Shown here piece by piece: positions 1-64,000 of a stretch of DNA of 64,000 nt (position 1 is the first letter of the stretch; every line of letters starts with the position of its first letter). Source of the DNA: Collimonas fungivorans Ter331 (GTDB lineage Bacteria; Pseudomonadota; Gammaproteobacteria; Burkholderiales; Burkholderiaceae_D); the NCBI RefSeq assembly GCF_000221045.1, contig NC_015856.1, forward strand, positions 124,001-188,000, read 5' to 3'. The notes below the pieces were generated by a model. That model made no database searches. It was not told the DNA's origin and was given only the letters and a program-made list of their open reading frames with translations. The translations under genes were made by a program, and so were the position numbers.

Positions 1-653
<653 letters not shown>

Positions 654-707
654 GGTTTGCTCCGGATAGTGATAAATGATGCTTCCGGCCAGGGTCAGTG
701 CCCAGGC

Positions 708-737
708 TTGACCGGGAAAAGCGCTACAAGTTAGTAT
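708..737 (+). promoter_or_regulatory. Candidate sigma-70 promoter for cysS
   Basis: TTGACC at 708-713 and TAGTAT at 732-737 are spaced 18 bases apart in the gap between the divergent aldo/keto reductase and cysS. If used, it would give a leader of about 160 bases before the cysS start. This is inferred from match to consensus only. Confidence 0.4.
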
Positions 738-796
738 AAGCGATGCTCACGTTTTTCCTCTTCTTCTCCCGCCCCCGCGTCTGCGCACGTTGTTGT

Positions 797-867
797 CGCT
801 GCACGACGCTAATGCAGCGCGCCTGATTTTTCCAGCCCGCTGGCCTGTGCACGGCCAGGTTGTTTTT
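797..867 (+). promoter_or_regulatory. Candidate leader hairpins / attenuator before cysS
   Basis: The cysS leader holds a stem CGCTGCA/TGCAGCG at 797-819. A second stem CTGGCC/GGCCAG at 840-858 is followed by GTTGTTTTTCT, which looks like an intrinsic terminator 37 bases before the start codon. A terminator inside a leader would fit attenuation. No T-box specifier can be recognised, so the mechanism is open. Confidence 0.3.
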
Positions 868-903
868 CTCTGGCATCCCTAATTGGTTTTTAAAAAGAAT
901 TGC

Positions 904-2283
904 ATGGAACTCCATCTATACGATAGTTGGGAGCGCCGCGTCAGGCGTTTTGAAAGCATTGTCCCGGGACGCGCAGGCCTGTATTGCTGCGGACCGACGG
1001 TCTACGATTACGCCCACATCGGCAACCTGCGTACCTATGTTTTCGAGGATTTGCTGCGCCGTACGCTCAGCTTTAATCATTACCAGGTGCAGCACGTGGT
1101 CAATATCACCGACGTCGGCCACCTGGTTTCGGATGCAGACGACGGCGAAGACAAGATGGAAAAAGGCAGCCGGCGCAGCGGCAAGAGCGCCTGGGAAATA
1201 GCAGCGTTTTATAGTGCCGCCTTCATGGCCGATTTCCGAGCCCTCAACCTGCTGGAGCCGGAGACCTGGTGCCGCGCCACCGAATACCTTCCCCAGCAGA
1301 TTGCCTTTATCCGGACGCTGGAAGAAAAAGGATATGTCTATCGCACCGAGGATGGCATCTACTTCGACACCAGCCGCCAAAGCGACTACGGCTACCTGGC
1401 TCGGCTGGACCGCGACGCACTGCAGGCAGGCGTGCGCGTGGCCGTCGGAGAAAAACGTAGCCCGACCGACTTCGCTCTGTGGAAATTCAGCCCTGCCGAT
1501 TCCAGGCGCCAGATGGAGTGGGACAGTCCCTGGGGGCGAGGTTTTCCGGGCTGGCATATCGAATGCTCGGCGATGTCGGCGGCGCATCTCGGCAGTTGGT
1601 TCGATATCCATTGCGGCGGCGAAGATCATATCGCGGTCCATCACAGCAATGAGATAGCGCAGACCCAGGCGTGCCACGGCACGCGTCTGGCGAACTTCTG
1701 GATGCATGGCTATTTCCTGCAGACCGGCAGCGAAAAAATGTCCAAGTCGGGCGGCGACTTTCTGCGCCTCCAGTCGCTGGTCGAGCGCGACATCGATCCG
1801 CTGGCGTATCGCTACCTATGCCTGACGGCGCATTACCGCAGTCAGCTGGAATTCAGCTGGGACGGGCTGCAGGCGGCGGCGACTGCCTTGCAGCGCTTGC
1901 GAGAAGCGTACCATCGTTGGCCCGACGGGACGCAGCCTGACCAGGTTTTCCTGGATCGCTTTCGCGATGCTATCAACAGCGACCTTAACTCTTCGCGTGC
2001 ATTGACTATCGTATGGGAGCTGGTGCGCAGCGAGGCCGATGTCGTCATGCGCAAAGCCACATTGCGCGTGATGGACCAGGTATTGGGGCTCGACCTGGAC
2101 AACTGGCGCCCGGCCAGCCATGAGATTCCTGCGGCGGTAAAGGCGCTGGCCGGCCAGCGCCAGGCCGCGCGCGAAGCGCAGCAGTGGCAGGAAGCCGATC
2201 GCCTGCGGCGGGAAATCAAGGCGCAGGGATTTCTGGTGGAAGATGGCGTTTCCGACTGGGTGCTTAAGCCGGATAACAATTGA
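904..2283 (+). CDS. cysS: Cysteinyl-tRNA synthetase, divergent (non-classical) type
   Basis: Class I aminoacyl-tRNA synthetase of 459 residues, charging tRNA-Cys with cysteine using ATP. CGPTVYD (Zn ligand Cys29) is followed by the HIGH-type motif AHIGN at 37-41. Further along are GWHIECS and HHSNEIAQ (remaining Zn ligands) and the EKMSKSGG signature near residue 280. The start MELHLYD at 904 follows a weak AAAAGAA. A TTG 21 bases upstream is in frame but less likely. The stretch SDADDGEDKMEKG and the FALWKFSP region resemble the CysS branch known from Chloroflexi and other phyla more than the usual betaproteobacterial enzyme, which starts with CGMTVYDYCHLGH. It may therefore be a second, horizontally gained copy. 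The gene stands alone, convergent with mmsA. Confidence 0.95.
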   Translation: MELHLYDSWERRVRRFESIVPGRAGLYCCGPTVYDYAHIGNLRTYVFEDLLRRTLSFNHYQVQHVVNITDVGHLVSDADDGEDKMEKGSRRSGKSAWEIAAFYSAAFMADFRALNLLEPETWCRATEYLPQQIAFIRTLEEKGYVYRTEDGIYFDTSRQSDYGYLARLDRDALQAGVRVAVGEKRSPTDFALWKFSPADSRRQMEWDSPWGRGFPGWHIECSAMSAAHLGSWFDIHCGGEDHIAVHHSNEIAQTQACHGTRLANFWMHGYFLQTGSEKMSKSGGDFLRLQSLVERDIDPLAYRYLCLTAHYRSQLEFSWDGLQAAATALQRLREAYHRWPDGTQPDQVFLDRFRDAINSDLNSSRALTIVWELVRSEADVVMRKATLRVMDQVLGLDLDNWRPASHEIPAAVKALAGQRQAAREAQQWQEADRLRREIKAQGFLVEDGVSDWVLKPDNN

Positions 2284-2284
2284 A

Positions 2285-2321
2285 CCGGATCGCCGGCTGC
2301 TGGCCGCGGCTGGCGATCCGG
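2285..2321. terminator. Hairpin between convergent cysS and mmsA
   Basis: A perfect 10-bp stem, CCGGATCGCC at 2285-2294 and GGCGATCCGG at 2312-2321, begins one base after the cysS stop and ends 10 bases before the mmsA stop. There is no long T-run. It probably serves both converging transcripts. Confidence 0.6.
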
Positions 2322-2331
2322 GAAATCAGCT

Positions 2332-3831
2332 TCATTTGGCCACAGGCATGGTGAACTCGGCGCCCTTGGCGATGCTGTCCGGCCAGCGCTGCATGATGCT
2401 CTTGTAGCGCGTATAGAAGCGGATGCCTTCTTCGCCGTAAGCATGGTGGTCGCCGAACAGCGAACGCTTCCAGCCGCCGAAGGAATGCCAGGCCATGGGC
2501 ACCGGGATCGGCACGTTGATGCCGACCATGCCGACCTGGATTTGCCGTGAAAATGCACGCGCCACGCCGCCGTCGCTGGTAAACAGGGAAACGCCGTTGC
2601 CGAATTCGTGAGCATTGACCAGTTCCACCGCGCTGGCCAGGTCCGGCACGCGCACCACAGACAGCACCGGGCCGAAAATTTCTTCCTTGTAGATGGTCAT
2701 TTCCGGAGTGACGTGATCGAACAGGGTGCCGCCGACAAAAAAGCCGTTTTCATGGCCGGCCACGCTGATGCCGCGGCCATCGACCAGCAGTTTTGCGCCC
2801 TCTTCAACGCCTTTGGCGACGTAAGCCTCGACCTTGGCCTTGTGCACGCCGGTGACCAGCGGCCCCATCTCGGAATCGGCCTGGTCGCCGTTACCGATCT
2901 TCAGGGCGGCGGCGCGCTGCGCCAGCTGCTGCACCAGGCGGTCGGCGACGTCGCCCACCGCGACCGCCACCGAAATCGCCATGCAGCGTTCGCCGGCCGA
3001 GCCATAGGCAGCGCCGATCAGCGCATCGACCGCCTGTTCGAGATCGGCGTCCGGCATCACCACCAGATGGTTCTTGGCGCCGCCCAGCGCCTGCACGCGT
3101 TTGCCGCGGCGCGCGCCTTCGGTATAGATGTATTCCGCAATCGGGGTCGAACCGACAAACGACAGCGCCTGCACATCGGGATGGGCCAGCAAGGCGTCGA
3201 CTGCTGTCTTGTCGCCTTGCACCACGTTGAAAACACCGTCCGGCAAGCCGGCTTGCTTGAGCAGGTCGGCGATCAGCAGGCTGGCCGAAGGATCGCGCTC
3301 GGAGGGTTTCAGGATGAAGCAATTGCCGCAGGCGATCGCCACCGGGAACATCCACATCGGCACCATCACCGGGAAATTGAACGGCGTGATGCCGGCTACA
3401 ACACCCAGCGGCTGGCGCAGGTTCCAGTTGTCGATGCCGCCGCCGATATTGTCGGTATGGCTGGTCTTGAGCAGGTGCGGGATGCCGCAGGCGAACTCCA
3501 CCACTTCGATGCCGCGCACCACTTCGCCCTTGGCGTCGGAAAACACCTTGCCGTGTTCGCGCGTGATCAGCGCCGCCAGCTGGTCGTGGTGCTGCTCCAG
3601 CAGCTCTTTGAACTTGAACATGATGCGGGCGCGGCGCAGCGGCGAGGTTTCGGCCCAGGCCGGGAATGCCGCGCAGGCGCTGGCGACGACCTTATCCACT
3701 TCCTGTGTGGACGCCAGCGCGACCTGCGCGACGACAGCGCCGGTGGCTGGATTGAAAACGTCGGAATAGCGCTCGGAGCGGCCGGTCGCCTGCGTGCCGG
3801 AAATAAAGTGATTGATTTGAGGAATATTCAT
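2332..3831 (-). CDS. mmsA: CoA-acylating methylmalonate-semialdehyde dehydrogenase
   Basis: A 499-residue aldehyde dehydrogenase matching the MmsA family in length and sequence. It shows the Rossmann cofactor region with [11 protein letters not shown] and [13 protein letters not shown], the FVGSTPIA loop, the nucleophile Cys in GERCMA (near residue 284) and the MmsA-typical C-terminus with [11 protein letters not shown]. The family converts (methyl)malonate semialdehyde plus NAD and CoA to propionyl- or acetyl-CoA. It lies 12 bases behind the omega-transaminase gene on the same strand. The pair fits beta-alanine breakdown: the transaminase makes malonate semialdehyde, and MmsA turns it into acetyl-CoA. 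Confidence 0.95.
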
Positions 3832-3843
3832 AGTGAGTCCTGG

Positions 3844-5172
3844 TTATTTGATTTCGTTGAGTACTTCGCGCACCGTGCCGAACATGCGCTCGATTTCTTC
3901 CGGCTGCACGATCAGCGGCGGCGAGAAAGCCAGGATGTCGCCGGTATAGCGCACCATCACACCCTTCTCATAACACTTGCGGAATACTTCATAAGCGCGT
4001 GCGCCCGGGGCCTGCGGCCGCGGTTCCAGCTCGATGCCGGCCACCAGGCCGAGGTTGCGGATATCCTTGACGTGCGGCGCGCCGGCCACGCTGTGGGCGG
4101 CTTTCTCGAACAGCGGCGACAATTCGCGCGCCCGTTCGAACAGCCCTTCGCTCTGGTACAGGTCGATGGCGGCGATGGCGGCGGCGGCGGCCACCGGATG
4201 GGCGGAATAGGTATAACCGTGCATCAGCTCGATGGCGCCGGCAGCGGCAGATTGCAGCACCGTATCGTGGATCTCGCGTTTGGCGGCTACCGCGCCCATT
4301 GGAATCGCGGCGTTGTTGATGCCCTTGGCGAGCGTGATCAGGTCCGGCGTGACGCCGAAATAGGCGCTGGCGGTAGGCGCGCCGAGGCGGCCGAAACCGG
4401 TGATCACTTCATCGAAAATCAGCAGGATGCCATGCTTGCTGCACAGTTCGCGCAAGCGTTCCAGGTAACCCACCGGCGGAATCAGCACCCCGGTCGAGCC
4501 GGCCAGCGGCTCGACGATGACGGCGGCGATGGTGGAAGCGTCGTGCAACGTCACCAGCCTTTCCAGTTCGTCCGCCAGGTGTGCGCCCCAGGCCGGCTGG
4601 CCGCGGCTGAAGCCGGCCTCGGCGATATTCAGGGTGTGCTGCAGGTGATCGACGCCCGGCATCAGGTTGCCCGAGAAAGCCTTGCGGTTGTTGAGGATGC
4701 CGCCGACCGAGATGCCGCCGAAACCGACGCCGTGATAACCGCGTTCGCGGCCGATGAATCGTGTGCGCTGGCCTTCGCCGCGCGCGCGGTGGTAAGCCAG
4801 GGCAATCTTGAGTGCGCTGTCGACCGCTTCCGAACCGGAATTGGTGAAGAAAATCCGGTCCACCCCGGCCGGCATCAGTCCAGCTACTTTTTTTGCTGCC
4901 TCGAACGCCAGCGGATGGCCCATCTGGAACGACGGCGCGTAATCCATGCTGCCGATCTGGCGCGTCACGGCCGCGATGATCTCGTCGCGGCAATGGCCGG
5001 CGTTGACGCACCACAGGCCGGCGGTGGCGTCCAGCACCTGGCGGCCGTCGTCGGTCTGGTAATACATGCCCTTGGCCGAGACGAACATGCGCGGCGCTTC
5101 CTTGAATTGGCGGTTGGCGGTGAATGGCATCCAGAATGCCGACAGGTCCTGATCCGAGTGTGGTGTGTTCAT
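3844..5172 (-). CDS. Omega-amino acid (beta-alanine)--pyruvate aminotransferase
   Basis: A 442-residue class III PLP aminotransferase. The N-terminus (FWMPFTANRQF) and ATAGLWCVNAGHCR match the beta-alanine:pyruvate transaminase group (BauA/OapT). FTNSGSEAVDSALK binds the PLP phosphate, IFDEVITGFGR carries the PLP-contacting Asp, and LAKGINNA carries the Schiff-base Lys (about residue 288). It transfers the amino group of beta-alanine or a similar omega-amine to pyruvate. It is first in the operon with mmsA and divergent from the MocR regulator, across a gap with TACACTT repeats. Substrate is inferred from family and neighbour. Confidence 0.92.
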   Translation of the reverse strand: MNTPHSDQDLSAFWMPFTANRQFKEAPRMFVSAKGMYYQTDDGRQVLDATAGLWCVNAGHCRDEIIAAVTRQIGSMDYAPSFQMGHPLAFEAAKKVAGLMPAGVDRIFFTNSGSEAVDSALKIALAYHRARGEGQRTRFIGRERGYHGVGFGGISVGGILNNRKAFSGNLMPGVDHLQHTLNIAEAGFSRGQPAWGAHLADELERLVTLHDASTIAAVIVEPLAGSTGVLIPPVGYLERLRELCSKHGILLIFDEVITGFGRLGAPTASAYFGVTPDLITLAKGINNAAIPMGAVAAKREIHDTVLQSAAAGAIELMHGYTYSAHPVAAAAAIAAIDLYQSEGLFERARELSPLFEKAAHSVAGAPHVKDIRNLGLVAGIELEPRPQAPGARAYEVFRKCYEKGVMVRYTGDILAFSPPLIVQPEEIERMFGTVREVLNEIK

Positions 5173-5265
5173 GTGGGTTTGATGGGATTAATTGGATTGG
5201 TTGACGAGGGTTGGCGAAGTTTGGCCATGGCGTCGATTATTGCAGTTACAATCCAGATTGTTAGA

Positions 5266-5328
5266 TACACTTTGTACAAATCGTGGAAAGTGTACTGTTG
5301 CCGACAGCAATCTGTACTGAATACACTT
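5266..5328. promoter_or_regulatory. Operator-like TACACTT / TGTAC repeats between transaminase and mocR
   Basis: TACACTTT at 5266-5273 and AAAGTGTA at 5287-5294 form a perfect inverted repeat with a 13-base spacer. A third half site TACACTT lies at 5322-5328. TGTAC occurs three times, spaced through the same stretch. MocR-type regulators usually bind such spaced repeats in the divergent promoter region, so this is the likely binding region of the adjacent regulator. Confidence 0.55.
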
Positions 5329-5337
5329 GAAGATGCC

Positions 5338-6768
5338 ATGACTAATACCCAGGTTTCGCGCTTTCCCCAGCTGTTGCAGCCGCAATCGGCGCTGAGCCTG
5401 GTGGAACAAGTGGTGGCCGGCCTCGGCCGCATGATCGAAAACGGCAAGCTGCGGCCAGGCGAACGGCTGCCGTCGATCCGCCAGTTCGCGCTGCAGCAGG
5501 GCGTCAGCAATTCGACCATCGTCGAAGCCTATGAGCGGCTGGTGGCCAACGGCATGCTGATTGTCCGGCGCGGCTCGGGGTTTTTCATCGCCAAGCGCGA
5601 GCAGCCCGAGAGCAGCGGCATGCCTTCAATCTTGCCGAATCCGGTGATCGACTCGGCCTGGCTGTTTTCCGAAGTGTTTGCCGACGAGCGGGTGCCGATC
5701 AAGGCCGGCTGCGGCTGGCTGCCGAGCAGCATGCTGGACGGCGCAGGTCTGCATGCAGCGGAGCGGCGCATTATCCGCTCGCCCGGCGCCCAGCAGGTGG
5801 GTTACGGCCATCCCTTCGGTTACGGCCCGCTGCGGCAAACCATCGCCAAATCGTTCGCCAACTGGTCGCTCGACATCAGCCCCGACCAGATAGTCACCAC
5901 CCACGGCGTCACCCAGGCGCTGGACCTGATCATGCGCACCCTGGTGAAACCGGGCGATACCGTGTTCATCGAAGAACCGGGTTATTGCAACCTGATCGCC
6001 ATGCTGCGGCTGGCCAATATCGATGTGATCGGCGTGCCGCGCACCGTCAGCGGGGTCGACCTGGAGCGCTTGGAGGAACTGGCGCAGATCCACCGGCCGA
6101 AGATATTTTTCACCAACCCGGTGCTGCAGAATCCGACCGGCACCACCTACACTCCGGCCTGCGCGATGCGGGTGCTGCAGGCGGCCGAACGGCACGGTTT
6201 CTGGGTGGTGGAAGACGACCTGTACCGCGAGCTGGCGCAAGCCACCGATCCGATGCTGGCGGCGCTGGATGGATTGCGGCGCGTGATTTATGTCAGCGGC
6301 TTTTCCAAAACCATCGCGCCATCGCTGCGGCTCGGCTTCATCGCCTGCCAGGCTGACCTGGCCAAGGAATTTGCGCGCACCAAGATGGTCTTGACCCTGA
6401 CCAATTCCGAAATCACCGAACGGCTGGTGTACAACGCGCTGACCGAAGGCCATCACCGGCGCCATGTCGAGCGCCTGGCCAGCACCCTGCTCACCGCGCA
6501 GGCGCAGGTGAGCGCCAGGCTGGAGGAGGTCGGCTTATTGCCGTTCGGTCCTCCGCGCGGCGGCATGTTTTATTGGGCCAGGATGCCGCAGGCGGCGCTG
6601 AGCGCCAAGGAAATCGGCGACCGCGCCCTGCAACAGGGCATCTGGCTGGCGCCGGGAGAATTCTTTTACGTATCGCAGCCGGAACACGCCTGGTTCCGCT
6701 TCAACGTGGCTTTTTCGGACTTGCCCAAACTGTCCGATTTCTTCCGCAATCTGGTGGCCGGCAGCTAG
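5338..6768 (+). CDS. MocR-type GntR/aminotransferase transcriptional regulator
   Basis: A 476-residue fusion. Residues 1-75 form a GntR winged helix (LRPGERLPSIRQFA, SNSTIVEAYERL). From about residue 100 follows a type I aminotransferase fold with YGHPFGYGPLRQ, NPTGTTY and the PLP Lys324 in SGFSKTIAPS. MocR proteins sense PLP-linked ligands and control a divergent metabolic operon, here the transaminase-mmsA pair. The ATG at 5338 was chosen because the helix-turn-helix begins just after it. The frame stays open far upstream only because it runs antisense to two GC-rich genes. The stop codon lies within a hairpin shared with the terminator. Confidence 0.94.
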   Translation: MTNTQVSRFPQLLQPQSALSLVEQVVAGLGRMIENGKLRPGERLPSIRQFALQQGVSNSTIVEAYERLVANGMLIVRRGSGFFIAKREQPESSGMPSILPNPVIDSAWLFSEVFADERVPIKAGCGWLPSSMLDGAGLHAAERRIIRSPGAQQVGYGHPFGYGPLRQTIAKSFANWSLDISPDQIVTTHGVTQALDLIMRTLVKPGDTVFIEEPGYCNLIAMLRLANIDVIGVPRTVSGVDLERLEELAQIHRPKIFFTNPVLQNPTGTTYTPACAMRVLQAAERHGFWVVEDDLYRELAQATDPMLAALDGLRRVIYVSGFSKTIAPSLRLGFIACQADLAKEFARTKMVLTLTNSEITERLVYNALTEGHHRRHVERLASTLLTAQAQVSARLEEVGLLPFGPPRGGMFYWARMPQAALSAKEIGDRALQQGIWLAPGEFFYVSQPEHAWFRFNVAFSDLPKLSDFFRNLVAGS

Positions 6769-6776
6769 CCGGCCAC
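6754..6776. terminator. Hairpin spanning the mocR stop codon
   Basis: GTGGCCGGC at 6754-6762 pairs perfectly with GCCGGCCAC at 6768-6776, loop AGCTA. It overlaps the end of the regulator gene and faces the convergent tautomerase gene. No T-run follows, so terminator function is inferred. Confidence 0.45.
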
Positions 6777-6795
6777 ATCTTCGAAGGCCGAGGCT

Positions 6796-7008
6796 TCAGC
6801 GCGCCGCCGCTTCGCGCTTGCGGATAACGGTGACGCTTTCGCCGCCCGCGCCCCAGTTGTCGGTATCGACTTCATCGATGACGACGAAGGTGGTGGCCGG
6901 TTTCTTGTTGAGCACGCGCTCCAGTAACTCGGTGACGCCGGCAATCAGTTGCTGTTTCTGTTCTGCGGTGACTCCTTCGCGGGTGACGCGGATATTGACG
7001 TATGGCAT
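6796..7008 (-). CDS. 4-oxalocrotonate tautomerase family protein
   Basis: A 70-residue protein beginning MPYVNIRVTREGVT, so processing exposes the catalytic Pro1 of the tautomerase superfamily. Residues VVIDEVDTDNWGAGG match the 4-OT-like group that forms small beta-alpha-beta oligomers. AGGAGTT lies 7 bases before the ATG. It follows the truncated SDR gene by 61 bases on the same strand. The original operon was probably SDR-tautomerase under a divergent LysR gene. With that promoter apparently deleted (see 7070-7422), its expression is uncertain. Confidence 0.9.
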   Translation of the reverse strand: MPYVNIRVTREGVTAEQKQQLIAGVTELLERVLNKKPATTFVVIDEVDTDNWGAGGESVTVIRKREAAAR

Positions 7009-7069
7009 GCGGGAACTCCTGCATAAATGGTTAGAGGACGGGCATCGGCCCGATTTTTTGCGCTCGTGT

Positions 7070-7330
7070 TTACCAGGTGCCGGCGGTGGCGCCGCCGTCC
7101 ACCGGCAATGCTACGCCGGAAATGAAACCGGCATCGGTCAGGTACAGCACGGCGTCGACAACGTCCTTGGTGCTGCCGGTGCGGCCCGACGGCGACAGCG
7201 TGTTGAAGAAGGTCCGCGAATTTTCATAGTCGCTGTGCAGCGGGGTCTGGATGATGCCGGGCGCAACCGTGTTGACTTGCACGTTGGAGGCGGCCAGCTC
7301 GTGCCGAGTTTTTTGGCGGCAGCACGCGGC
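7070..7330 (-). pseudogene. Short-chain dehydrogenase (SDR) remnant, C-terminal third
   Basis: The leftward frame gives ASNVQVNTVAPGIIQTP and later VLYLTDAGFISGVALPVDGG, the classic SDR C-terminus, ending in GTW. The Rossmann GxxxGxG and the catalytic Ser/Tyr/Lys are missing. Just upstream the SDR-like text RAAAKKLGT continues in a different frame from ELAASNV, suggesting a one-base deletion near 7306. Beyond about 7330 the sequence belongs to a LysR gene on the other strand. The gene is therefore truncated and probably frameshifted. Confidence 0.8.
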
Positions 7331-7422
7331 CCTTCATCCTGCTGTATCCGCACGCTCGCCACCTGTCGCTGCGGGCGCGTACTTTCGTCGATTTCATGGT
7401 CAAGCACCTGAGCCGAATTTGA
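7318..7422 (+). pseudogene. LysR-family regulator remnant (last ~35 codons)
   Basis: Rightward codons ending in TGA at 7420-7422 read RPFILLYPHARHLS then LRARTFVDFMVKHLS, the typical final segment of a LysR effector domain (YPxxRHLSxRVRxFVDF). Nothing LysR-like precedes it, because the upstream DNA is the SDR remnant on the opposite strand. The 5' part of the gene has been lost, most simply by a single deletion that also removed the SDR start and the shared promoter. Confidence 0.75.
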
Positions 7423-7462
7423 GCTCAGTTTGAAGTCCCGGCGCAAAAGCCGGCGGTAATAA

Positions 7463-7496
7463 AAAACCCGCGCACTCCTCATGAGGCGCGGGTTTT
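7463..7496. terminator. Rho-independent terminator
   Basis: AAAACCCGCGC at 7463-7473 pairs with GCGCGGGTTTT at 7486-7496. Read leftward it is followed by TTTTTTATT, so it fits as terminator of the DUF4148 gene. Rightward it ends in TTTTGTC, weaker but usable. Confidence 0.8.
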
Positions 7497-7547
7497 GTCA
7501 TTTGCAGCGGTTCCCGCATGCTGGCGGGAGCTGCTGTCTGCAGGCGA

Positions 7548-7955
7548 TTAGTTGCCTGTGTTTGTTTCAAGCGGATAGTTGGCGAAATTGATCTGGCCGG
7601 AGTTGCGTGCGTCAGCCAGTTCTGCGCGTACTTCGGCACGGCTCTTGCCTGGAGCGTTGGAGACGGTGAACACCGGATATTGCGAACCGGCGAAATCGAG
7701 TTCTCCGGCAGCGCGGGCTTTTGCCAGTTCTGCCTGCACTTCAGCGCGGGTCTTGGTTGGGGCCGAGCTTTGGGCGTTGGATGACAGGAACACCGGATAT
7801 TGCGAACCGGCGAAATCGAGTTGGCCGGCAGCACGGGCCTGGGCCAGTTCAGCCTGGACTTGGGCGCGGGTGAGCGGGGTGACGTTGTCGGAAGCGAATG
7901 AAGGAGCTGAAACAATTGCAGCCAGTGCCAATGCGGCGATCAGTTGGGTTTTCAT
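7548..7955 (-). CDS. DUF4148 domain secreted protein with internal repeats
   Basis: A 135-residue protein with a Sec signal peptide (MKTQLIAALALAAIVSAPSFAS, cleavage near 22). Three repeats of about 40 residues follow, each with a TRAxVQAELAxARAAGxLDF core and the first two also with AGSQYPVF. The last repeat is degenerate. DUF4148 proteins are small exported proteins common in Burkholderiales; their function is unknown. The two better repeats also match at DNA level, 35 bases identical exactly 120 bases apart (7668-7702 and 7788-7822), which suggests a recent in-frame duplication. Upstream palindromes shared with the divergent TetR gene suggest control by that repressor. Confidence 0.9.
   Translation of the reverse strand: MKTQLIAALALAAIVSAPSFASDNVTPLTRAQVQAELAQARAAGQLDFAGSQYPVFLSSNAQSSAPTKTRAEVQAELAKARAAGELDFAGSQYPVFTVSNAPGKSRAEVRAELADARNSGQINFANYPLETNTGN
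7668..7822. repeat. 120-bp-spaced tandem repeat inside DUF4148 gene
   Basis: The same 35-base stretch occurs at 7668-7702 and 7788-7822, one repeat unit (40 codons) apart. The rest of the unit is similar but not identical. Confidence 0.8.
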
Positions 7956-8076
7956 GATGGTTCTTTCTTTTTAAGTTAATGACAAAGTGCCAAATGCAGC
8001 GGTCACACAAGCGCATGAACTGACGGATAGGCATTGCTGCTGCACCGTCCTGGCTGTCGGCAGGGATTTGATTTGC

Positions 8077-8094
8077 ATCTATCACTAGATAGAT
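8077..8094. promoter_or_regulatory. Operator-like palindrome 1 (ATCTATC-ACTA-GATAGAT)
   Basis: A perfect 7-base inverted repeat with a 4-base spacer, 122 bases upstream of the DUF4148 start. It resembles the GTAGATA half sites at 8264 and 8348. Confidence 0.45.
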
Positions 8095-8263
8095 AAATCA
8101 GGAAAATAAAAAGCGTCTTTCTTGTTTGACGCCTTCCACTCCACTAATCCACCGCTGGCAGTCCGGGCACGTTGTTCGATCCAGTTGTTGCCAAATAAAA
8201 ACTAAACCTGGGTCGCTTGCCGCTTATAACAACGTGTCTGCAACTGCTGTGACTCAACTATAG

Positions 8264-8285
8264 TTATCTACTGCTAGGTAGTCAA
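8264..8285. promoter_or_regulatory. Operator-like palindrome 2 (TTATCTAC-N6-GTAGtcAA)
   Basis: Left half TTATCTAC at 8264-8271 and imperfect right half at 8278-8285, with the same 6-base spacing as the perfect copy at 8348-8371. It lies between the divergent DUF4148 and tetR genes. Confidence 0.5.
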
Positions 8286-8347
8286 ATAGAATTTTCTTAT
8301 AACATCCATAGGCTAATAAAAAGCCGACGCAGGCCGTAAACGGCTTG

Positions 8348-8371
8348 ATTATCTACCTTTCAGTAGATAAT
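8348..8371. promoter_or_regulatory. Operator-like palindrome 3 (ATTATCTAC-N6-GTAGATAAT)
   Basis: A perfect 9-base inverted repeat with a 6-base spacer, a size and symmetry usual for TetR-family operators. It lies 166 bases before the tetR start. The rest of the 580-base gap 7956-8536 is AT-richer than its surroundings and holds no credible gene. Confidence 0.6.
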
Positions 8372-8536
8372 ATATAGGCATAGCGTCTTTTTGATTTTAC
8401 ATTCCACGCCCGTGCCGTCAGAATATTGCCGGCCGGGGCATAAAAGACGTAGCATGGCAGCAGCAAGCGTGGCTGCCTGAAATTCAGTCACCCATGCCGG
8501 TGTCGTGCATCGCTATCTCTTTATAGGTAAAAAATC

Positions 8537-9151
8537 ATGAAGGCCGTTTCCCCCGTACGCGAACAATTACTGGAGCACACGCTGGTCCTGCTGGGCACGC
8601 GCGGCTACAACGGCTTCAGTTACCGCGACCTGGCCGAGCTGGTCGGCGTCAAGACTTCCAGCATCCACTATTATTTCCCGACCAAGGAAGACCTGGCGCT
8701 AGCGGCGGTGCAAGCCTATGCGGCAAATATCGGCGAAATCATGCGCGACATGGATGTGAACGGGCCGCTCAAGGAACAGGTCGAGAAATACCTGGCGCTG
8801 TGGCGCAAGAATCTCGGCACCGGCCGCGTCTGCCTATGCGGCATGCTGGCCGCCGAAGCCACCAGCCTGCCGCAAAACGTATTGGCCGCCTTGCAGGCTT
8901 TCTACAGCATGCACGAGGCCTGGATTACGCAGCGGCTAGAGCGCGCGGTTGCCGACAAGGGCGTGCAATTGCCCGCCCCGCCATCGGTCTATGCCATGAC
9001 CATTCTCGGCGCCTTGCAAAGCGGGCTGATTTCCGCGCGCCTGTTCGGCAAACCCTGCCGGCTCGACGCGGCATCGGCCATGTTGCGCTCTGCCGTGACG
9101 CCGGAAAACGGCAAACAACAGGCGGCGCCCGCCGACGCTGTCTTATCCTGA
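8537..9151 (+). CDS. TetR family transcriptional regulator
   Basis: A 204-residue protein with an N-terminal TetR helix-turn-helix (YRDLAELVGVKTSSIHYYFPTK at about 29-50). The C-terminal ligand domain contains a GRVCLCGMLAAEA segment, like the AcuR/TetR_C type. It probably represses itself and the DUF4148 gene, because three related palindromes lie in the intervening 580 bases. The inducer is unknown. A hairpin follows the stop. Confidence 0.92.
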   Translation: MKAVSPVREQLLEHTLVLLGTRGYNGFSYRDLAELVGVKTSSIHYYFPTKEDLALAAVQAYAANIGEIMRDMDVNGPLKEQVEKYLALWRKNLGTGRVCLCGMLAAEATSLPQNVLAALQAFYSMHEAWITQRLERAVADKGVQLPAPPSVYAMTILGALQSGLISARLFGKPCRLDAASAMLRSAVTPENGKQQAAPADAVLS

Positions 9152-9160
9152 TTCCAGGAC

Positions 9161-9188
9161 GCCGCTCATGCAGATAGCCATGAGCGGC
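9161..9188. terminator. Hairpin after tetR
   Basis: GCCGCTCATG at 9161-9170 pairs perfectly with CATGAGCGGC at 9179-9188, 9 bases after the tetR stop and before the convergent LysR gene. No T-run follows. Confidence 0.5.
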
Positions 9189-9260
9189 AACAAGCCGTGC
9201 TTGCCCCCGCCACGGAAAAACTGTCCAGCGTCTAAGCATCGATAAATAATCGCATCACGC

Positions 9261-10190
9261 TTAATCGGTCCATGGCGCGGTTCTGGCCGGCTGGTCGTTG
9301 TCGGTTATGTAGCGGGAAACGCCACTGGCCAAGGCATCGAAGGTGATCCGGCAGCGCTCGCTGGAACGCAGGTCTTCATGCATCACGATCCAGGTTTCGA
9401 GTTCGTCCTTGAGCGCCGCCGGCAGCACCGGCGACAAATCGGGATTGTTTTTTACCAGTCCCGTCTGGCACATGCCGATGCCGTAACCGGCGCGGATCGC
9501 CGCCAGCTGCACCAGCTGGTTGTCGGCGCTCAGCGAAAACGTGTCGCGCGACAGCGGCAGGCCGCGCTTTTGCATGGCGCGGATGTAATTGGTTTCCTGG
9601 TCGAAGCCGATCAGCGTGTGCTGCTTCAGTTCGGCGATGCTGGCCGGCATGCCGTGCAATTCCAGGTAGCGGCGGTGCGCAAACAGGCCGAGCGGAATGG
9701 CGCCGATCCGGCGCGCGATCAGGGCCGCCTGGCTGGGCTGCACCATCCGCACGGCGATATCGGCATCGCGTTGCAGCAGGTCCTGGGTGCGGTTCGAGGC
9801 CACCAGTTCAATCTTGATGGCCGGATGGGTTTCGCGCAGCGCGGTCAGGATCGGCGGCAAGACCTCGACGCAAACCACTTCCGACGCCGTGATGCGCACC
9901 GTGCCGCCGCCGTTGGCGCTGGCGTCGGTCGAGGCGCGGCGCAGGGCATTGGCGGTGGCGCGCAGGTTTTCGGCGAACGGCCGCAAGGTGAGCGCGGTGT
10001 CGGTCGCGGCCAGCCCGGTTTGCGAGCGGGTGAACAGTTTTACTCCCAGCGCCAGCTCCAATGTTTCGATCTGGCGGCCCATGGTGGGCTGAGTCAATCC
10101 CAGGCTGCGGGCGCCGCCGGACAGCGAGCCTTCTTCCAGCACGGCCAGGAACGCCCGGTACAGGTCCCAGCCTGGTTCTTGGATAGTCAT
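9261..10190 (-). CDS. LysR family transcriptional regulator
   Basis: A 309-residue LysR protein. The winged helix at about 10-70 has GSLSGGARSLGLTQPTMGRQI. It is followed by the effector domain (GTVRITASEVVCVEVLPPIL and a C-terminal GIGMCQ loop). It diverges from the NAD-dependent epimerase gene with under 100 bases between the starts, the usual arrangement of a LysR regulator and its target. Confidence 0.93.
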   Translation of the reverse strand: MTIQEPGWDLYRAFLAVLEEGSLSGGARSLGLTQPTMGRQIETLELALGVKLFTRSQTGLAATDTALTLRPFAENLRATANALRRASTDASANGGGTVRITASEVVCVEVLPPILTALRETHPAIKIELVASNRTQDLLQRDADIAVRMVQPSQAALIARRIGAIPLGLFAHRRYLELHGMPASIAELKQHTLIGFDQETNYIRAMQKRGLPLSRDTFSLSADNQLVQLAAIRAGYGIGMCQTGLVKNNPDLSPVLPAALKDELETWIVMHEDLRSSERCRITFDALASGVSRYITDNDQPARTAPWTD

Positions 10191-10288
10191 ACAAATATGT
10201 ATAGTCGATATGTGAAGATAGCCAATTTTAAACCAATAGCTACACTGTTACGCTGGACTCCTACAACATTTTTCAAGGAGTGCACATC

Positions 10289-11254
10289 ATGAAACAGCAG
10301 ATCGCATTGGTGCTCGGCGCCACCGGCGGCATCGGCAACGCCATGGCAAAAAAACTGATGCAGCGCGGCTGGCAAGTGCGGGCGCTGCACCGGCGTGCAG
10401 ACCAGATGGCCGCCAGCGACCACGACAGCGGCATCGTTTGGCGTCAAGGCGACGCTATGCAGGAGCAGGATGTGATCGCCGCCGCTGACGGCGTGTCGAT
10501 CATCGTCCATGCGGTCAACCCGCCGGCCTATCGCAACTGGGCGCAGCTGGTAGTGCCGATGATAGACAACAGCATCGCCGCGGCGCGCGCATCCGGCGCC
10601 CGCATCATCCTGCCCGGCACCGTCTACAACTACGGCGCCGACGCTTTTCCAGACCTGCGCGAAGTTTCGCCGCAAAATCCGAGCACTCGCAAGGGAGCGA
10701 TCCGGGTGCAGCTGGAGCAGCGGCTGCGCCAGGCCGCGCAGAGCGGCGTGCGCTCGCTGGTGGTGCGCGCCGGCGACTTCTTCGGGCCGCACATGGCCAA
10801 TTCCTGGTTTTCGCAAGGCCTGGTCAAGCCGGGGCAGCCAGTGGCGACGGTGAGTTACCCCGGGCAGCGCGGCATCGGCCATCAGTGGGCTTACCTGCCG
10901 GACGTGGCCGAGACCATGATGCAACTGATCGAGCACGAACCGGCGCTGGCTGCTTTCGATACCTTCCACATGAACGGCCACTGGGACGCCGACGGCACCG
11001 AAATGGTGGCCGCCATCGGGCGCGTCACCGGCCAGCCGGGCCTGAAGGCAAAAAGCTTCCCCTGGTGGCTGCTGCCGCTGGCGGCGCCGTTCGTCCCGGT
11101 TTTCCGCGAGCTGCGCGAGATGAGCTACCTGTGGCGCCAGCCCTTGCGCCTGGACAACCGGCGTCTGCTGCAGCTGCTCGGCAGCGAGCCGCACACCCGG
11201 CTGGACGAGGCGCTGAAGGCGACGCTGGGAGGCATGCGCTGCCTGAAACAGTGA
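10289..11254 (+). CDS. NAD-dependent epimerase/dehydratase family protein
   Basis: A 321-residue extended SDR-like protein. LVLGATGGIGNAMA near residues 7-20 is the NAD(P)-binding loop, and LPGTVYNYGADAFP carries the Tyr of the active-site region. AAGGAG at 10275-10280 sits 8 bases before the ATG at 10289; an in-frame GTG at 10280 is part of that site and less likely. A hydrophobic stretch WWLLPLAAPFVPVF lies near residue 260. The substrate is unknown. The divergent LysR gene probably controls it. Confidence 0.88.
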   Translation: MKQQIALVLGATGGIGNAMAKKLMQRGWQVRALHRRADQMAASDHDSGIVWRQGDAMQEQDVIAAADGVSIIVHAVNPPAYRNWAQLVVPMIDNSIAAARASGARIILPGTVYNYGADAFPDLREVSPQNPSTRKGAIRVQLEQRLRQAAQSGVRSLVVRAGDFFGPHMANSWFSQGLVKPGQPVATVSYPGQRGIGHQWAYLPDVAETMMQLIEHEPALAAFDTFHMNGHWDADGTEMVAAIGRVTGQPGLKAKSFPWWLLPLAAPFVPVFRELREMSYLWRQPLRLDNRRLLQLLGSEPHTRLDEALKATLGGMRCLKQ

Positions 11255-11385
11255 TCTGGGGACAACAATATATTTTGCTGCGATCCATTCCTAGCAAATC
11301 GTGTCGGGGGATAATGCGTACTGCAATCGATTCATAAACGGCTGCTATTGCAATATGCAGCCATCATTATTGGAAGTAACGCATT

Positions 11386-11925
11386 TTGAACACGACAAGA
11401 ACCAAACGCTGGACCGGCAAGATGGACTCCCTGACAACGGCATACCTGAAAGATGTCATGGGCAAGATGGAGGTATACGGCGACCGCGTACAATTCGGAC
11501 TGGCCAGCCCGGGGCCGCGCCCGTATTACCAGCTCACCAACAGCGCCGAAAAGAAAATGGCCTTCGACAGCAACAACCACCTGCTGCACCCGAAGGAAGA
11601 TGAATTCACCGGCGCCAACGCCACGCCGGTATTCACGCTGGAACAAATCAAGGCAGCCATCGCCGCCGGCGGTTTCCGCTCCAGCAGCGCCACCCGAAGT
11701 TCTGCCGGCGGCCGCGTCGTCAGCCGCAGCAGCAGCCCGCGCGGCGGCACTATCGCAATGAAAGCCAAGGACCTGATCGATGCCGCCCGCTATGAATATT
11801 TCCGCAGCAACCGCCAGGCGCTGCCGGACGGGATCGGCGAACATACCGCCGAAATCACCGAGCTGATGCTCAAGGGCAGTTCCGCCGAAGATGCATTCGG
11901 CGAGGTAGTGAAACGGCATTTCTGA
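11386..11925 (+). CDS. Hypothetical protein with TTG start
   Basis: An unrecognised protein of 179 residues. The TTG at 11386 is preceded by GGAAG at a 9-base spacing, while the first ATG (11422) has no ribosome site, so TTG is preferred. The N-terminal half includes YYQLTNSAEKKMAFDSNNH and a short Ser/Arg-rich linker (about 100-125) leads to a helical C-terminal part. There is no signal peptide or membrane segment. It stands alone between an epimerase gene and a convergent TetR gene. Confidence 0.7.
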   Translation: MNTTRTKRWTGKMDSLTTAYLKDVMGKMEVYGDRVQFGLASPGPRPYYQLTNSAEKKMAFDSNNHLLHPKEDEFTGANATPVFTLEQIKAAIAAGGFRSSSATRSSAGGRVVSRSSSPRGGTIAMKAKDLIDAARYEYFRSNRQALPDGIGEHTAEITELMLKGSSAEDAFGEVVKRHF

Positions 11926-11933
11926 TTGCCGTG

Positions 11934-11958
11934 CTGCGGCCCGGCTGCCGGGCCGCAG
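11934..11958. terminator. GC-rich hairpin
   Basis: CTGCGGCCCGG at 11934-11944 pairs with CCGGGCCGCAG at 11948-11958, 8 bases after the stop at 11925. The convergent TetR gene ends at 12016. No T-run follows. Confidence 0.5.
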
Positions 11959-12015
11959 TATTCTATGAATGGCATGGCCCGGCCGTTTTGCCGAGCGCGG
12001 ATTTGTCGGGCTGCG

Positions 12016-12639
12016 TTACCGAGCCGGGCCGCCTGCCGCGTAATTAGCCAGGAACATATCCACCGCCGAATCGACCACCTGCTGCTGCAGCGCCGCCGCC
12101 AGCGGCGGCTGGCCCAGCGTGACCTGCGGCCAGAATGCGAAAGTTTTCAGCAGGCCTTGCAGCTGGTGCGCCGCGAACGCCGGATCGCCCGGCTTCAGCC
12201 GGCCGTCGGCCTGCGCCGCGCTGATCCAGGTGTTGATGCCTTCTTCGCGCTCGCCCAGCCTGGCGACCATGTCCTGGGTCCGCTCCGGTGAATGGATGGT
12301 GGCCGCAATCGCCACCCGCGCCAGGTCGAGGAAATTGCTGTCGCTGAGCATGCGCATCTTCGACTGCATCAGCTCGAGCAGCTGCGGACGCAGCGGCTTA
12401 TCATGGCGATAGATGAGGGCACGCTGTTCGGCGCTGCTTTCCCACAACTGCATCAGGATTTCGGCGAACAGCTCTTCTTTGCCGGGGAAATGGTTGTACA
12501 CCGTGCGCTTCGACACCTGCGCCCGCGCGGCGATCTTGTCCATGCTGGTGGTTTCAAAGCCGTTGGCGCGGAATTCGGCAATCGCTGCCTCGAGGATGGC
12601 CTCGCGCTTGCGGTCTGTGAGGCGTTGGGCTGTGGTCAT
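12016..12639 (-). CDS. TetR family transcriptional regulator
   Basis: A 207-residue protein with the TetR DNA-binding domain at 8-60 (TTSMDKIAARAQVSKRTVYNHF) and a TetR C-terminal domain of the AefR-like type. It is divergent from an NAD(P)-binding protein. The perfect palindrome at 12707-12722 in the gap is the likely operator for both. Confidence 0.92.
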   Translation of the reverse strand: MTTAQRLTDRKREAILEAAIAEFRANGFETTSMDKIAARAQVSKRTVYNHFPGKEELFAEILMQLWESSAEQRALIYRHDKPLRPQLLELMQSKMRMLSDSNFLDLARVAIAATIHSPERTQDMVARLGEREEGINTWISAAQADGRLKPGDPAFAAHQLQGLLKTFAFWPQVTLGQPPLAAALQQQVVDSAVDMFLANYAAGGPAR

Positions 12640-12706
12640 GATCTGCTTCTGGATGACGGATAGCTGGATTTTACACCAGGTAGTTTACTTTTCTTGAGCA
12701 AAAAAC

Positions 12707-12722
12707 TACACTGTGCAGTGTA
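12707..12722. promoter_or_regulatory. Probable TetR operator TACACTG-TG-CAGTGTA
   Basis: A perfect 16-base palindrome midway between the divergent tetR (start 12639) and the NAD(P)-binding gene (start 12785). Confidence 0.6.
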
Positions 12723-12784
12723 ATTATACAATGCTAACGAGTCGCCGGGCTGCCGGCGGCAGCACAACAAGATCGGAACCTGCA

Positions 12785-13444
12785 ATGAAAGTAATCTTAT
12801 TTGGCGCCAGCGGCATGGTCGGACAAGGCGTGTTGCGCGAGTGCCTGCTCGATGACGGCGTCGAATCCGTGCTGGCCGTCGGCCGCAGCGCCGGCGCCGG
12901 TGCATCCGGAAAACTGCAGGAGCTGGTCATCCCCGACCTGGCCCATATCGGCGACCATGGCGCGGCATTGCAAGGCTACGACGCCTGCTTCTTCTGCCTC
13001 GGCGTGTCGTCGGCCGGCATGTCCGAAGCGCGCTACACCGAACTGACTTACGACCTGACGCTGGCCATCGCAAAGACGCTGGCGGCGCGCAATCCCGGCA
13101 TGACCCTGACTTACGTCTCCGGCGCCGGCACCGATTCCAGCGAGCACGGCAGCAGCATGTGGGCGCGGGTCAAGGGCCGCACCGAAAACGCCTTGCTGCG
13201 CCTGCCGATCAAGGCCGCCTTCATGTTCCGTCCCGGCGTGATCCAGCCGCTGCATGGCGTGCGTTCCAAGACCAGGTCCTACCAGCTGTTCTATACGCTG
13301 GCGGCGCCGCTGCTGCCGTTGGCCAGGCGGCTGTTCCCGAAACACATCACCACCACCGAACAGATGGGGCGGGCGATGATCAAACTGGCGCGGCAAGGCG
13401 GTCCCAAGCAAGTGCTAGAGGCCGCGGACATCAACGCCATGTAG
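12785..13444 (+). CDS. NAD(P)-binding (atypical SDR) protein
   Basis: A 219-residue protein starting MKVILFGASGMVGQGV, the Rossmann glycine loop GASGMVG of atypical SDR/NmrA-like proteins. FFCLGVSSAGM and TYVSGAGTDSS follow as later Rossmann strands. It is probably an oxidoreductase or redox sensor; the substrate is unknown. The divergent TetR repressor and the palindrome at 12707 suggest induction by a small molecule. Confidence 0.87.
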   Translation: MKVILFGASGMVGQGVLRECLLDDGVESVLAVGRSAGAGASGKLQELVIPDLAHIGDHGAALQGYDACFFCLGVSSAGMSEARYTELTYDLTLAIAKTLAARNPGMTLTYVSGAGTDSSEHGSSMWARVKGRTENALLRLPIKAAFMFRPGVIQPLHGVRSKTRSYQLFYTLAAPLLPLARRLFPKHITTTEQMGRAMIKLARQGGPKQVLEAADINAM

Positions 13445-13445
13445 G

Positions 13446-13463
13446 GTGGGCGCCTGTGCCCAC
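13446..13463. repeat. Short palindrome GTGGGC-N6-GCCCAC
   Basis: A stem-loop just after the stop at 13444. It has the look of GGGTGGGC...GCCCACGC intergenic repeats found in many proteobacteria, but only one copy is seen in this window. Confidence 0.35.
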
Positions 13464-13508
13464 GCGGGAGTACGGGCCGTGCACCCCCCTGCATTTCCCC
13501 ATCAAAGC

Positions 13509-13538
13509 CCGCTTTTTTTTGTCGCAAAAGCGGATTTT
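13509..13538 (+). terminator. Rho-independent terminator
   Basis: CCGCTTTT at 13509-13516 pairs with AAAAGCGG at 13526-13533, followed by ATTTTTG. It is suited to end the NAD(P)-binding protein transcript before the HU gene. Confidence 0.6.
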
Positions 13539-13640
13539 TGTGCTACAGATACAAAGCCCGCAAACGAAATTTTAAAAGCAATTTGTCTCAATCCCGCGTT
13601 TGCGGTAGTCTACATCGCCGATTCCAAGCAAATACGGTGC

Positions 13641-13646
13641 TAGAAT
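13641..13646 (+). promoter_or_regulatory. Candidate -10 box of HU gene
   Basis: TAGAAT lies 36 bases before the HU start and is followed by GAGGA at 13668-13672 as ribosome site. No good -35 is visible. Confidence 0.35.
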
Positions 13647-13681
13647 TTGCAACTCACCACTTTTTTTGAGGATTTAACGAA

Positions 13682-13966
13682 ATGAACAAAACCGAATTGA
13701 TCGACGCCATTGCCACTGATTGCGAAATCTCGAAGGCCGCTGCACAGCGCGCTTTGGAATCCGTAGTAGACAACGTGATCAAGGCCGTGACTAAAGGTAG
13801 TACAGTTCAGTTGATTGGATTTGGTTCGTTCTCTTCCGGCAAACGCGCTGCACGCACCGGTCGTAACCCACGTACCGGCGAAGCAATCAAGATTGCCGCA
13901 GCCAAGACCGTCAAGTTCACAGCTGGTAAAGCATTCAAAGATGCAGTGAACAAGAAGAAGAAATGA
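13682..13966 (+). CDS. HU family DNA-binding protein
   Basis: A 94-residue nucleoid protein. [11 protein letters not shown] begins the helical dimer body, and [22 protein letters not shown] is the beta-arm containing the invariant RNPxTG that inserts into the minor groove. The tail is Lys-rich (VNKKKK). HU bends and compacts DNA as a dimer. GAGGA lies 9 bases before the ATG and a strong terminator follows, so it is probably a single-gene, highly expressed unit. Confidence 0.97.
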
Positions 13967-13972
13967 TGTAAT

Positions 13973-14010
13973 AAAAAAGCCCCTTGGAGAGATTCAGGGG
14001 GCTTTTTTTT
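13973..14010 (+). terminator. Strong rho-independent terminator of HU gene
   Basis: AAAAAAGCCCC at the left and GGGGGCTTTTTTTT at the right form a stem with a T8 tail, 6 bases after the HU stop. The following 230 bases to 14240 show no supported gene. Confidence 0.92.
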
Positions 14011-14240
14011 CGCCCGCGCCGATTCTTTCTAACGGCGATCGCTTCGCACGACACAAGAAACGCATTCATTCCACGCGATGAACGCAAGCCGCTAGCGCAG
14101 CACAAAGCCGTCCTCGCCTCATCACCTTCGTCAATCGCATTGGCGACTTCCCGCAGCAGAAATTTCATTGACACCGTTCCGCCACTCGCGATATGGTCGG
14201 CAACGCATAAATTCTTTTCTCCCAGCAATAAAAGGATTCC

Positions 14241-16109
14241 ATGAACGACACCTCCCCTACTTTTTCCCGCCGTGAACTGCTGCTGAGCGCACTGTCCGCC
14301 GCCGCTGTTGCCGCACTGCCTCGCATCGCAAGTGCACAGACCAAGGAAGCACTGCCGGCCGATGCACAATTTTCCACCCTGCTGGCCGATTTTGCGGAAG
14401 AGATCCTGCGCCTGTCGCCGACTTCAGCGACTGCGCTGGGACTCGATTCCGGCGCCCGCTCAGGACTCAAATCGCGTCTGCAGGATGGTTCTCCCGCCGG
14501 CGATGCGGCCTGGGCCAGCCAGGTCAAATCGATGCTGGCGCGCCTGGCTCCGCTGGAGCGCAACAAGCTCAGCCCGGATGCGCAAGTCCGCTACGATAGC
14601 GTGCAATATGCGGCAAGCGCAGGAGTGGATGGGCTGCGCTTTTCCTACGGCGGCGCGGCCAGCGGTTTTTATGGCGGCACGTCACCGTTCCCGGTTACCC
14701 AGCAGGACGGGGCGCTGACCGCGGTACCCGAATTTCTCGATTCGCAGCACAAGATCGCCAACGCAGCCGACGCCGAAGCCTATCTGGAGCGCGTGACAGC
14801 AATGGCGCGCCTGCTCGACCAGGAAACGGCGCGCATCGCCGAGCAGGCGGCCAAGGGCATCATGCCGCCCGATTTCATCGCGCATACCGCGCTGGGCCAG
14901 CTACGCAACTATCGCAAGACGCCGGCGGCGGCGCAGAAGCTGGTCACTTCGATCGCCGGACGCACCCGGAAACTCGGCATAGAAGGCGACTGGGAAGCGC
15001 GCGCGACCAAGCTGGTGAACACGCTGGTGTATCCGGCCCTGGAACGGCAGATCGACACCTTTGCCAAAGCCACCGCCAAGGCCACCGATGTCGCCGGCGT
15101 GCAGCGCCTGCCCGATGGCGCGGCGTATTACGAATGGGCGCTCAAGCTGGGTACCACCACCACCCATGGCGCCAGTGAAATCCATGCGATCGGGCTGGAG
15201 CAGAACAAGATGCTGCAGGCGCGCATCGACGCCATCCTCAAGGCGCAGGGGATCACGCAAGGCACGGTCGGCGAACGCATACTGGCGCTGTCGAAAGATC
15301 CTGCGCGCTTTTATGCCGACGATGACCAGGGACGCGCGCAGCTGATTGCCTATTGCAACGAGCGCGTGGCTGCGATCCGCAAGCTGATGCCGAAAATTTC
15401 GCACCTCGACCTGCAGGCGCCGCTGGTGATCAAGCGCGTGCCGTCAGATATCGAAGCCGGCGCGGCGCTGGGTTACATGAACTTCGCGGCGCTGGACGGA
15501 TCGCGGCCGGCGATTTATTACATCAACCTGAAATCGACCAAGCTCTGGCCGAAATCCGAAATCGCCACGCTGACCGCGCACGAGGGTATTCCCGGCCACA
15601 CCTGGCAGGGCGCCTACCTGGCCGAGCACCATGCGCAGATACCGCTGATTACGTCGCTGATGGGCTTCAACGCTTTTGTCGAAGGCTGGGCGCTGTATGC
15701 CGAGCAGCTGGTCGACGAATTCGGGCTGTATGCAACCGATCCGTTCAGCCAGGTCGGCTACCTGCAGGCGCAGCAGTTCCGCGCCTGCCGCTTGGTGGTC
15801 GATACCGGCCTGCATTCGATGCAATGGACGCGGCAGCAGGCGATCCAGTTCCTGATCGAAAACACCGGGCGCGGCCAGGCCGCCATGACCAGCGAGATCG
15901 ACCGCTATTGCGTAATGCCGGGGCAAGCTTGCGGCTACAAGATGGGACACAACGAAATCCTGCGCCAGCGCGAACGCGCAAAAACCGCGCTGGGCGGCAA
16001 GTTCGACCTGGCCGCTTTCAATGACGCGCTGGTGAAATGCGGCGGCGTGCCGCTGACGGTGCTGCCGACCGTGATTGACCGCTACATCGCCGCCAAACGC
16101 ACGGTATAG
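14241..16109 (+). CDS. DUF885 family metallopeptidase-like protein, Tat-exported
   Basis: A 622-residue protein. A twin-arginine-like signal (SRRELLLSALSAAAVAALP, cleavage about 32) is followed by a DUF885 domain through the rest. TAHEGIPGH places His447, Glu448 and His453 as a zinc-binding HExxxxH-type motif. FVEGWALYAEQL about 25 residues later supplies the second Glu, and the C-terminal GYKMGH is family-typical. DUF885 proteins are likely zinc carboxypeptidases acting in the periplasm; the substrate is not established. It is probably monocistronic, convergent with the VOC gene. Confidence 0.9.
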   Translation: MNDTSPTFSRRELLLSALSAAAVAALPRIASAQTKEALPADAQFSTLLADFAEEILRLSPTSATALGLDSGARSGLKSRLQDGSPAGDAAWASQVKSMLARLAPLERNKLSPDAQVRYDSVQYAASAGVDGLRFSYGGAASGFYGGTSPFPVTQQDGALTAVPEFLDSQHKIANAADAEAYLERVTAMARLLDQETARIAEQAAKGIMPPDFIAHTALGQLRNYRKTPAAAQKLVTSIAGRTRKLGIEGDWEARATKLVNTLVYPALERQIDTFAKATAKATDVAGVQRLPDGAAYYEWALKLGTTTTHGASEIHAIGLEQNKMLQARIDAILKAQGITQGTVGERILALSKDPARFYADDDQGRAQLIAYCNERVAAIRKLMPKISHLDLQAPLVIKRVPSDIEAGAALGYMNFAALDGSRPAIYYINLKSTKLWPKSEIATLTAHEGIPGHTWQGAYLAEHHAQIPLITSLMGFNAFVEGWALYAEQLVDEFGLYATDPFSQVGYLQAQQFRACRLVVDTGLHSMQWTRQQAIQFLIENTGRGQAAMTSEIDRYCVMPGQACGYKMGHNEILRQRERAKTALGGKFDLAAFNDALVKCGGVPLTVLPTVIDRYIAAKRTV

Positions 16110-16120
16110 CACGGTATAAA

Positions 16121-16157
16121 GGATGCGGCGCGGCCGTTGTCAGGCCGCAGCGCATCC
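16121..16157. terminator. Hairpin between convergent DUF885 and VOC genes
   Basis: GGATGCG...GCGGCC at 16121-16135 pairs, with two mismatches, with the 15 bases at 16143-16157. There is no clear T-run. Confidence 0.5.
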
Positions 16158-16167
16158 TCATCCATCT

Positions 16168-16530
16168 TCAGCCGGGACAAACGGCCTCGACATTGTTCCC
16201 GTCCGGATCGATCAGGAATGCGCCGTAGTAAGTGGGACTGTATTCGGTGCGCAGGCCCGGTTTGCCGTTGTCGCGCCCGCCAGCCCTCAGGCCGGCCGCG
16301 TGAAAGCCTTTGACCTGCTTGTGATCGGCGGCGCGGAAAGCGACGTGTGTGGTTCCGGCCGGCGTATCGGTAGCAGCATATAACCAGAGCGCCGGCTGCT
16401 CCGGCGGCCCGAAGCCGGCATAACCGTCGCCCTGCACTGCCAGGACATATCCCAGGTTTTCCAGCGCTGCCTGGTAAAACTGCAGGCTGGCGTCCAGGTT
16501 CTTCACTTTCAATCCGATATGGTCGAACAT
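16168..16530 (-). CDS. VOC family (glyoxalase/bleomycin resistance-like) protein
   Basis: A 120-residue protein beginning MFDHIGLKVKNLDASLQFY, the first beta-alpha-beta-beta-beta module of the vicinal-oxygen-chelate fold. It ends GAFLIDPDGNNVEAV, with the metal-binding Glu. His4 and Glu116 are likely metal ligands. GGAGATCATC precedes the ATG. It lies 51 bases behind the AraC gene on the same strand and may be co-transcribed. Confidence 0.92.
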   Translation of the reverse strand: MFDHIGLKVKNLDASLQFYQAALENLGYVLAVQGDGYAGFGPPEQPALWLYAATDTPAGTTHVAFRAADHKQVKGFHAAGLRAGGRDNGKPGLRTEYSPTYYGAFLIDPDGNNVEAVCPG

Positions 16531-16581
16531 GATGATCTCCTTGTCATCGCATCCAGATGGATGCGTCAGGCAATCATCATT

Positions 16582-17421
16582 TCAGATCGAACCCAGTTTT
16601 TCTTGGAAAATCTTGCGCTCGCCGCGCGCTACGCGCTGGAAATGCTTGGGCGAGACGCCGGCGGCGCGGTGGAAGGTGCGCACGAAATTGGATAAATCGT
16701 TGAACCCGACGTCGTAGGCCGTATCCGTGACGGAGCGGCCGTCTGCCAGCAGGCTTGCTGCATGGCGCAACCTTGAGCGCAGCAGGTACTGGTGCGGCGT
16801 GACGCCGAGCGTGCGGCTGAACAGCCGCAGGAAATGGAAAGGACTCATGCCTGCCTCGCCGGCGGTCCGTTCGAGGTCGATTTCTTCATGTGCGTGCGCG
16901 GTAATCCACATCGCGGCATTGACCGCGCGGCGCCGGTCCTGGCTCGTCGTCGCCAGCGGCGCGGATTGCTTGCCGGAACTGAGCGCGACAAAACGCGCGG
17001 CAAGCAGCAGCCCGATTTCCTCCAGGCCGACGTCGCTGCGCCCTTCTGCGGCGGCCTGTCCCAGTTCGCCGAGCATGATGATGCCGTTCAGCGGCGGCAA
17101 GGCGCCGCTGCGCCATAGCGTTTCCTTGGCGCCTATCGATTCGATGCATTCCTCGGAAAACTGGAAAGACAGGCATTCGTCGCCGCACACATGATGGTCG
17201 TGGGTGCAGCAGTATTCATCGCCGGGATAGCCGATCATCACCGAGCCCGGCACCAGTTCGTGCTGCACGCCGCGGTAGCGCAGGCCGAAGCTGCCGCGCC
17301 GCACGTAGGACACCGAATGCTTGTGGTGCGATTCGGTGACCGGCAGGTCGCCCGGGCTGGCGCTGCAGCGGTAATCGATCACCGTCGCCGACGCGCTTTG
17401 CGAAAGAATCAGGGTATTCAT
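16582..17421 (-). CDS. AraC family transcriptional regulator
   Basis: A 279-residue protein. The N-terminal cupin-like ligand domain has [19 protein letters not shown] and a Cys/His-containing stretch [17 protein letters not shown]. The C-terminal double helix-turn-helix (about 175-275) has [21 protein letters not shown] and [22 protein letters not shown]. The Cys/His cluster (about 90-106) is a possible metal- or redox-sensing site. It is upstream of the VOC gene. Confidence 0.93.
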
Positions 17422-17441
17422 CCTATTAAGTCTACGCCAAA

Positions 17442-17475
17442 TAAAAAAACGCGGATGGCTTGCATCCGGTTTTTA
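17442..17475. terminator. Bidirectional rho-independent terminator
   Basis: CGGATG at 17452-17457 pairs with CATCCG at 17463-17468. T-runs occur on both sides (GTTTTTAT rightward; CGTTTTTTTATTT leftward). It terminates the SDR gene that ends at 17541 and separates it from the AraC promoter. Confidence 0.7.
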
Positions 17476-17540
17476 TAAGCGCTTGACTTCAAGTTAACTT
17501 GATAGACGATGCCCTACGAAATCCAGCAAGAGCAAGTTCG

Positions 17541-18299
17541 TCAGGCAGCAAACCCGCCGTCGATAGACAGGCTGGCGCCGGTAATGTAAGCGGCTTCCGG
17601 GCCGACCAGGTAAGCGACAAAGCTGGCGATTTCTTCATCCTTGCCATAACGGCCGACCGGCATCATCGCTTTCAGGGTGGCGGCGAATTCGCTGCCGGCC
17701 GGATTCATTTCGGTATCGACCGGGCCCGGCTGCACATTGTTGATGGTGATGCCGCGCGGACCGAGATCGCGCGCCAGGCCGCGCGTCAGGCCGACCAGCG
17801 CCGACTTGCTCATCGCATAGGGGCCGCCGCCGGCAAACGGCATGCGGTCGGCATTGGTGCTGCCGATGTTGATGATCCTGCCGCCCTCGGTCATGTGGCG
17901 CGCCGCTTCTTGCGTCGCCACGAACACGCTGCGCACATTGATCGCCAGCGTGCGGTCGAAATCTTCCAGGCTGAATTCGGCCAGCGGCGCAATCGCCAGC
18001 ACGCCTGCATTGTTGACCAGGATGTCGAGCCGTCCGAAAGCGGTGACGGCTTGTCCGATTGCCGCCTTGATGGCGTCTGCATCGGCGCTGTCGGCCCGGA
18101 TCGCCAGCGCGCGTCCGCCGGCGGCTTCGATGTCCTTGACGACTTGCATGGCGCGGTCGGCCGAGCTGATATAGGTCAGGGCGACAGCGGCGCCGTTGCG
18201 GGCCAGCCGTTTGGCGATGGCGGCGCCGATGCCGCGTGAACCGCCTTGGATGAAGGCGACTTTGTTGGCAAGCACAGCTGTTTCTTGGTTGATGGCCAT
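17541..18299 (-). CDS. SDR family NAD(P)-dependent oxidoreductase
   Basis: A 252-residue classical short-chain dehydrogenase. The cofactor loop IQGGSRGIGAAIA, the NNAG motif, the catalytic Ser, YAMSKSALVGLTRG with Tyr and Lys, and the C-terminal GASLSIDGGFAA are all present. The start was set at 18299 because AAGGAG lies 7 bases upstream; an in-frame start 33 bases earlier lacks a site. It diverges from a LysR gene that probably regulates it. Confidence 0.94.
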   Translation of the reverse strand: MAINQETAVLANKVAFIQGGSRGIGAAIAKRLARNGAAVALTYISSADRAMQVVKDIEAAGGRALAIRADSADADAIKAAIGQAVTAFGRLDILVNNAGVLAIAPLAEFSLEDFDRTLAINVRSVFVATQEAARHMTEGGRIINIGSTNADRMPFAGGGPYAMSKSALVGLTRGLARDLGPRGITINNVQPGPVDTEMNPAGSEFAATLKAMMPVGRYGKDEEIASFVAYLVGPEAAYITGASLSIDGGFAA

Positions 18300-18436
18300 G
18301 GTATTTCTCCTTGTTGGTTGGGTGTTTGCCATAGTAGCGAACGCCGGGTTGACAAGCGAAGTATCTGCCGATCATTATGTCGTTACTAGCCCCTAATCTT
18401 CATATTCACTTGATACCAAAGGTTTAAAATAAACCC

Positions 18437-19360
18437 ATGGAAACCATGATTGGCATGCAATGTTTCGTCCGCAGCGCCGAGGCCGGCAGCTTTTCAGAGG
18501 CGGCGCGGCGGCTTGGCATGACTTCGGCGGCGGTCGGCAAGAACGTGGCGCGGCTGGAGACCGGACTTGGCGTGCGCCTGTTCCATCGCAGCACGCGCAG
18601 CCTGACCCTGACCGAGGCCGGCGAAAGTTTTCTGCATGAAATCAGGGATGGCCTGACGTCGATCCAGTCCGCCGTCGACAACCTGGCCAGCGCCGGCGGC
18701 CAGCCGGCCGGCGTGCTCAAGGTCAGCATGGGCACAGGTTTCGGCCGTGTCTACATGGTGCCGTTGCTGGCGCCGTTCCTGGAAAAATATCCGGCGATTT
18801 CGCCCGACTGGCATTTCGATAACCGCCAGGTCGACCTGATCGCGCAAGGTTTCGATGCCGCCATCGGCGGCGGTTTCGAACTGCCGCCCGGCGTCGTGGC
18901 GCGCGAACTGGGGCCGGCGCACCGCGTGCTGGTAGCCGCGCCAGCGTATTTCAACGAGCGGCCGGCGCCGGCCTCGCCGGCAGACCTGCACGCATTCGAC
19001 GGCATTTTCATCCGCTCGCCGCAGACCGGGCGGGTGCGGCCGTGGCCGCTGCGCAACGGCAGCAACCAGCAGGCGCCGGTGACGCTGCGTGTGCGCATGA
19101 CCATGAGCGATCCCGAAGCCGCTTGCGAAAGCGCGCAAATGGGCCTCGGCATCGCCCTGGTCAGCGTGCCGAACGCCTTGCCGTTCTTACTTAATAAAAC
19201 CCTGGTGCGCGTGCTGCCGGACTGGTATGTCGACGGCGGCACCTTGTCGCTCTACTTTGCCGCCCAAAAACTGCTGCCGGCCAAGACCCGGGTGTTCGTC
19301 GATTATGTGGTGGAGCATTTCCGGACGCAGGAACTGGCCAGGCATTTTTCGGCGTTTTGA
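18437..19360 (+). CDS. LysR family transcriptional regulator
   Basis: A 307-residue protein. The helix-turn-helix at about 15-45 has GSFSEAARRLGMTSAAVGKNVARLE, followed by a LysR substrate domain (VLKVSMGTGFGRVYMVPLL). It is divergent from the SDR gene with a 137-base gap, the usual target arrangement. Confidence 0.94.
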   Translation: METMIGMQCFVRSAEAGSFSEAARRLGMTSAAVGKNVARLETGLGVRLFHRSTRSLTLTEAGESFLHEIRDGLTSIQSAVDNLASAGGQPAGVLKVSMGTGFGRVYMVPLLAPFLEKYPAISPDWHFDNRQVDLIAQGFDAAIGGGFELPPGVVARELGPAHRVLVAAPAYFNERPAPASPADLHAFDGIFIRSPQTGRVRPWPLRNGSNQQAPVTLRVRMTMSDPEAACESAQMGLGIALVSVPNALPFLLNKTLVRVLPDWYVDGGTLSLYFAAQKLLPAKTRVFVDYVVEHFRTQELARHFSAF

Positions 19361-19437
19361 AAACCTTGGCAGCTTGAGACCAGGCATGAATGGTCGCTGC
19401 CGATATCAGGCTGGCACTCGGTTAGAAATACCGCCTC

Positions 19438-20181
19438 TCATGATTTGGCTTTTTTCTGCAATTTTTTGAACGATTCAGGAGACCAGGGGCGTACCGCCAG
19501 GATCAGGCTGGTGCCAAACCGTTCAGAAAAAGGCAGGCTCAGGTCCTGATGATGCAACGCTGAAAATTCTGCATTTAAACGACGCATGTGATGCTGGACA
19601 ATCATGTTGCTTGCGCGTGAGAGCATGCCGCTGACCATTGTCATTTTTTCGCCCTCGCGGTCGAAGCGCGAATTGAAGAAATCATTTCTTAGCTGTGCGC
19701 GAAAATATTGCTGTATCGGCCCCCCCGGCAGCCAGGTGAAGTCTGGCGCCACCCGCACGCGTATTTTATTGTTGGGCATCAGGTCAATGATGCCCAGCTT
19801 GTCCAGCCGCGCGAGTATGCGTATGCATTCGGCTTTGGAAAAATCGAATACCTCCAGGATTTCTTCTAGCGACCAGTGATTGAGCGCATGCACCGCGATC
19901 AACAGCAATTTCGGATCGGACACCAGTTTGTCTTCCTGTTCTGGCGACAGCTGGGAGGGCGTTGCCGATTCGTGCGCAATCATGCGGGCGAGGTCGCTGA
20001 TCTGTATGTCCAGCAGCATGCATATCTGATCAAACCGTTCTAGCGTAAAGCTTTTTTCTGCAAATACGCGCTTAACGCTGGCTTCGCTCAATCCCAGGCT
20101 TTTTGCCAGCTGCGCATAAGTGATGCCGCGCGCTTTCAGCACATTCTTTAACGCCCCGACCAAGGCTTCTGTTTGCGACAT
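19438..20181 (-). CDS. XRE-type helix-turn-helix regulator with C-terminal sensor-like domain
   Basis: A 247-residue protein. Residues 5-60 are a Cro/CI-type helix-turn-helix (ITYAQLAKSLGLSEASVKRVF, FTLERFDQICMLLD). The remainder includes a winged-helix-like piece (WSLEEILEVFDFSKAECIRILARLDKLGII) and a helical tail. GGCGGAA precedes the ATG. It is divergent from two exported proteins it may control; the effector is unknown. Confidence 0.88.
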   Translation of the reverse strand: MSQTEALVGALKNVLKARGITYAQLAKSLGLSEASVKRVFAEKSFTLERFDQICMLLDIQISDLARMIAHESATPSQLSPEQEDKLVSDPKLLLIAVHALNHWSLEEILEVFDFSKAECIRILARLDKLGIIDLMPNNKIRVRVAPDFTWLPGGPIQQYFRAQLRNDFFNSRFDREGEKMTMVSGMLSRASNMIVQHHMRRLNAEFSALHHQDLSLPFSERFGTSLILAVRPWSPESFKKLQKKAKS

Positions 20182-20389
20182 TTTTTTCCGCCGACTTTAC
20201 TGTGTGGAATAGTATTGTATTTCAATACCTTATTAAATAATATGTGATTCTACCGATTACTTATTTGAATCAGGCGATACTTTTGTTAAAGTCTGCCCGT
20301 CGCTTAATAAAACGATGCAATCGCGGCAAAGCAGCAACGGCAATTGGTTATATCCGGACTTCAATCAACTTATCTCAGGGAAAAATATA

Positions 20390-20800
20390 ATGAAAAAATT
20401 AACGTTACGTCGTGTTGCCGTTGTGCTTTCTTTGTGCGGCGCCTTGGCTGCTAACCAGGCATTTGCACAATCCACCGCCAGCGACATGTCGGCGATATCG
20501 GTGGTGGCTTCGGTTGTAGCTCCGGCTTATTTTATTTCCGAAGGTGGCGAATATCTGGTCAAGGGTGTGGAAGCTTCCGGCAACGGCACGCTCTATGTCC
20601 TGGAAAAAGTCGGCACCGGCGTGCGCGGTTCGGTCACTGTTGCAGCCAATGCCAGCGGCGCGGTGTCGGTCGGCGTGGGCGACATCCTCAGCACCACCGC
20701 GACCGCTGCCGGCATGCTGCTCGTGAGCGCAGGACGGGTATTGGCGATCATTCCTACGGAGCTTGGCAAGTCACTGATGAAAAGCAAAAAAATATCGTAG
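20390..20800 (+). CDS. Small exported hypothetical protein
   Basis: A 136-residue protein with a clear signal peptide (MKKLTLRRVAVVLSLCGALA, cleavage after ANQAFA near 26). The mature part is rich in Ser, Val, Gly and Ala and partly hydrophobic (SVGVGDILSTTATAAGMLLVSAGRVLAIIP in two pieces), ending KSLMKSKKIS. It may associate with the membrane. The ATG at 20390 follows CAGGG. Its product is not recognised. A DUF2145 gene follows by 62 bases, probably on the same transcript. Confidence 0.8.
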   Translation: MKKLTLRRVAVVLSLCGALAANQAFAQSTASDMSAISVVASVVAPAYFISEGGEYLVKGVEASGNGTLYVLEKVGTGVRGSVTVAANASGAVSVGVGDILSTTATAAGMLLVSAGRVLAIIPTELGKSLMKSKKIS

Positions 20801-20862
20801 TTTCTGACGCTGCCTTGGATCATTCTTGGATCACTCCCATTCAATTTTCATGAAAGCGCACC

Positions 20863-21648
20863 ATGTATAAGCGACGTCTGCTAACGGCCCTGGCCGGTTT
20901 GTGTATTTTAGCGCCGGGTCTCGGTTACGCCGGCCAGGCTTGTGAACAAAAGCCGCCGACCGCGGCCATGGTGACGCAAGGGCTGACGCTGGCCCTCAAG
21001 ACTGTCGAGCAGCTCAATGCCAGTGGGGCCGAAGTGGTTATCATCGGCCGTGTCGGCCAGGATCTCAGTAAATATGGGCAGCATTATTCCCACATCGCGT
21101 TCGCTTACCGCGATGGAACGACCTGGAATATCGTACATAAGTTGAATGAATGCGGGACAGCTGTCAGTAATATTTTTGAGCAAGGCATGGGGCAATTTTT
21201 CCTCGACGATCCGTTCAAATTCGAGGATGCCTTTGCGGTGCCCGCGCCAGAGGTGCAGAAGCGGATACTGGCTGTGCTGGTGAGCCGGGACAAGGTGCTG
21301 ACTGAGCATATTCCGCAATACAGCATGCTGGCCTATGCCTGGGGCAACAAGTATCAGCAATCGAACCAGTGGGTGCTGGAGACACTGGCGCTGGCGATGG
21401 AGCCGCAGATAACAAACCGCGAACAGGCCCAGGCATGGCTAAAGTTCAAGGGTTATGAGCCGGCTACGCTGAATATCGGCCCGATGACACGCCTCGGCGC
21501 CCGCATGTTCAAGGCTAACATCGCATTCGACGATCATCCCAACGAAAAGCGTTTCAGCGACAGGATTGAGACGGTTACCGCGGATTCGGTTTTTGATTTC
21601 CTGAAAAAATCCGGACTCGGGATCGGTTATTTCACGGTCAATCTTTAG
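20863..21648 (+). CDS. DUF2145 domain exported protein
   Basis: A 261-residue protein with a signal peptide (LLTALAGLCILAPGLGYA, cleavage near 23). The DUF2145 domain has VVIIGRVGQDLSKYGQHYSHIAFAYRDG and HKLNECGT. The arrangement of conserved Gln, His and Asn recalls NlpC/P60-like folds, but this is only a suggestion. Two mature-region Cys residues (the one in QACEQ and one in NECGT) could pair. It is the second gene of the exported pair divergent from the XRE regulator. Confidence 0.85.
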   Translation: MYKRRLLTALAGLCILAPGLGYAGQACEQKPPTAAMVTQGLTLALKTVEQLNASGAEVVIIGRVGQDLSKYGQHYSHIAFAYRDGTTWNIVHKLNECGTAVSNIFEQGMGQFFLDDPFKFEDAFAVPAPEVQKRILAVLVSRDKVLTEHIPQYSMLAYAWGNKYQQSNQWVLETLALAMEPQITNREQAQAWLKFKGYEPATLNIGPMTRLGARMFKANIAFDDHPNEKRFSDRIETVTADSVFDFLKKSGLGIGYFTVNL

Positions 21649-21708
21649 GCCATACCGAGCAGTTTGCCTGCGCCATGCGGTTGGCAAAGATGGCACGCAT
21701 AGGAGACG

Positions 21709-22593
21709 TCATGTTTCTTTCGCGTCGCCATCGGCATTGCCTAGCAAATCCAGCAATACATCCGCCACATCTGCAGTACGCGCTCCGCGTGCCGCCATAT
21801 CTTCGACAAACTGCCGATACTGTTCCTGAAAGCCGCTTACCGGACTCATGCAATCGGTAACCAGCACCAGCTTTCCGATATGTTGCGGGCCGAAGTAATC
21901 GGCAATATGCTCGGTAGTCGCTTTCACGCAATGGCTGCCCGCTTCGCCTGTGATGTAGATGCAATCGGCCTTGGCCAGGCTGTCCAGGAAAGCCTGGTTC
22001 GATTGCGTCAGTGCGTCGTCCGGGTCGGGCACTTCGGCCTGCACCGCGGAATAGTGCTCGGTCCACGGATTGCTACCCTTGCTGATCTTGGCGACGCTGC
22101 GCAGGGTGCGTTCTTCCCAGCGGTTATAGGCGGAGCGCACATCGGCGTGGACGTTATGTCCCCATGAGCCGATCTCGCAATGGACCGGCCACACCATCAG
22201 CTGGTAACGTCCGGCTGCTTCCAGCTGGTCCAGGTAATGCAGCACCCGCGGCAGCGCAGCCGGCAGGCGCGGCAGATAGCTGCCGGCGCGCACCTCGGCG
22301 GCCGAGATCTGGGTGAACGGCGCGACTTCGCCGCCGGCGGCGCTGGTCCAGAATCCGGGATGGGCGATATCGAGCCGGTGGTGCGAATCGAGCGTGATGC
22401 TGATGGCGCTGATGCCGGCGCCGCCGCGCTTGATCAGGTCGGCCACGCGCAGCATGTCGGCGTGAGCCCCGGGCACCGGCAGCGCTGGCCCCATTCTGCC
22501 GCCGCCGGCCGGATTATCGGGAAGATAGCCGGCAGGCAGGTCGCAAAAATCGTTCTGCGGATCGATGATCAATAGGTGCAGGTTGCGGCGCAT
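21709..22593 (-). CDS. Cysteine hydrolase, isochorismatase/nicotinamidase-like
   Basis: A 294-residue protein beginning MRRNLHLLIIDPQNDFC, placing the catalytic Asp11 of the D-K-C triad. GEAGSHCVKAT near residue 222 carries the nucleophilic Cys, and DSHHRLDIAHPGFW contains the family metal-binding His pair. It is longer than E. coli PncA (about 213), with an insertion between residues 110 and 190. It probably hydrolyses an amide such as nicotinamide; the substrate is uncertain. It follows the HAD-like gene by 39 bases on the same strand. Confidence 0.88.
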   Translation of the reverse strand: MRRNLHLLIIDPQNDFCDLPAGYLPDNPAGGGRMGPALPVPGAHADMLRVADLIKRGGAGISAISITLDSHHRLDIAHPGFWTSAAGGEVAPFTQISAAEVRAGSYLPRLPAALPRVLHYLDQLEAAGRYQLMVWPVHCEIGSWGHNVHADVRSAYNRWEERTLRSVAKISKGSNPWTEHYSAVQAEVPDPDDALTQSNQAFLDSLAKADCIYITGEAGSHCVKATTEHIADYFGPQHIGKLVLVTDCMSPVSGFQEQYRQFVEDMAARGARTADVADVLLDLLGNADGDAKET

Positions 22594-22632
22594 CTGTTTC
22601 TCCGGTGCCGTCTGTATGGCTTATCTGTTTGC

Positions 22633-23112
22633 TTACAGCGCTGCCAGCATGGTTTTCAGCGCGTCCTGCGCCGCCGGATCGCTCAGGCCCAGGCTGCCCT
22701 TGGTTTCCAGCAGGCGGTCGCGGCAGGCGGCCGGCCAGCCGAAGGCATCGTCGTCCAGCGCCAGCCAGCTGGTCGGCTTGCGGCGTTCAACGTCGCGCCA
22801 GACCTGCATGCCGCGCGGCATGGTGTCGAATTCCGCCGGCGTCAGCTTGGGATGGTGGAAGGTGGAGCCGATCACGCGCTCGCGCAGGCTCTCCGAGAGT
22901 TCCTGCCTGGTGGCGTCGAAGCCGAGCGCCCTGACCCAGCTGGTGGAGAGCACGATCTTGACTTCAGGATAGGGCGCCAGCAATTCTTCCAGGATCGGCA
23001 TCCATTCGAAGAATGAGCGGTCCGGGGTGGCGATGTAGAGGCCGCGCTGGCGGTTGCGGATTACCTTGGCGTCGTGCAGGACGCCGTTGTAGTCCAGGTA
23101 GAGAATTTTCAT
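22633..23112 (-). CDS. HAD-like protein with altered DxD motif
   Basis: A 159-residue protein of the HAD_2/Swiss-Army-knife RNA-repair type fold. It starts MKILYLDYNGVLHD, continues IVLSTSWVRALGFD (Thr/Ser motif II) and WLALDDDAFGWP (acidic motif IV). The first motif reads D7-Y-N9 instead of DxD, so the usual general acid/base Asp is replaced by Asn. The enzyme may be a slow or non-phosphatase HAD member. It is co-directional with the cysteine hydrolase. Confidence 0.82.
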   Translation of the reverse strand: MKILYLDYNGVLHDAKVIRNRQRGLYIATPDRSFFEWMPILEELLAPYPEVKIVLSTSWVRALGFDATRQELSESLRERVIGSTFHHPKLTPAEFDTMPRGMQVWRDVERRKPTSWLALDDDAFGWPAACRDRLLETKGSLGLSDPAAQDALKTMLAAL

Positions 23113-23328
23113 AAAACATCAGTCATCAAAGTAGATCGGATTGGTGGCAGGCCGGTCATGGCCGAATCACGCCAAGCATGGGAATGGCGCTATTAGACCA
23201 TCAAGTTTACTCCAAGGGAATCGCGGCGGCGCCCGGATCACGCCGCGGACGGCAAAACGGCGCTCCGCCAGCAGGCTTAAAGCGCTGCGGATATACTCGA
23301 AAACCGCAAGCTGAACAAGGAAGCCGCT

Positions 23329-24336
23329 GTGATCCCAATTTCAATTCTGGACCTGGTCCGTATCCGCCAAGGCAGCGATGCGCGCAACGCGCTCGACCAT
23401 GCGCGCGATCTGGCGTTGCACGCCGAGGGCTGGAACTATCGCCGTTTCTGGATGGCGGAACACCATAATATGCGCGGCATCGCCAGCGCCGCTACCTCGG
23501 TGGCGATCGCCCATGTGGCGGCCGGCACCAGCACCATCCGGGTAGGCGCCGGCGGCGTCATGCTGCCGAACCATGCGCCGCTGGTGATCGCCGAGCAGTT
23601 CGGCACGCTCGCCGCACTGTTCCCGGGCCGCATCGACCTCGGCCTGGGTCGTGCGCCCGGCACCGACCAGATCACTACCCGTGCGCTGCGGCGCGATCCG
23701 GCCAGCGCCGAATCGTTTCCGCAAGACGTGCTGGAACTGCAGGCTTTCCTGGCGCCGGCCGAGCCGGACCAGCGCATCGTCGCCGTGCCAGGCCACGGCA
23801 GCAAGGTGCCGCTATGGATACTCGGGTCGAGCACCTTCGGCTCCCGGCTGGCGGCGGAATTCGGGCTGCCCTACGCGTTTGCCTCGCATTTCGCGCCCGA
23901 TTCGCTGGAAATGGCGCTGCAGCTGTACCGCGCCCAGTTCAAGCCGTCCGAACAGCAGGCCAAGCCGCACGCGATGGTGGGCATCAACATCATCGCCGCC
24001 GATACCGATGCCGAAGCGCGCCGCCTGGCGACTACTCAGCAGATGTCCTTCACCGACATGCATCGCGGCGTGCGCGGCCTGAGCAAGCCGCCCATCGACG
24101 ATATCGAAACCTACTGGTCGCCGCTGGAAAAGGCGCAGGCCTCGCACATGCTGGCGTGTTCTATCATCGGCTCGCCGGAAACCGTGCGCGAAGGGCTGGA
24201 AAGATTCCTGCTGCGCACCGGCGCCGACGAGCTGATGATTGTCTCGGACATATTCGATCACAAGGCGCGGCTGCACTCCTACGAGATCATCGCCGACGTT
24301 GCGCGCGGTGTAGAACCTATCCCAATGTCTATCTGA
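23329..24336 (+). CDS. LLM class (luciferase-like) flavin-dependent oxidoreductase
   Basis: A 335-residue protein starting at GTG with AAGGA 8 bases upstream. IPISILDLV at the N-terminus, [33 protein letters not shown] and [14 protein letters not shown] match the MsnO8/YhbW group of bacterial luciferase-like monooxygenases that use reduced flavin. The C-terminal [12 protein letters not shown] is family-typical. The PLP enzyme gene starts 12 bases after its stop, so the two are likely co-transcribed, possibly around a sulfur compound or modified amino acid. Confidence 0.93.
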
Positions 24337-24348
24337 TTTTGCCCTGAC

Positions 24349-25245
24349 GTGCAGTTTCCCAGCCAGCCCTCTCCTTGCCAGCTCCTGCAAAGCACCGCTT
24401 TCCTCGGGCGCGAGGTCTGGGTAAAGCGCGACGACCTGCTGCATCCGGAGGTCTCGGGGAATAAATTCCGCAAGCTTAAATATCAGCTGTCGGCACTAGA
24501 GGGGAAGCAAGCGACGCTGGTAACCATGGGCGGCCCGTGGTCCAATCATCTGCATGCGCTGGCCCACGCAGCTGCCTTGGGCGGCTGGCCGGCGATTGGC
24601 CTGGTGCGCGGTGCGGCAGGGCTGGACAGCGCCACGCTGGACGATTGCCGGCAACTGGGCATGCACATCCAGTTTGTCTCGCGTGAGGACTACCGGCAGC
24701 TGCGCGAGGACCCGCAAGCCTGGCGCCGGCACATCGCCGCTGCCGACGACAGCCATGTCTGGCTGCCGGAAGGCGGTAGTGCGCCGGCGGCCTTGCGCGG
24801 CGTCGCCGAACTGGTGGACGAGTTGAGCACTGAGTTGCTGCCGGATGTGATCATGGTCGCCTGCGGCACCGGCGCCACGCTGGCCGGCATCCTCGCCGGT
24901 TTGCAGGGCCGGGGCCGGGTGGTCGGCATCGCGGTTCTCAAGGATGCCGATTATCTGCACCAGGAGATCGCCCGCTTGCTGCAGGAGGCGGGCTATCCTG
25001 CCTACCAGAATTATGAACTGATCACCGATGCCCATCACGGCGGTTATGGCAAAGCGCCGCCCGAGCTGCGCCAGTTCTGCCGCGAGTTTTCACAGGAATT
25101 CGGCCTGCCGATAGAGCCGGTTTATACGGGCAAGCTGTTTCACGCGCTCAGGCGCTTGCAGCAGGCCCAGGTTTTTCGCGCCGATGAACGGGTGCTTGCC
25201 GTACATACCGGCGGCATGCAAGGAGCACGCGGGTTTATCGGTTGA
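24349..25245 (+). CDS. PLP-dependent ACC deaminase / D-cysteine desulfhydrase family protein
   Basis: A 298-residue fold-type II PLP enzyme starting at GTG. VKRDDLLHPEVSGNKFRKLKY carries the PLP Lys of the ACC-deaminase/D-cysteine desulfhydrase family. GGPWSNHLHALAHAA binds substrate carboxylate, ACGTGATLAG the PLP phosphate, and VHTGGMQG closes the site. Whether it acts on ACC, D-cysteine or another amino acid cannot be read. No ribosome site is evident at the GTG, so translation is probably coupled to the LLM gene 12 bases upstream. Confidence 0.9.
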   Translation: MQFPSQPSPCQLLQSTAFLGREVWVKRDDLLHPEVSGNKFRKLKYQLSALEGKQATLVTMGGPWSNHLHALAHAAALGGWPAIGLVRGAAGLDSATLDDCRQLGMHIQFVSREDYRQLREDPQAWRRHIAAADDSHVWLPEGGSAPAALRGVAELVDELSTELLPDVIMVACGTGATLAGILAGLQGRGRVVGIAVLKDADYLHQEIARLLQEAGYPAYQNYELITDAHHGGYGKAPPELRQFCREFSQEFGLPIEPVYTGKLFHALRRLQQAQVFRADERVLAVHTGGMQGARGFIG

Positions 25246-25249
25246 AGTC

Positions 25250-25519
25250 TCAATAAATCGTATCCCTGCGCGCCTGTTCGCGCGGCTGCACTGAATCGAT
25301 GTAGCCGATGTCGCGTAAAAGGTGGTCGCTCAGTTCGCGCACATTCAGCACATATTTTTGTGGCGCCTCTGCCAGCGACGCTTTTGCTGGCTGTGGCGGG
25401 ATCAGGCGCTGCTGCCACCAGCCGCCAGTACTCTTGACGGCCTGGAACAGGTTACCCAGCAAACCTTGCGGGCGTGGCAATGTTGTCGCGATTTGGTCCG
25501 GTGTCGATACGCAGTTCAT
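25250..25519 (-). CDS. DUF1127-like small protein
   Basis: An 89-residue protein whose C-terminal part (VRELSDHLLRDIGYIDS) matches the DUF1127 motif (LxxLxDxxLxDIGxxR). DUF1127 proteins are small, often Arg-rich regulators linked to RNA and phosphate or carbon metabolism. The longer N-terminus (GGWWQQRLIPPQPAK) is variable. It lies convergent with the PLP enzyme, 4 bases beyond its stop. Confidence 0.78.
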   Translation of the reverse strand: MNCVSTPDQIATTLPRPQGLLGNLFQAVKSTGGWWQQRLIPPQPAKASLAEAPQKYVLNVRELSDHLLRDIGYIDSVQPREQARRDTIY

Positions 25520-25643
25520 GGCAAACTCACAAGTTGGTTGTAGGGAATATTCGCAGCGCTTTCAATACTGGTCAGAATATCCAACCACAGCTACTTAGGG
25601 AAACGACTTGTTCTAACCATCTTGGTCAGCTATGCTTACCATC

Positions 25644-26594
25644 ATGAGCCGACTCCCTTTACATACCCTCCCGGTCTTCCGCACCGCCGCCCGCCTGCAG
25701 AATCTGCGCGCTACCGCGGTCGAAATGCACCTGACCCACAGCGCCGTCAGCCAGCAGATCGGCGTGCTTGAGCAGCAGCTCGGTTTTGTCCTGTTTGAGC
25801 GGCGCGGCCGCCGCATCGTGCTCAACGAAGCGGGCCAGGCGCTGCTGTGCAGCGTCGAGTCGGCGCTGGCACAGCTGGATGTCGGCGTGCTGGCCGCTGC
25901 CGCCACGGCGACCGGCGTTGCGCAGCGGCTGCGGCTGACGGTGATGCCGTCTTTCCTGCAGCGCTGGCTGCTGCCGCGCATGCAGCGCTGGCGCCAGCGC
26001 CATCCCGACATCGCGCTGGAGCTGCATTCCTCGCAGCAGGTGATGGACCTGCAGCGCGACGGTTTCCACGCCGCGCTGCGCCAGGGACGCGGCGGCTGGT
26101 CCGGGCTGAGCGATGAACGTTTGTTCGACAGCCCGCTGGTGGTGGTGGCTTCGCCGGCTACCGCGCGCCGCCTGCAAGGTGGAGGCGCGGCGGCGCTGGT
26201 GCACGAGCCCTTGCTGGGCGATGCCGACCTGTGGGATCTCTGGTTCAGCGAAGCCGGACTCACGGTGAGGACCAATCCGGTGGCCAGTTTCAACGACGCC
26301 GGCCTGATGCTGCAAGCCGCTGAACAAGGTTTGGGCATAGCGCTGGGGCGCGAATTCATGGTGGCCGATGCCTTGCGCGACGGCCTGCTGGTGCAGCTGT
26401 CTGAACAGCGGCTGGCGCCGGACGCCGATTATTCGTCTTATTTCCTGGTCTATCCGCCTTCATTGTGCGACTGGGCGCCGCTGCAGGCTTTGCGCAGCTG
26501 GCTGCACGATGAGGTCTGCGCTTTGCAGGCGTCGGCCGCTGCAGCGGCGGAAGAAACGCCGGCGCGCAAGCCACGCCGCAAGAAAGCGCCGTAG
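25644..26594 (+). CDS. LysR family regulator, GcvA-like
   Basis: A 316-residue protein when started at 25644 (MSRLPLHTLPVFRTAARL), which matches GcvA-type N-termini. An ATG 12 bases earlier is also possible. The helix-turn-helix has LRATAVEMHLTHSAVSQQIGVLE. The effector domain has LRLTVMPSFLQRWLLPRMQRW, and the tail is basic (ARKPRRKKAP). No glycine-cleavage genes are near, so its target is unknown. Confidence 0.92.
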   Translation: MSRLPLHTLPVFRTAARLQNLRATAVEMHLTHSAVSQQIGVLEQQLGFVLFERRGRRIVLNEAGQALLCSVESALAQLDVGVLAAAATATGVAQRLRLTVMPSFLQRWLLPRMQRWRQRHPDIALELHSSQQVMDLQRDGFHAALRQGRGGWSGLSDERLFDSPLVVVASPATARRLQGGGAAALVHEPLLGDADLWDLWFSEAGLTVRTNPVASFNDAGLMLQAAEQGLGIALGREFMVADALRDGLLVQLSEQRLAPDADYSSYFLVYPPSLCDWAPLQALRSWLHDEVCALQASAAAAAEETPARKPRRKKAP

Positions 26595-26632
26595 CAGCAA
26601 TAGCGGCCCGGATTCCTCCAGCTCTCTACATC

Positions 26633-27274
26633 ATGACGCAGCCCGACCATCTCCAGCGCCTCGCCTGTCCCAGATGCCTGCGTCCGCAGAGCGCTTGCAT
26701 CTGCAGCTGGATTACACCGACAGAGCCGGCGATCGACGTGCTGATCTTGCAGCATCCGCTGGAAGTCCGCCAGGCCAAAGGCAGCGCCCGCCTTCTACAG
26801 CTGAGCCTGGCGCGCAGCGAACTGATTGTCGGCGAAACCTTTGACGAGCAGGGTTTGAAAGCGCTGCTGCATACGCCTGCCAGGCATGCCATCCTGCTGT
26901 ATCCCGACAGCCCCGCGGATAAAAGCCTGGAGCTGGCCGCAGCGCCGCCGCTGGACCAGGCGTGGTTGCGAGAACCGGCGCAGTTGCGGTTGGTGGTGCT
27001 GGACGGGACCTGGCGCAAGAGCCGGAAAATGCTATACCTCAATCCGCTGCTGCAGGAGCTGCCGCGCCTGTCGCTGCAGAATCTGCTGACTTCGACGCCG
27101 GCATCGCGCTACCTGATCCGCAAGGCCCAGCGCCCGGGCCAGCTTTCCACGCTGGAGGCAACTTGCCATGCCTTGATGCAGCTGGAGCAGGATGAGGAAA
27201 AATACCAGTCCTTGCTGACGGCTTTCGACGGTTTTGTGGCGCAGCAAGTGGCTTGCCGGATCAGGGCAAGCTAG
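26633..27274 (+). CDS. DTW-domain tRNA-uridine aminocarboxypropyltransferase
   Basis: A 213-residue protein of the TapT/YfiP (DTW) family, which transfers the 3-amino-3-carboxypropyl group of S-adenosylmethionine to a uridine in tRNA (acp3U). CPRCLRPQSACIC supplies four Cys for a zinc site. LQHPLEVRQAKGSARLL and LLYPDSP follow, and VVLDGTWRKSRKM holds the DxTW signature. The Cys-rich N-terminus and length fit the family. The gene has 38 bases before it and stands alone. Confidence 0.93.
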   Translation: MTQPDHLQRLACPRCLRPQSACICSWITPTEPAIDVLILQHPLEVRQAKGSARLLQLSLARSELIVGETFDEQGLKALLHTPARHAILLYPDSPADKSLELAAAPPLDQAWLREPAQLRLVVLDGTWRKSRKMLYLNPLLQELPRLSLQNLLTSTPASRYLIRKAQRPGQLSTLEATCHALMQLEQDEEKYQSLLTAFDGFVAQQVACRIRAS

Positions 27275-27467
27275 ATCAGGCCAAGCTGTCAAATTTGATA
27301 GTTTTTAACGATGCATGTCCATGCTATCGTGCACTTGGCTCACTGGAGCGCGTGACAGGTTTCGTTAGGTTCCGGCAAAAACCTCAACCGTAGAATGATG
27401 AAAGCAGACACATCTCTGCTAGCGTCCGCACACCGCGCATGCTTTATGCTCACCAGGGGCCTGACTC

Positions 27468-28514
27468 ATGAAAATCTTTTTCCGGCATTGTGTAATCGTC
27501 TTCTCGGTTTTATTTTCCGCGTTTTCCCTATCCGCAAGAGCAGCGCCGATTGCGGAACTGGGCGCCTACGGCGCCGATCTCCGCCAGACTTCTGTCTCCG
27601 GCCTGTCTTCCGGCGCATTCATGGCGGCGCAGTTTGATGTCGCCTTTTCCAAGGAGTTGGTAGGCGCCGGCATCATTGCCGGCGGGCCGTTCTACTGTGC
27701 GGGCCAGACCACCGGCGTGATACCGTTCATCGCTGCCCAGACGCTGTGCATGCAGCCGCTCGGCAGTGCGCCCAGTGCGGAAAATTCGTGGCTGGCCGCG
27801 CAGAAATTCGCGCAGCAAGGGGTGATCGACGATCCGCAGCATCTGCAGCACCATCGCGTTTATGTTTTCAGCGGCACCAAGGACGCCACCGTGCTGCCGA
27901 AAGTCGTGGATGAAACCGCCAGGTTTTACGAGCTGGCCAAGGTCCCGAAGGAAAATATCCAATACATTCACGACATCGCGGCCGGTCATGCCATCATCAC
28001 CAGCAACGCTGGCGACGTTGCCTGCGGCAGGAGCGCCGCACCCTATATCAACGATTGCAATTTTGAGCAGTCGCACCAGATCCTGCGTTGGATCTACGGC
28101 AAGATGAAAGCCCCTGCCGCGCGGCTGAAAGGCAAGTTGTTGCAGTTCAACCAGCGTGCATTCGATCCCGACAAACAAGCCTGGCTGAGCGACATCGCCT
28201 ATCTGTATGTACCAGCCAGCTGTGCCGCCGAGGCTTGCAAAGTGCATGTGGTTTTCCACGGCTGTGGCCAGGATGCGCTGGCTATCGGTGATCGTTATGT
28301 CCGCACCACAGGCTATAACGAACTGGCCGACACCAATAAAATCATCGTGCTTTATCCGCAAGTGGATAAATCCTTTGTCAATCCCAAAGGATGCTGGGAT
28401 TTCTGGGGCTACACCAGCCCCGAATCCGCCAAGCCGAATTTTTATACACGCCAGGCGCCGCAGATGGCTGCAGTGATGCAGATGGTGCGGCAGCTGGGTG
28501 AAAAACGCCCTTAA
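27468..28514 (+). CDS. Extracellular PHB depolymerase-family esterase
   Basis: A 348-residue protein with a signal peptide (VIVFSVLFSAFSLSARA, cleavage near 26). An alpha/beta hydrolase follows: VSGLSSGAFMAAQ contains the lipase box with nucleophile Ser47, and VVFHGCGQ is an oxyanion-like motif. FSGTKDATV probably carries the acid, and AGHAIIT the His. Eight or more Cys suggest disulfides after export. It resembles type II PHB depolymerases that act on short polyester chains. AGGGG precedes the ATG. A phasin gene follows 53 bases on, supporting a polyhydroxyalkanoate role. Confidence 0.85.
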   Translation: MKIFFRHCVIVFSVLFSAFSLSARAAPIAELGAYGADLRQTSVSGLSSGAFMAAQFDVAFSKELVGAGIIAGGPFYCAGQTTGVIPFIAAQTLCMQPLGSAPSAENSWLAAQKFAQQGVIDDPQHLQHHRVYVFSGTKDATVLPKVVDETARFYELAKVPKENIQYIHDIAAGHAIITSNAGDVACGRSAAPYINDCNFEQSHQILRWIYGKMKAPAARLKGKLLQFNQRAFDPDKQAWLSDIAYLYVPASCAAEACKVHVVFHGCGQDALAIGDRYVRTTGYNELADTNKIIVLYPQVDKSFVNPKGCWDFWGYTSPESAKPNFYTRQAPQMAAVMQMVRQLGEKRP

Positions 28515-28567
28515 CCGAATATCCAACCGAAGATCATCCAGCAATCCAATTCTCAAGGAGCTTAGAC

Positions 28568-29200
28568 ATGCAATCCGATTTCATCGCGCAATGGGGAAAA
28601 GCCAACCAGGATGCCATGGGCGTTTTTTTTAAAAGCCTGGCTCAGGCGGTGCCGGCCATGAACCAGGCAAATACCGGCCCTGCGGCAGTCACCGCGGATA
28701 GCTGGAAGACCCTGGTAAGAAACCATATGGAACAGGCCGCCGGTTTCTCAGCCGACAAAAATGCAGCGGTCAACGCTGCCTGGCGGCACCGGCGCGACCA
28801 GCTTGATTTCGGCGCCAGCGCTGTCGCCTTGCAAGGTTTGGCCGACATCCAGATCAACCTGATCAGCCGCCTGGTTGAATCCCATGTGCAAAATATCCGC
28901 GCCGTGACAGAGGTGAGCGCGCAGTATTTGCAGAATCTGGCGCTGACGCGCGATGGCAACGACATCATGATGGCGCTGGGGCAATGCGTCAGCGGCCTGG
29001 AGGCAGCGGCGAAATCCAACGCGATAGAAGGCGTCGGCATCGCGAACGGCATCAAGCCGGCGTTGACGCAATGGCTGCAAGCCAGCGTAAGTGAAGCATC
29101 GGGCGGGGAAACCGCAGCTGCCGGCCAGAATGGCAATTCACAGGAAACTGTCGCGGATGTTGCCAAAAAAGCAGCGAATCCGCGCGGCGGGCGGAAGTAA
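28568..29200 (+). CDS. Phasin-like PHA granule protein
   Basis: A 210-residue helical protein without signal peptide. The body is Ala/Gln-rich with heptad-like spacing (LISRLVESHVQNIRAVTEVSAQYLQ), as in phasins that coat polyhydroxybutyrate granules. The C-terminal 40 residues are low-complexity (GGETAAAGQ) and end basic (NPRGGRK). It follows the PHB depolymerase gene, which supports the call. Sequence identity to a named phasin family cannot be judged by eye. Confidence 0.65.
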   Translation: MQSDFIAQWGKANQDAMGVFFKSLAQAVPAMNQANTGPAAVTADSWKTLVRNHMEQAAGFSADKNAAVNAAWRHRRDQLDFGASAVALQGLADIQINLISRLVESHVQNIRAVTEVSAQYLQNLALTRDGNDIMMALGQCVSGLEAAAKSNAIEGVGIANGIKPALTQWLQASVSEASGGETAAAGQNGNSQETVADVAKKAANPRGGRK

Positions 29201-29412
29201 TTGCAAAAGAGCCGGAATATGTCGCGCGCGTCCTGCAAATCGTGGCGTGCAGGCCACGCGCGGCATCGACTTCTGGCGTCCGCTCGTGTATCCTCCGCAG
29301 ACTCTTCCAAAGTGTTTGTGTCTTTTCGGCAACAAACACTTGCCCCGCAAGCATTCCATCAGCAACAAGACGACGGTCGCCCGTGACCGGCTACGCCAAC
29401 GTGTGAGGACGC

Positions 29413-29691
29413 ATGAAGGATTATTACGCCGTTCTCGGCACAGACAGCGATGCAACCGCCGGCGCCCTGAAAAACGCCTATCGCAGGAAAGCCTCGGAGT
29501 TTCATCCCGATCGCAATACCGCGCCCGACGCGCCCGCGCGGTTCCGTGATATCCAGGAGGCCTACGACTTGCTGTCGGATGCGGTGAAACGCCAGGAATA
29601 CGACGAAAACCGGCGCCGCAGCTTGCTGGAAAACCCGCTTGAGACCGCCCAGCAAATCTGGACTACCTACATGAACAAGGTTCTGCAATGA
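29413..29691 (+). CDS. J-domain (DnaJ-type) co-chaperone
   Basis: A 92-residue protein made almost only of a J domain. DYYAVLGTDSDATAGALKNAYRRKA is helix I-II and H31-P32-D33 is the HPD loop that stimulates Hsp70 ATPase. FRDIQEAYDLLSDAVKRQEYD is helix III-IV, and a short tail follows. No zinc or substrate domain is present, so it probably delivers a specific client. Its stop overlaps the next start (ATGATG at 29688), making translational coupling likely with three further genes. Confidence 0.93.
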   Translation: MKDYYAVLGTDSDATAGALKNAYRRKASEFHPDRNTAPDAPARFRDIQEAYDLLSDAVKRQEYDENRRRSLLENPLETAQQIWTTYMNKVLQ

Positions 29692-30221
29692 TGCTTTCCG
29701 CTTTTTTCGAAGATTTGACCAAGGCTTACCAGGCTGAGCTGGAGGATTTGCAAAGCGATTCCGAAGGCAACGATATCCTGGCGTCGCGCCTGAAAAGCAA
29801 GCGCGCGCAGTTTGCCTTGATGATGCCGATGATAGAAACCGATCCGGAAATGGTGGCGGTGGCTTTCCATGGCGGCGTCGATTTTACCAATCCGCAGGCG
29901 CTGACCATGCTGCTGGGCGAAGAACCGGACGACTTTCCATCGTGGACCGAAGTCGCCGACACCGTACAGTTCGAATCGTGGGCGCAGAAGCTGGCCGAGA
30001 TTGCCTTGCAAGAGCCGGGCGGCGAGCGTTTCCTGATCACCACGGTTTGCCTCGAGTACCTGCACGAGAAAAGCAACGGCAGCTACCAGGGCACTTATAG
30101 CCAGTCTGACTCGGATGATGCAGTCGATGAGGTCGAGAGCGACGACGAAGAAGACGGCCGCGACCTGGAAATCGAAGGCGCCGACTGGCTGGCGGAGCAA
30201 GGCTTCGAGCGCCTGGGCTAA
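29688..30221 (+). CDS. Acidic hypothetical protein coupled to J-domain gene
   Basis: A 177-residue unrecognised protein. It is helical, with DLTKAYQAELEDLQSDSEG and AQFALMMPMIETDPEM in the N-terminal part, and has a strongly acidic segment (about 140-165, SDSDDAVDEVESDDEEDG). The start overlaps the J-domain stop by 4 bases. A second Met follows immediately (29691). No export signal. Probably a client or partner of the J protein; its function is unknown. Confidence 0.82.
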   Translation: MMLSAFFEDLTKAYQAELEDLQSDSEGNDILASRLKSKRAQFALMMPMIETDPEMVAVAFHGGVDFTNPQALTMLLGEEPDDFPSWTEVADTVQFESWAQKLAEIALQEPGGERFLITTVCLEYLHEKSNGSYQGTYSQSDSDDAVDEVESDDEEDGRDLEIEGADWLAEQGFERLG

Positions 30222-30252
30222 GCAATTCAGATATCTTGGACAGAGTGACACC

Positions 30253-30966
30253 ATGACAAACGCGCTAGTAGTGAAAGCAGCAAACCTGATCCGCAACGGC
30301 GATATCGCCGGCGCCGAATTCGCCCTGGTCAGCCTGGCTGAGACCGAGGGCGATTACGCACTGGTGGCGGCGCTCGACACGCTGCCGCCGAAGGACCTGC
30401 TGGCGGTGATCCGCGAATACGACACCTCGAAAGAATCGGTGGTCAACCTGCTGGTGACGCCGGAACAGTTTGCGCGCGCCGTGGTCATGGAACGGCTGTA
30501 TGGCGACCATAGCCATGTGCGCCTGCGCGGCATGGTGAATGCGGTGCTGTTCCGCGACGACAGCCAGACCGGCGAATTCCTGGAAGCGATCGGCGATGTC
30601 GACGGCGGCTGCGAAGCGCTGATCGATTACCTGTCGGACCGGGATGAAGAGGTGGTGCATTTCGTTACCTATGACACGTTCAACGTCAACCGCACCGAAG
30701 AGGGCGACGAAGTCGACAAGTCGGAAGTCAGCGACCGCGACTGGAAAGAACTGACCTGGCTGCTCAAGCATGAGCACCCCGACATGTTCGAGCAGATCTG
30801 GCCGGTGCTGAAAAAACGCATGAAAGAACGCCTGCGGCGCGAAATGGAGCTGGAAAGGCAGGAGCAAGAATTGCAGGAGCAGAAAAAACTCGAATCGGAG
30901 GAGCGCCCGGCAGCAGCAGCGCGGCCCACCGCTGTTGTCGATCCAGGTGAAGAGTCCGCGCTCTAA
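30253..30966 (+). CDS. Hypothetical helical protein in J-domain cluster
   Basis: A 237-residue unrecognised protein. The ATG at 30253 lies 31 bases after the previous stop. The N-terminal half is helical (NLIRNGDIAGAEFALVSLAETEGDYALV) with an acidic loop (NRTEEGDEVDKSEVSDRDW). The C-terminal quarter is a charged coiled-coil (RMKERLRREMELERQEQELQ) followed by an Ala/Pro tail. Intracellular. It has no close family I can name. Confidence 0.82.
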   Translation: MTNALVVKAANLIRNGDIAGAEFALVSLAETEGDYALVAALDTLPPKDLLAVIREYDTSKESVVNLLVTPEQFARAVVMERLYGDHSHVRLRGMVNAVLFRDDSQTGEFLEAIGDVDGGCEALIDYLSDRDEEVVHFVTYDTFNVNRTEEGDEVDKSEVSDRDWKELTWLLKHEHPDMFEQIWPVLKKRMKERLRREMELERQEQELQEQKKLESEERPAAAARPTAVVDPGEESAL

Positions 30967-31005
30967 GCTTTCGCTGTTTTACCGTTGCTGAAACCTACGT
31001 ATCCC

Positions 31006-32217
31006 ATGTCCGACAAACACCGGAATATCGACCTCGTCGACAAGCGTCCTTTCTTTGAAAAGGCGCTTGCTTTCGGCCTCAAGAGCCGCATCCTGGACCA
31101 GGAAAAATGCCGCGCGATGATCGCCGATGCCGCCAAGGGCACGGTGCAGGTCGCCGCCTTCTTCGGCACCAGCCACCTGCACACCGATCTTGAGAATGCG
31201 CGCCAGCGCATCGTCAACCTGATCAGCCTCTACCTGGAACATACGTTCAGCGGCGACCTGCAAAAAGCGGCGGAATCCCTGCGCGACAATACTTTCCTGT
31301 CGCATTCGCGCGGCGGCAACGAGATGCTCAAGGCCTTGCATGGCTTGCCCGACTCTACCGTTTTCGGCGATACCAAGGGCCAGGGGCTCAAGGAATTCCA
31401 GGACGAGCGCACGCTGGCCAAGCCGTTTTCCCTCAATGCTTATCGTAAAGAGCGCAAGGCGCGCGAGGAGTGCGCGGCGGTGATTGCCGCGGCGCTGTGG
31501 TTCGCCGGCGATCTGGGCCTGGCGCGTTCGGAGCTTGAATTCGCGGGCGCCGAAACGGTCATTCGCACGGCGTTGCTGATGCGTCTTGGCGGCGGCCAAG
31601 AATTTCCCGACCGGCTGGGTTTTGCCAGGTTGATCGCCGCGGTGCGCGGCAACAGCGCCGCCGGCGCGAAATTGAAGATTTCCAAAAAACTGCTGGACGA
31701 CGTGCCGCTGGAATATCGCGATGTTGCGGACAAGGTCCGGCGCGATATCGAGAAGCAGGATGCGCTGGCCAATGCCGCGGTGGCGCTCGACTCCCTGCTC
31801 AATCTTGTCGAGTTGCGTTATTTTGTGCGTGAGGGCGGCCTGGAAGACGTGGACGGGTTCGATGCCCTGGTCTCCAAGGAATGGCACAAGGTTACCAAGG
31901 GTAAGGAAGATCCATATTCACGGCTGACCATCTTCATGTGCATCGCGTCGGGTGTGAAGCCGAAGACGACGGTGTCGGAGACAGAGGCCAGGGCCATGAT
32001 CCGGCGGGTGCGCGAGCACGGCTTCGACAGCGCGGCGGTCTCGGCGTTTATCCGGAGTTCGGCGCCGTTCGAGATCAAGGACAATCTGCTGTCTTTGTGG
32101 GAGAATGAATTCCTGCCGGATGCGGAGCAATACCTGGTCGACGATGACGATCTCAAATACACGCGCGCGCTGAAGTTCTTGAAAGAGAACTGCAATATCA
32201 AAGTCAAAAGCAGTTAA
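31006..32217 (+). CDS. Hypothetical protein, end of J-domain cluster
   Basis: A 403-residue unrecognised protein, all helical by appearance. DLVDKRPFFEKALAFGLKS opens it. KGTVQVAAFFGTSHLHTDLENARQRIVNLI and LRDNTFLSHSRGGNEMLKAL follow, and it ends FLKENCNIKVKSS. The ATG at 31006 is chosen over an in-frame TTG at 30985; neither has a strong ribosome site. No signal or membrane segment. The TAA stop lies inside the palindromic repeat at 32214. Confidence 0.82.
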   Translation: MSDKHRNIDLVDKRPFFEKALAFGLKSRILDQEKCRAMIADAAKGTVQVAAFFGTSHLHTDLENARQRIVNLISLYLEHTFSGDLQKAAESLRDNTFLSHSRGGNEMLKALHGLPDSTVFGDTKGQGLKEFQDERTLAKPFSLNAYRKERKAREECAAVIAAALWFAGDLGLARSELEFAGAETVIRTALLMRLGGGQEFPDRLGFARLIAAVRGNSAAGAKLKISKKLLDDVPLEYRDVADKVRRDIEKQDALANAAVALDSLLNLVELRYFVREGGLEDVDGFDALVSKEWHKVTKGKEDPYSRLTIFMCIASGVKPKTTVSETEARAMIRRVREHGFDSAAVSAFIRSSAPFEIKDNLLSLWENEFLPDAEQYLVDDDDLKYTRALKFLKENCNIKVKSS

Positions 32218-32335
32218 ATGGGGTCGGAGTTTTTTTTTCGCGTCCTTTGCGAAAATTACTCTGACCCCATTTAACGGACCACGGAGTAAGTGTGGTCGCA
32301 TTCGACGACCTTGGTTTGTTGCTGCCTAAAACCTA
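32214..32335. repeat. Palindromic repeat copy 1
   Basis: The 17-base arms at 32214-32230 and 32258-32274 pair with one mismatch, enclosing an inner TTTTCGC/GCGAAAA stem. About 60 further bases resemble copy 2 (44459-44580). It starts on the stop codon of the preceding gene. Confidence 0.8.
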
Positions 32336-32483
32336 AGCTGCGCACTTTCTCGTGGCCCGGCAAATTTTCTTCGTTGCGCAATAACCGGATGTTCAATAGA
32401 ATCGTCGCTGGGACATTCCATGCAAATGGAAAATCCGTTCCAACGTCGCTCGGACGGTTCCGGGCGCTAACGTGAAAGAAAAC

Positions 32484-33683
32484 ATGTCTGAATCCCCAAC
32501 TCCGCGCAGGTTTTCGCGCATCGATCGTCTTCCTCCCTACGTTTTCAACATCACCGCCGAGCTGAAAATGGCGGCGCGCCGGCGCGGCGAGGATATTGTC
32601 GACATGTCGATGGGCAATCCCGACGGCGCCACGCCGCCGCACATCGTCGACAAGCTGGTCGAGGTTTCGCAACGGCCCGACACCCACGGCTATTCTGCGT
32701 CCAAGGGCATTCCCCGTCTGCGGCGGGCGATCAGCCATTGGTACAAGAAGCGCTACGACGTCGAATTCAATCCGGATACCGAAGCGATCGTCACCATCGG
32801 TTCCAAGGAAGGGCTGGCGCACCTGATGCTGGCGACGCTGGATCGCGGCGATACGGTGCTGGTGCCGAATCCGAGTTATCCGATCCACATCTACGGCGCG
32901 GTGATTGCCGGCGCCGACATCCGTTCGGTGCGCATGAGCCCGGGCGTGGATTTTTTCGCCGAGCTGGAGCGGGCGATACGGGAAAGTTATCCTAAGCCGA
33001 AAATGATGGTGCTGGGTTTTCCCTCCAATCCGACGGCCCAATGCGTAGAGCTGGAATTTTTCGAGCGCGTGGTCAAGCTGGCCAAGGAACACAACATCCT
33101 GGTAGTGCACGACCTGGCGTATGCCGACATCGTCTTCGACGGCTGGCAGGCGCCTTCCATCATGCAGGTGCCGGGCGCGCGCGATGTCGCGGTGGAGTTT
33201 TTCACGCTGTCGAAAAGCTACAACATGGCCGGCTGGCGCATCGGCTTCATGGTCGGCAACAAGGAACTGGTGGCGGCGCTGGCGCGCATCAAGAGCTACC
33301 ACGACTACGGCAGTTTCACGCCGGTGCAGGTAGCGGCGATCGCGGCGCTGGAAGGCGACCAGCAGTGCGTCAAGGATATCTGCGCAAAATACCAGAGCCG
33401 GCGCGACGTGCTGGCCAAGGGTTTGCATGAGGCTGGCTGGATGGTGGATATCCCGAAAGCATCGATGTACATCTGGGCGCACATACCGGAAGCCTACCGC
33501 CATCTGGGATCGCTGGAATTTGCCAAGCAGCTGCTGGAAAAAGCCAAGGTATGTGTCTCGCCGGGCATCGGTTTCGGAGAATACGGCGACGAGTATGTGC
33601 GCTTTGCGCTGATCGAAAACGAAGCCCGGATCCGGCAGGCGGTCCGCGGCATCAAGGCCATGTTGCGCGATCCCAAGCCGTAA
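32484..33683 (+). CDS. alaC: Alanine transaminase AlaC
   Basis: A 399-residue class I PLP aminotransferase of the AlaC/YfdZ type (glutamate:pyruvate). [24 protein letters not shown] at the N-terminus, [32 protein letters not shown] and [16 protein letters not shown] (PLP Lys in TLSKSYN) all match. GAAAGAA sits just before the ATG at 32484. A GTG at 32472 is in frame. It probably makes alanine from pyruvate and glutamate. Confidence 0.95.
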
Positions 33684-33706
33684 GGGAGTTGCGCTGCCCG
33701 CATACG

Positions 33707-34018
33707 CTAAGTGTGTGCGGGCGGCGCGGCCACGGCTTGCACGGCAAGGCGCAGTCCCACCGCTTTCAGGATGGCGGCAAGGCTGCTCAATGCAGGATTT
33801 CCGGCCGGCGACAGGATACGATACAGCTGGGTCGGATTCAGCTGCGCCGTTTCCGCCACGGTTTGCATGCCGCCAAAAGCCTTGGTCATTTGCCGCAGCG
33901 CGATCAGCAGGTCGCTCTGGTCGCCGTCGGCAAGGATGCTGTTGAGCATCTGGATGGCGTAAGCGGGGTCGTCGCGGTATACCTCGGCCATGGCGTCGTC
34001 ATGCATTCTGTCTTTCAT
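33707..34018 (-). CDS. HigA-type addiction module antidote, apparently without toxin
   Basis: A 103-residue protein of the putative addiction-module antidote family (HTH-type). DPAYAIQMLNSILADGDQSDLLIALRQMTKAFGG opens it. A helix-turn-helix follows (QTVAETAQLNPTQLYRILSPAGNPALSSLAAILKAVGLRL). AAGGAGATTGGGTT precedes the ATG at 34018. In this family the HigB/RelE toxin gene lies directly upstream in the same orientation. The 326 bases upstream (34019-34344) contain no such gene, so this looks like an orphan. Confidence 0.88.
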   Translation of the reverse strand: MKDRMHDDAMAEVYRDDPAYAIQMLNSILADGDQSDLLIALRQMTKAFGGMQTVAETAQLNPTQLYRILSPAGNPALSSLAAILKAVGLRLAVQAVAAPPAHT

Positions 34019-34344
34019 AACCCAATCTCCTTTGCTCGTCTTACGAGATTCTGCTCTTTTCATTTTCACTTATAAACGAACTTACCTCATTTTTCCAGGT
34101 TAATACCAGGTTAAAGCTCCTTGTTCTCAGCTGACAGAAAGTGTCACCAAGGTTGACAAGAGAGGGCAGGTTTTCCTGCGGAAAGCCACATAAAAGCTGG
34201 GTTTTCCCATCTTTTTTACAAATTCGAGGCAGCATTTCTTGGGCATGAAACTTGCGATCAGGCAAGTAACGATGGGCCGGTCGATTTGCGCAAACGCTGC
34301 GCATGTTTGTACTGTGTCCGCAAAGCCCGGCATGGAACGAATCA
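34019..34344. other. Intergenic region without gene, upstream of tagH
   Basis: This 326-base gap separates the antidote gene (leftward) and tagH (rightward). It is AT-richer than its neighbours. It includes two direct copies of CCAGGTTAA (34095-34103, 34106-34114). No credible gene, tRNA or sigma-54 promoter was found. Confidence 0.5.
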
Positions 34345-35535
34345 ATGATTAAAATTAGTGTCATTTCTTACAATAATGTGGCGCCCGAAGCGCCCTTGTC
34401 GGCCGTGTTCGGCCGTGAGCCGAAAACCCTGGGCCGCAGCGAAGAGAATTATTTCGTGCTGGCCGATCCCAGGAATTTCGTCTCGCGCATCCAGGCCGAG
34501 ATCAAAAGCGACGGCATCCGTCAATCCATCACCAATCTCAGCCGCGCCAATCCGATACTGCTGAACGGACATGAGATCGATGCCGAGGAAGAATACGATT
34601 TACAGATAGGCGACGAAATCCAGATCGGACTGTACTTATTGCGCGCGGAGGCGCAGCTCAACTTAATGAAAGATAACCCTGACATGACCAACCAGTCCGG
34701 CCAGCCATCGGCCAATCCGGTGAAACGGGTAAGCGGCGGCAAGCCTTTGCTGAGCGTATCCGAGACCCGCCTGGCGGCGCTCGCGCAATTGAACCTGGAG
34801 CTGGCGGCAACTGCCAACGCAGCCTTGCCGACCTCGCCGGTGCGTCCGCTGAACACGATCCCGCGGGCGGCTGCGAATCCGGCGCCGGCCGGTCCCGGCG
34901 AAGATAGCCCGGCCGAGCCGTCCGCATCGGGCGAAGCGCTGGTGCAGGCGTTCATGAAAGGCGCCGGTTTGCCGGCAGGGTCCCTGGCGTCGGAACTGAC
35001 GCCGGAAATGATGGAAATCGTCGGCAAGCTGCTGGCGACGGCGGTGCAGGGCACGATAGACCTGAACGCCTCGCGTGCGCTGGTAAAACGCGAAGCACAT
35101 GCGGATGTGACCAAGGTAGTGGTCAGGAATAATAATCCGCTGAAATTCTTTTCCGACAGCCAGACCGTGCTGATCCAGATGCTGCGCAAGAAAATGCCGG
35201 GTTTCATGGGCGCCACCGAAGCCATGCAGGACGCTTACCAGGATTTGCAGGCGCACCAGGTGGGCGTGGTTTCGGGCATGCGCGCCACCATGAACGAGAT
35301 GCTGCAGCGTTTCAATCCTGAAGTCATGGAGCGGCGTTCGAAAAAAGGCGGCGCGCTCGATGCGCTGATGCCGTCCAAGCGCAAGGCAAAGTTATGGGAT
35401 GCCTATGCCGAGCGTTACCAGCGGATTATCGCGGAATCCTCGCAGGACGATTTCCAGACCTTGTTCGGCAAGGCATTTTTGCAGGCTTACGAAAGAAAAG
35501 TGGAAAAGCAGAGAAGAGAGACGCAGCATGCCTGA
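34345..35535 (+). CDS. tagH: Type VI secretion-associated FHA domain protein TagH
   Basis: A 396-residue protein. An N-terminal FHA domain (about 5-105; FGREPKTLGRSEENYFVL, VSRIQAEI, NGHEIDAEEEY) binds phosphothreonine. A Pro/Ala-rich linker follows. The C-terminal T6SS-FHA domain has LVQAFMKGAGLPAG, VVRNNNPLKFFSDS, LQAHQVGVVSGMRA and RFNPEVMER. In Pseudomonas H1-T6SS the homologous Fha protein is phosphorylated by PpkA and promotes assembly of the secretion machine. It starts a four-gene operon with the phosphatase, kinase and lipoprotein; its stop overlaps the next start by 8 bases. Confidence 0.93.
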   Translation: MIKISVISYNNVAPEAPLSAVFGREPKTLGRSEENYFVLADPRNFVSRIQAEIKSDGIRQSITNLSRANPILLNGHEIDAEEEYDLQIGDEIQIGLYLLRAEAQLNLMKDNPDMTNQSGQPSANPVKRVSGGKPLLSVSETRLAALAQLNLELAATANAALPTSPVRPLNTIPRAAANPAPAGPGEDSPAEPSASGEALVQAFMKGAGLPAGSLASELTPEMMEIVGKLLATAVQGTIDLNASRALVKREAHADVTKVVVRNNNPLKFFSDSQTVLIQMLRKKMPGFMGATEAMQDAYQDLQAHQVGVVSGMRATMNEMLQRFNPEVMERRSKKGGALDALMPSKRKAKLWDAYAERYQRIIAESSQDDFQTLFGKAFLQAYERKVEKQRRETQHA

Positions 35536-36346
35536 GCAATCGCTGCTGGCCGACATGGCGGTGCCGGTTGCCTTGAGCCTGGCGCAGTTGAGCCACGCCG
35601 GCGGCCGCCAGGTCAACCAGGATTCCTGGGGCAGCGTGCTGCAGGAAGACCTGGCTTGCGTGATTGTCGCTGACGGCGTCGGCGGCCAGTACGGCGGCGA
35701 GATCGCCTCGAATATCGTGGTCCATTCGATCATGGAAATGTTTGTCGAAGAAGCTTCTTTCGGTCCGCGCGCGCTGCAGTCCTATATCGAGCACGCGGTG
35801 GCGCAGCTGAACCGGCGCCAGGCGCAGATCCCGCGCCTGAAAGACATGAGCTCGACGGTGGCGGTGCTGCTGATCGATCAAACCAACCGTTGCGCGCTGT
35901 GGGGCCACATGGGCGATACCCGCGTCTATCTGTTCCGCCGCCACAAGCTGCTGAGCGCGACCAAGGACCACAGCCTGATCCAGCAGTTCGTCGATGCCGG
36001 CCATTGTTCCCCCGAGCAGTTGCGCAGGCATCCGCGCCGCAGCATCCTGAGCGCCGCCGTCGGCGTCGAGGGCAGCGCGCCCGCCGAGGTGACCCAGAAC
36101 GCGGTCCAGATACAGGACGGCGACGCCTTCCTGATCTGCTCCGACGGTTTCTGGGAATGGATCAGCGAGGCGGAGATGGAGCAGGCCGCAAGCCAGGTCA
36201 CGAGTCAGGCAAGTTCTGCCCAGGAGTGGCTGGACCTGATGCATGCTGTCGTGAAAAAGAACGGCAGCGCTTCCAATATTCCACTGGATAACTGTACTGC
36301 GTTTACAATTCGTGTTGCTGAGCCTCGATCTTCAGCGAGCCGTTAG
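35528..36346 (+). CDS. PP2C-type Ser/Thr phosphatase of the T6SS module
   Basis: A 272-residue PP2C (Stp1/PppA-type) phosphatase. QVNQDSWG and VIVADGVGGQYGGE hold the first metal-binding Asp residues, WGHMGDTRVYLF the middle motif, and LICSDGFWEW and DNCTAF the C-terminal Asp residues. It should dephosphorylate the kinase or TagH, as PppA does in Pseudomonas. Start overlaps tagH; the kinase frame begins at its stop codon (GTG at 36346). Confidence 0.93.
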   Translation: MPEQSLLADMAVPVALSLAQLSHAGGRQVNQDSWGSVLQEDLACVIVADGVGGQYGGEIASNIVVHSIMEMFVEEASFGPRALQSYIEHAVAQLNRRQAQIPRLKDMSSTVAVLLIDQTNRCALWGHMGDTRVYLFRRHKLLSATKDHSLIQQFVDAGHCSPEQLRRHPRRSILSAAVGVEGSAPAEVTQNAVQIQDGDAFLICSDGFWEWISEAEMEQAASQVTSQASSAQEWLDLMHAVVKKNGSASNIPLDNCTAFTIRVAEPRSSASR

Positions 36347-36393
36347 TGCTGATAGCCGTCCAGAATAATATTAAAACGCCGAATCCAGAGAAT

Positions 36394-38097
36394 ATGCAAA
36401 ACGCCAAGCCGCTTGATCCGCAAGAAACGACGGCTGTCGAAAACTGCCTGCCCAAAGGCACCCGGCTGGCCGATTTCGAAATCATCGGCGTGATCGGCGA
36501 AGGCGGCTTTGGCATAGTCTACTTTGCCTTCGACCGCTCGCTGCGGCGCATGGTGGCGATCAAGGAATACATGCCGGGCACGCTTGCCGGGCGGGGGCCG
36601 GATAAAAAAGTCGTGGTGCGTTCGCAGCGTCACCGCGAAACCTTCACCATCGGCCTCAAGAGTTTCATCAAGGAAGCGCGCCTGCTGGCGCAATTCGACC
36701 ATCCGGCGCTGATCAAGGTCTACCGTTTCTGGGAACAGAACAACACTGCCTACATGGCGATGCGCTACTACGAAGGCCGTACCCTCAAAAGCGTGGTGCA
36801 GAATTCGCCGGCGCAGGTGACCGAAGCCTGGCTGAAAAGCATGCTCAAGCCGATGCTGGAAGCGCTCGACGCCATGTACCGGGTGCAGATACTGCATCGC
36901 GACATCTCGCCCGACAATATCATGATCCAGAAAAGCGGCGAAGCCGTGCTGCTGGATTTCGGCGCGGCGCGCCAGATCATCGGCGACATGACCCATTCGC
37001 TGACGGTGATCCTGAAGCCGGGATATGCGCCGGTCGAGCAGTATGCCGACGACGCCATGATGAAGCAGGGGCCATGGACCGATATCTATTCGCTGTCGGC
37101 AGTGATCTATTTCGCCATCGTCAAGAGCGCGCCGCCGACCTCCGTGGCGCGCATGATCAAGGACCCGATCCTGTCCTTGCAGGACGGCGAGTACAGCGGC
37201 TTCAGCAAGGAGTTCCTGGCTGCCATCGACAAGGGCCTGGCAGTCAAGCCGGACGACCGGCCGCAATCGATAGAAGAATTCCGCAAGCTGCTGGACCTGG
37301 AGCTGTCGGTGCCGATGCCGATGCCGGACAATGAAGCTTCCGCCCCGGTCGCATTTCGCCTGCCGAGCCGGAAGAAGCCCGGCGACGAACCAACCATAGC
37401 CAACGATAGACATGCCCGCAAGCGGCCGGTTACACCGCCAAGCGTGCTGGACAAAACGCTGAGGGCTCCTGCCTGGTGGATTGGCGCTGCCGTCGCCGTG
37501 CTGGCGCTGGGCGGCTATCTGTGGCTCAAGCCGGCCCGCTTGCCTAAGACGCCGGTGGCCGCGGCGCGGGTGGCCGCACCCGCCTCCGTTCCCACGCCCG
37601 CTCCCGCTGCATCGCCGACGGCGTCCAAGCAAGCTGCCGCGCCGGCTGAACAGGTCCTCGATGAAGAAACCATCGCCTGGGAGACATTGAAACAGCAGAA
37701 CGGCGCGCCGCCGCAGCAGATCGAGGCTTTCCTGGAGAAGTATCCGAACGGTCAGCATGCGGGAACGGCGCGGTCCGGGCTGGCGCAGCGGCAAGACAAA
37801 GGCGCGGAGAACGTTGCGGCAGCCAAGCCAGCCGTGCTCAAGGAGGCCGAGGTAAAAGCGGTCGATGCAAAAGTGGTCAATGCTACCGGCATAATTTCGC
37901 TGACCATCAAGCCGTGGGGCAACGTGCTGGTCGACGGCAGCATGAAGGGCGTTAGCCCGCCATTGAAAAAGCTGATCCTGCCGGAAGGCAAACATCAGAT
38001 CAAGCTGCTCAATCCGAGTTTTCCTGACCGGGTTTTTGAAATTGACGTCAGTCCGAAAAAATCGCGTAATATCGACTACGATTTTTCGTCCCACTAA
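36394..38097 (+). CDS. Membrane Ser/Thr protein kinase of the T6SS module (PpkA-like)
   Basis: A 567-residue protein. The kinase domain covers about 28-300: glycine loop GEGGFGIVY at 35-43, ATP Lys57 in VAIKEY, HRDISPDN with catalytic Asp170, and DFG Asp188. A Pro/Lys linker and one transmembrane helix (about 361-378, WWIGAAVAVLALGGYLW) follow. The periplasmic C-terminus ends in a PEGA-like domain (ISLTIKPWGNVLVDG, LILPEGKHQIKL). It lacks the von Willebrand domain of Pseudomonas PpkA. The GTG at 36346, touching the phosphatase stop, is an alternative start adding 16 residues. Confidence 0.93.
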   Translation: MQNAKPLDPQETTAVENCLPKGTRLADFEIIGVIGEGGFGIVYFAFDRSLRRMVAIKEYMPGTLAGRGPDKKVVVRSQRHRETFTIGLKSFIKEARLLAQFDHPALIKVYRFWEQNNTAYMAMRYYEGRTLKSVVQNSPAQVTEAWLKSMLKPMLEALDAMYRVQILHRDISPDNIMIQKSGEAVLLDFGAARQIIGDMTHSLTVILKPGYAPVEQYADDAMMKQGPWTDIYSLSAVIYFAIVKSAPPTSVARMIKDPILSLQDGEYSGFSKEFLAAIDKGLAVKPDDRPQSIEEFRKLLDLELSVPMPMPDNEASAPVAFRLPSRKKPGDEPTIANDRHARKRPVTPPSVLDKTLRAPAWWIGAAVAVLALGGYLWLKPARLPKTPVAAARVAAPASVPTPAPAASPTASKQAAAPAEQVLDEETIAWETLKQQNGAPPQQIEAFLEKYPNGQHAGTARSGLAQRQDKGAENVAAAKPAVLKEAEVKAVDAKVVNATGIISLTIKPWGNVLVDGSMKGVSPPLKKLILPEGKHQIKLLNPSFPDRVFEIDVSPKKSRNIDYDFSSH

Positions 38098-38120
38098 TGC
38101 ATTTCAGCAAAGAACGCGTC

Positions 38121-38594
38121 ATGACCCCCTCTTTTACCCGTATCAGCAGCTTTGCGATGCTGGCTGCAGCCGTCATGCTTGGCGCTTGCGACACTCTCGA
38201 CACCATCACCAAACCGGCAACGGCAGCGTCGACGCCAGGCGGATCGACAGCAACGGCGGCTGCCGCCGCCGTCCCGGAACCGCCGGCGCCGCCAGCCGCC
38301 TTGACCGACGGCATCGCCCTTTACAACAAGGGCAGTTACAGCGCCGCCATCAAGCGCTTTACCAATACTCCCGAGATCTGGTCGGCGGATATCGCGACCC
38401 AGACCGAAGCCCTGAAATACATGGCTTTCAGCTATTGCGTGACTTCCAGGAAGAAGCTGTGCCGGCAGCAATTCGACAAGGCCCTGAAGCTCGATCCCGG
38501 CTTTGACCTGACTGCCGGCGAAAAGGGCCATCCGCTGTGGGGGCCGGTATTCAACCAGGCCAAGAAGGCGGCTGCAACCACCGCAAAAAAATAA
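38121..38594 (+). CDS. T6SS-associated TssQ-like lipoprotein
   Basis: A 157-residue lipoprotein. The signal ends in the lipobox LGAC (Cys about 25), then a Thr/Ala/Pro-rich spacer leads to a TPR-like region with GIALYNKGSYSAAIKRFTN and ALKYMAFSYCVTSRKKLCRQQFDKALKLDPGFDLT split across two helices, ending GHPLWGPVFN. This matches the TssQ-like lipoproteins found with Burkholderiales T6SS. An upstream in-frame ATG (38097) overlaps the kinase stop; 38121 places the signal correctly. Confidence 0.78.
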   Translation: MTPSFTRISSFAMLAAAVMLGACDTLDTITKPATAASTPGGSTATAAAAAVPEPPAPPAALTDGIALYNKGSYSAAIKRFTNTPEIWSADIATQTEALKYMAFSYCVTSRKKLCRQQFDKALKLDPGFDLTAGEKGHPLWGPVFNQAKKAAATTAKK

Positions 38595-38601
38595 GGTTGC
38601 C

Positions 38602-39519
38602 CTAGCGTCCGAAGTGCGGCGCGGAGAATCCCGGCAGCTGCGGGATCCGCTCCGTCATGAAGTTCATGAAAATCGTGGCGCGCAGCGACTGGTAGCGGCG
38701 CGACGGATACAGCAGCGAGGCTTCCTGCCCCGCTGCGCTCCACCCCGGCAGGACGCGCCGCAGCTGGCCCGATTCGAGCAAGTCGTGCACCAGCCAGGAC
38801 GGACAGATGCCGAGGCCGGCGCCCATCAGGAAACTCTCGCGTATCGCCAGCGAACTGTTGACCAGGTAGCCGCTGCGGGTAGCAATCTGCACCGTGCCGC
38901 CCGGGCCGCTGAGCTGGCTCACTTCGCCATTGGCCGGCCGCGCAAAGCCGATATAACGATGGCTGGCCAGGTCTTCGGGCCGCCTGATTTCCGGGTGGCG
39001 CGCCAGGTAGGCCGGCGCCGCCACCAGGTAGCGCTGCGCACTGGCGATCTTGCGCGCAATCATGTTCGGCGGCAGCGAACCGGCCAGCCGCAGCGCCACG
39101 TCGACGCCGTCTTCCACCAGGTCGACGAAGCGGTCGTTCAGGATCAGCTCCACCTCGATCTCCGGATGCAGCTCCAGGAACTCCAGCACCAGCGCGTTCA
39201 GCCTCAGCTGGCCCAGGCCGAGCGGCGCATTGACGCGCAACAGGCCGGTCGGCTTCTCGGTCAGGCCGCGGGCGTCGCTGACGGCTTCGCTGAATTCTTC
39301 CAGCACGCGTTTGGCGCGCTCATAAAAACGCTTGCCTTGCTCGGTGGTGGTCAGGCTGGTGGTGCTGCGCTCCAGCAGACGCACTCCGAGCTGCTTTTCC
39401 AGCGCGGCGATGGTCTTGCTGACGGTCGGTTGTGTGCTGTGCTGCTCGCGCGCTACTGCCGACAGGCTGCCGAGCTCGACGGCCCGCACGAAGCTGCGGC
39501 ATGCCTTGATTTGGTCCAT
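38602..39519 (-). CDS. LysR family transcriptional regulator
   Basis: A 305-residue protein of the CrgA-like LysR group. GSLSAVAREQHSTQPTVSKTIAALEKQLG is the helix-turn-helix and LLRVNAPLGLGQLRLN begins the effector domain. It is divergent from the amidohydrolase gene, 216 bases away, and convergent with the lipoprotein gene. The divergent amidohydrolase gene is its probable target. Confidence 0.93.
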   Translation of the reverse strand: MDQIKACRSFVRAVELGSLSAVAREQHSTQPTVSKTIAALEKQLGVRLLERSTTSLTTTEQGKRFYERAKRVLEEFSEAVSDARGLTEKPTGLLRVNAPLGLGQLRLNALVLEFLELHPEIEVELILNDRFVDLVEDGVDVALRLAGSLPPNMIARKIASAQRYLVAAPAYLARHPEIRRPEDLASHRYIGFARPANGEVSQLSGPGGTVQIATRSGYLVNSSLAIRESFLMGAGLGICPSWLVHDLLESGQLRRVLPGWSAAGQEASLLYPSRRYQSLRATIFMNFMTERIPQLPGFSAPHFGR

Positions 39520-39735
39520 GTCATTCTGATCTGGAATGGTGATAGCGGATTATCGGTCTTCTTTTGCGATATCGGGAAGAAGCCGTCGATTTATTTATTT
39601 CCACAAGGAAATGTTTGATATAAAGTCATCGTTGGCGGTTTGCCAAGCATTTTAAGAAAAGCCCATGGCTTGAGCGCAAGGCAGGCATGCTAAATTTCCA
39701 ACTTCCTTGTCGATTCACTAATCCAGGAGATTGCG

Positions 39736-40845
39736 ATGAATGTTTGCAGGCTTTTATTCCGTTCCGCCGTGCCGGCGACGCTGGCGATGGCTTTCAGCGG
39801 CGCCGCCGTCGGCCTGACGCTGGAGGATTACACCAACCCCAGCCCGGCTTGTTTCAACCGCGCTACCCAGCCGCACCTGACTGTGGCCGATACGCATATC
39901 CACTTCCGCCCGTTCGGCGGCGAATCGGTTTCCTACCACGACATGCTGAAGCTCATGGCCGACAACGGCGTGGTGTTCGGCGGCGTAATGGGCATAGGCC
40001 AGCGCCTGCCATGGGATGCGCGTCCCGGCTGCGATTCCTACCAGGATTGCCGGGACCTGCCGGCCAACCCCACCATCAAGAACGATTTCGTCAACGCCGC
40101 CAATTTTGCCGAGTTCAAGTCGCCGGGCCGTCAACTGGTGTTTTCCATGACCTTTCCGGACCTGGCCAGGCCGGCCGAGATTCCTGCCCTGATTGCCCTA
40201 TACGACAAGGAGTATCCGGGACTGTTCAAGCTGATGGGTGAAGCCAACGTAGTCAAGCAAGCGCTGTTCCCCAATGGCCATGTACCGGTTACTACGGCCC
40301 AGATCGACCAATGGGCGGATTTCATGAAAATCCTGCGCGAACGCAATATCCCGCTGGCCCTGCATTCCGACCTGGGCAACGATACGGGGGAGCCCACCAA
40401 GTATCGCCTGCTTCTCGAGCATGTGCTGAGGACATATCCGGATAACAAAATCATCTGGCTGCACCTCGGCATGTCGAGCCAGCAGGTGGCGATGGATCCC
40501 TTGAACCATATCCTGCTGCTGCAGGGCATGCTGGATCGCTTTCCCAATCTGTACCTCGATATTTCCTGGGGTGTGCTGGAGCAAAATTACTTCAGCAAGT
40601 ATCGCCAGGGTTATGTCGATTTCATCAATCGCAATTCCAGCCGCATCATCACCGGCAGCGACTATGTAGCGTACAAGAACAAGCAGCCGGCTTATAACTA
40701 TGCCGATGAGCTCAAGACTTCCAGCGCAATGAATGCCTATCTGAACAACGACGCATTCCGCAACATCGCGCTGGGCCAGACCTACCTGACCTTGCTGGGC
40801 ATGAACGCGACGTATAACGCGCCGCAAATCTGTCCCTCGCGCTAG
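39736..40845 (+). CDS. Exported amidohydrolase-family protein
   Basis: A 369-residue protein with a signal-like N-terminus (LLFRSAVPATLAMAFSGAAVG, cleavage about 27). The amidohydrolase_2-like barrel shows VADTHIHFRPFGG (HxH metal motif), PLALHSDLGN, KIIWLHLGMSS and IITGSDYVAY (catalytic Asp). The AGGAG 8 bases upstream supports the start. It probably acts in the periplasm; the substrate is unknown. A hairpin follows the stop. Confidence 0.87.
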   Translation: MNVCRLLFRSAVPATLAMAFSGAAVGLTLEDYTNPSPACFNRATQPHLTVADTHIHFRPFGGESVSYHDMLKLMADNGVVFGGVMGIGQRLPWDARPGCDSYQDCRDLPANPTIKNDFVNAANFAEFKSPGRQLVFSMTFPDLARPAEIPALIALYDKEYPGLFKLMGEANVVKQALFPNGHVPVTTAQIDQWADFMKILRERNIPLALHSDLGNDTGEPTKYRLLLEHVLRTYPDNKIIWLHLGMSSQQVAMDPLNHILLLQGMLDRFPNLYLDISWGVLEQNYFSKYRQGYVDFINRNSSRIITGSDYVAYKNKQPAYNYADELKTSSAMNAYLNNDAFRNIALGQTYLTLLGMNATYNAPQICPSR

Positions 40846-40857
40846 GCCGGATTTGAG

Positions 40858-40886
40858 GATGCTCATTCCCAATTGGAATGAGCATC
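40858..40886. terminator. Perfect 12-bp hairpin after amidohydrolase gene
   Basis: GATGCTCATTCC at 40858-40869 pairs with GGAATGAGCATC at 40875-40886, loop of 5 bases, 12 bases after the stop. There is no T-run; it could instead be an operator. Confidence 0.5.
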
Positions 40887-40968
40887 ATGCAATTCAAGCC
40901 TCTACCATGCGCAACATGAAGGGCCTATCTTAGCGTTATCGTATTCCGATAAATCCAAGGAGCTCTTC

Positions 40969-42243
40969 ATGCGTCATCTGAAAATTACCGCGGCCCTCGC
41001 CCTCCTGTCGGCTCTGGCACTGCCGGCCGGCATTACGCGGGCGGCCGACAGCAATCCTGTGCAGCCGGCCTGGAGCGCCAGCTGGACGGCCAGTCCGCAA
41101 CCGGTCTGGGAAGCCGGCTTCGCCTTGTCGACCAACATCCCGGCCAGCCTGTCGAACCAGACCATTCGCCAGATAGCGCGCATCAGCCTGGGCGGCAAGC
41201 GCGCCAGGGTCGTATTGTCCAACGAATACGGCACGACGCCGCTGACCGTGGGTGCGGCGCATATTGCTTTGACTGCGCTGGCCGGCAGCGGCTCGGACAT
41301 CTTGGCCGGCACTGACCGCGTCCTTACCTTCGGCGGCCGCGATGTGGTGACGATTGCGCCTGGCGCGTCGGCGTTCAGCGATCCGGTCGATCTCGAACTG
41401 GCGCCGCTGGCTCAGGTCGCGGTCAGCATCTTTCTGCCGCAAGCCACGCCGCTGACCACCTTCCACTGGGATGGCAAGCAGACTGCCTACATCGGACCAG
41501 GCAACCTGGCGGCGGCGCCCCTGATCAAGGCTAGCCAGACGCTGGAAGCGCGTTTGTTCCTCAGCGCGATCCTGGTCGAAGCCGCGCCCGCGGCGCGGGT
41601 GGTGGCGGCCTTCGGCGATTCGATCACCGACGGCGCCGGCTCCACCCCGGACCGCAACCAGCGCTGGCCCGACCAGCTGGCGCAACGGCTGGTCAAGCAA
41701 AACGTCGCGGTAATCAACGCCGGCATTTCGGGCGCCAGGGTGCTGAGCGACAAGATGGGCGTCAACGCCCTCGCCCGCTTCGAGCGCGATGTGCTCAACC
41801 AGCCCGGCCTCGATAGCGTGATCCTGCTGATGGGCATCAACGACATCGGCTGGCCCGGCAGCAGCTTCACGCCGCAGGACCCTGCCTTGGCGGCGCAGCG
41901 CCTGATCGACGGCTATCGCCAGCTGATAGCGCGGGCGCGCCTGCACCATGTACGCATCGTCGGCGCTACCCTGACGCCGTTCGAGGGTGCATTGCAGGAT
42001 ACGGCGCTGAAAGGCTATTATTCCGCGAGCAAGGAGCAGACCCGCCAGGCGGTGAACCACTGGATACGCAGCAGCGGCGAATTCGACGCGGTCATCGATT
42101 TCGACGCCGTGCTCAGGGATCCGAAGCATCGGCGGCGCTTCCTGCCCGCCTTCGATTCGGGCGACCACCTGCATCCAGGCGACCGTGGTTACCGCGCCAT
42201 GGCGGATGCGATTGATCTGGCAACATTGTTAGGTTCGCGTTGA
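40969..42243 (+). CDS. SGNH/GDSL hydrolase, exported
   Basis: A 424-residue protein with a signal peptide (ALALLSALALPAGITRAA, cleavage near 25). A beta-rich N-terminal domain (about 30-200) precedes the GDSL hydrolase domain. AAFGDSITDGAG has the nucleophilic Ser, NAGISGARV the Gly, LLMGINDIGWPG the Asn, and SGDHLHPGDRGY the catalytic Asp and His. It is an esterase or acetylxylan-type enzyme of the YopX-like group; the substrate is unknown. AAGGAG precedes the ATG. Confidence 0.92.
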   Translation: MRHLKITAALALLSALALPAGITRAADSNPVQPAWSASWTASPQPVWEAGFALSTNIPASLSNQTIRQIARISLGGKRARVVLSNEYGTTPLTVGAAHIALTALAGSGSDILAGTDRVLTFGGRDVVTIAPGASAFSDPVDLELAPLAQVAVSIFLPQATPLTTFHWDGKQTAYIGPGNLAAAPLIKASQTLEARLFLSAILVEAAPAARVVAAFGDSITDGAGSTPDRNQRWPDQLAQRLVKQNVAVINAGISGARVLSDKMGVNALARFERDVLNQPGLDSVILLMGINDIGWPGSSFTPQDPALAAQRLIDGYRQLIARARLHHVRIVGATLTPFEGALQDTALKGYYSASKEQTRQAVNHWIRSSGEFDAVIDFDAVLRDPKHRRRFLPAFDSGDHLHPGDRGYRAMADAIDLATLLGSR

Positions 42244-42331
42244 CCGGCCGGGATGCCTCGAAATAGGTTAGTGGCTCTAATCGCCGCTGAAACAGGGCGG
42301 TTTCAGCGATCTGCCGGCGCTTTTCAGGTAG

Positions 42332-44458
<2,127 letters not shown>

Positions 44459-44580
44459 TTAAATGGGGTCAGAGTTTTTTTTCGCAGTCCTTTGCGAAAA
44501 TTACTCTGACCCCATTTAACGGGCCACGGAGTGCGTACGCCCACATTCGACGGTCTTCGTTCGTAGTTACCTAGAACCTC
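44459..44580. repeat. Palindromic repeat copy 2
   Basis: TTAAATGGGGTCAGAGT at 44459-44475 pairs perfectly with its inverse at 44503-44519. It encloses the T8 tract and a TTTTCGC/GCGAAAA inner stem. The next ~60 bases (CGGGCCACGGAGT onward) resemble copy 1 at 32275-32335. It abuts the fadH stop. Possible roles are a terminator or a REP-like mobile element. Confidence 0.82.
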
Positions 44581-44586
44581 CGCTAG

Positions 44587-45669
<1,083 letters not shown>

Positions 45670-45755
45670 GCAGAAACTGAGCGACGGCGGTGCAAGCGGA
45701 GGGCGCCTTGCCCTCCAAAAAATGCTGCAATGGCTGATCATTCAGGAGATCCGGT

Positions 45756-46289
45756 ATGCCGTCACCGCTTCGCTTGCGACATGCATTGCCAGTCTTGCTG
45801 GCGGCAGCCGGAATGATCTCGCCGGCCTGCGGCGAAACTCTGAAAAACTGGTTCAACGATCCATTCATCCAGGTGCGCAGCGCCGTCGCCGACTGCCCGC
45901 AACCGCTGGGGCCGCTGGCGAGCGAAGAAGAGATGCGCAAGGAAACGCACTGGCGCAGCGAACGCGGCACCACCTGCTGGCTCGCCGGGAAATGCGACAA
46001 ATCGAATTCCTATCTGTACGACGCGCCGATCGCGCGCTCGGTGCAAACGCATTTTGCGACCGAGCCGGGATTCGCCCGCAACAGCAGCCTATGGCTGACC
46101 TTCCAGCGCCGCTTCGTCTGGATCGAGGGCTGCAGCGCCGATCCAGCCGTCGATGCCGCCGCGCTGGAAACGTTCGTCCGCGCTGAACCGGATATCGAAC
46201 GGGTGATTGTTAACCTGCGCATAGCGGGTGACAGCAAGCCGCCCTATCCGCTGGCGCCGAACGCCATGCCGCTGCCGCCACCCAAATAA
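45756..46289 (+). CDS. Small exported protein with BON-like domain
   Basis: A 177-residue protein with a signal peptide (ALPVLLAAAGMISPACG, about 25). The C-terminal 80 residues (SLWLTFQRRFVWIEGCS, EPDIERVIVNLRI) resemble a BON domain, which binds lipids or membranes. The middle has Cys pairs (ADCPQP, GTTCWLAGKCDK) that suggest disulfides. AGGAG precedes the ATG at 45756. Its role is unknown. Confidence 0.7.
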   Translation: MPSPLRLRHALPVLLAAAGMISPACGETLKNWFNDPFIQVRSAVADCPQPLGPLASEEEMRKETHWRSERGTTCWLAGKCDKSNSYLYDAPIARSVQTHFATEPGFARNSSLWLTFQRRFVWIEGCSADPAVDAAALETFVRAEPDIERVIVNLRIAGDSKPPYPLAPNAMPLPPPK

Positions 46290-46447
46290 ATTGACGCCGG
46301 ATGTCCGCCTGGCCTTCGATTGTTAAGCTGAACGTAACAATCGACGCCAGGAATTTTCGGTTTGCGAAAGGCGGCAAACCGTTTAGAGTGGCCGTGCGGC
46401 GCGCGGGATGAGCCAGCGCGCTGTGCCTGGAAAACAAAAGGTAAGTT

Positions 46448-46918
46448 ATGAAATTGTCCCTGATCCCCCTGCTGTTTAGCGCTCTGCTGGTGTCCGATAT
46501 AGTGAAGGCGGATGATCTGTCGATGTCCATCGGCGACATGCTGACCGACAAGGATGTGATGCAGGCCGCCAATGCCTGCCTGCTGAGGCATCCGAAAGGC
46601 GCCAATGAATTTGTCGAAAACGTTTATCCCATGAATCACGGCATGGTGGGCGTCGTCACCGCCGATGCTTCCGGCCGCCGCTACGATTGCAATGCCGAAC
46701 TGGGCACCGGGAAAGTGCGCGGCAGCGAACCGATAGTAGAACCGAAGGGACCGCTGTTCGTGTCGGTCAGGCAGATGCAGGCGCCGCCGCAAGGCGAATG
46801 TTTCAGCAGCAGCCCGCTGGTGATCGGCAAGCAGCTGCAAGGCTGGCTATTGAGCCAGACCGGAAAATGCGGTGGTGTATCCTGGAACGGCATCGCCGCT
46901 GGCGCGAAAAGCCAATAA
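46448..46918 (+). CDS. Small exported hypothetical protein
   Basis: A 156-residue protein with a signal peptide (LSLIPLLFSALLVSDIVKA, about 21). Four Cys residues (ACLLRHP, YDCNAEL, GECFSS, GKCGGV) probably form two disulfides in the periplasm. Its family is not recognised. AAAAGGTAA precedes the ATG. The 420 bases that follow hold only a doubtful small gene and the leader of the binding protein gene. Confidence 0.72.
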   Translation: MKLSLIPLLFSALLVSDIVKADDLSMSIGDMLTDKDVMQAANACLLRHPKGANEFVENVYPMNHGMVGVVTADASGRRYDCNAELGTGKVRGSEPIVEPKGPLFVSVRQMQAPPQGECFSSSPLVIGKQLQGWLLSQTGKCGGVSWNGIAAGAKSQ

Positions 46919-47023
46919 CTATATTCCCGATAACTTCTCTTCATCAGACCTTACCAGTGCTACCGAACTCGCTGTAGCGCTAGGCTGCGTATCAAATGAT
47001 GCCGCAACGGTAAAAATACACCG

Positions 47024-47176
47024 CTAGTCGGTATCGAAATCCATTTTTCTTGCCGCCATGGACGTTAGTGCCGTACATGGAAAGTCGACCAGCCCGGCCA
47101 GCGTCGAACTCTTGCCGCAGCATGTGCAGCGGGTGGTTTCCGGGACCTTGTTGCACTCGTATGGATTATGGTTCAT
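47024..47176 (-). CDS. Doubtful small Cys-rich protein
   Basis: A 50-codon frame reading NPYECNKVPETTRCTCCGKSS then FPCTALTSM. The spacing of Cys (C-x8-C-x-CC, then a later C) looks like a small zinc or disulfide protein. TATAAT is present on this strand near 47227, but no ribosome site is seen before the ATG. It could be a chance frame. Confidence 0.3.
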   Translation of the reverse strand: MNHNPYECNKVPETTRCTCCGKSSTLAGLVDFPCTALTSMAARKMDFDTD

Positions 47177-47340
47177 GACGGTGGCGGCGAAAAAGGGTGG
47201 CAGCGGAGAATATTGGGCTGGAGCCATTATAGCCACAAGCGCCACACGGCTTGTGTGTAGAATAAACGCCGCTGGAACAGTTGCCAGGAGGCTGGGATAA
47301 TCGCAGCACTTCAACCAAATTCAAACCCCGGGGAGAAAAC

Positions 47341-48480
47341 ATGCAGAATCATGCCAAAACAGCCTTGCTGGCCGCCGCCGTCGCCTTGACCTTCGGCACT
47401 GCCGCGCAGGCCCAGGAGCAAATCGTGAAGATTGCGCACGTCGGCCCGATTACCGGTCCGGTGGCGCATGTCGGCAAGGACAATGAAAACGGCGCACGCA
47501 TGGCGATCGACGATTTGAACGCCAGGCACCTGGTCATCGGCGGCAAGAAGATCCAGTTCGTATTGCAGGCTGAAGACGACGCCAGCGATCCGAAACAGGC
47601 CACCAGCGTCGCCCAGAAACTGGTCGACGCCAAAGTGGCGGGGGTAGTCGGGCATTTGCAGTCGGGCACCTCGATTCCTGCATCGAAGATTTATTTCGAC
47701 GCCGGCATCCCGCAAATCTCGCCTTCCGCCACCAGCGCCAAATATACCGAACAAGGATTCAACACCACCTTCCGCGTGGTGGCCAACGATTCCCAGCTTG
47801 GCGCCGCGATGGGCCGCTATGCGGCAAAAACCCTGCATGCAAAAAAGATCGCGGTGATTGACGACCGCACTGCCTATGGCCAAGGGCTGGCCGCGGAATT
47901 CCTGAAAGACGCCAAGGCCAACGGCGTCGAAGTGGTGTCGACCCAGTACACCAGCGACCGGGCGACCGATTTCAGCGCCATCCTGACCGCGGTCAAGGCC
48001 AAGCAGCCGGACCTGATTTTCTTCGGCGGCATCGACGCCAGCGCCGGCACCATGCTGCGCCAGATGCGGCAACTTGGCATCACCGCCAACTTCATGGGCG
48101 GCGATGCCATCTGCACCGGCGCCCTGCCGCGCCTGGCCGGCGAGGGCCTGATCGACGACAAGGTTTATTGCGCGATCGCGGGCGGGGTTGAAAACCCTGC
48201 GCCGCTGGATGCTTTCAAGGCTGCTTACAAGAAAAAATACAATGCCGACATCGTCCAGTACGCGCCGTATACCTACGACGCCGTGATGATCATCGCAAAA
48301 GCCATGCAGCAGGCCGATTCGGTCGACCCCAAGAAATATCTGCCGGCGCTTGGCAAGATCCAGTATACCGGCGTCACCGGCAAGATCGGCTTTGACAGCA
48401 AGGGCGACATCAAGAACGGCACGCTGTCGATCTATACCTTCAGGAACGGCCAGCAGACCCTGTTGACATTGACCAAGTAG
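47341..48480 (+). CDS. Branched-chain amino acid ABC transporter substrate-binding protein
   Basis: A 379-residue periplasmic LivJ/LivK-type binding protein. The signal peptide (TALLAAAVALTFGTAAQA) ends near 24. Two Leu/Ile/Val-binding lobes follow: IVKIAHVGPITGPVAHVGKD, VVGHLQSGTSIPASKIY, TTFRVVANDSQLGAAMGRYA and VGVTG-type VTGKIGFDSKGDIK. GGGGAGAAAAC precedes the ATG. No permease or ATPase genes lie nearby, so it must use another locus. A WYL regulator starts 30 bases behind it. Confidence 0.95.
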   Translation: MQNHAKTALLAAAVALTFGTAAQAQEQIVKIAHVGPITGPVAHVGKDNENGARMAIDDLNARHLVIGGKKIQFVLQAEDDASDPKQATSVAQKLVDAKVAGVVGHLQSGTSIPASKIYFDAGIPQISPSATSAKYTEQGFNTTFRVVANDSQLGAAMGRYAAKTLHAKKIAVIDDRTAYGQGLAAEFLKDAKANGVEVVSTQYTSDRATDFSAILTAVKAKQPDLIFFGGIDASAGTMLRQMRQLGITANFMGGDAICTGALPRLAGEGLIDDKVYCAIAGGVENPAPLDAFKAAYKKKYNADIVQYAPYTYDAVMIIAKAMQQADSVDPKKYLPALGKIQYTGVTGKIGFDSKGDIKNGTLSIYTFRNGQQTLLTLTK

Positions 48481-48510
48481 ATGAGCAAGTAGGCAGGCGA
48501 AGGAGGCGCA

Positions 48511-49215
48511 TTGGCACAAGCAGCAAGCCGTACCGGACGATTGTTCATGCTGATGGACGCCTTGCGCAGCCATCGCCGGCCGGTTACCGCTGCCCGTCTG
48601 GCGGAGCAGATGTCGGTCTCGGTGCGCACCATTTATCGCGACATGCAGACCCTGATCGAGCTGGGCGCGCCGGTAGAAGGCGAGGCCGGCCTCGGCTACG
48701 TCTTGCGCGCCGGCTTCTTCCTGCCGCCGTTGATGTTCAGCGAAGACGAGCTGGAAGCGCTGGTGCTGGGGGCGAGCTGGGTCAGGCAGCAAGGCGACGA
48801 CGGCCTGGCGCAGGCCGCCAAGAGCGCGCTCAGCAAGATCGCCGCCGCTGCGCCGCTGGACCTGCGCGACAGCATGGCGAACACAGGGTTGCTGGCCGCC
48901 AGCTACCTGGAAGAAGCGCCCGGCAACAATACGCTGGGGCCGATCCGTGAAGCGATCCGGCGCCAGCACAAGATCAATATCAGCTATCGCGACGAGAGCG
49001 GCAGCGCTACCGAAAGACTGGTCTGGCCGATTGCGCTGGCGTTCTTCGAGGGCAAGCGGCTGCTGATCGCCTGGTGCGAGCTGCGCAACGGCTTCCGCCA
49101 CTTCCGCAACGACAGGATCAACGTCCTGACGCTGACCAAGGTGCGTTATCCGCAGCAGCGCAGCGTGCTGCTGCAAGCCTGGCGCCGTGAAAATCCTTTC
49201 GGCGACGGCGAGTAG
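48511..49215 (+). CDS. YafY/WYL-type helix-turn-helix regulator
   Basis: A 234-residue regulator. The HTH_11 DNA-binding part (FMLMDALRSHRRPVTAARLAEQMSVSVRTIYRDMQTL) is at about 10-45. The WYL domain follows with INISYRDESGSATERLVWPIALAFF. It starts at TTG with AAGGAGG 4 bases upstream, a clear case of a strong site deciding a rare start. Close spacing behind the binding-protein gene suggests joint transcription. Confidence 0.92.
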   Translation: MAQAASRTGRLFMLMDALRSHRRPVTAARLAEQMSVSVRTIYRDMQTLIELGAPVEGEAGLGYVLRAGFFLPPLMFSEDELEALVLGASWVRQQGDDGLAQAAKSALSKIAAAAPLDLRDSMANTGLLAASYLEEAPGNNTLGPIREAIRRQHKINISYRDESGSATERLVWPIALAFFEGKRLLIAWCELRNGFRHFRNDRINVLTLTKVRYPQQRSVLLQAWRRENPFGDGE

Positions 49216-49308
49216 CGCCTGCTTGTCGGAACACTACTGACACAGCCTGTCAGCACCCCGGGGCTAAGATGCAGATATCGCATCAACAACCGCCGGGAGA
49301 TCGTCGTC

Positions 49309-49941
49309 ATGCGCCTCTATCATCACCCCATTTCATCCAATGCGCGGCGGGTCGTCATGACCGCGCACCACCTCGGCCTGCCGCTCGAGCTGGTGCTGCT
49401 TGACCTGTCCAGCGCCGAGCAGCGCAAGCATCTGCTGGCGATCAATCCCAATGAAAAAATCCCGGTCCTGGTGGACGGCGAGTTCATCCTATGGGAATCC
49501 TGCGCGATCATGCAATACCTGGCCGACAAGACGCCGGGCCAGACGGTATACCCGGCAGAGCTGCAGGCCCGGGCCGATGTCAACCGCTGGATGTTCTGGT
49601 CGGCCCAGCACTTCGCGCCGGCGATCAGCATTTTTTACTGGGAAAATTTCATCAAGGGATTGATCGGCGCCGGCCGCCCCGATCCGGTCGAACTGCAGCG
49701 CGGACTGACCGACCTCGAGACCTTTGCCGGTGTGCTCGACAGCCACCTGGCGCGACGCCGATGGGTATCGGGACCGGGCCTGACCCTGGCCGACCTGGCG
49801 ATCGCGGCGCCGCTGATGGCAGCCGCAGCAGGGCATGTGCCGCTGCAGCCGTACCCCAACCTGCGCGCCTGGTTCGAGCGCGTGCAAGAGCTCGACGCCT
49901 GGCGCCAGACCACGCTTGAGGAAGAACTGCTGATAGCCTGA
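49309..49941 (+). CDS. Glutathione S-transferase family protein
   Basis: A 210-residue protein. The N-terminal thioredoxin-like domain (YHHPISSNARRVVMTAHHLGLP, NPNEKIPVLVDGEF, LWESCAIMQYLAD) carries the probable glutathione-contacting Ser. An all-helical domain with TLADLAIAAPLMAA follows. GGGAGATCG precedes the ATG. Substrate unknown. Confidence 0.93.
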   Translation: MRLYHHPISSNARRVVMTAHHLGLPLELVLLDLSSAEQRKHLLAINPNEKIPVLVDGEFILWESCAIMQYLADKTPGQTVYPAELQARADVNRWMFWSAQHFAPAISIFYWENFIKGLIGAGRPDPVELQRGLTDLETFAGVLDSHLARRRWVSGPGLTLADLAIAAPLMAAAAGHVPLQPYPNLRAWFERVQELDAWRQTTLEEELLIA

Positions 49942-49981
49942 GCGCGGCGGACACACTGCTGCTTCAAGCCAGTCTTTCTTC

Positions 49982-49997
49982 GGCGGCATGCGCCGCC
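49982..49997. terminator. Palindrome GGCGGC-ATGC-GCCGCC after GST gene
   Basis: A compact GC-rich stem-loop 40 bases after the GST stop. It has no T-run; termination is inferred. Confidence 0.4.
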
Positions 49998-50032
49998 AGC
50001 CCGCATCGCTCCTCCTTTTCGCCCCATAAAAC

Positions 50033-50062
50033 AGTCGCTATTTCTTTTTGGAAATAGCGACT
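50033..50062. promoter_or_regulatory. 12-bp perfect inverted repeat upstream of aspT
   Basis: AGTCGCTATTTC at 50033-50044 and GAAATAGCGACT at 50051-50062 flank TTTTTG. TATTAT follows 3 bases after and could be a -10 box. It may be a repressor operator or attenuator hairpin for aspT-asdA, 110 bases before the gene. Confidence 0.45.
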
Positions 50063-50171
50063 CTGCTATTATTGGGATGCCATTTTGCAACTTTCCAAGG
50101 CTTCATCCGCACAAGTCGTGCTGGCAGCGACACCGATTGATTGAGCAAACTGCATTTCTCAAAAGGAAAGG

Positions 50172-51866
50172 ATGTCCCTTATGGAGTGGCTGCATGAATT
50201 ATTCAAGAAATCCCCGGAAATAGCGCTGTTTTTATCGCTGGCGGTCGGTTATGCCGTCGGCAAGATCAGGTTCGGCAAGTTCCAGCTCGGCGGCGTCGCC
50301 GGTTCTTTGCTGGTGGCGGTGCTGGTCAGCCAGGTCGGGGTGCAGGTCGATCCGGGCGTCAAGGCAGTGCTGTTCGCGCTTTTCATTTATGCGGTCGGCT
50401 ACGAAAGCGGTCCGCAATTCTTCAACTCGCTGGGCAAACAATCGATCCGGGAAATCGTCCTGGCGGCGATCCTGGCGCTGACCGGCCTGGCGACGGTAGT
50501 CGTGATGGCCAAGCTGTTCGGCCTCGACAAGGGACTGGCTGCGGGTGTCGCCGCCGGCGGCCTGACGCAGTCGGCGATCATCGGCACCGCCGGCGACGCC
50601 ATTACCAAACTGGGGCTGGATGCCGCCGAGGTGGCGCGCCTGCAGGGCAATGTCGCGGTGGGTTACGCGGTGACTTACGTGTTCGGCTCTTTCGGCGCCA
50701 TCATTGTCTGCGTCAACATCTTGCCGAAACTGATGGGGCGCAGCATCCGCGAAGATGCGATCAAGGCCGAGACGGCGATGCAGGCCGGGGTCAAGGTGCT
50801 GGGGCCGGAGCAGCATGCGGCGCTGCCGGAACTGGTCGGCCGCCTGTATGAAATCACCCAGGGCAAGATTTCGGTCGAGGAAGTGGAAAATCTCGATCCT
50901 GCCACCGCCATCACCATTGAAAGAGTCAAGCGCGCCGGCCAGGTGATCGAGGTCAGTCCGCAACTGCTGCTGCTGCCGCACGACATCGTGCTGGTGGTCG
51001 GCCGCCGGGAAGCGGTGGTCAGCACTTCCGGTTTCCTGGGCAAGGAAGCGTATGCGGTGGAAGGCATGGAGCTGACCATGCAGCACCGGGAAGTGGTGCT
51101 GACCAACAAGGAATTCCACAATAAAAGCGTGGCGGAAATCCGCACCCAGACTGCCGGCGACGTACGGCACGGCATTTACGTGGTGCAGATCAGCCGCATG
51201 GGGCAGGTGCTGCCGATCCTGCCGGAAACCATCGTCCAGGTGGGCGACGTGGTGTCCATCTACGGCGCCGAACAAGACGTCAAGCGCGTCGCCGATATCG
51301 TCGGTTATGTGATCGTGCCGAGCGCCAAGACCGATTTTGTCTATCTCGGCGCCGGCCTGGTGGCGGGTTTGCTGGTAGGCCTGCTGGTGGCCAAGGTCGG
51401 CTCGATTCCGCTGACGCTGGGCAGCGGCGGCGGCGCCCTGCTTTCCGGCCTGCTGTTCGGCTGGTTCCGCTCCCGCCACCAGTCGTTCGGCGCCATGCCG
51501 GCCGGCGCGGTGCAGATCCTGAAAGACCTGGGCCTGGCCGGTTTCGTGGTGGTGGTCGGCCTGTCGTCCGGGCTGCAGGCGGTGCAGACCGTGCGCCAGC
51601 AGGGTTTCACCATCTTCGGCGTCGGCGTGGTGGTGACCATCCTGCCGATGATCCTGACCATGCTGATCGGCCGCTACATCCTGCGCTACGACAATACTGC
51701 CGTATTCGCCGGCGCCTTGAGCGGCTCGCGCAGCGCCAATCCGGCTTTCGGCGAGGTGCTCGACAAAGCGGAGAATGCCATTCCCACCGTGCCTTTCGCC
51801 ATTACCTATGCACTGGCCAATGTGTTCCTGACGTTATTGGGACCGCTGATCGTGGCGCTGGTCTGA
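50172..51866 (+). CDS. aspT: Aspartate:alanine antiporter AspT
   Basis: A 564-residue inner-membrane antiporter of the AAEx family. About ten membrane segments are visible. A central cytosolic pair of TrkA-C-type domains (about 210-390) includes GHGIYVVQIS-like DVRHGIYVVQIS and YGAEQDVKRVAD. ALFIYAVGYESGPQF and VAAGGLTQSAIIGTAGD are the family repeats, mirrored by SGSRSANPAFGEVLDKA. AspT swaps external aspartate for internal alanine. The start MSLMEW at 50172 follows AAAGGAAAGG; the ATG at 50181 is also well placed. asdA lies 61 bases downstream. Confidence 0.92.
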   Translation: MSLMEWLHELFKKSPEIALFLSLAVGYAVGKIRFGKFQLGGVAGSLLVAVLVSQVGVQVDPGVKAVLFALFIYAVGYESGPQFFNSLGKQSIREIVLAAILALTGLATVVVMAKLFGLDKGLAAGVAAGGLTQSAIIGTAGDAITKLGLDAAEVARLQGNVAVGYAVTYVFGSFGAIIVCVNILPKLMGRSIREDAIKAETAMQAGVKVLGPEQHAALPELVGRLYEITQGKISVEEVENLDPATAITIERVKRAGQVIEVSPQLLLLPHDIVLVVGRREAVVSTSGFLGKEAYAVEGMELTMQHREVVLTNKEFHNKSVAEIRTQTAGDVRHGIYVVQISRMGQVLPILPETIVQVGDVVSIYGAEQDVKRVADIVGYVIVPSAKTDFVYLGAGLVAGLLVGLLVAKVGSIPLTLGSGGGALLSGLLFGWFRSRHQSFGAMPAGAVQILKDLGLAGFVVVVGLSSGLQAVQTVRQQGFTIFGVGVVVTILPMILTMLIGRYILRYDNTAVFAGALSGSRSANPAFGEVLDKAENAIPTVPFAITYALANVFLTLLGPLIVALV

Positions 51867-51927
51867 TCTTGTTTGTGCCTCTCAGTCCGCTGCGGCGGAT
51901 TCAATCTATCGAATAAGGAGTATCAGA

Positions 51928-53574
51928 ATGGATTTCAGCAATCCGGATAAACTCGCCCTGCTCAGCCCGTTTGAATTGAAAGATGCATTGATCCAGGTGG
52001 CGTCGGGCGCTGACCGCGCCATGCTCAACGCCGGCCGCGGCAACCCGAATTTCCTGGCAACCACGCCGCGCCACGGTTTTTTCCAGTTCGGCCTGTTCGC
52101 CATGAGCGAAGCCGAGCGCTCCTATGTCTACATGGACGGCGTCGGCGGATTCCCGCAGCGCGACGGCATCGAGGCGCGTTTCGAGATTTTCACCAAGGCC
52201 CATGCCGGCGTCGACGGCGTGCGTTTCATCGAAGCCGCCGTGTCTTACGTGCGCGACCAGCTGGGCCTGTCGGCCGGCGCTTTCCTCTACGAGATGTGCG
52301 TCGCCATCCTCGGCTGCAACTATCCGGTGCCGGACCGCATGCTGAGCCTGAGCGAGAAGATCGTCGGCCAGTACATCCGCCAGGAGATGATCGGCGAGCA
52401 GCCGTTCATCGGTAATTTCGACATGTATGCGGTGGAAGGTGGCACCGCCGCCATGACCTACATTTTCAACAGCCTGCGCGAAAACCATATCCTCCAGGCC
52501 GGCGACACCATCGCCCTGGGCATGCCGATCTTCACACCGTATATCGAAATCCCGCACCTCAACGACTACCAGCTGCTCGAGCTGCTGATCGATGCGCCGC
52601 CCGAGAACAACTGGCAGTTCACCAAGAAGGAGCTCGACAAGCTGCTCGATCCCAAGGTCAAGGCCTTCTTCCTTGTCAATCCCAGCAACCCGCCGTCGGT
52701 CAGGATCAACGATGAGACGCTGGCGTATATCGCCGAGATCGTCCGGCAGCGCCCCGACCTGATCATCCTGACCGACGATGTGTACGGCACCTTCGCAGAC
52801 GATTTCGTATCGCTGTTTGCGATCTGTCCCTACAACACTATCCTGGTGTATTCGTTCTCCAAGTATTTCGGCGCCACCGGCTGGCGCATGGGGGTAGTCG
52901 CCACGCATGAAAACAATGTCCTGGACGACAAGATCGCGGCGCTGCCCGAGGCGCGGCGCAAGGAGCTGGACCTGCGCTACAACTCGATCACCACTGAGCC
53001 GCGTGCGCTGAAATTCATCGACCGGCTGGTGGCCGACAGCCGCACCGTGGCGCTCAACCACACCGCCGGGCTGTCGACCCCGGTGCAGGCGCAGATGACC
53101 TTGTTCTCTTTGTATTCATTGCTGGACGAGCCGCAGAATTACAAGAAATCGATGAAACGCATCGTCCTGCGCCGCAAGGAAGCGCTGTACCGGGCGCTGG
53201 GATTGCCGCTGCCGGTCGACGCCGATTCGGTCAGCTACTATCACCTGCTCGACATGGAAACGCTGGCCACGGAAATGTACGGCGCCGATTTTGCCAAGTG
53301 GATGGTGAAACGCCTGAAGCCTAACGAGGCGCTGTTCCGGCTGGCGGAAGAAACCGGCGTGATCCTGCTGCCCGGCCGCGGCTTCGGCACGGCGCATGCG
53401 TCGGCGCGGGTATCGCTGGCCAACCTCAACGAATACGACTACACCAACATCGGCACGGCGATCCGCAAGCTGGCGCTGGAATTTCACGCATTGTTCGAGA
53501 AAGGCGCCGGCAGCGGCAAGGCGGCCGCCGGCAAATCGAAACCGGTGAAGAGCGCGAAGAAAACCAGGAAATAA
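51928..53574 (+). CDS. asdA: Aspartate 4-decarboxylase / aspartate aminotransferase
   Basis: A 548-residue PLP enzyme of the AsdA type, larger than usual class I aminotransferases. LNAGRGNPNFLATTPRHGFFQ at the N-terminus, GNFDMYAVEGGTAAM, FLVNPSNPPSVRI, TDDVYGTFADDF and VYSFSKYFGATGWRMG (PLP Lys in SFSKY) are family motifs. It releases CO2 from aspartate, giving alanine. Together with AspT it forms a proton-motive cycle: aspartate in, proton consumed, alanine out. AAGGAG precedes the ATG. The last 20 residues are Lys-rich. Confidence 0.94.
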   Translation: MDFSNPDKLALLSPFELKDALIQVASGADRAMLNAGRGNPNFLATTPRHGFFQFGLFAMSEAERSYVYMDGVGGFPQRDGIEARFEIFTKAHAGVDGVRFIEAAVSYVRDQLGLSAGAFLYEMCVAILGCNYPVPDRMLSLSEKIVGQYIRQEMIGEQPFIGNFDMYAVEGGTAAMTYIFNSLRENHILQAGDTIALGMPIFTPYIEIPHLNDYQLLELLIDAPPENNWQFTKKELDKLLDPKVKAFFLVNPSNPPSVRINDETLAYIAEIVRQRPDLIILTDDVYGTFADDFVSLFAICPYNTILVYSFSKYFGATGWRMGVVATHENNVLDDKIAALPEARRKELDLRYNSITTEPRALKFIDRLVADSRTVALNHTAGLSTPVQAQMTLFSLYSLLDEPQNYKKSMKRIVLRRKEALYRALGLPLPVDADSVSYYHLLDMETLATEMYGADFAKWMVKRLKPNEALFRLAEETGVILLPGRGFGTAHASARVSLANLNEYDYTNIGTAIRKLALEFHALFEKGAGSGKAAAGKSKPVKSAKKTRK

Positions 53575-53581
53575 CGCAGGC

Positions 53582-53603
53582 GGCCCATGGAATCCCGTGG
53601 GCC
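53582..53603. terminator. Hairpin after asdA
   Basis: GGCCCATGG at 53582-53590 pairs with CCGTGGGCC at 53595-53603 (one G-T pair), followed by TTGCCGTTTTCTT. It separates asdA from the convergent peroxidase gene. Confidence 0.55.
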
Positions 53604-53614
53604 TTGCCGTTTTC

Positions 53615-54886
53615 TTATGGGCGGTAACCGTCGTTCAGGGTTTTCAGGAAGGCGATGACATCCTTGATCTCGCCATCCGTGAGCGCCGGCCGGTCGCCTG
53701 GCTTGCGGTCGAACGGCGCTTCGACATTGACGTTGCCATGATAGGCCTCGGGCAGGTCGTCGAATTTGCGCACCTTGCCATCTTTATCGCGCGGATACCA
53801 TTTCTGCGGCTGGGTATCGCGCTGCACGTAGAACTTCATCACCTGCTCCAGGCTGGTGAAAGCGCCGTTGTGGAAAAACACCTGGCGCGTGGCGACGTTG
53901 CGCAAGGACGGTGTCTTGAACATGCCGCAATATTCGGTCTTGTCCTTGAGGTCGGTGCGGTCCGGGCCGCACAAGCCCATGTCGAAATATTTCGGATCGG
54001 CGTTGGCCGGAATATTCTTGTTGCGCGGCACGCCGATGGCAATCAGGCCGTAGTCGGTAAATTGCGGAAACGCGCCGCTGGCGGTGATTTCACTGATATG
54101 GCATGAGGCGCAGTTGCCTTTGGACGCATCGTTGAACAGGCGCAAGCCGTTCAACTCCTGTTTGCTGAGCTGGGTTTGCTGGCGCAGGAAGGCGTCGTAC
54201 TTGCTGTTGTACGGATAAAACTCGGTCGGGCTCTCCTGGAATACTTCCAGCGCCATCAACGCCCACTTGAAAGCCTGTTCCTGGTTGTCGAAAATATCTT
54301 CGCCGAAGGTGGCGCGGAATTGCGCCACGTAGCTGGCCTTCTTCAGTTTCTCCACCACTTCAGCCGCACTCGCATTGCCCATTTCGTGTGCCGACAACAG
54401 CGGAATCCGCGCCTGGTCGTGGGTCGATGGCGCGCGGCCGTCCCAGTTGTGGCCGCCTGTGGGGCCGGCGTCGATGCTGTCGTCGCCGTCGTCGTCGAAG
54501 AAATGCTCGGTGAATGCCGGCACGTTCTGTATATAGCGCAGCGAAGGCACGGCGCGCGTGCCCAGCGTTTTCATTTCCTTGCCGCCCAGCTGCACCGCCA
54601 GGTTGTTGGGCGGACCGAATGCATGGTCGGGACTGTGGCAGGTAGCGCAAGACATCTTGCCCGAGGCCGACAGCGAGGGATCGGAGAACATGGTGCGGCC
54701 GAGCGCGGTCATGGCGGCCACCGAGGGCTGCTTTTTCAGCGTCGGCGCATAGGCGGCGCCGACGTAGGCCGGGGCAGCAGGCTTGGCGGCTTCAGCGTCC
54801 GCATGCTGTTGGCCGCAGCCGTTCAGGGCAAGCACGGCGACGCCGCTCATGAATACAATGACTGCCGCAATGACCGCTGGTTTCAT
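53615..54886 (-). CDS. Di-haem cytochrome c peroxidase / MauG-family protein
   Basis: A 423-residue exported protein. MKPAVIAAVIVFMSGVAVLALNG-like signal ends in LNGC, so it may be a lipoprotein (Cys about 24). Two haem c sites are CATCH (about 80) and CASCH (about 265). GTRAVPSLRYIQNVPAFTEHFFDDDG and the MFKTPSLRNVATR-region (axial Met) are family-typical. The second half carries the low-potential haem. It reduces peroxide or oxidises a partner in the periplasm. The start was set at 54886 because the signal begins there. Confidence 0.9.
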   Translation of the reverse strand: MKPAVIAAVIVFMSGVAVLALNGCGQQHADAEAAKPAAPAYVGAAYAPTLKKQPSVAAMTALGRTMFSDPSLSASGKMSCATCHSPDHAFGPPNNLAVQLGGKEMKTLGTRAVPSLRYIQNVPAFTEHFFDDDGDDSIDAGPTGGHNWDGRAPSTHDQARIPLLSAHEMGNASAAEVVEKLKKASYVAQFRATFGEDIFDNQEQAFKWALMALEVFQESPTEFYPYNSKYDAFLRQQTQLSKQELNGLRLFNDASKGNCASCHISEITASGAFPQFTDYGLIAIGVPRNKNIPANADPKYFDMGLCGPDRTDLKDKTEYCGMFKTPSLRNVATRQVFFHNGAFTSLEQVMKFYVQRDTQPQKWYPRDKDGKVRKFDDLPEAYHGNVNVEAPFDRKPGDRPALTDGEIKDVIAFLKTLNDGYRP

Positions 54887-55083
54887 AGGAATGTTGACAA
54901 GCCTCGGAGGACGAGCGGAGCGCTGCGCCGCGTTGAATTGAATGGGAGGCAAGCCTAGCAGCGTTGTGTGACAGAACGATGACACATCCACATCCCAAAA
55001 ATAAATGGCGGCCGCTACCGCATTTCACACAGCTGACATATTCGGGGCATACGATTGCGCTTTTTATCGCCCGGGGAGGGTAT

Positions 55084-57237
55084 ATGAAGCGGACCATGCA
55101 ATGGCTGCCAGAAACGATGGCAGCGGTAGCAACAGTGACACTAGCGGCGGGCTTGAGCGCATGCGGCGGTGGCGGCGGTGGCTCGATCGGCGATTCCGGC
55201 GGCGCCGTGACCAGCGGCCAGGTGACCGGCAGCTATTATGAAAAAGCCAAGGTCTGCTTCGAAGACAAGGTAAAGAAAGCAACCTGCGACGCCGCCTCGC
55301 CGGTAACCACGACGGCTGCCGACGGTTCCTATTCCCTCAAAGGCCAGGGCGCGGTAGTGGCTACTGTCGGTACCGACGCCGTCCGCCATGAAGCGCTGGG
55401 CGACAAAGGCAGCGCCGTCACCCAGAAACTGGTGTTCCGGGCGCCGTCCGGCCACAGCGCTTTCGTCAGCGCCATTTCGACCGAACTGGCGACGGCCATG
55501 GACGCCAACGGCGGCGATTTCGCCGACGCCAGCAAGAAGCTGGCCGCCAAGATCGGCACTGCCGAAGCCAACCTGCTGGCCGACATCAACAAGCTGGGCG
55601 GCAACGACCAGGCCAAGCTGAAAGCGGAAGCAGCAGCCGTCAACGCCGCCATCGCAGCGGCTATTGCCCAAGGCGGCAATGTCGACCTGGGCCAGGCCCT
55701 GGGCAGCGCGCTGGCCATGAACAATATCCAGAACGTCGTGGTGATCTTTGCCGAGAACCGCGGTTTCGACAACCTGTACGGCCTGTTCCCTGGCGCCAAC
55801 GGCATTCCCGGCGTCAATCCGACCTCGGCTTCCAGCTACGTGCCGCAAAAGGATTTCGACGGCAGCACCCTGCCGGTCCTGCCGCCTACCTGGGGCGGCA
55901 TGACCCTGGCCGGCCAGAGCACCGTCATCACGCAAGCGCAGTCGGCCAACCTGCCGAACAAGCCGTTCCAGATCGACGATGTCAACAGCCCGATCGCCAT
56001 GTCGTCGACCGTGATCACGCGCGACCTGGTGCATCGTTTCTTCAATAACCAGATGCAGATCAACGGCGGCAAGAACGATAAATTCGCCGCTTACTCGGAC
56101 GCCGGCGGCCTCACCATGGGCTATTACGACGGCAGCAAGATGAAGCTGTGGAATATCGCCAAGCAGTACACGCTGGCCGACAACTTCTTCATGGGCGCCT
56201 TCGGCGGTTCCTTCCTGACCCACCAGTACCTGATCTGCGCCTGCGCGCCGACTTACCCGAACGCCGACGCCGCCACTTCGCCTGCCAAGGGCAACATTTC
56301 GGCCGTCACGCTCGACGCCAGCGGCAACCTGGTCGGCCTGACCCCAGGCACCGGCAACCCGACTTCGGTATTGAACGGGGCACCGGTCTATCAAAAGGAC
56401 AGCACCATCACGCCGAAAGACGCCGCCGGCATGTTCTACGCGGTCAACACCATGCAGCCGCCGTACCAGCCTAGCGGCAACAACGCCGCTGCGGTCGCTG
56501 CTTACGCCGATCCGACCAAAGCCACCACCCTGCCGGTGCAGACCCAGACCAACATCGGCGACGAGCTGACCTCCAAGGGCATCGACTGGGCCTGGTATGC
56601 CGGCGCCTGGAACGCCGCCCTGGCCGATGCGCCGAACGCCACCCGCAACGTGATCTACAGCGGCAAGGTCCAGTTCCAGCCGCATCACCAGCCGTTCAAC
56701 TACTACAGCCGCTTCGATCCGGCCACCGCCACCGGCGCTGCCGAGCGGGCCAGCCACCTGAAGGATTTCGACGCTTCGTTCCTGCAGGATGCAGCCGCCG
56801 GCAAACTGCCTGCAGTCGCGTTCTACAAACCGCAAGGCAACCTGAACCAGCATCCAGGTTATGCCAACGTGGCTGACGGCGACGCCCATATCGCCGACGT
56901 CATCGCCAAGCTGCAAGCCAGCCCGCAATGGAAGAACATGCTGATCGTGGTGACCTACGATGAAAACGGCGGTTTCTGGGATCACGTGGCGCCGCCCAAG
57001 GGCGACCGCTGGGGTCCGGGCATGCGCTTGCCGACTCTGCTGGTGTCGCCGTATGCGAAGAAGGGTTTCGTCGACCACACCCAGTACGACACTGCTTCCA
57101 TCCTGCGTTTCATCACCAACCGCTATTCGCTGCCGGTGCTGCCCGGCATCACCGCTCGCGACAAGGCGCTGGTGGCGAACGGCGCCAAGCCGATGGGCGA
57201 CCTGACAGGCGCGTTGACTCCGGTTCCGCAGGAATAA
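55084..57237 (+). CDS. Acid phosphatase / phospholipase C-like lipoprotein
   Basis: A 717-residue protein. The signal ends in a lipobox (GLSAC, Cys about 27) followed by poly-Gly. Residues 30-215 are an Ala-rich extension before the catalytic domain. From VVVIFAENRGFDNLYG (about 220) onward it matches the phosphoesterase family of AcpA and phospholipase C: FAENRSFD-type metal motif, GGSFLTHQYLI, VVTYDENGGFWDHVAPP and LPTLLVSPYAKKGFVDH. The GGGGAGG upstream supports the ATG at 55084. It probably cleaves phosphate esters outside the inner membrane. Confidence 0.88.
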   Translation: MKRTMQWLPETMAAVATVTLAAGLSACGGGGGGSIGDSGGAVTSGQVTGSYYEKAKVCFEDKVKKATCDAASPVTTTAADGSYSLKGQGAVVATVGTDAVRHEALGDKGSAVTQKLVFRAPSGHSAFVSAISTELATAMDANGGDFADASKKLAAKIGTAEANLLADINKLGGNDQAKLKAEAAAVNAAIAAAIAQGGNVDLGQALGSALAMNNIQNVVVIFAENRGFDNLYGLFPGANGIPGVNPTSASSYVPQKDFDGSTLPVLPPTWGGMTLAGQSTVITQAQSANLPNKPFQIDDVNSPIAMSSTVITRDLVHRFFNNQMQINGGKNDKFAAYSDAGGLTMGYYDGSKMKLWNIAKQYTLADNFFMGAFGGSFLTHQYLICACAPTYPNADAATSPAKGNISAVTLDASGNLVGLTPGTGNPTSVLNGAPVYQKDSTITPKDAAGMFYAVNTMQPPYQPSGNNAAAVAAYADPTKATTLPVQTQTNIGDELTSKGIDWAWYAGAWNAALADAPNATRNVIYSGKVQFQPHHQPFNYYSRFDPATATGAAERASHLKDFDASFLQDAAAGKLPAVAFYKPQGNLNQHPGYANVADGDAHIADVIAKLQASPQWKNMLIVVTYDENGGFWDHVAPPKGDRWGPGMRLPTLLVSPYAKKGFVDHTQYDTASILRFITNRYSLPVLPGITARDKALVANGAKPMGDLTGALTPVPQE

Positions 57238-57267
57238 GCTGACCGAAGCTCAGCCAGGAAACTGGTC

Positions 57268-57304
57268 AAGCCGGCTGCCTTGGAAAAGGCAGCCGGCTTT
57301 TTTA
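57268..57304 (+). terminator. Rho-independent terminator after acid phosphatase gene
   Basis: AAGCCGGCTGCCTT and AAGGCAGCCGGCTT form a perfect 14-bp stem with loop GGAA, ending in TTTTTTT. It sits 31 bases after the stop and overlaps the end of the convergent PNPOx gene. Confidence 0.93.
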
Positions 57305-58282
57305 TTGCCAGGATCCCATGGGCGCCAGCGCCGGCGACAGTTCCGCTTCGCCCCAGCGCAGCGGCAGCGAGGCCTCGACCCGTATCGCCTGCTCCACATG
57401 GAAACGCAACAGGCGCTCGGCGCCTGCGAATGCTGCGACTTCGGGACCGTCCCAGATCAGCTCGGCGCTGACCGCCAGGTACAGCAGATCGCCGCCGGCG
57501 AAATCGATGAACAGCAAACCGGCGCGCGGATGTTCGACCAGGTTGCCGATGGTGTTGAAGTAAAAATTGCCGACAAAATCAGGCACCGTCAACGTCTTGG
57601 CATCGTCGATGCGGACGAAGCCGGGCTTGCCGCCGCGGTGCGAAACATCAACCCCGTGCTGGCGCTCGCCGGCCGCCGCGGGTTTGCCCATGAAAGCAGA
57701 GGCAATGAAAAAAGTGTCGGCGCCGGCGATCAGGTTTTGCATCGCGGCGTCGAGCTGTTCCGTCCTGTGGACCACTGGCGCTGCTGCAGCGCCATCTTCA
57801 ATCAGGGCGGGACGGCGCGCCTGTATGTATTTAGGGCAGTTGCCGAAGCTCTGGTCTACCTTCAGCGTCCACCCTGCCGCATTGATTTTCTCGACCTTGC
57901 CGTTCATGCGGTTGCGGCGGCGGGTATGCGGTTCTATGCCCAGGATGCCGATCGCTGCGTTGTGAGCCAGGTTCTGCTGCAGCGGATCGGCCGCCAGCAC
58001 ATGCGGGTGCAGCTCCAGGTGTTCGGCATCCGGCGAAGTTGCAAAACCGGGGGCGCCGGTCACTATCGAGGCCCACGGCTGTTGCTCGCGGTCGATGCTG
58101 CCGACGATCAAGAACGGCAGCTGCTGGAAGAATTCGCGGTGCTGGTCCGGCATGAAGCTGCGCAGCAGCTGGCCGCGGCTGGCCATTTTTTCCAGCACGC
58201 CGACACGCTGCTGCACTGCCTGTTCGCCGCTATGGAAAGGCGTGTTCGCAGGACTGCTTGCAGCCGTTTCTGGATGGGACAT
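57302..58282 (-). CDS. Pyridoxamine 5'-phosphate oxidase-family flavoprotein
   Basis: A 326-residue protein. Two PNPOx-like split-barrel parts are visible: QLPFLIVGSIDREQQPWASIVTG (about 55-80) and GNFYFNTIGNLVEHPRAGLLFIDFAGGD (about 235-265). Such proteins bind flavin or F420 and reduce small molecules. AAGGAGGCAAGAC precedes the ATG. It lies 51 bases behind the GST gene on the same strand, so the TetR operator upstream of GST probably governs it too. Confidence 0.85.
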   Translation of the reverse strand: MSHPETAASSPANTPFHSGEQAVQQRVGVLEKMASRGQLLRSFMPDQHREFFQQLPFLIVGSIDREQQPWASIVTGAPGFATSPDAEHLELHPHVLAADPLQQNLAHNAAIGILGIEPHTRRRNRMNGKVEKINAAGWTLKVDQSFGNCPKYIQARRPALIEDGAAAAPVVHRTEQLDAAMQNLIAGADTFFIASAFMGKPAAAGERQHGVDVSHRGGKPGFVRIDDAKTLTVPDFVGNFYFNTIGNLVEHPRAGLLFIDFAGGDLLYLAVSAELIWDGPEVAAFAGAERLLRFHVEQAIRVEASLPLRWGEAELSPALAPMGSWQ

Positions 58283-58333
58283 GTCTTGCCTCCTTGGTGG
58301 AGCGTTCCGATCGGTTGCGGCCGGAGCGCAGTC

Positions 58334-58972
58334 TCAGGCTGCCAGCGCCGGCGGGGTGGCTTGCATGGCGACAAAACCGGCCAAGGCTTCAACCCGGCCC
58401 AACCAGGCGCGGATATGCGGGTAGTCGTCCAGCGTTACGCCGCCTTCCGGCGCATGCGCTATATAGCTGTAAGCCGCCACATCGGCGATCGTCACCTGCG
58501 TGCCGGTCAGGAACTGGCGGCTGGCCAGGTGCGGTTCCAGCAGCGTGAACAGATGTTTTGCGGTGGCGCAGGCTGCGCCATGGTCCAGCGGCATGCCGAA
58601 CAAAGTGGCCAGGCGGGCGCTGGCCGGGCCGCGGAAAATCTCGCCTGCGGCCAGCGACAGGAAACGCTGCACGGTGGCCGCCCCCAGAGGGTCGCGCGGC
58701 AGCCAGCCGACATCGCCATATTTGCTCGCCAGATAAACCAGGATCGCATTCGAATCGGCCAGCGTAACCTCGCCGTCTTCAATCACGGGTACCTGGCCGA
58801 ACGGGTTTTTCGCCAGGAATTCAGGCTTTTTCTGTTCGCCGGCGCGCAGGTCGATATCGATCATTTCAAACGGCAAGTCCAGCAAAGACAGGAACAGCTG
58901 CACCCGATGGGCGTGGCCGGACAAGGCAGCGCGATAAAGACGGATAGGATGGGCTGGACGGGCGCTTGGCAT
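58334..58972 (-). CDS. Glutathione S-transferase family protein
   Basis: A 212-residue GST. IRLYRAALSGHAHRVQLFLSLL holds the N-terminal thioredoxin strand with the likely catalytic Ser, NPFGQVPVIEDGEVTLADSNAILVYLA the cis-Pro and glutathione motif, and VTIADVAAYSYIAHA the C-terminal motif. AGGAGATC before the ATG at 58972 fixes the start. A strong promoter with an overlapping palindrome lies upstream (59038-59083). Likely involved in detoxification together with the PNPOx protein. Confidence 0.94.
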   Translation of the reverse strand: MPSARPAHPIRLYRAALSGHAHRVQLFLSLLDLPFEMIDIDLRAGEQKKPEFLAKNPFGQVPVIEDGEVTLADSNAILVYLASKYGDVGWLPRDPLGAATVQRFLSLAAGEIFRGPASARLATLFGMPLDHGAACATAKHLFTLLEPHLASRQFLTGTQVTIADVAAYSYIAHAPEGGVTLDDYPHIRAWLGRVEALAGFVAMQATPPALAA

Positions 58973-59037
58973 GGAAGATCTCCTGAATGGCTTGGATAAA
59001 AAGCACCGCAAGCGATGCCTGGTGAAACGGCTGATTC

Positions 59038-59057
59038 TGTACCGAACAATCGGTACA
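59038..59057. promoter_or_regulatory. TetR operator TGTACCGA-ACAA-TCGGTACA
   Basis: A perfect 8-base inverted repeat with a 4-base spacer. It overlaps the -10 box (leftward TATTGT at 59055-59060) of the GST promoter. A partial copy (TGTACCGA-ATGT-TCGT) lies at 59701-59720 upstream of the tetR start. Confidence 0.7.
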
Positions 59058-59083
59058 ATACAAAGGCAAACCCACCCTGTCAA
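59055..59083 (-). promoter_or_regulatory. Sigma-70 promoter for GST-PNPOx genes
   Basis: Read leftward: TTGACA (59078-59083), 17-base spacer, TATTGT (59055-59060). The -10 overlaps the TGTACCGA palindrome, a geometry that lets a bound repressor block RNA polymerase. Confidence 0.75.
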
Positions 59084-59108
59084 GTAAAAACAGGAAATCC
59101 AATCAAAA

Positions 59109-59681
59109 TTACTCGGTTGACTGCGGGCCCAGCAGGATGGCGGGAAAGTTTTCTATCATGCGCAAAAAGGGACCGTTGCTGTCCAGCGCGCGCGACACGA
59201 TCAGCGAACCCTGGATCGCCACTACCGCGTTTTCCGCACGCACCGCCGCCTCCACCTTGTCGACGCCAGCCTGTTCCGCCACCTCGGCCAGCAAGGCCAT
59301 CAGCGCCCGCATGCGGGCGCCCAGGTGCTGCTGGAACAGCGAACCGGCCTCGCCTATGGTGAACACGTCCATCAGGCAGGGCGCCGTGCCGTTAGCGTAA
59401 TATTCCGTCAACTTGCCGGCGAAACGCTGCAAGCGGATGGCGGAGACCTCGCGGCTGTTCAAGGTGGACAGCACATGCTGGGTAAACCAGGCGCCGACCG
59501 CTCCCATGGCGGCGCTCGCCATGTCTTCCTTGCCATTCGGGAAATAATGGTAAAGACTGGACCGGCCCAGTCCGGTGGCTTCAGACAGGCGCGACAGGCT
59601 GCTGCCCTCATAGCCGTAGCGGCGGAAAGCGGCAAGAATGCGGTCGACAACCTGGTCGCGGGTGAGAGTGGCTACTGGCAT
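59109..59681 (-). CDS. TetR family transcriptional regulator
   Basis: A 190-residue protein. LSRLSEATGLGRSSLYHYFPNGKED at about 27-51 is the TetR helix-turn-helix of the YcdC/LfrR type, and the rest is the ligand domain. It lies upstream of, and on the same strand as, the GST gene. The palindromes at 59038 and 59701 indicate repression of both GST-PNPOx and itself. The ATG at 59681 puts the DNA-binding domain at the N-terminus; earlier in-frame starts are less likely. Confidence 0.92.
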   Translation of the reverse strand: MPVATLTRDQVVDRILAAFRRYGYEGSSLSRLSEATGLGRSSLYHYFPNGKEDMASAAMGAVGAWFTQHVLSTLNSREVSAIRLQRFAGKLTEYYANGTAPCLMDVFTIGEAGSLFQQHLGARMRALMALLAEVAEQAGVDKVEAAVRAENAVVAIQGSLIVSRALDSNGPFLRMIENFPAILLGPQSTE

Positions 59682-59700
59682 AAAATTCAGACCTGACGTT

Positions 59701-59720
59701 TGTACCGAATGTTCGTTGCT
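59701..59720. promoter_or_regulatory. Imperfect TetR operator copy upstream of tetR
   Basis: TGTACCGA at 59701-59708 matches the perfect operator half at 59038; the right half TCGTTGCT keeps the first three bases. It lies 20 bases before the tetR start, as expected for autoregulation. Confidence 0.45.
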
Positions 59721-59807
59721 ATCAATGTAGAGGTGAAATACCAAAACAGCAAGGGCATCTGTGCAAAATCCGCGCGCGTGATCCGCAATCTGGGGGAAGT
59801 GCAATAA

Positions 59808-59826
59808 TAGTTGCTTAGCTAATTAT
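59808..59826. promoter_or_regulatory. MarR-type site upstream of marR
   Basis: TAGTTGCTTAGCTAATTA contains the palindrome TTAGCTAA at 59815-59822, 20 bases before the marR start. A near-identical stretch lies at 60307-60322 upstream of the next gene. Confidence 0.5.
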
Positions 59827-59845
59827 ATTTATCTAGAATAAAGCC

Positions 59846-60262
59846 ATGTTCGATCACTGCCTCTATTTCAACACCACTGCGCTGGCGCGCGTCGTCGAGC
59901 GCGAGTGGAATGCTGCCTACCAGCCGTTCGACCTGACTGCGCCGCAGGGTTTCGTCTTGCGCGCAGTGTTGAGGCAGCCGGGCCTGCTCAATAGCGAACT
60001 GGCCGGCATCTTCGGCATTGCCCGGCCGACGGCGACCCGGCTGCTGGATGCGCTGCTGGCCAAGAATCTCATCGAACGTCGCCCTTCTGCCGCCGACGGC
60101 CGTGAATGGAATATCTTTCCGACCGCGGCGGCGCTGGCGCTGGACGAACCGATCAACGCCGTCAGCGCGGAACTGGCCCAGCGTCTGCGCGGGCAGATGG
60201 GAGGCGAGCGCTTTGACGATTCGATCAGCGCCCTGCGCGGAGTCAGGGAAAGCATCGGCTGA
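59846..60262 (+). CDS. MarR family transcriptional regulator
   Basis: A 138-residue winged-helix protein. LTAPQGFVLRAVLRQPGLLNSELAGIFGIARPTATRLLDALLAKNLIERRPSAADGR covers helices 2-4 and the wing, given here in broken form: recognition helix near RPTATRLLD. MarR dimers release DNA on binding phenolic or other small ligands. A TAGCTAA site lies just before it and again before the next gene, consistent with control of both. Confidence 0.92.
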   Translation: MFDHCLYFNTTALARVVEREWNAAYQPFDLTAPQGFVLRAVLRQPGLLNSELAGIFGIARPTATRLLDALLAKNLIERRPSAADGREWNIFPTAAALALDEPINAVSAELAQRLRGQMGGERFDDSISALRGVRESIG

Positions 60263-60306
60263 TTGCCGGGACGCAGCAGGCAAGCCAGCCTTAATTTTTA
60301 TCCAAT

Positions 60307-60322
60307 TAGTTGTCTAGCTAAC
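60307..60322. promoter_or_regulatory. MarR-type site upstream of small membrane protein
   Basis: TAGTTGTCTAGCTAAC repeats the element at 59808 with two changes. It lies 20 bases before the start at 60343. Confidence 0.5.
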
Positions 60323-60342
60323 TTATTTGGGAAGGAATCGCC

Positions 60343-60597
60343 ATGCCAGCCATTTCAAGGGATGTGCAGAAAACCGCGGGACGCCACGCCATGCTGGCGG
60401 CGCTGGCAGTTGCCGCTGCGGCGGCCGGAATCATCCTGTACTTCTTCGCCGAGCCAGGCCTGCTGGATAGCCAGGGTGCTTGCCTGGCGGCGCATGCGGC
60501 CGACTACGGCGTCACCACGCAGCAACTGCGCAGCGACGTCAGCCGTCAGCCGGAACTGGTGGCGGCGCTGTCGTCCTGTTCCGGCATGGCGCCTTAG
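60343..60597 (+). CDS. Small membrane-anchored hypothetical protein
   Basis: An 84-residue protein with one hydrophobic segment (about 16-36, LAALAVAAAAAGIILYFF) and a short outside domain with two Cys (GACLAAH, SSCSGMAP). GAAGGA precedes the ATG. The function is unknown. It carries the MarR site and probably belongs to that regulator. Confidence 0.75.
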   Translation: MPAISRDVQKTAGRHAMLAALAVAAAAAGIILYFFAEPGLLDSQGACLAAHAADYGVTTQQLRSDVSRQPELVAALSSCSGMAP

Positions 60598-60652
60598 TTG
60601 CAACAGGGCGCACCCAGCGCCACGCCAAGATGCATAGCCGATGCCTTGCCGT

Positions 60653-61390
60653 TCAGGTATTGGGTTTGATGATACCCATCATGACCGCTCTGCTAATTGC
60701 ATGGCGGGTACTGTAGACGCCCAGCTTCATCGCCACATTCTTCATGTGGAAATACACGGTGCGCTGCGATATGCCCAGGATCAGGCCGATTTCGCTGCTG
60801 GTCTTGCCGTCGGCGCTCCAGCGCAGGCATTCGAGTTCGCGCGCCGACAGGATCGGTTCCTGGTTCGGCGCCACCTTGCGCCACAAGCGTTCAGCCGCTT
60901 CCTGCAGATAGACGCCGAGCAGCAGGGCGTCGGCCTGGGCCGCGGTAGACATCACCGCCGGACCCGCCGCATTGCTATAGAAATCGAGGCGGCTCGCCGT
61001 ATGCTTGCTGTGCAGCGCCACGCTCATGCCCTGCGTGACGCCCTTGGTCTTCAACAAGGGATAGATCTGTCCGCCGTGCAGCAGGCACAACTGGTCGACC
61101 TGCCAGTTCAGCGGCAGGCAGGAACGCACCAGATGCTGCCGGACCGGATCGGTCTTGTCGTCTGCCGGCTGGCCGAACTGCTGCAGCATGGCGCTTGGCA
61201 GGCTGCCGAACAGCTGCACCTGCGCCACGCCGTTGACGCCGGCGATCTCCATCCGCAACATGAAATCGCACATGCCGAGCTGCGCCAGCAGCCGTTGCAT
61301 GCATGCGCGCAGCTGCTCCCAGTCGGGAGCCTGCACGACCTGCAGCAGGTCGGGAGCGGATAATCGAGGAGCGGTTTCGCTTCGCAGCAT
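60653..61390 (-). CDS. LuxR-family regulator with autoinducer-binding-like domain
   Basis: A 245-residue protein. Residues 1-170 match the autoinducer-binding fold. The DP pair in KTDPVRQ and the Trp in LPLNWQV correspond to TraR Asp70, Pro71 and Trp85. At the TraR Trp57 and Tyr61 positions (LPSAMLQQF) it has Met and Phe. The C-terminal LuxR helix-turn-helix (about 180-240; LSARELECLRWSADGKTSSEIG, TVYFHMKNVAMKLGV) is complete. No luxI gene is seen, so it is a solo. It starts 12 bases after the response-regulator stop and is probably translated from the same mRNA. Confidence 0.9.
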   Translation of the reverse strand: MLRSETAPRLSAPDLLQVVQAPDWEQLRACMQRLLAQLGMCDFMLRMEIAGVNGVAQVQLFGSLPSAMLQQFGQPADDKTDPVRQHLVRSCLPLNWQVDQLCLLHGGQIYPLLKTKGVTQGMSVALHSKHTASRLDFYSNAAGPAVMSTAAQADALLLGVYLQEAAERLWRKVAPNQEPILSARELECLRWSADGKTSSEIGLILGISQRTVYFHMKNVAMKLGVYSTRHAISRAVMMGIIKPNT

Positions 61391-61402
61391 GGGATGGGGG
61401 TT

Positions 61403-62416
61403 CTATGATTTTATGTCGGCGGACTGGTCGCGCAAGAAATCCGCCAAGGAATAAAAGGGTTCGCGTAAATAATGGGTCGGGAAATCAAACAGCGCCCAAT
61501 AGTAGTCCTGGGCGCCGAAACAAATCTGGGCCGGCAGACAGTATGATAGCCAATCGTGGCGCAACGCGTCGGTATACATGCCGCCGCTGTCGGAAAAGAA
61601 CGGCACCAGCCGCATTTCGCGCAGGCCGGTCAGCAATTCCAGCGGCGCGCCGTAGTCTTGCGCCACCTCCAGCTGCGACATCAGGCTGGCTTCGGTTTCC
61701 ACCACCATCAGCGTTGCCTTGCCCTGCATGTCGAAGAACAGGATGCCGGTCGGGTTGGGAAACAGGTAATACTCGACAAAGCCGTGCCGTTTGCACAGCT
61801 GTTCGACCAGCGTTTCCAGCGCCGGGTCCGACAGGAACGTATAGGAATGGCGCGACAGCAGGTCTTTCAGCGTCAGCGACTGGGCATGGAAGAATTCCTT
61901 TTGCAGGCTGCGGATTTCCAGTTCCAGGTGGTCGAGCGCATCGTGGTCGCTTTTCTTGATGAAGCGGTCGATCAGGCCGCGGTTGAAGGCGTCGATTGCG
62001 ATCTTTTCGTCGGCCTGGCCGGTAAACAGGATCTTCTTGCAAGGCAGGTCCTGCACCGCCTGGCAAAACGCCAGGCCGTTCATTTGCGGCATGGCGTAGT
62101 CGATCACCAGCACCGACGGCAGCAGGAAACGGCGGCGGTTCATCGATTGCCGGTAAATCTGCTCGATATCTACCGCCACCGTGCGCCGTTCGAACGAGAA
62201 CGCCTGTTCATCGTAATTGACCCGGATCGACTGGCTCTTGCTGGGCGAATGGCGATAGGCGTCGCGCAGCCACTCGAGGGCGGCCTGGGTATCGTGGAAC
62301 ACCTTGCGCGCCATGTGCGGCGGCAGCTGGAAAGCCAGGCTGTCGAGGAAACTCTGGCTATCGTCGATCAGGATAGTCAGGGTCGGATGTTGATAAACAG
62401 GTAATGAAATATTCAT
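61403..62416 (-). CDS. LqsR/JqsR-like response regulator
   Basis: A 337-residue protein. Residues 10-165 form a receiver with acidic pocket Asp18-Asp19, phosphoacceptor Asp106 (VLVIDYAMPQMNG), Thr in KKILFTGQ and Lys in RFIKKSD. About 35 extra residues (near 55-95) separate the second and third strands. The C-terminal half lacks a known DNA-binding domain and fits the LqsR-type output domain (YYLFPNPTGILFFD, ALFDFPTHYL). In Legionella LqsR acts downstream of the LAI-sensing kinases. It lies between the kinase (54-base gap) and luxR genes. Confidence 0.85.
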   Translation of the reverse strand: MNISLPVYQHPTLTILIDDSQSFLDSLAFQLPPHMARKVFHDTQAALEWLRDAYRHSPSKSQSIRVNYDEQAFSFERRTVAVDIEQIYRQSMNRRRFLLPSVLVIDYAMPQMNGLAFCQAVQDLPCKKILFTGQADEKIAIDAFNRGLIDRFIKKSDHDALDHLELEIRSLQKEFFHAQSLTLKDLLSRHSYTFLSDPALETLVEQLCKRHGFVEYYLFPNPTGILFFDMQGKATLMVVETEASLMSQLEVAQDYGAPLELLTGLREMRLVPFFSDSGGMYTDALRHDWLSYCLPAQICFGAQDYYWALFDFPTHYLREPFYSLADFLRDQSADIKS

Positions 62417-62470
62417 GTCAGGGGCATTGCCGGCGCAAGGATGGCGTTTGCGCTTGGTCTGGAAAGACAG

Positions 62471-63790
62471 TTAATTTAACAGAGAGCGCATGTCTGCTGC
62501 TTTTTGTTGCACTATGGGTGGAAAATCCAGCACAAAAATGGTGTAGCGGAGCGGACGTGAAACCACGCGTATGCGCGCCCCCCAGGCTTCCAGCACGTCC
62601 TTGCAAAAAGCCAGCCCGATGCCGGTGCCGCTGGATTCGGGATAGGCGTAAAAGCGTTCGAAAATCTGCGAGGTGCGGCCTGCCTCTATGCCGCAGCCGG
62701 TATCGATGAACAGCAGCCTTGGCCTCGGGCGGGTGCCGTCCAGCACAATCCGGATCCGGCCCTTGCCGACGCGCTGGATCGAAGTCAAGGCATTGCGCAG
62801 CAAATTGATCAGGACCATCGAACACAGCTCGACCTGTCCCAGCAGGCGAAAATCGGAGCGGATCGTGATGGCCACCAGCTCACGCTGTTCCTGGTTGACG
62901 AACGGATAGCGCTGCATCATCAGTTCCACCACTGCAGCCATCGACACGATGTCCTTCGGCACCAGGTTTTCCCTGCCGGTCGAGGCGCTCAGCAGGAACA
63001 GGTCGATTACGTTGTTCATGTGGCGGACTTCGAGTTCGATCCGGGCCAGCGCCTTTTCCATCGGCACCTGGCTTGGCGTCGCCTGCGGCGCGTTCTCCTG
63101 AAGCAGCCGGCTCAAGCCGCGCGCATTGGCGTTGATGCTGCGCAAAGGCGTGCGCAATTCGTGCGATACGGTCGCCAGCGCGGTCGCCATGCCGGCCAGC
63201 TTTTCCCGCGCCAGGACTTTTCTGCCGACCTTGGCGAGCGACACCGTGAATACCGCGAACAGCTGGATCGGCACTTGTTCCAGCATCTCCGGACGGAGCG
63301 GCATGAGGCTGCCGTGGACTACTGAATAAACAACGTAAGCGAGCAGGGTTCCTATGACATACGACAGGAAGGCCAGGGCGGTGTCGAAGTGGAACAGGAG
63401 GATCAGTCCGATCAGCAGCGACTGGCCCCATATCGCTGAACCGTCATTCATGAGGAACATGAACGTGAAAAAAAACGGCAGGCCGAAGGTCAGGCAAACG
63501 AAAAAATAAGCCGCCAGCCATTTTCTCTGGCGCAGGTGGCGAATCAAGATGATCGGCCCGCAGAGCGCGACGCAAAACAGGCGCAGGCTGAGGTTTTCGT
63601 ACGGCTGCGGAAACCAGTACGCCCAGACCACGTAATACAGCGGCATGCCGATCACGGCGACCCACGCCAAGATCGCTACGCGGTTGGCCATGTCATTGAA
63701 TTGAGTATTGATGCTCAGCCACCAGCGGCTTGCCGCGCGCTCCCAAGCCCGCCAGCGCTTGCTTTTCCAGCTGCTAATGTTTTCAATCAT
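62471..63790 (-). CDS. LqsS/CqsS/JqsS-like membrane histidine kinase
   Basis: A 439-residue sensor kinase. The first 190 residues hold about six membrane helices (VAILAWVAVIGMPLYYVVW, LAAYFFVCLTFGLPFFFTF, ALAFLSYVIGTLLAYVV and others). The DHp helix has ATVSHELRTPL with His210. The ATPase has NLLRNAL (N box), DTGCGIE (G1), FERFYAY (F) and GTGIGLA (G2). LqsS and CqsS respond to alpha-hydroxyketone autoinducers; the class is assigned from the membrane layout and the LqsR-like partner. No autoinducer synthase gene is seen to the left; a divergent gene begins at 63954. Confidence 0.88.
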   Translation of the reverse strand: MIENISSWKSKRWRAWERAASRWWLSINTQFNDMANRVAILAWVAVIGMPLYYVVWAYWFPQPYENLSLRLFCVALCGPIILIRHLRQRKWLAAYFFVCLTFGLPFFFTFMFLMNDGSAIWGQSLLIGLILLFHFDTALAFLSYVIGTLLAYVVYSVVHGSLMPLRPEMLEQVPIQLFAVFTVSLAKVGRKVLAREKLAGMATALATVSHELRTPLRSINANARGLSRLLQENAPQATPSQVPMEKALARIELEVRHMNNVIDLFLLSASTGRENLVPKDIVSMAAVVELMMQRYPFVNQEQRELVAITIRSDFRLLGQVELCSMVLINLLRNALTSIQRVGKGRIRIVLDGTRPRPRLLFIDTGCGIEAGRTSQIFERFYAYPESSGTGIGLAFCKDVLEAWGARIRVVSRPLRYTIFVLDFPPIVQQKAADMRSLLN

Positions 63791-63844
63791 GATGTATCAG
63801 ATATTAGGCCTATTGGATTTGATGCGGGGTCGTTGCGAGGCGAC

Positions 63845-63855
63845 GCTAAGTTAGC
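63845..63855. promoter_or_regulatory. GCTAAGTTAGC palindrome upstream of kinase gene
   Basis: An 11-base palindrome with a further GCTAAG at 63861-63866 in the divergent gap between the kinase and the right-edge gene. Possible operator. Confidence 0.35.
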
Positions 63856-63953
63856 GATGTGCTAAGTCCAATTGCATAACCTGATTCCACGTTCCAGACA
63901 GGGACATGGCGGCTCTGTTTGGTTTTTCATCTGAAAGTATAGGGGAGAAAATC

Positions 63954-64000
63954 ATGCCATTAACAGAAAGCTACCACGAACCTTTGATTTTGGCAGCAGA
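63954..64000 (+). CDS. Start of a gene cut by the right edge
   Basis: GGGGAG lies 8 bases before the ATG at 63954, and 15 codons (MPLTESYHEPLILAA) are seen. It is divergent from the kinase gene. The product cannot be identified; an autoinducer synthase (JqsA/LqsA) would be one possibility given the neighbours, but nothing in the 15 residues shows this. Confidence 0.6.
   Translation, partial: MPLTESYHEPLILAA

Follow-up and report, generated by a model that had tools for sequence, protein, structure and literature searches.

A luxR gene behind jqsR in the ketone-type quorum-sensing cluster of Collimonas fungivorans Ter331 as a candidate output of the circuit

Clusters encoding ketone-type quorum sensing are known as Lqs in Legionella, Cqs in Vibrio and JQS in Janthinobacterium sp. 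HH01/HH102. In the accessible parts of the reports, the convergent lqsS and lqsR of Legionella flank hdeD, the V. cholerae cluster is without LqsR (PMC3376566, PMC3566124), a JAI-1 motif is present upstream of jqsA in all strains of the Janthinobacterium study (PMC5080296), and the synthase of C. fungivorans Ter331 appears in the tree legend of the Janthinobacterium JQS paper (PMC3566124). The C-terminal part of LqsR-type regulators matches no known output domain, and the same portion of the literature treats their route to DNA as an open question (PMC3376566). Here we show that homologues of the Janthinobacterium synthase, kinase and response regulator are likewise adjacent in the Collimonas cluster, which carries in addition a luxR gene behind jqsR, where the accessible text describes none for Janthinobacterium. 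Lqs and Cqs resemble it in the CqsA-type synthase and LqsR-type regulator but differ in gene order, and no LuxR-type cluster partner is described for them in the accessible text. A luxR behind jqsR was not described in the literature searched, which covers Collimonas quorum sensing incompletely. The features of the window, i.e. the whole 64,000-nucleotide stretch analysed, were as follows.

60653-61390, minus strand: luxR, LuxR-type regulator whose ligand pocket is altered (245 aa), last in the putative operon
61403-62416, minus strand: jqsR, LqsR-family response regulator with no recognised DNA-binding domain (337 aa)
62471-63790, minus strand: jqsS, CqsS/LqsS-like membrane histidine kinase (439 aa; HisKA and HATPase_c in Pfam)
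63240-64000, strand not applicable: in-window part of an exchanged cassette (JqsS sensor, intergenic region, JqsA N-terminus), from sliding identity and trees of 13 Collimonas
63791-63953, strand not applicable: divergent jqsS/jqsA intergenic region without JAI-1 motif (0 TTGAN6/7TCAA sites)
63894-63922, plus strand: inverted repeat CCAGACAG-N13-CTGTTTGG, 31 bp 5' of jqsA, candidate operator or mRNA hairpin (pattern from 13 Collimonas)
63954-64000, plus strand: 5' end of jqsA, CqsA-type autoinducer synthase, continuing beyond the window to C1:189201 (L004:6201)

The preliminary description of this DNA had placed a kinase, an LqsR-like regulator and a LuxR in one direction, 54 and 12 bp apart, and the minus-strand open reading frames bear this out (jqsS-jqsR 54 bp, jqsR-luxR 12 bp). 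Its statement that the window holds no synthase has to be corrected, since the first 47 bases of jqsA lie inside, from 63954 on the plus strand. A CqsA/JqsA-type synthase had been suspected at that position, and the 415-aa protein indeed proved to be a CqsA-type PLP-dependent synthase: over residues 18-392 it matched PDB 2wk8, named 'CAI-1 autoinducer synthase', at E 1.9e-106, and the next family, serine palmitoyltransferase, followed at E 4.9e-42. As the divergent gene encodes such a synthase, the locus is a complete alpha-hydroxyketone-type quorum-sensing cluster (jqs, of lqs/cqs type), with jqsA divergent from jqsS-jqsR, plus luxR. The JqsA product would be a ketone signal, either an alpha-hydroxyketone or an amino ketone.

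The hydrophobic segments of JqsS span residues 38-163. A model of 16 JqsS proteins of the family covered the sensor part in 12/12 synthase-linked kinases outside the family, and only the catalytic part or weak pieces of the kinases of L172-L174, L188, L191 and L207-L209. Placement of JqsS in the CqsS/LqsS group, as proposed earlier, is thus upheld by indirect comparison, through synthase-linked kinases outside the family. No NCBIfam family exceeded its cut-off among the matches listed; JqsS came closest with LuxN_Vibrio, where its catalytic part alone aligned and scored 98.8 bits (cut-off 1550). JqsR matched PDB 6sy9 ('Response regulator'), which we take to be LqsR, with E 1.7e-48 over residues 3-309, and its D106 was invariant across the 12 sequences of alignment A2, making it an LqsR-family response regulator with a conserved Asp. 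The 6sy9 match, the JqsS model and linkage to a CqsA-type synthase support the pair as LqsS/LqsR-type. Pfam recognised the receiver domain alone in JqsR and no DNA-binding domain was found, hence an output factor is needed.

The gap between jqsR and luxR was 12-24 bp in 13/13 Collimonas loci, i.e. in every Collimonas genome possessing jqsR, so the tight spacing is not chance. Conserved spacing of this kind points to jqsS, jqsR and luxR sharing one putative transcript. A promoter scan gave 0 minus-strand sites between jqsR and luxR, and since it was equally blank before jqsS and jqsA, it carries little weight on a luxR promoter. Terminator-like matches numbered 7, against a mean of 3.9 in shuffles; one lies within the jqsR 3' end (61517-61490), upstream of luxR, where it could weaken read-through into luxR and speaks against coupling of the two genes.

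We propose, at a probability of roughly 0.48, that the ketone circuit uses LuxR, coupled to JqsR, as its DNA-binding output and not as a receptor of the ketone. JqsA would produce the signal, JqsS would detect it in the membrane and set the phosphorylation of JqsR, JqsR would act via LuxR by protein contact, and LuxR would control jqsA-jqsS and probably further genes. That a LuxR protein can have a partner protein is seen in RhlR bound to PqsE (PDB 8dq0), the proposed partner here being instead a response regulator encoded in the same putative operon.

Pfam domains Autoind_bind (32.4 bits) and GerE (61.8 bits), as in LuxR solos and RhlR, together with a predicted structure of LuxR fold (nearest QscR, TraR-type and SdiA), identify the protein as a LuxR-family member. 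It is under purifying selection, with dN/dS of 0.16-0.30 against 12 Collimonas, which speaks for the output reading; JqsR evolves much more slowly, which counts against a coupled pair. AHL receptors have a pocket of conserved Tyr/Trp/Tyr plus Asp/Trp/Gly. The window LuxR has L64/M68/F72 where the canonical residues are Y/W/Y, and retains D81, P82, W96 and G121. Throughout the linked copies (17/17), Tyr/Trp/Tyr is replaced by Leu, a hydrophobic residue or Thr, and Phe (Leu in L049 and L170), while Asp, Trp and Gly are kept. Linked LuxRs thus lack the full pocket of an AHL-binding receptor, an alteration also present in their unlinked relatives. The sole luxI-type match of the genome (C1:2305173, near C1:2.305 Mb) lies beside another luxR and not next to the linked one.

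LuxR solos are known to read exogenous signals, and this LuxR might likewise respond to a different ligand, either a compound from plants or fungi or the AHL of the luxI in its own genome, and simply sit on the shared transcript, so that two inputs are joined. The genome does have a luxI-type gene and another luxR, and AHL production is reported for C. fungivorans Ter331 in the accessible parts of two papers (PMC4690342, PMC11288634). However, every linked copy has lost the canonical AHL-contact residues, which the other LuxR of the genome retains, and the promoter difference described below is left unexplained; we consider this reading unlikely.

The gene luxR was found directly behind jqsR in 15/121 jqsR loci of the family, including all 13 Collimonas, and in two more named records, L169 and L170; the non-Collimonas genomes with this arrangement number four (two Pseudoduganella and two MAGs). 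Outside the family, luxR lay beside jqsR in 0/40 loci. Plasmids carried LqsR-like proteins in 12 records, each at <60% identity, and gave no LuxR match at E 1e-20. By this distribution luxR is a single-lineage add-on to the jqs cluster. Of the kinase-LqsR-LuxR order, for which the preliminary description proposed a search, the position of luxR directly behind jqsR holds for 13/13 Collimonas and four further genomes but not for the family at large, where 106/121 loci are without luxR; unlinked relatives of this LuxR also exist.

These loci that manage without luxR, and a tree in which the JqsRs of luxR clusters form essentially one clade, so that one insertion suffices, would also fit a luxR that was inserted once behind jqsR, stayed by descent and functions independently. 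We regard this as quite improbable, because the linkage held although LuxR identity falls to ~40%, and held in MAG G038 (L051/L166), where jqsS and jqsA are missing at the locus; jqsR and luxR also tend to co-occur when unlinked. In eight family genomes the LuxR of the linked-LuxR subfamily occurs solely in unlinked position, and 7/8 of them also have jqsR, four of these seven being near-copies whose jqsR is an orphan. In G038 no CqsA-type synthase was found genome-wide, the best match (28% identity) being at the level of paralogues. Linkage, co-occurrence and persistence of the pair in G038 without kinase and synthase support LuxR as an output, and the last of these also favours an output over a second input. 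Against an output stand L053, whose jqsR belongs to the luxR-cluster clade yet has no luxR, and the LuxR tree, in which linked LuxRs are not a single clade. G217 and G083 have no jqsR. In many luxR-less loci a gene for an ~843-aa protein runs convergent with jqsR; it was weighed as a candidate for the missing regulator and rejected, the L055 copy looking like an ABC-transporter permease.

The promoter region also sets clusters with and without luxR apart. The JAI-1 motif (TTGAN6/7TCAA between jqsA and jqsS) was present in 74/75 clusters without luxR and in 0/16 with luxR. The window and L004 had 0 sites, so that, in contrast to Janthinobacterium, this is not a JAI-1-motif-controlled JQS cluster. 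The contrast suggests that LuxR took over as the switch of the system, and it favours output over second input. Since the JqsRs of luxR clusters are essentially one clade, however, it may reflect a single event, and motif loss and luxR gain could be unrelated. G212 argues against the output reading, having an unlinked LuxR of the subfamily and a jqs cluster (L069) that retains the motif. The inverted repeat occurred in 13/13 Collimonas and 0/78 other jqs clusters, and a slightly narrower pattern gave one site genome-wide (control 0). It is kept in both cassette types, between which the intergenic region is only 55% identical, and this retention favours a regulatory LuxR; its absence from non-Collimonas luxR clusters (0/3) and its single genomic site do not. 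The repeat is a candidate operator, although its spacer differs by 3 bp between cassette types, a variation no less compatible with an RNA hairpin. Another element of the same intergenic region, the 13-bp palindrome CGCTAAGTTAGCG, was dropped as an operator, being present in L004 and L038 only. With luxR fixed behind jqsR and the promoter changed, this lineage of a soil genus offers a candidate, open to test, for how LqsR-type regulators may reach DNA.

Within Collimonas, the JqsS sensor, the intergenic region and the JqsA N-terminus are swapped as one allelic cassette, extending to ~64550 or further depending on the strain pair, whereas jqsR and luxR are not part of it (trees, 13 Collimonas). 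This bears on whether LuxR is a second, cytoplasmic receptor of the JqsA product, the same ketone being read twice, at the membrane through JqsS and in the cytosol through LuxR. Linkage of luxR to the synthase, the ligand-binding domain, and loss of Y/W/Y with D81, P82, W96 and G121 kept, a pattern that would suit a ligand other than an AHL, speak for it. But the exchange of JqsS sensor and JqsA N-terminus left the LuxR ligand domain behind (type 2 strains are dispersed in the tree of this domain, and likewise in that of jqsR), the jqsR-luxR pair survives without synthase in G038, and unlinked relatives have the same pocket; a second receptor is rather unlikely. That LuxR stayed when signal and sensor were exchanged favours the output reading, and of the two roles suggested at the outset, output or second input, the former is the better supported by promoter, cassette and G038. 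A fuller version, in which JqsR works via a pocket-remodelled LuxR, the pair replaced ancestral JAI-1-motif control, and synthase and sensor domains are exchanged between strains as pherotype (signal-type) cassettes above a JqsR-LuxR output that remains in place, is possible but doubtful. Peptide signalling systems come in strain-specific types, and the exchanged synthase/sensor cassettes suggest such types of ketone signal.

The three minus-strand reading frames of the preliminary description were borne out, separated by 54 and 12 bp. The divergent gene at 63954, which it had suggested checking for a CqsA/JqsA-type synthase, does encode a CqsA-type synthase and runs past the right window edge (PDB 2wk8, E 1.9e-106). 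The genes are:

63790-62471, minus strand, jqsS, kinase
62416-61403, minus strand, jqsR, LqsR-like response regulator
61390-60653, minus strand, luxR, LuxR-type gene
from 63954, plus strand, jqsA, CqsA-type synthase

JqsR of the window, a protein of 337 residues, matched PDB 6sy9 across residues 3-309 (E 1.7e-48); the entry bears the title 'Response regulator', and we take it to be Legionella LqsR. A JqsS model built from 16 JqsS of the host's bacterial family was run on 40 loci from outside the family, where it covered the sensor and catalytic parts of all 12 synthase-linked kinases and also seven further kinases beside jqsR. The kinase thus groups with synthase-linked kinases, in agreement with the LqsS/LqsR-type pair originally proposed, and from these three sequence matches the locus with its right-hand flank is a whole jqs cluster. 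Such a cluster is already implied by Hornung et al. 2013, whose tree legend has an entry for Ter331, and no mention of its luxR was found in the part of that paper available (PMC3566124). The only luxI-type match of the genome, inside which the search counted one TGA, lies with a luxR of canonical pocket far from the window (G000:C1:2305173-2306563, L235). Downstream of luxR (window 59150-60600), Ter331 and L038 are only 45-57% identical although their clusters are near-identical; thus, the cluster borders a variable region.

A JqsR family search of 392 genomes gave matches in 251, about 138 at E 1e-50 or better (count of listed rows), and loci were fetched from 118 of these genomes (120 places, three genomes giving two), making 121 loci with our own. 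A luxR of this kind lay directly behind jqsR in 15 of them, from all 13 Collimonas with jqsR, Pseudoduganella rivuli (G359) and an Oxalobacteraceae MAG (G038). No jqsR match was obtained in two of the 15 Collimonas genomes searched (G083, G217). In L146 and L147, an ORF of 388-389 aa in convergent orientation gave a weak match of LuxR type. LuxR adjoined jqsR in none of 40 jqsR loci outside the family, which are part of the places listed and of which L172, L193 and L199 stop no more than 450 bp past jqsR; in L206, a weak match of LuxR type lies 0.84 kb downstream. The kinase-LqsR-LuxR order, suggested earlier for a search of genomes, is conserved throughout the jqsR-bearing Collimonas, but 106 of the 121 family loci and all 40 outside loci have no such luxR next to jqsR. 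A contig scan with the LuxR alignment, run through two short peptide patterns, turned up 14 loci, with jqsR adjoining in 11, including Pseudoduganella ginsengisoli and a Burkholderiaceae MAG; the other three come from Collimonas OK242 (an additional copy), Massilia horti and Burkholderia anthina (HTH-only match). At the G038 locus the jqsR-luxR pair is present and jqsS and jqsA are absent, and the genes upstream resemble a transposase gene and gltB (ORFs read by eye); the best match to a CqsA-type synthase in that genome was 28% identical, which is paralogue level.

According to the available part of Haack et al. 2016, the JAI-1 motif, TTGAN6/7TCAA, stands upstream of jqsA and of further JAI-1-dependent genes, and vioA promoter activity dropped by 75-90% when 49 bp including the motif were deleted (PMC5080296). 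From 123 loci, we kept 91 having both jqsA and jqsS (89 of the family set, L169 and L170) and dropped 32. The motif occurred between jqsA and jqsS in 74 of the 75 clusters without luxR (exception L074) and in none of the 16 with luxR, against a background in the rest of these loci of 11 sites in 1.105 Mb and 4 in 0.231 Mb. The Fisher p of 6.5e-17 overstates the independence of the clusters, since the JqsRs of luxR clusters share one clade (SH-aLRT 90) also holding one JqsR without luxR (L053), in a quick-method tree of 128 rows, for which a length filter had removed 3 of 131, including Collimonas L044. Judged from the tree, the contrast thus counts as a single evolutionary event or a few, rather than as 91 trials. 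A strict either-or of LuxR and motif is disfavoured, as G212 has an unlinked LuxR and yet a jqs cluster with the motif (L069). TTGATN4ATCAA, the consensus of FNR/ANR-type boxes, fits the motif in 35 of the 75 luxR-less clusters (among L055-L157), and the regulator of the JAI-1 motif may be a CRP/FNR-family protein.

The structure model of LuxR was of good confidence (pLDDT 84.8). QscR, a TraR, SdiA and RhlR were its nearest folds, at TM-scores of about 0.5. At the aligned pocket positions, Tyr/Trp/Tyr stands in the other LuxR of the genome and in three outgroup copies, whereas all 17 linked copies have Leu, a hydrophobic residue or Thr, and Phe, the last being Leu in L049 and L170. Asp, Trp and Gly are retained, as is Pro82 except in L051. 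A LasR alignment was consistent with these changes. All three residues were also lost in nine of ten unlinked subfamily copies, the tenth (L234) having the middle Trp, so by sequence the altered pocket does not depend on linkage. In the LuxR tree, whose branches are long, the linked copies fell into more than one clade (4 changes). Against the 12 other Collimonas, dN/dS was 0.16-0.30 for luxR and 0.007-0.066 for jqsR.

Sliding identity over the 13 Collimonas clusters, with types assigned from jqsA and the intergenic region, and trees revealed one further feature:

63240 to about 64550 or further, exchanged cassette (JqsS sensor, intergenic region, JqsA N-terminus) of two allelic types, with homologous stretches in L038-L049

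Ter331 and L039 are 90-95% identical over jqsR and the catalytic part of jqsS. Identity falls to 74% and then 58% through the jqsS sensor and intergenic region, is 70-75% over the N-terminal part of jqsA and 85-88% over the C-terminal part, and past the gene is mostly 88-93%, apart from bins of 75 and 76%. L040 and L043 show a like drop (77, 74, 57, 68%), then 77-80% up to the jqsA end and 83-91% thereafter. Type 2 (5 of 13 strains) lies beyond one branch in the jqsS sensor and jqsA N-terminus trees (support 100/100), whereas jqsR, the jqsS catalytic part and the LuxR ligand domain need 3 changes, of which well-supported branches force two or more. Since the types were defined partly by the jqsA split, the independent evidence comes from the sensor tree and from jqsR and luxR being discordant. 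On the simplest reading, a signal/sensor unit would have been exchanged between strains, as in pherotypes. That LuxR specifically receives the variable part of the signal is disfavoured, because LuxR stayed outside the exchanged unit in Collimonas. LuxR may instead be an output of the circuit coupled to JqsR, to which we give a probability of just under one half. Content, order, conservation, promoter contrast, pocket and cassette, all directly observed, underlie the output reading; the signal chemistry, phosphotransfer, JqsR-LuxR contact, a shared transcript and a binding site would be its further steps.

CCAGRCRG-N13/16-CTGTYTGG stands 30-33 bp before jqsA in all 13 Collimonas, from which the pattern was derived, and in none of the three other luxR clusters or the 75 without luxR; a slightly narrower pattern has one site in the Ter331 genome. 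In the alignment both cassette types retain its arms, at an overall identity of 55% between their intergenic regions. This inverted repeat, a candidate new element, is as likely an mRNA hairpin as an operator, since the arm changes listed all preserve G-U or Watson-Crick pairing (read by eye) and the spacer length differs by 3.

Linkage of luxR to the pair in related genomes, on which the earlier proposal depended, was only partly upheld: a LuxR model gave 24 matches above 220 bits in 23 of the same 392 genomes, 15 beside jqsR and nine elsewhere (an additional copy in G028 and single ones in G212, G234, G323, G313, G375, G155, G057 and G385). No jqs genes were found at the loci of these nine (L223-L230, L234). 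All their genomes except G057 have jqsR, and G234, G323, G313 and G375 have near-identical LuxR copies and an orphan jqsR; this co-occurrence is at most suggestive. The second LuxR copy of Collimonas OK242 (L165/L234), away from jqs genes, shares 67% identity and has Trp as pocket residue 68.

Two kinds of incomplete locus were seen among the 121:

jqsS and jqsR, no jqsA at the locus (15): L097, L102-L104, L107, L114, L115, L118, L119, L121-L124, L130, L153 (matches in pieces in L153)
LqsR-family regulator without jqsS and jqsA nearby (16): L052, L053, L054, L063, L133, L134, L137, L138, L140, L143, L146-L148, L150, L151, L154

The former are possibly receiver-only clusters; in G133, the one such genome searched whole, no synthase match exceeded 26%. 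For the latter, a CqsA-type synthase is present elsewhere in the genome in at least G021, G037, G148 and G222.
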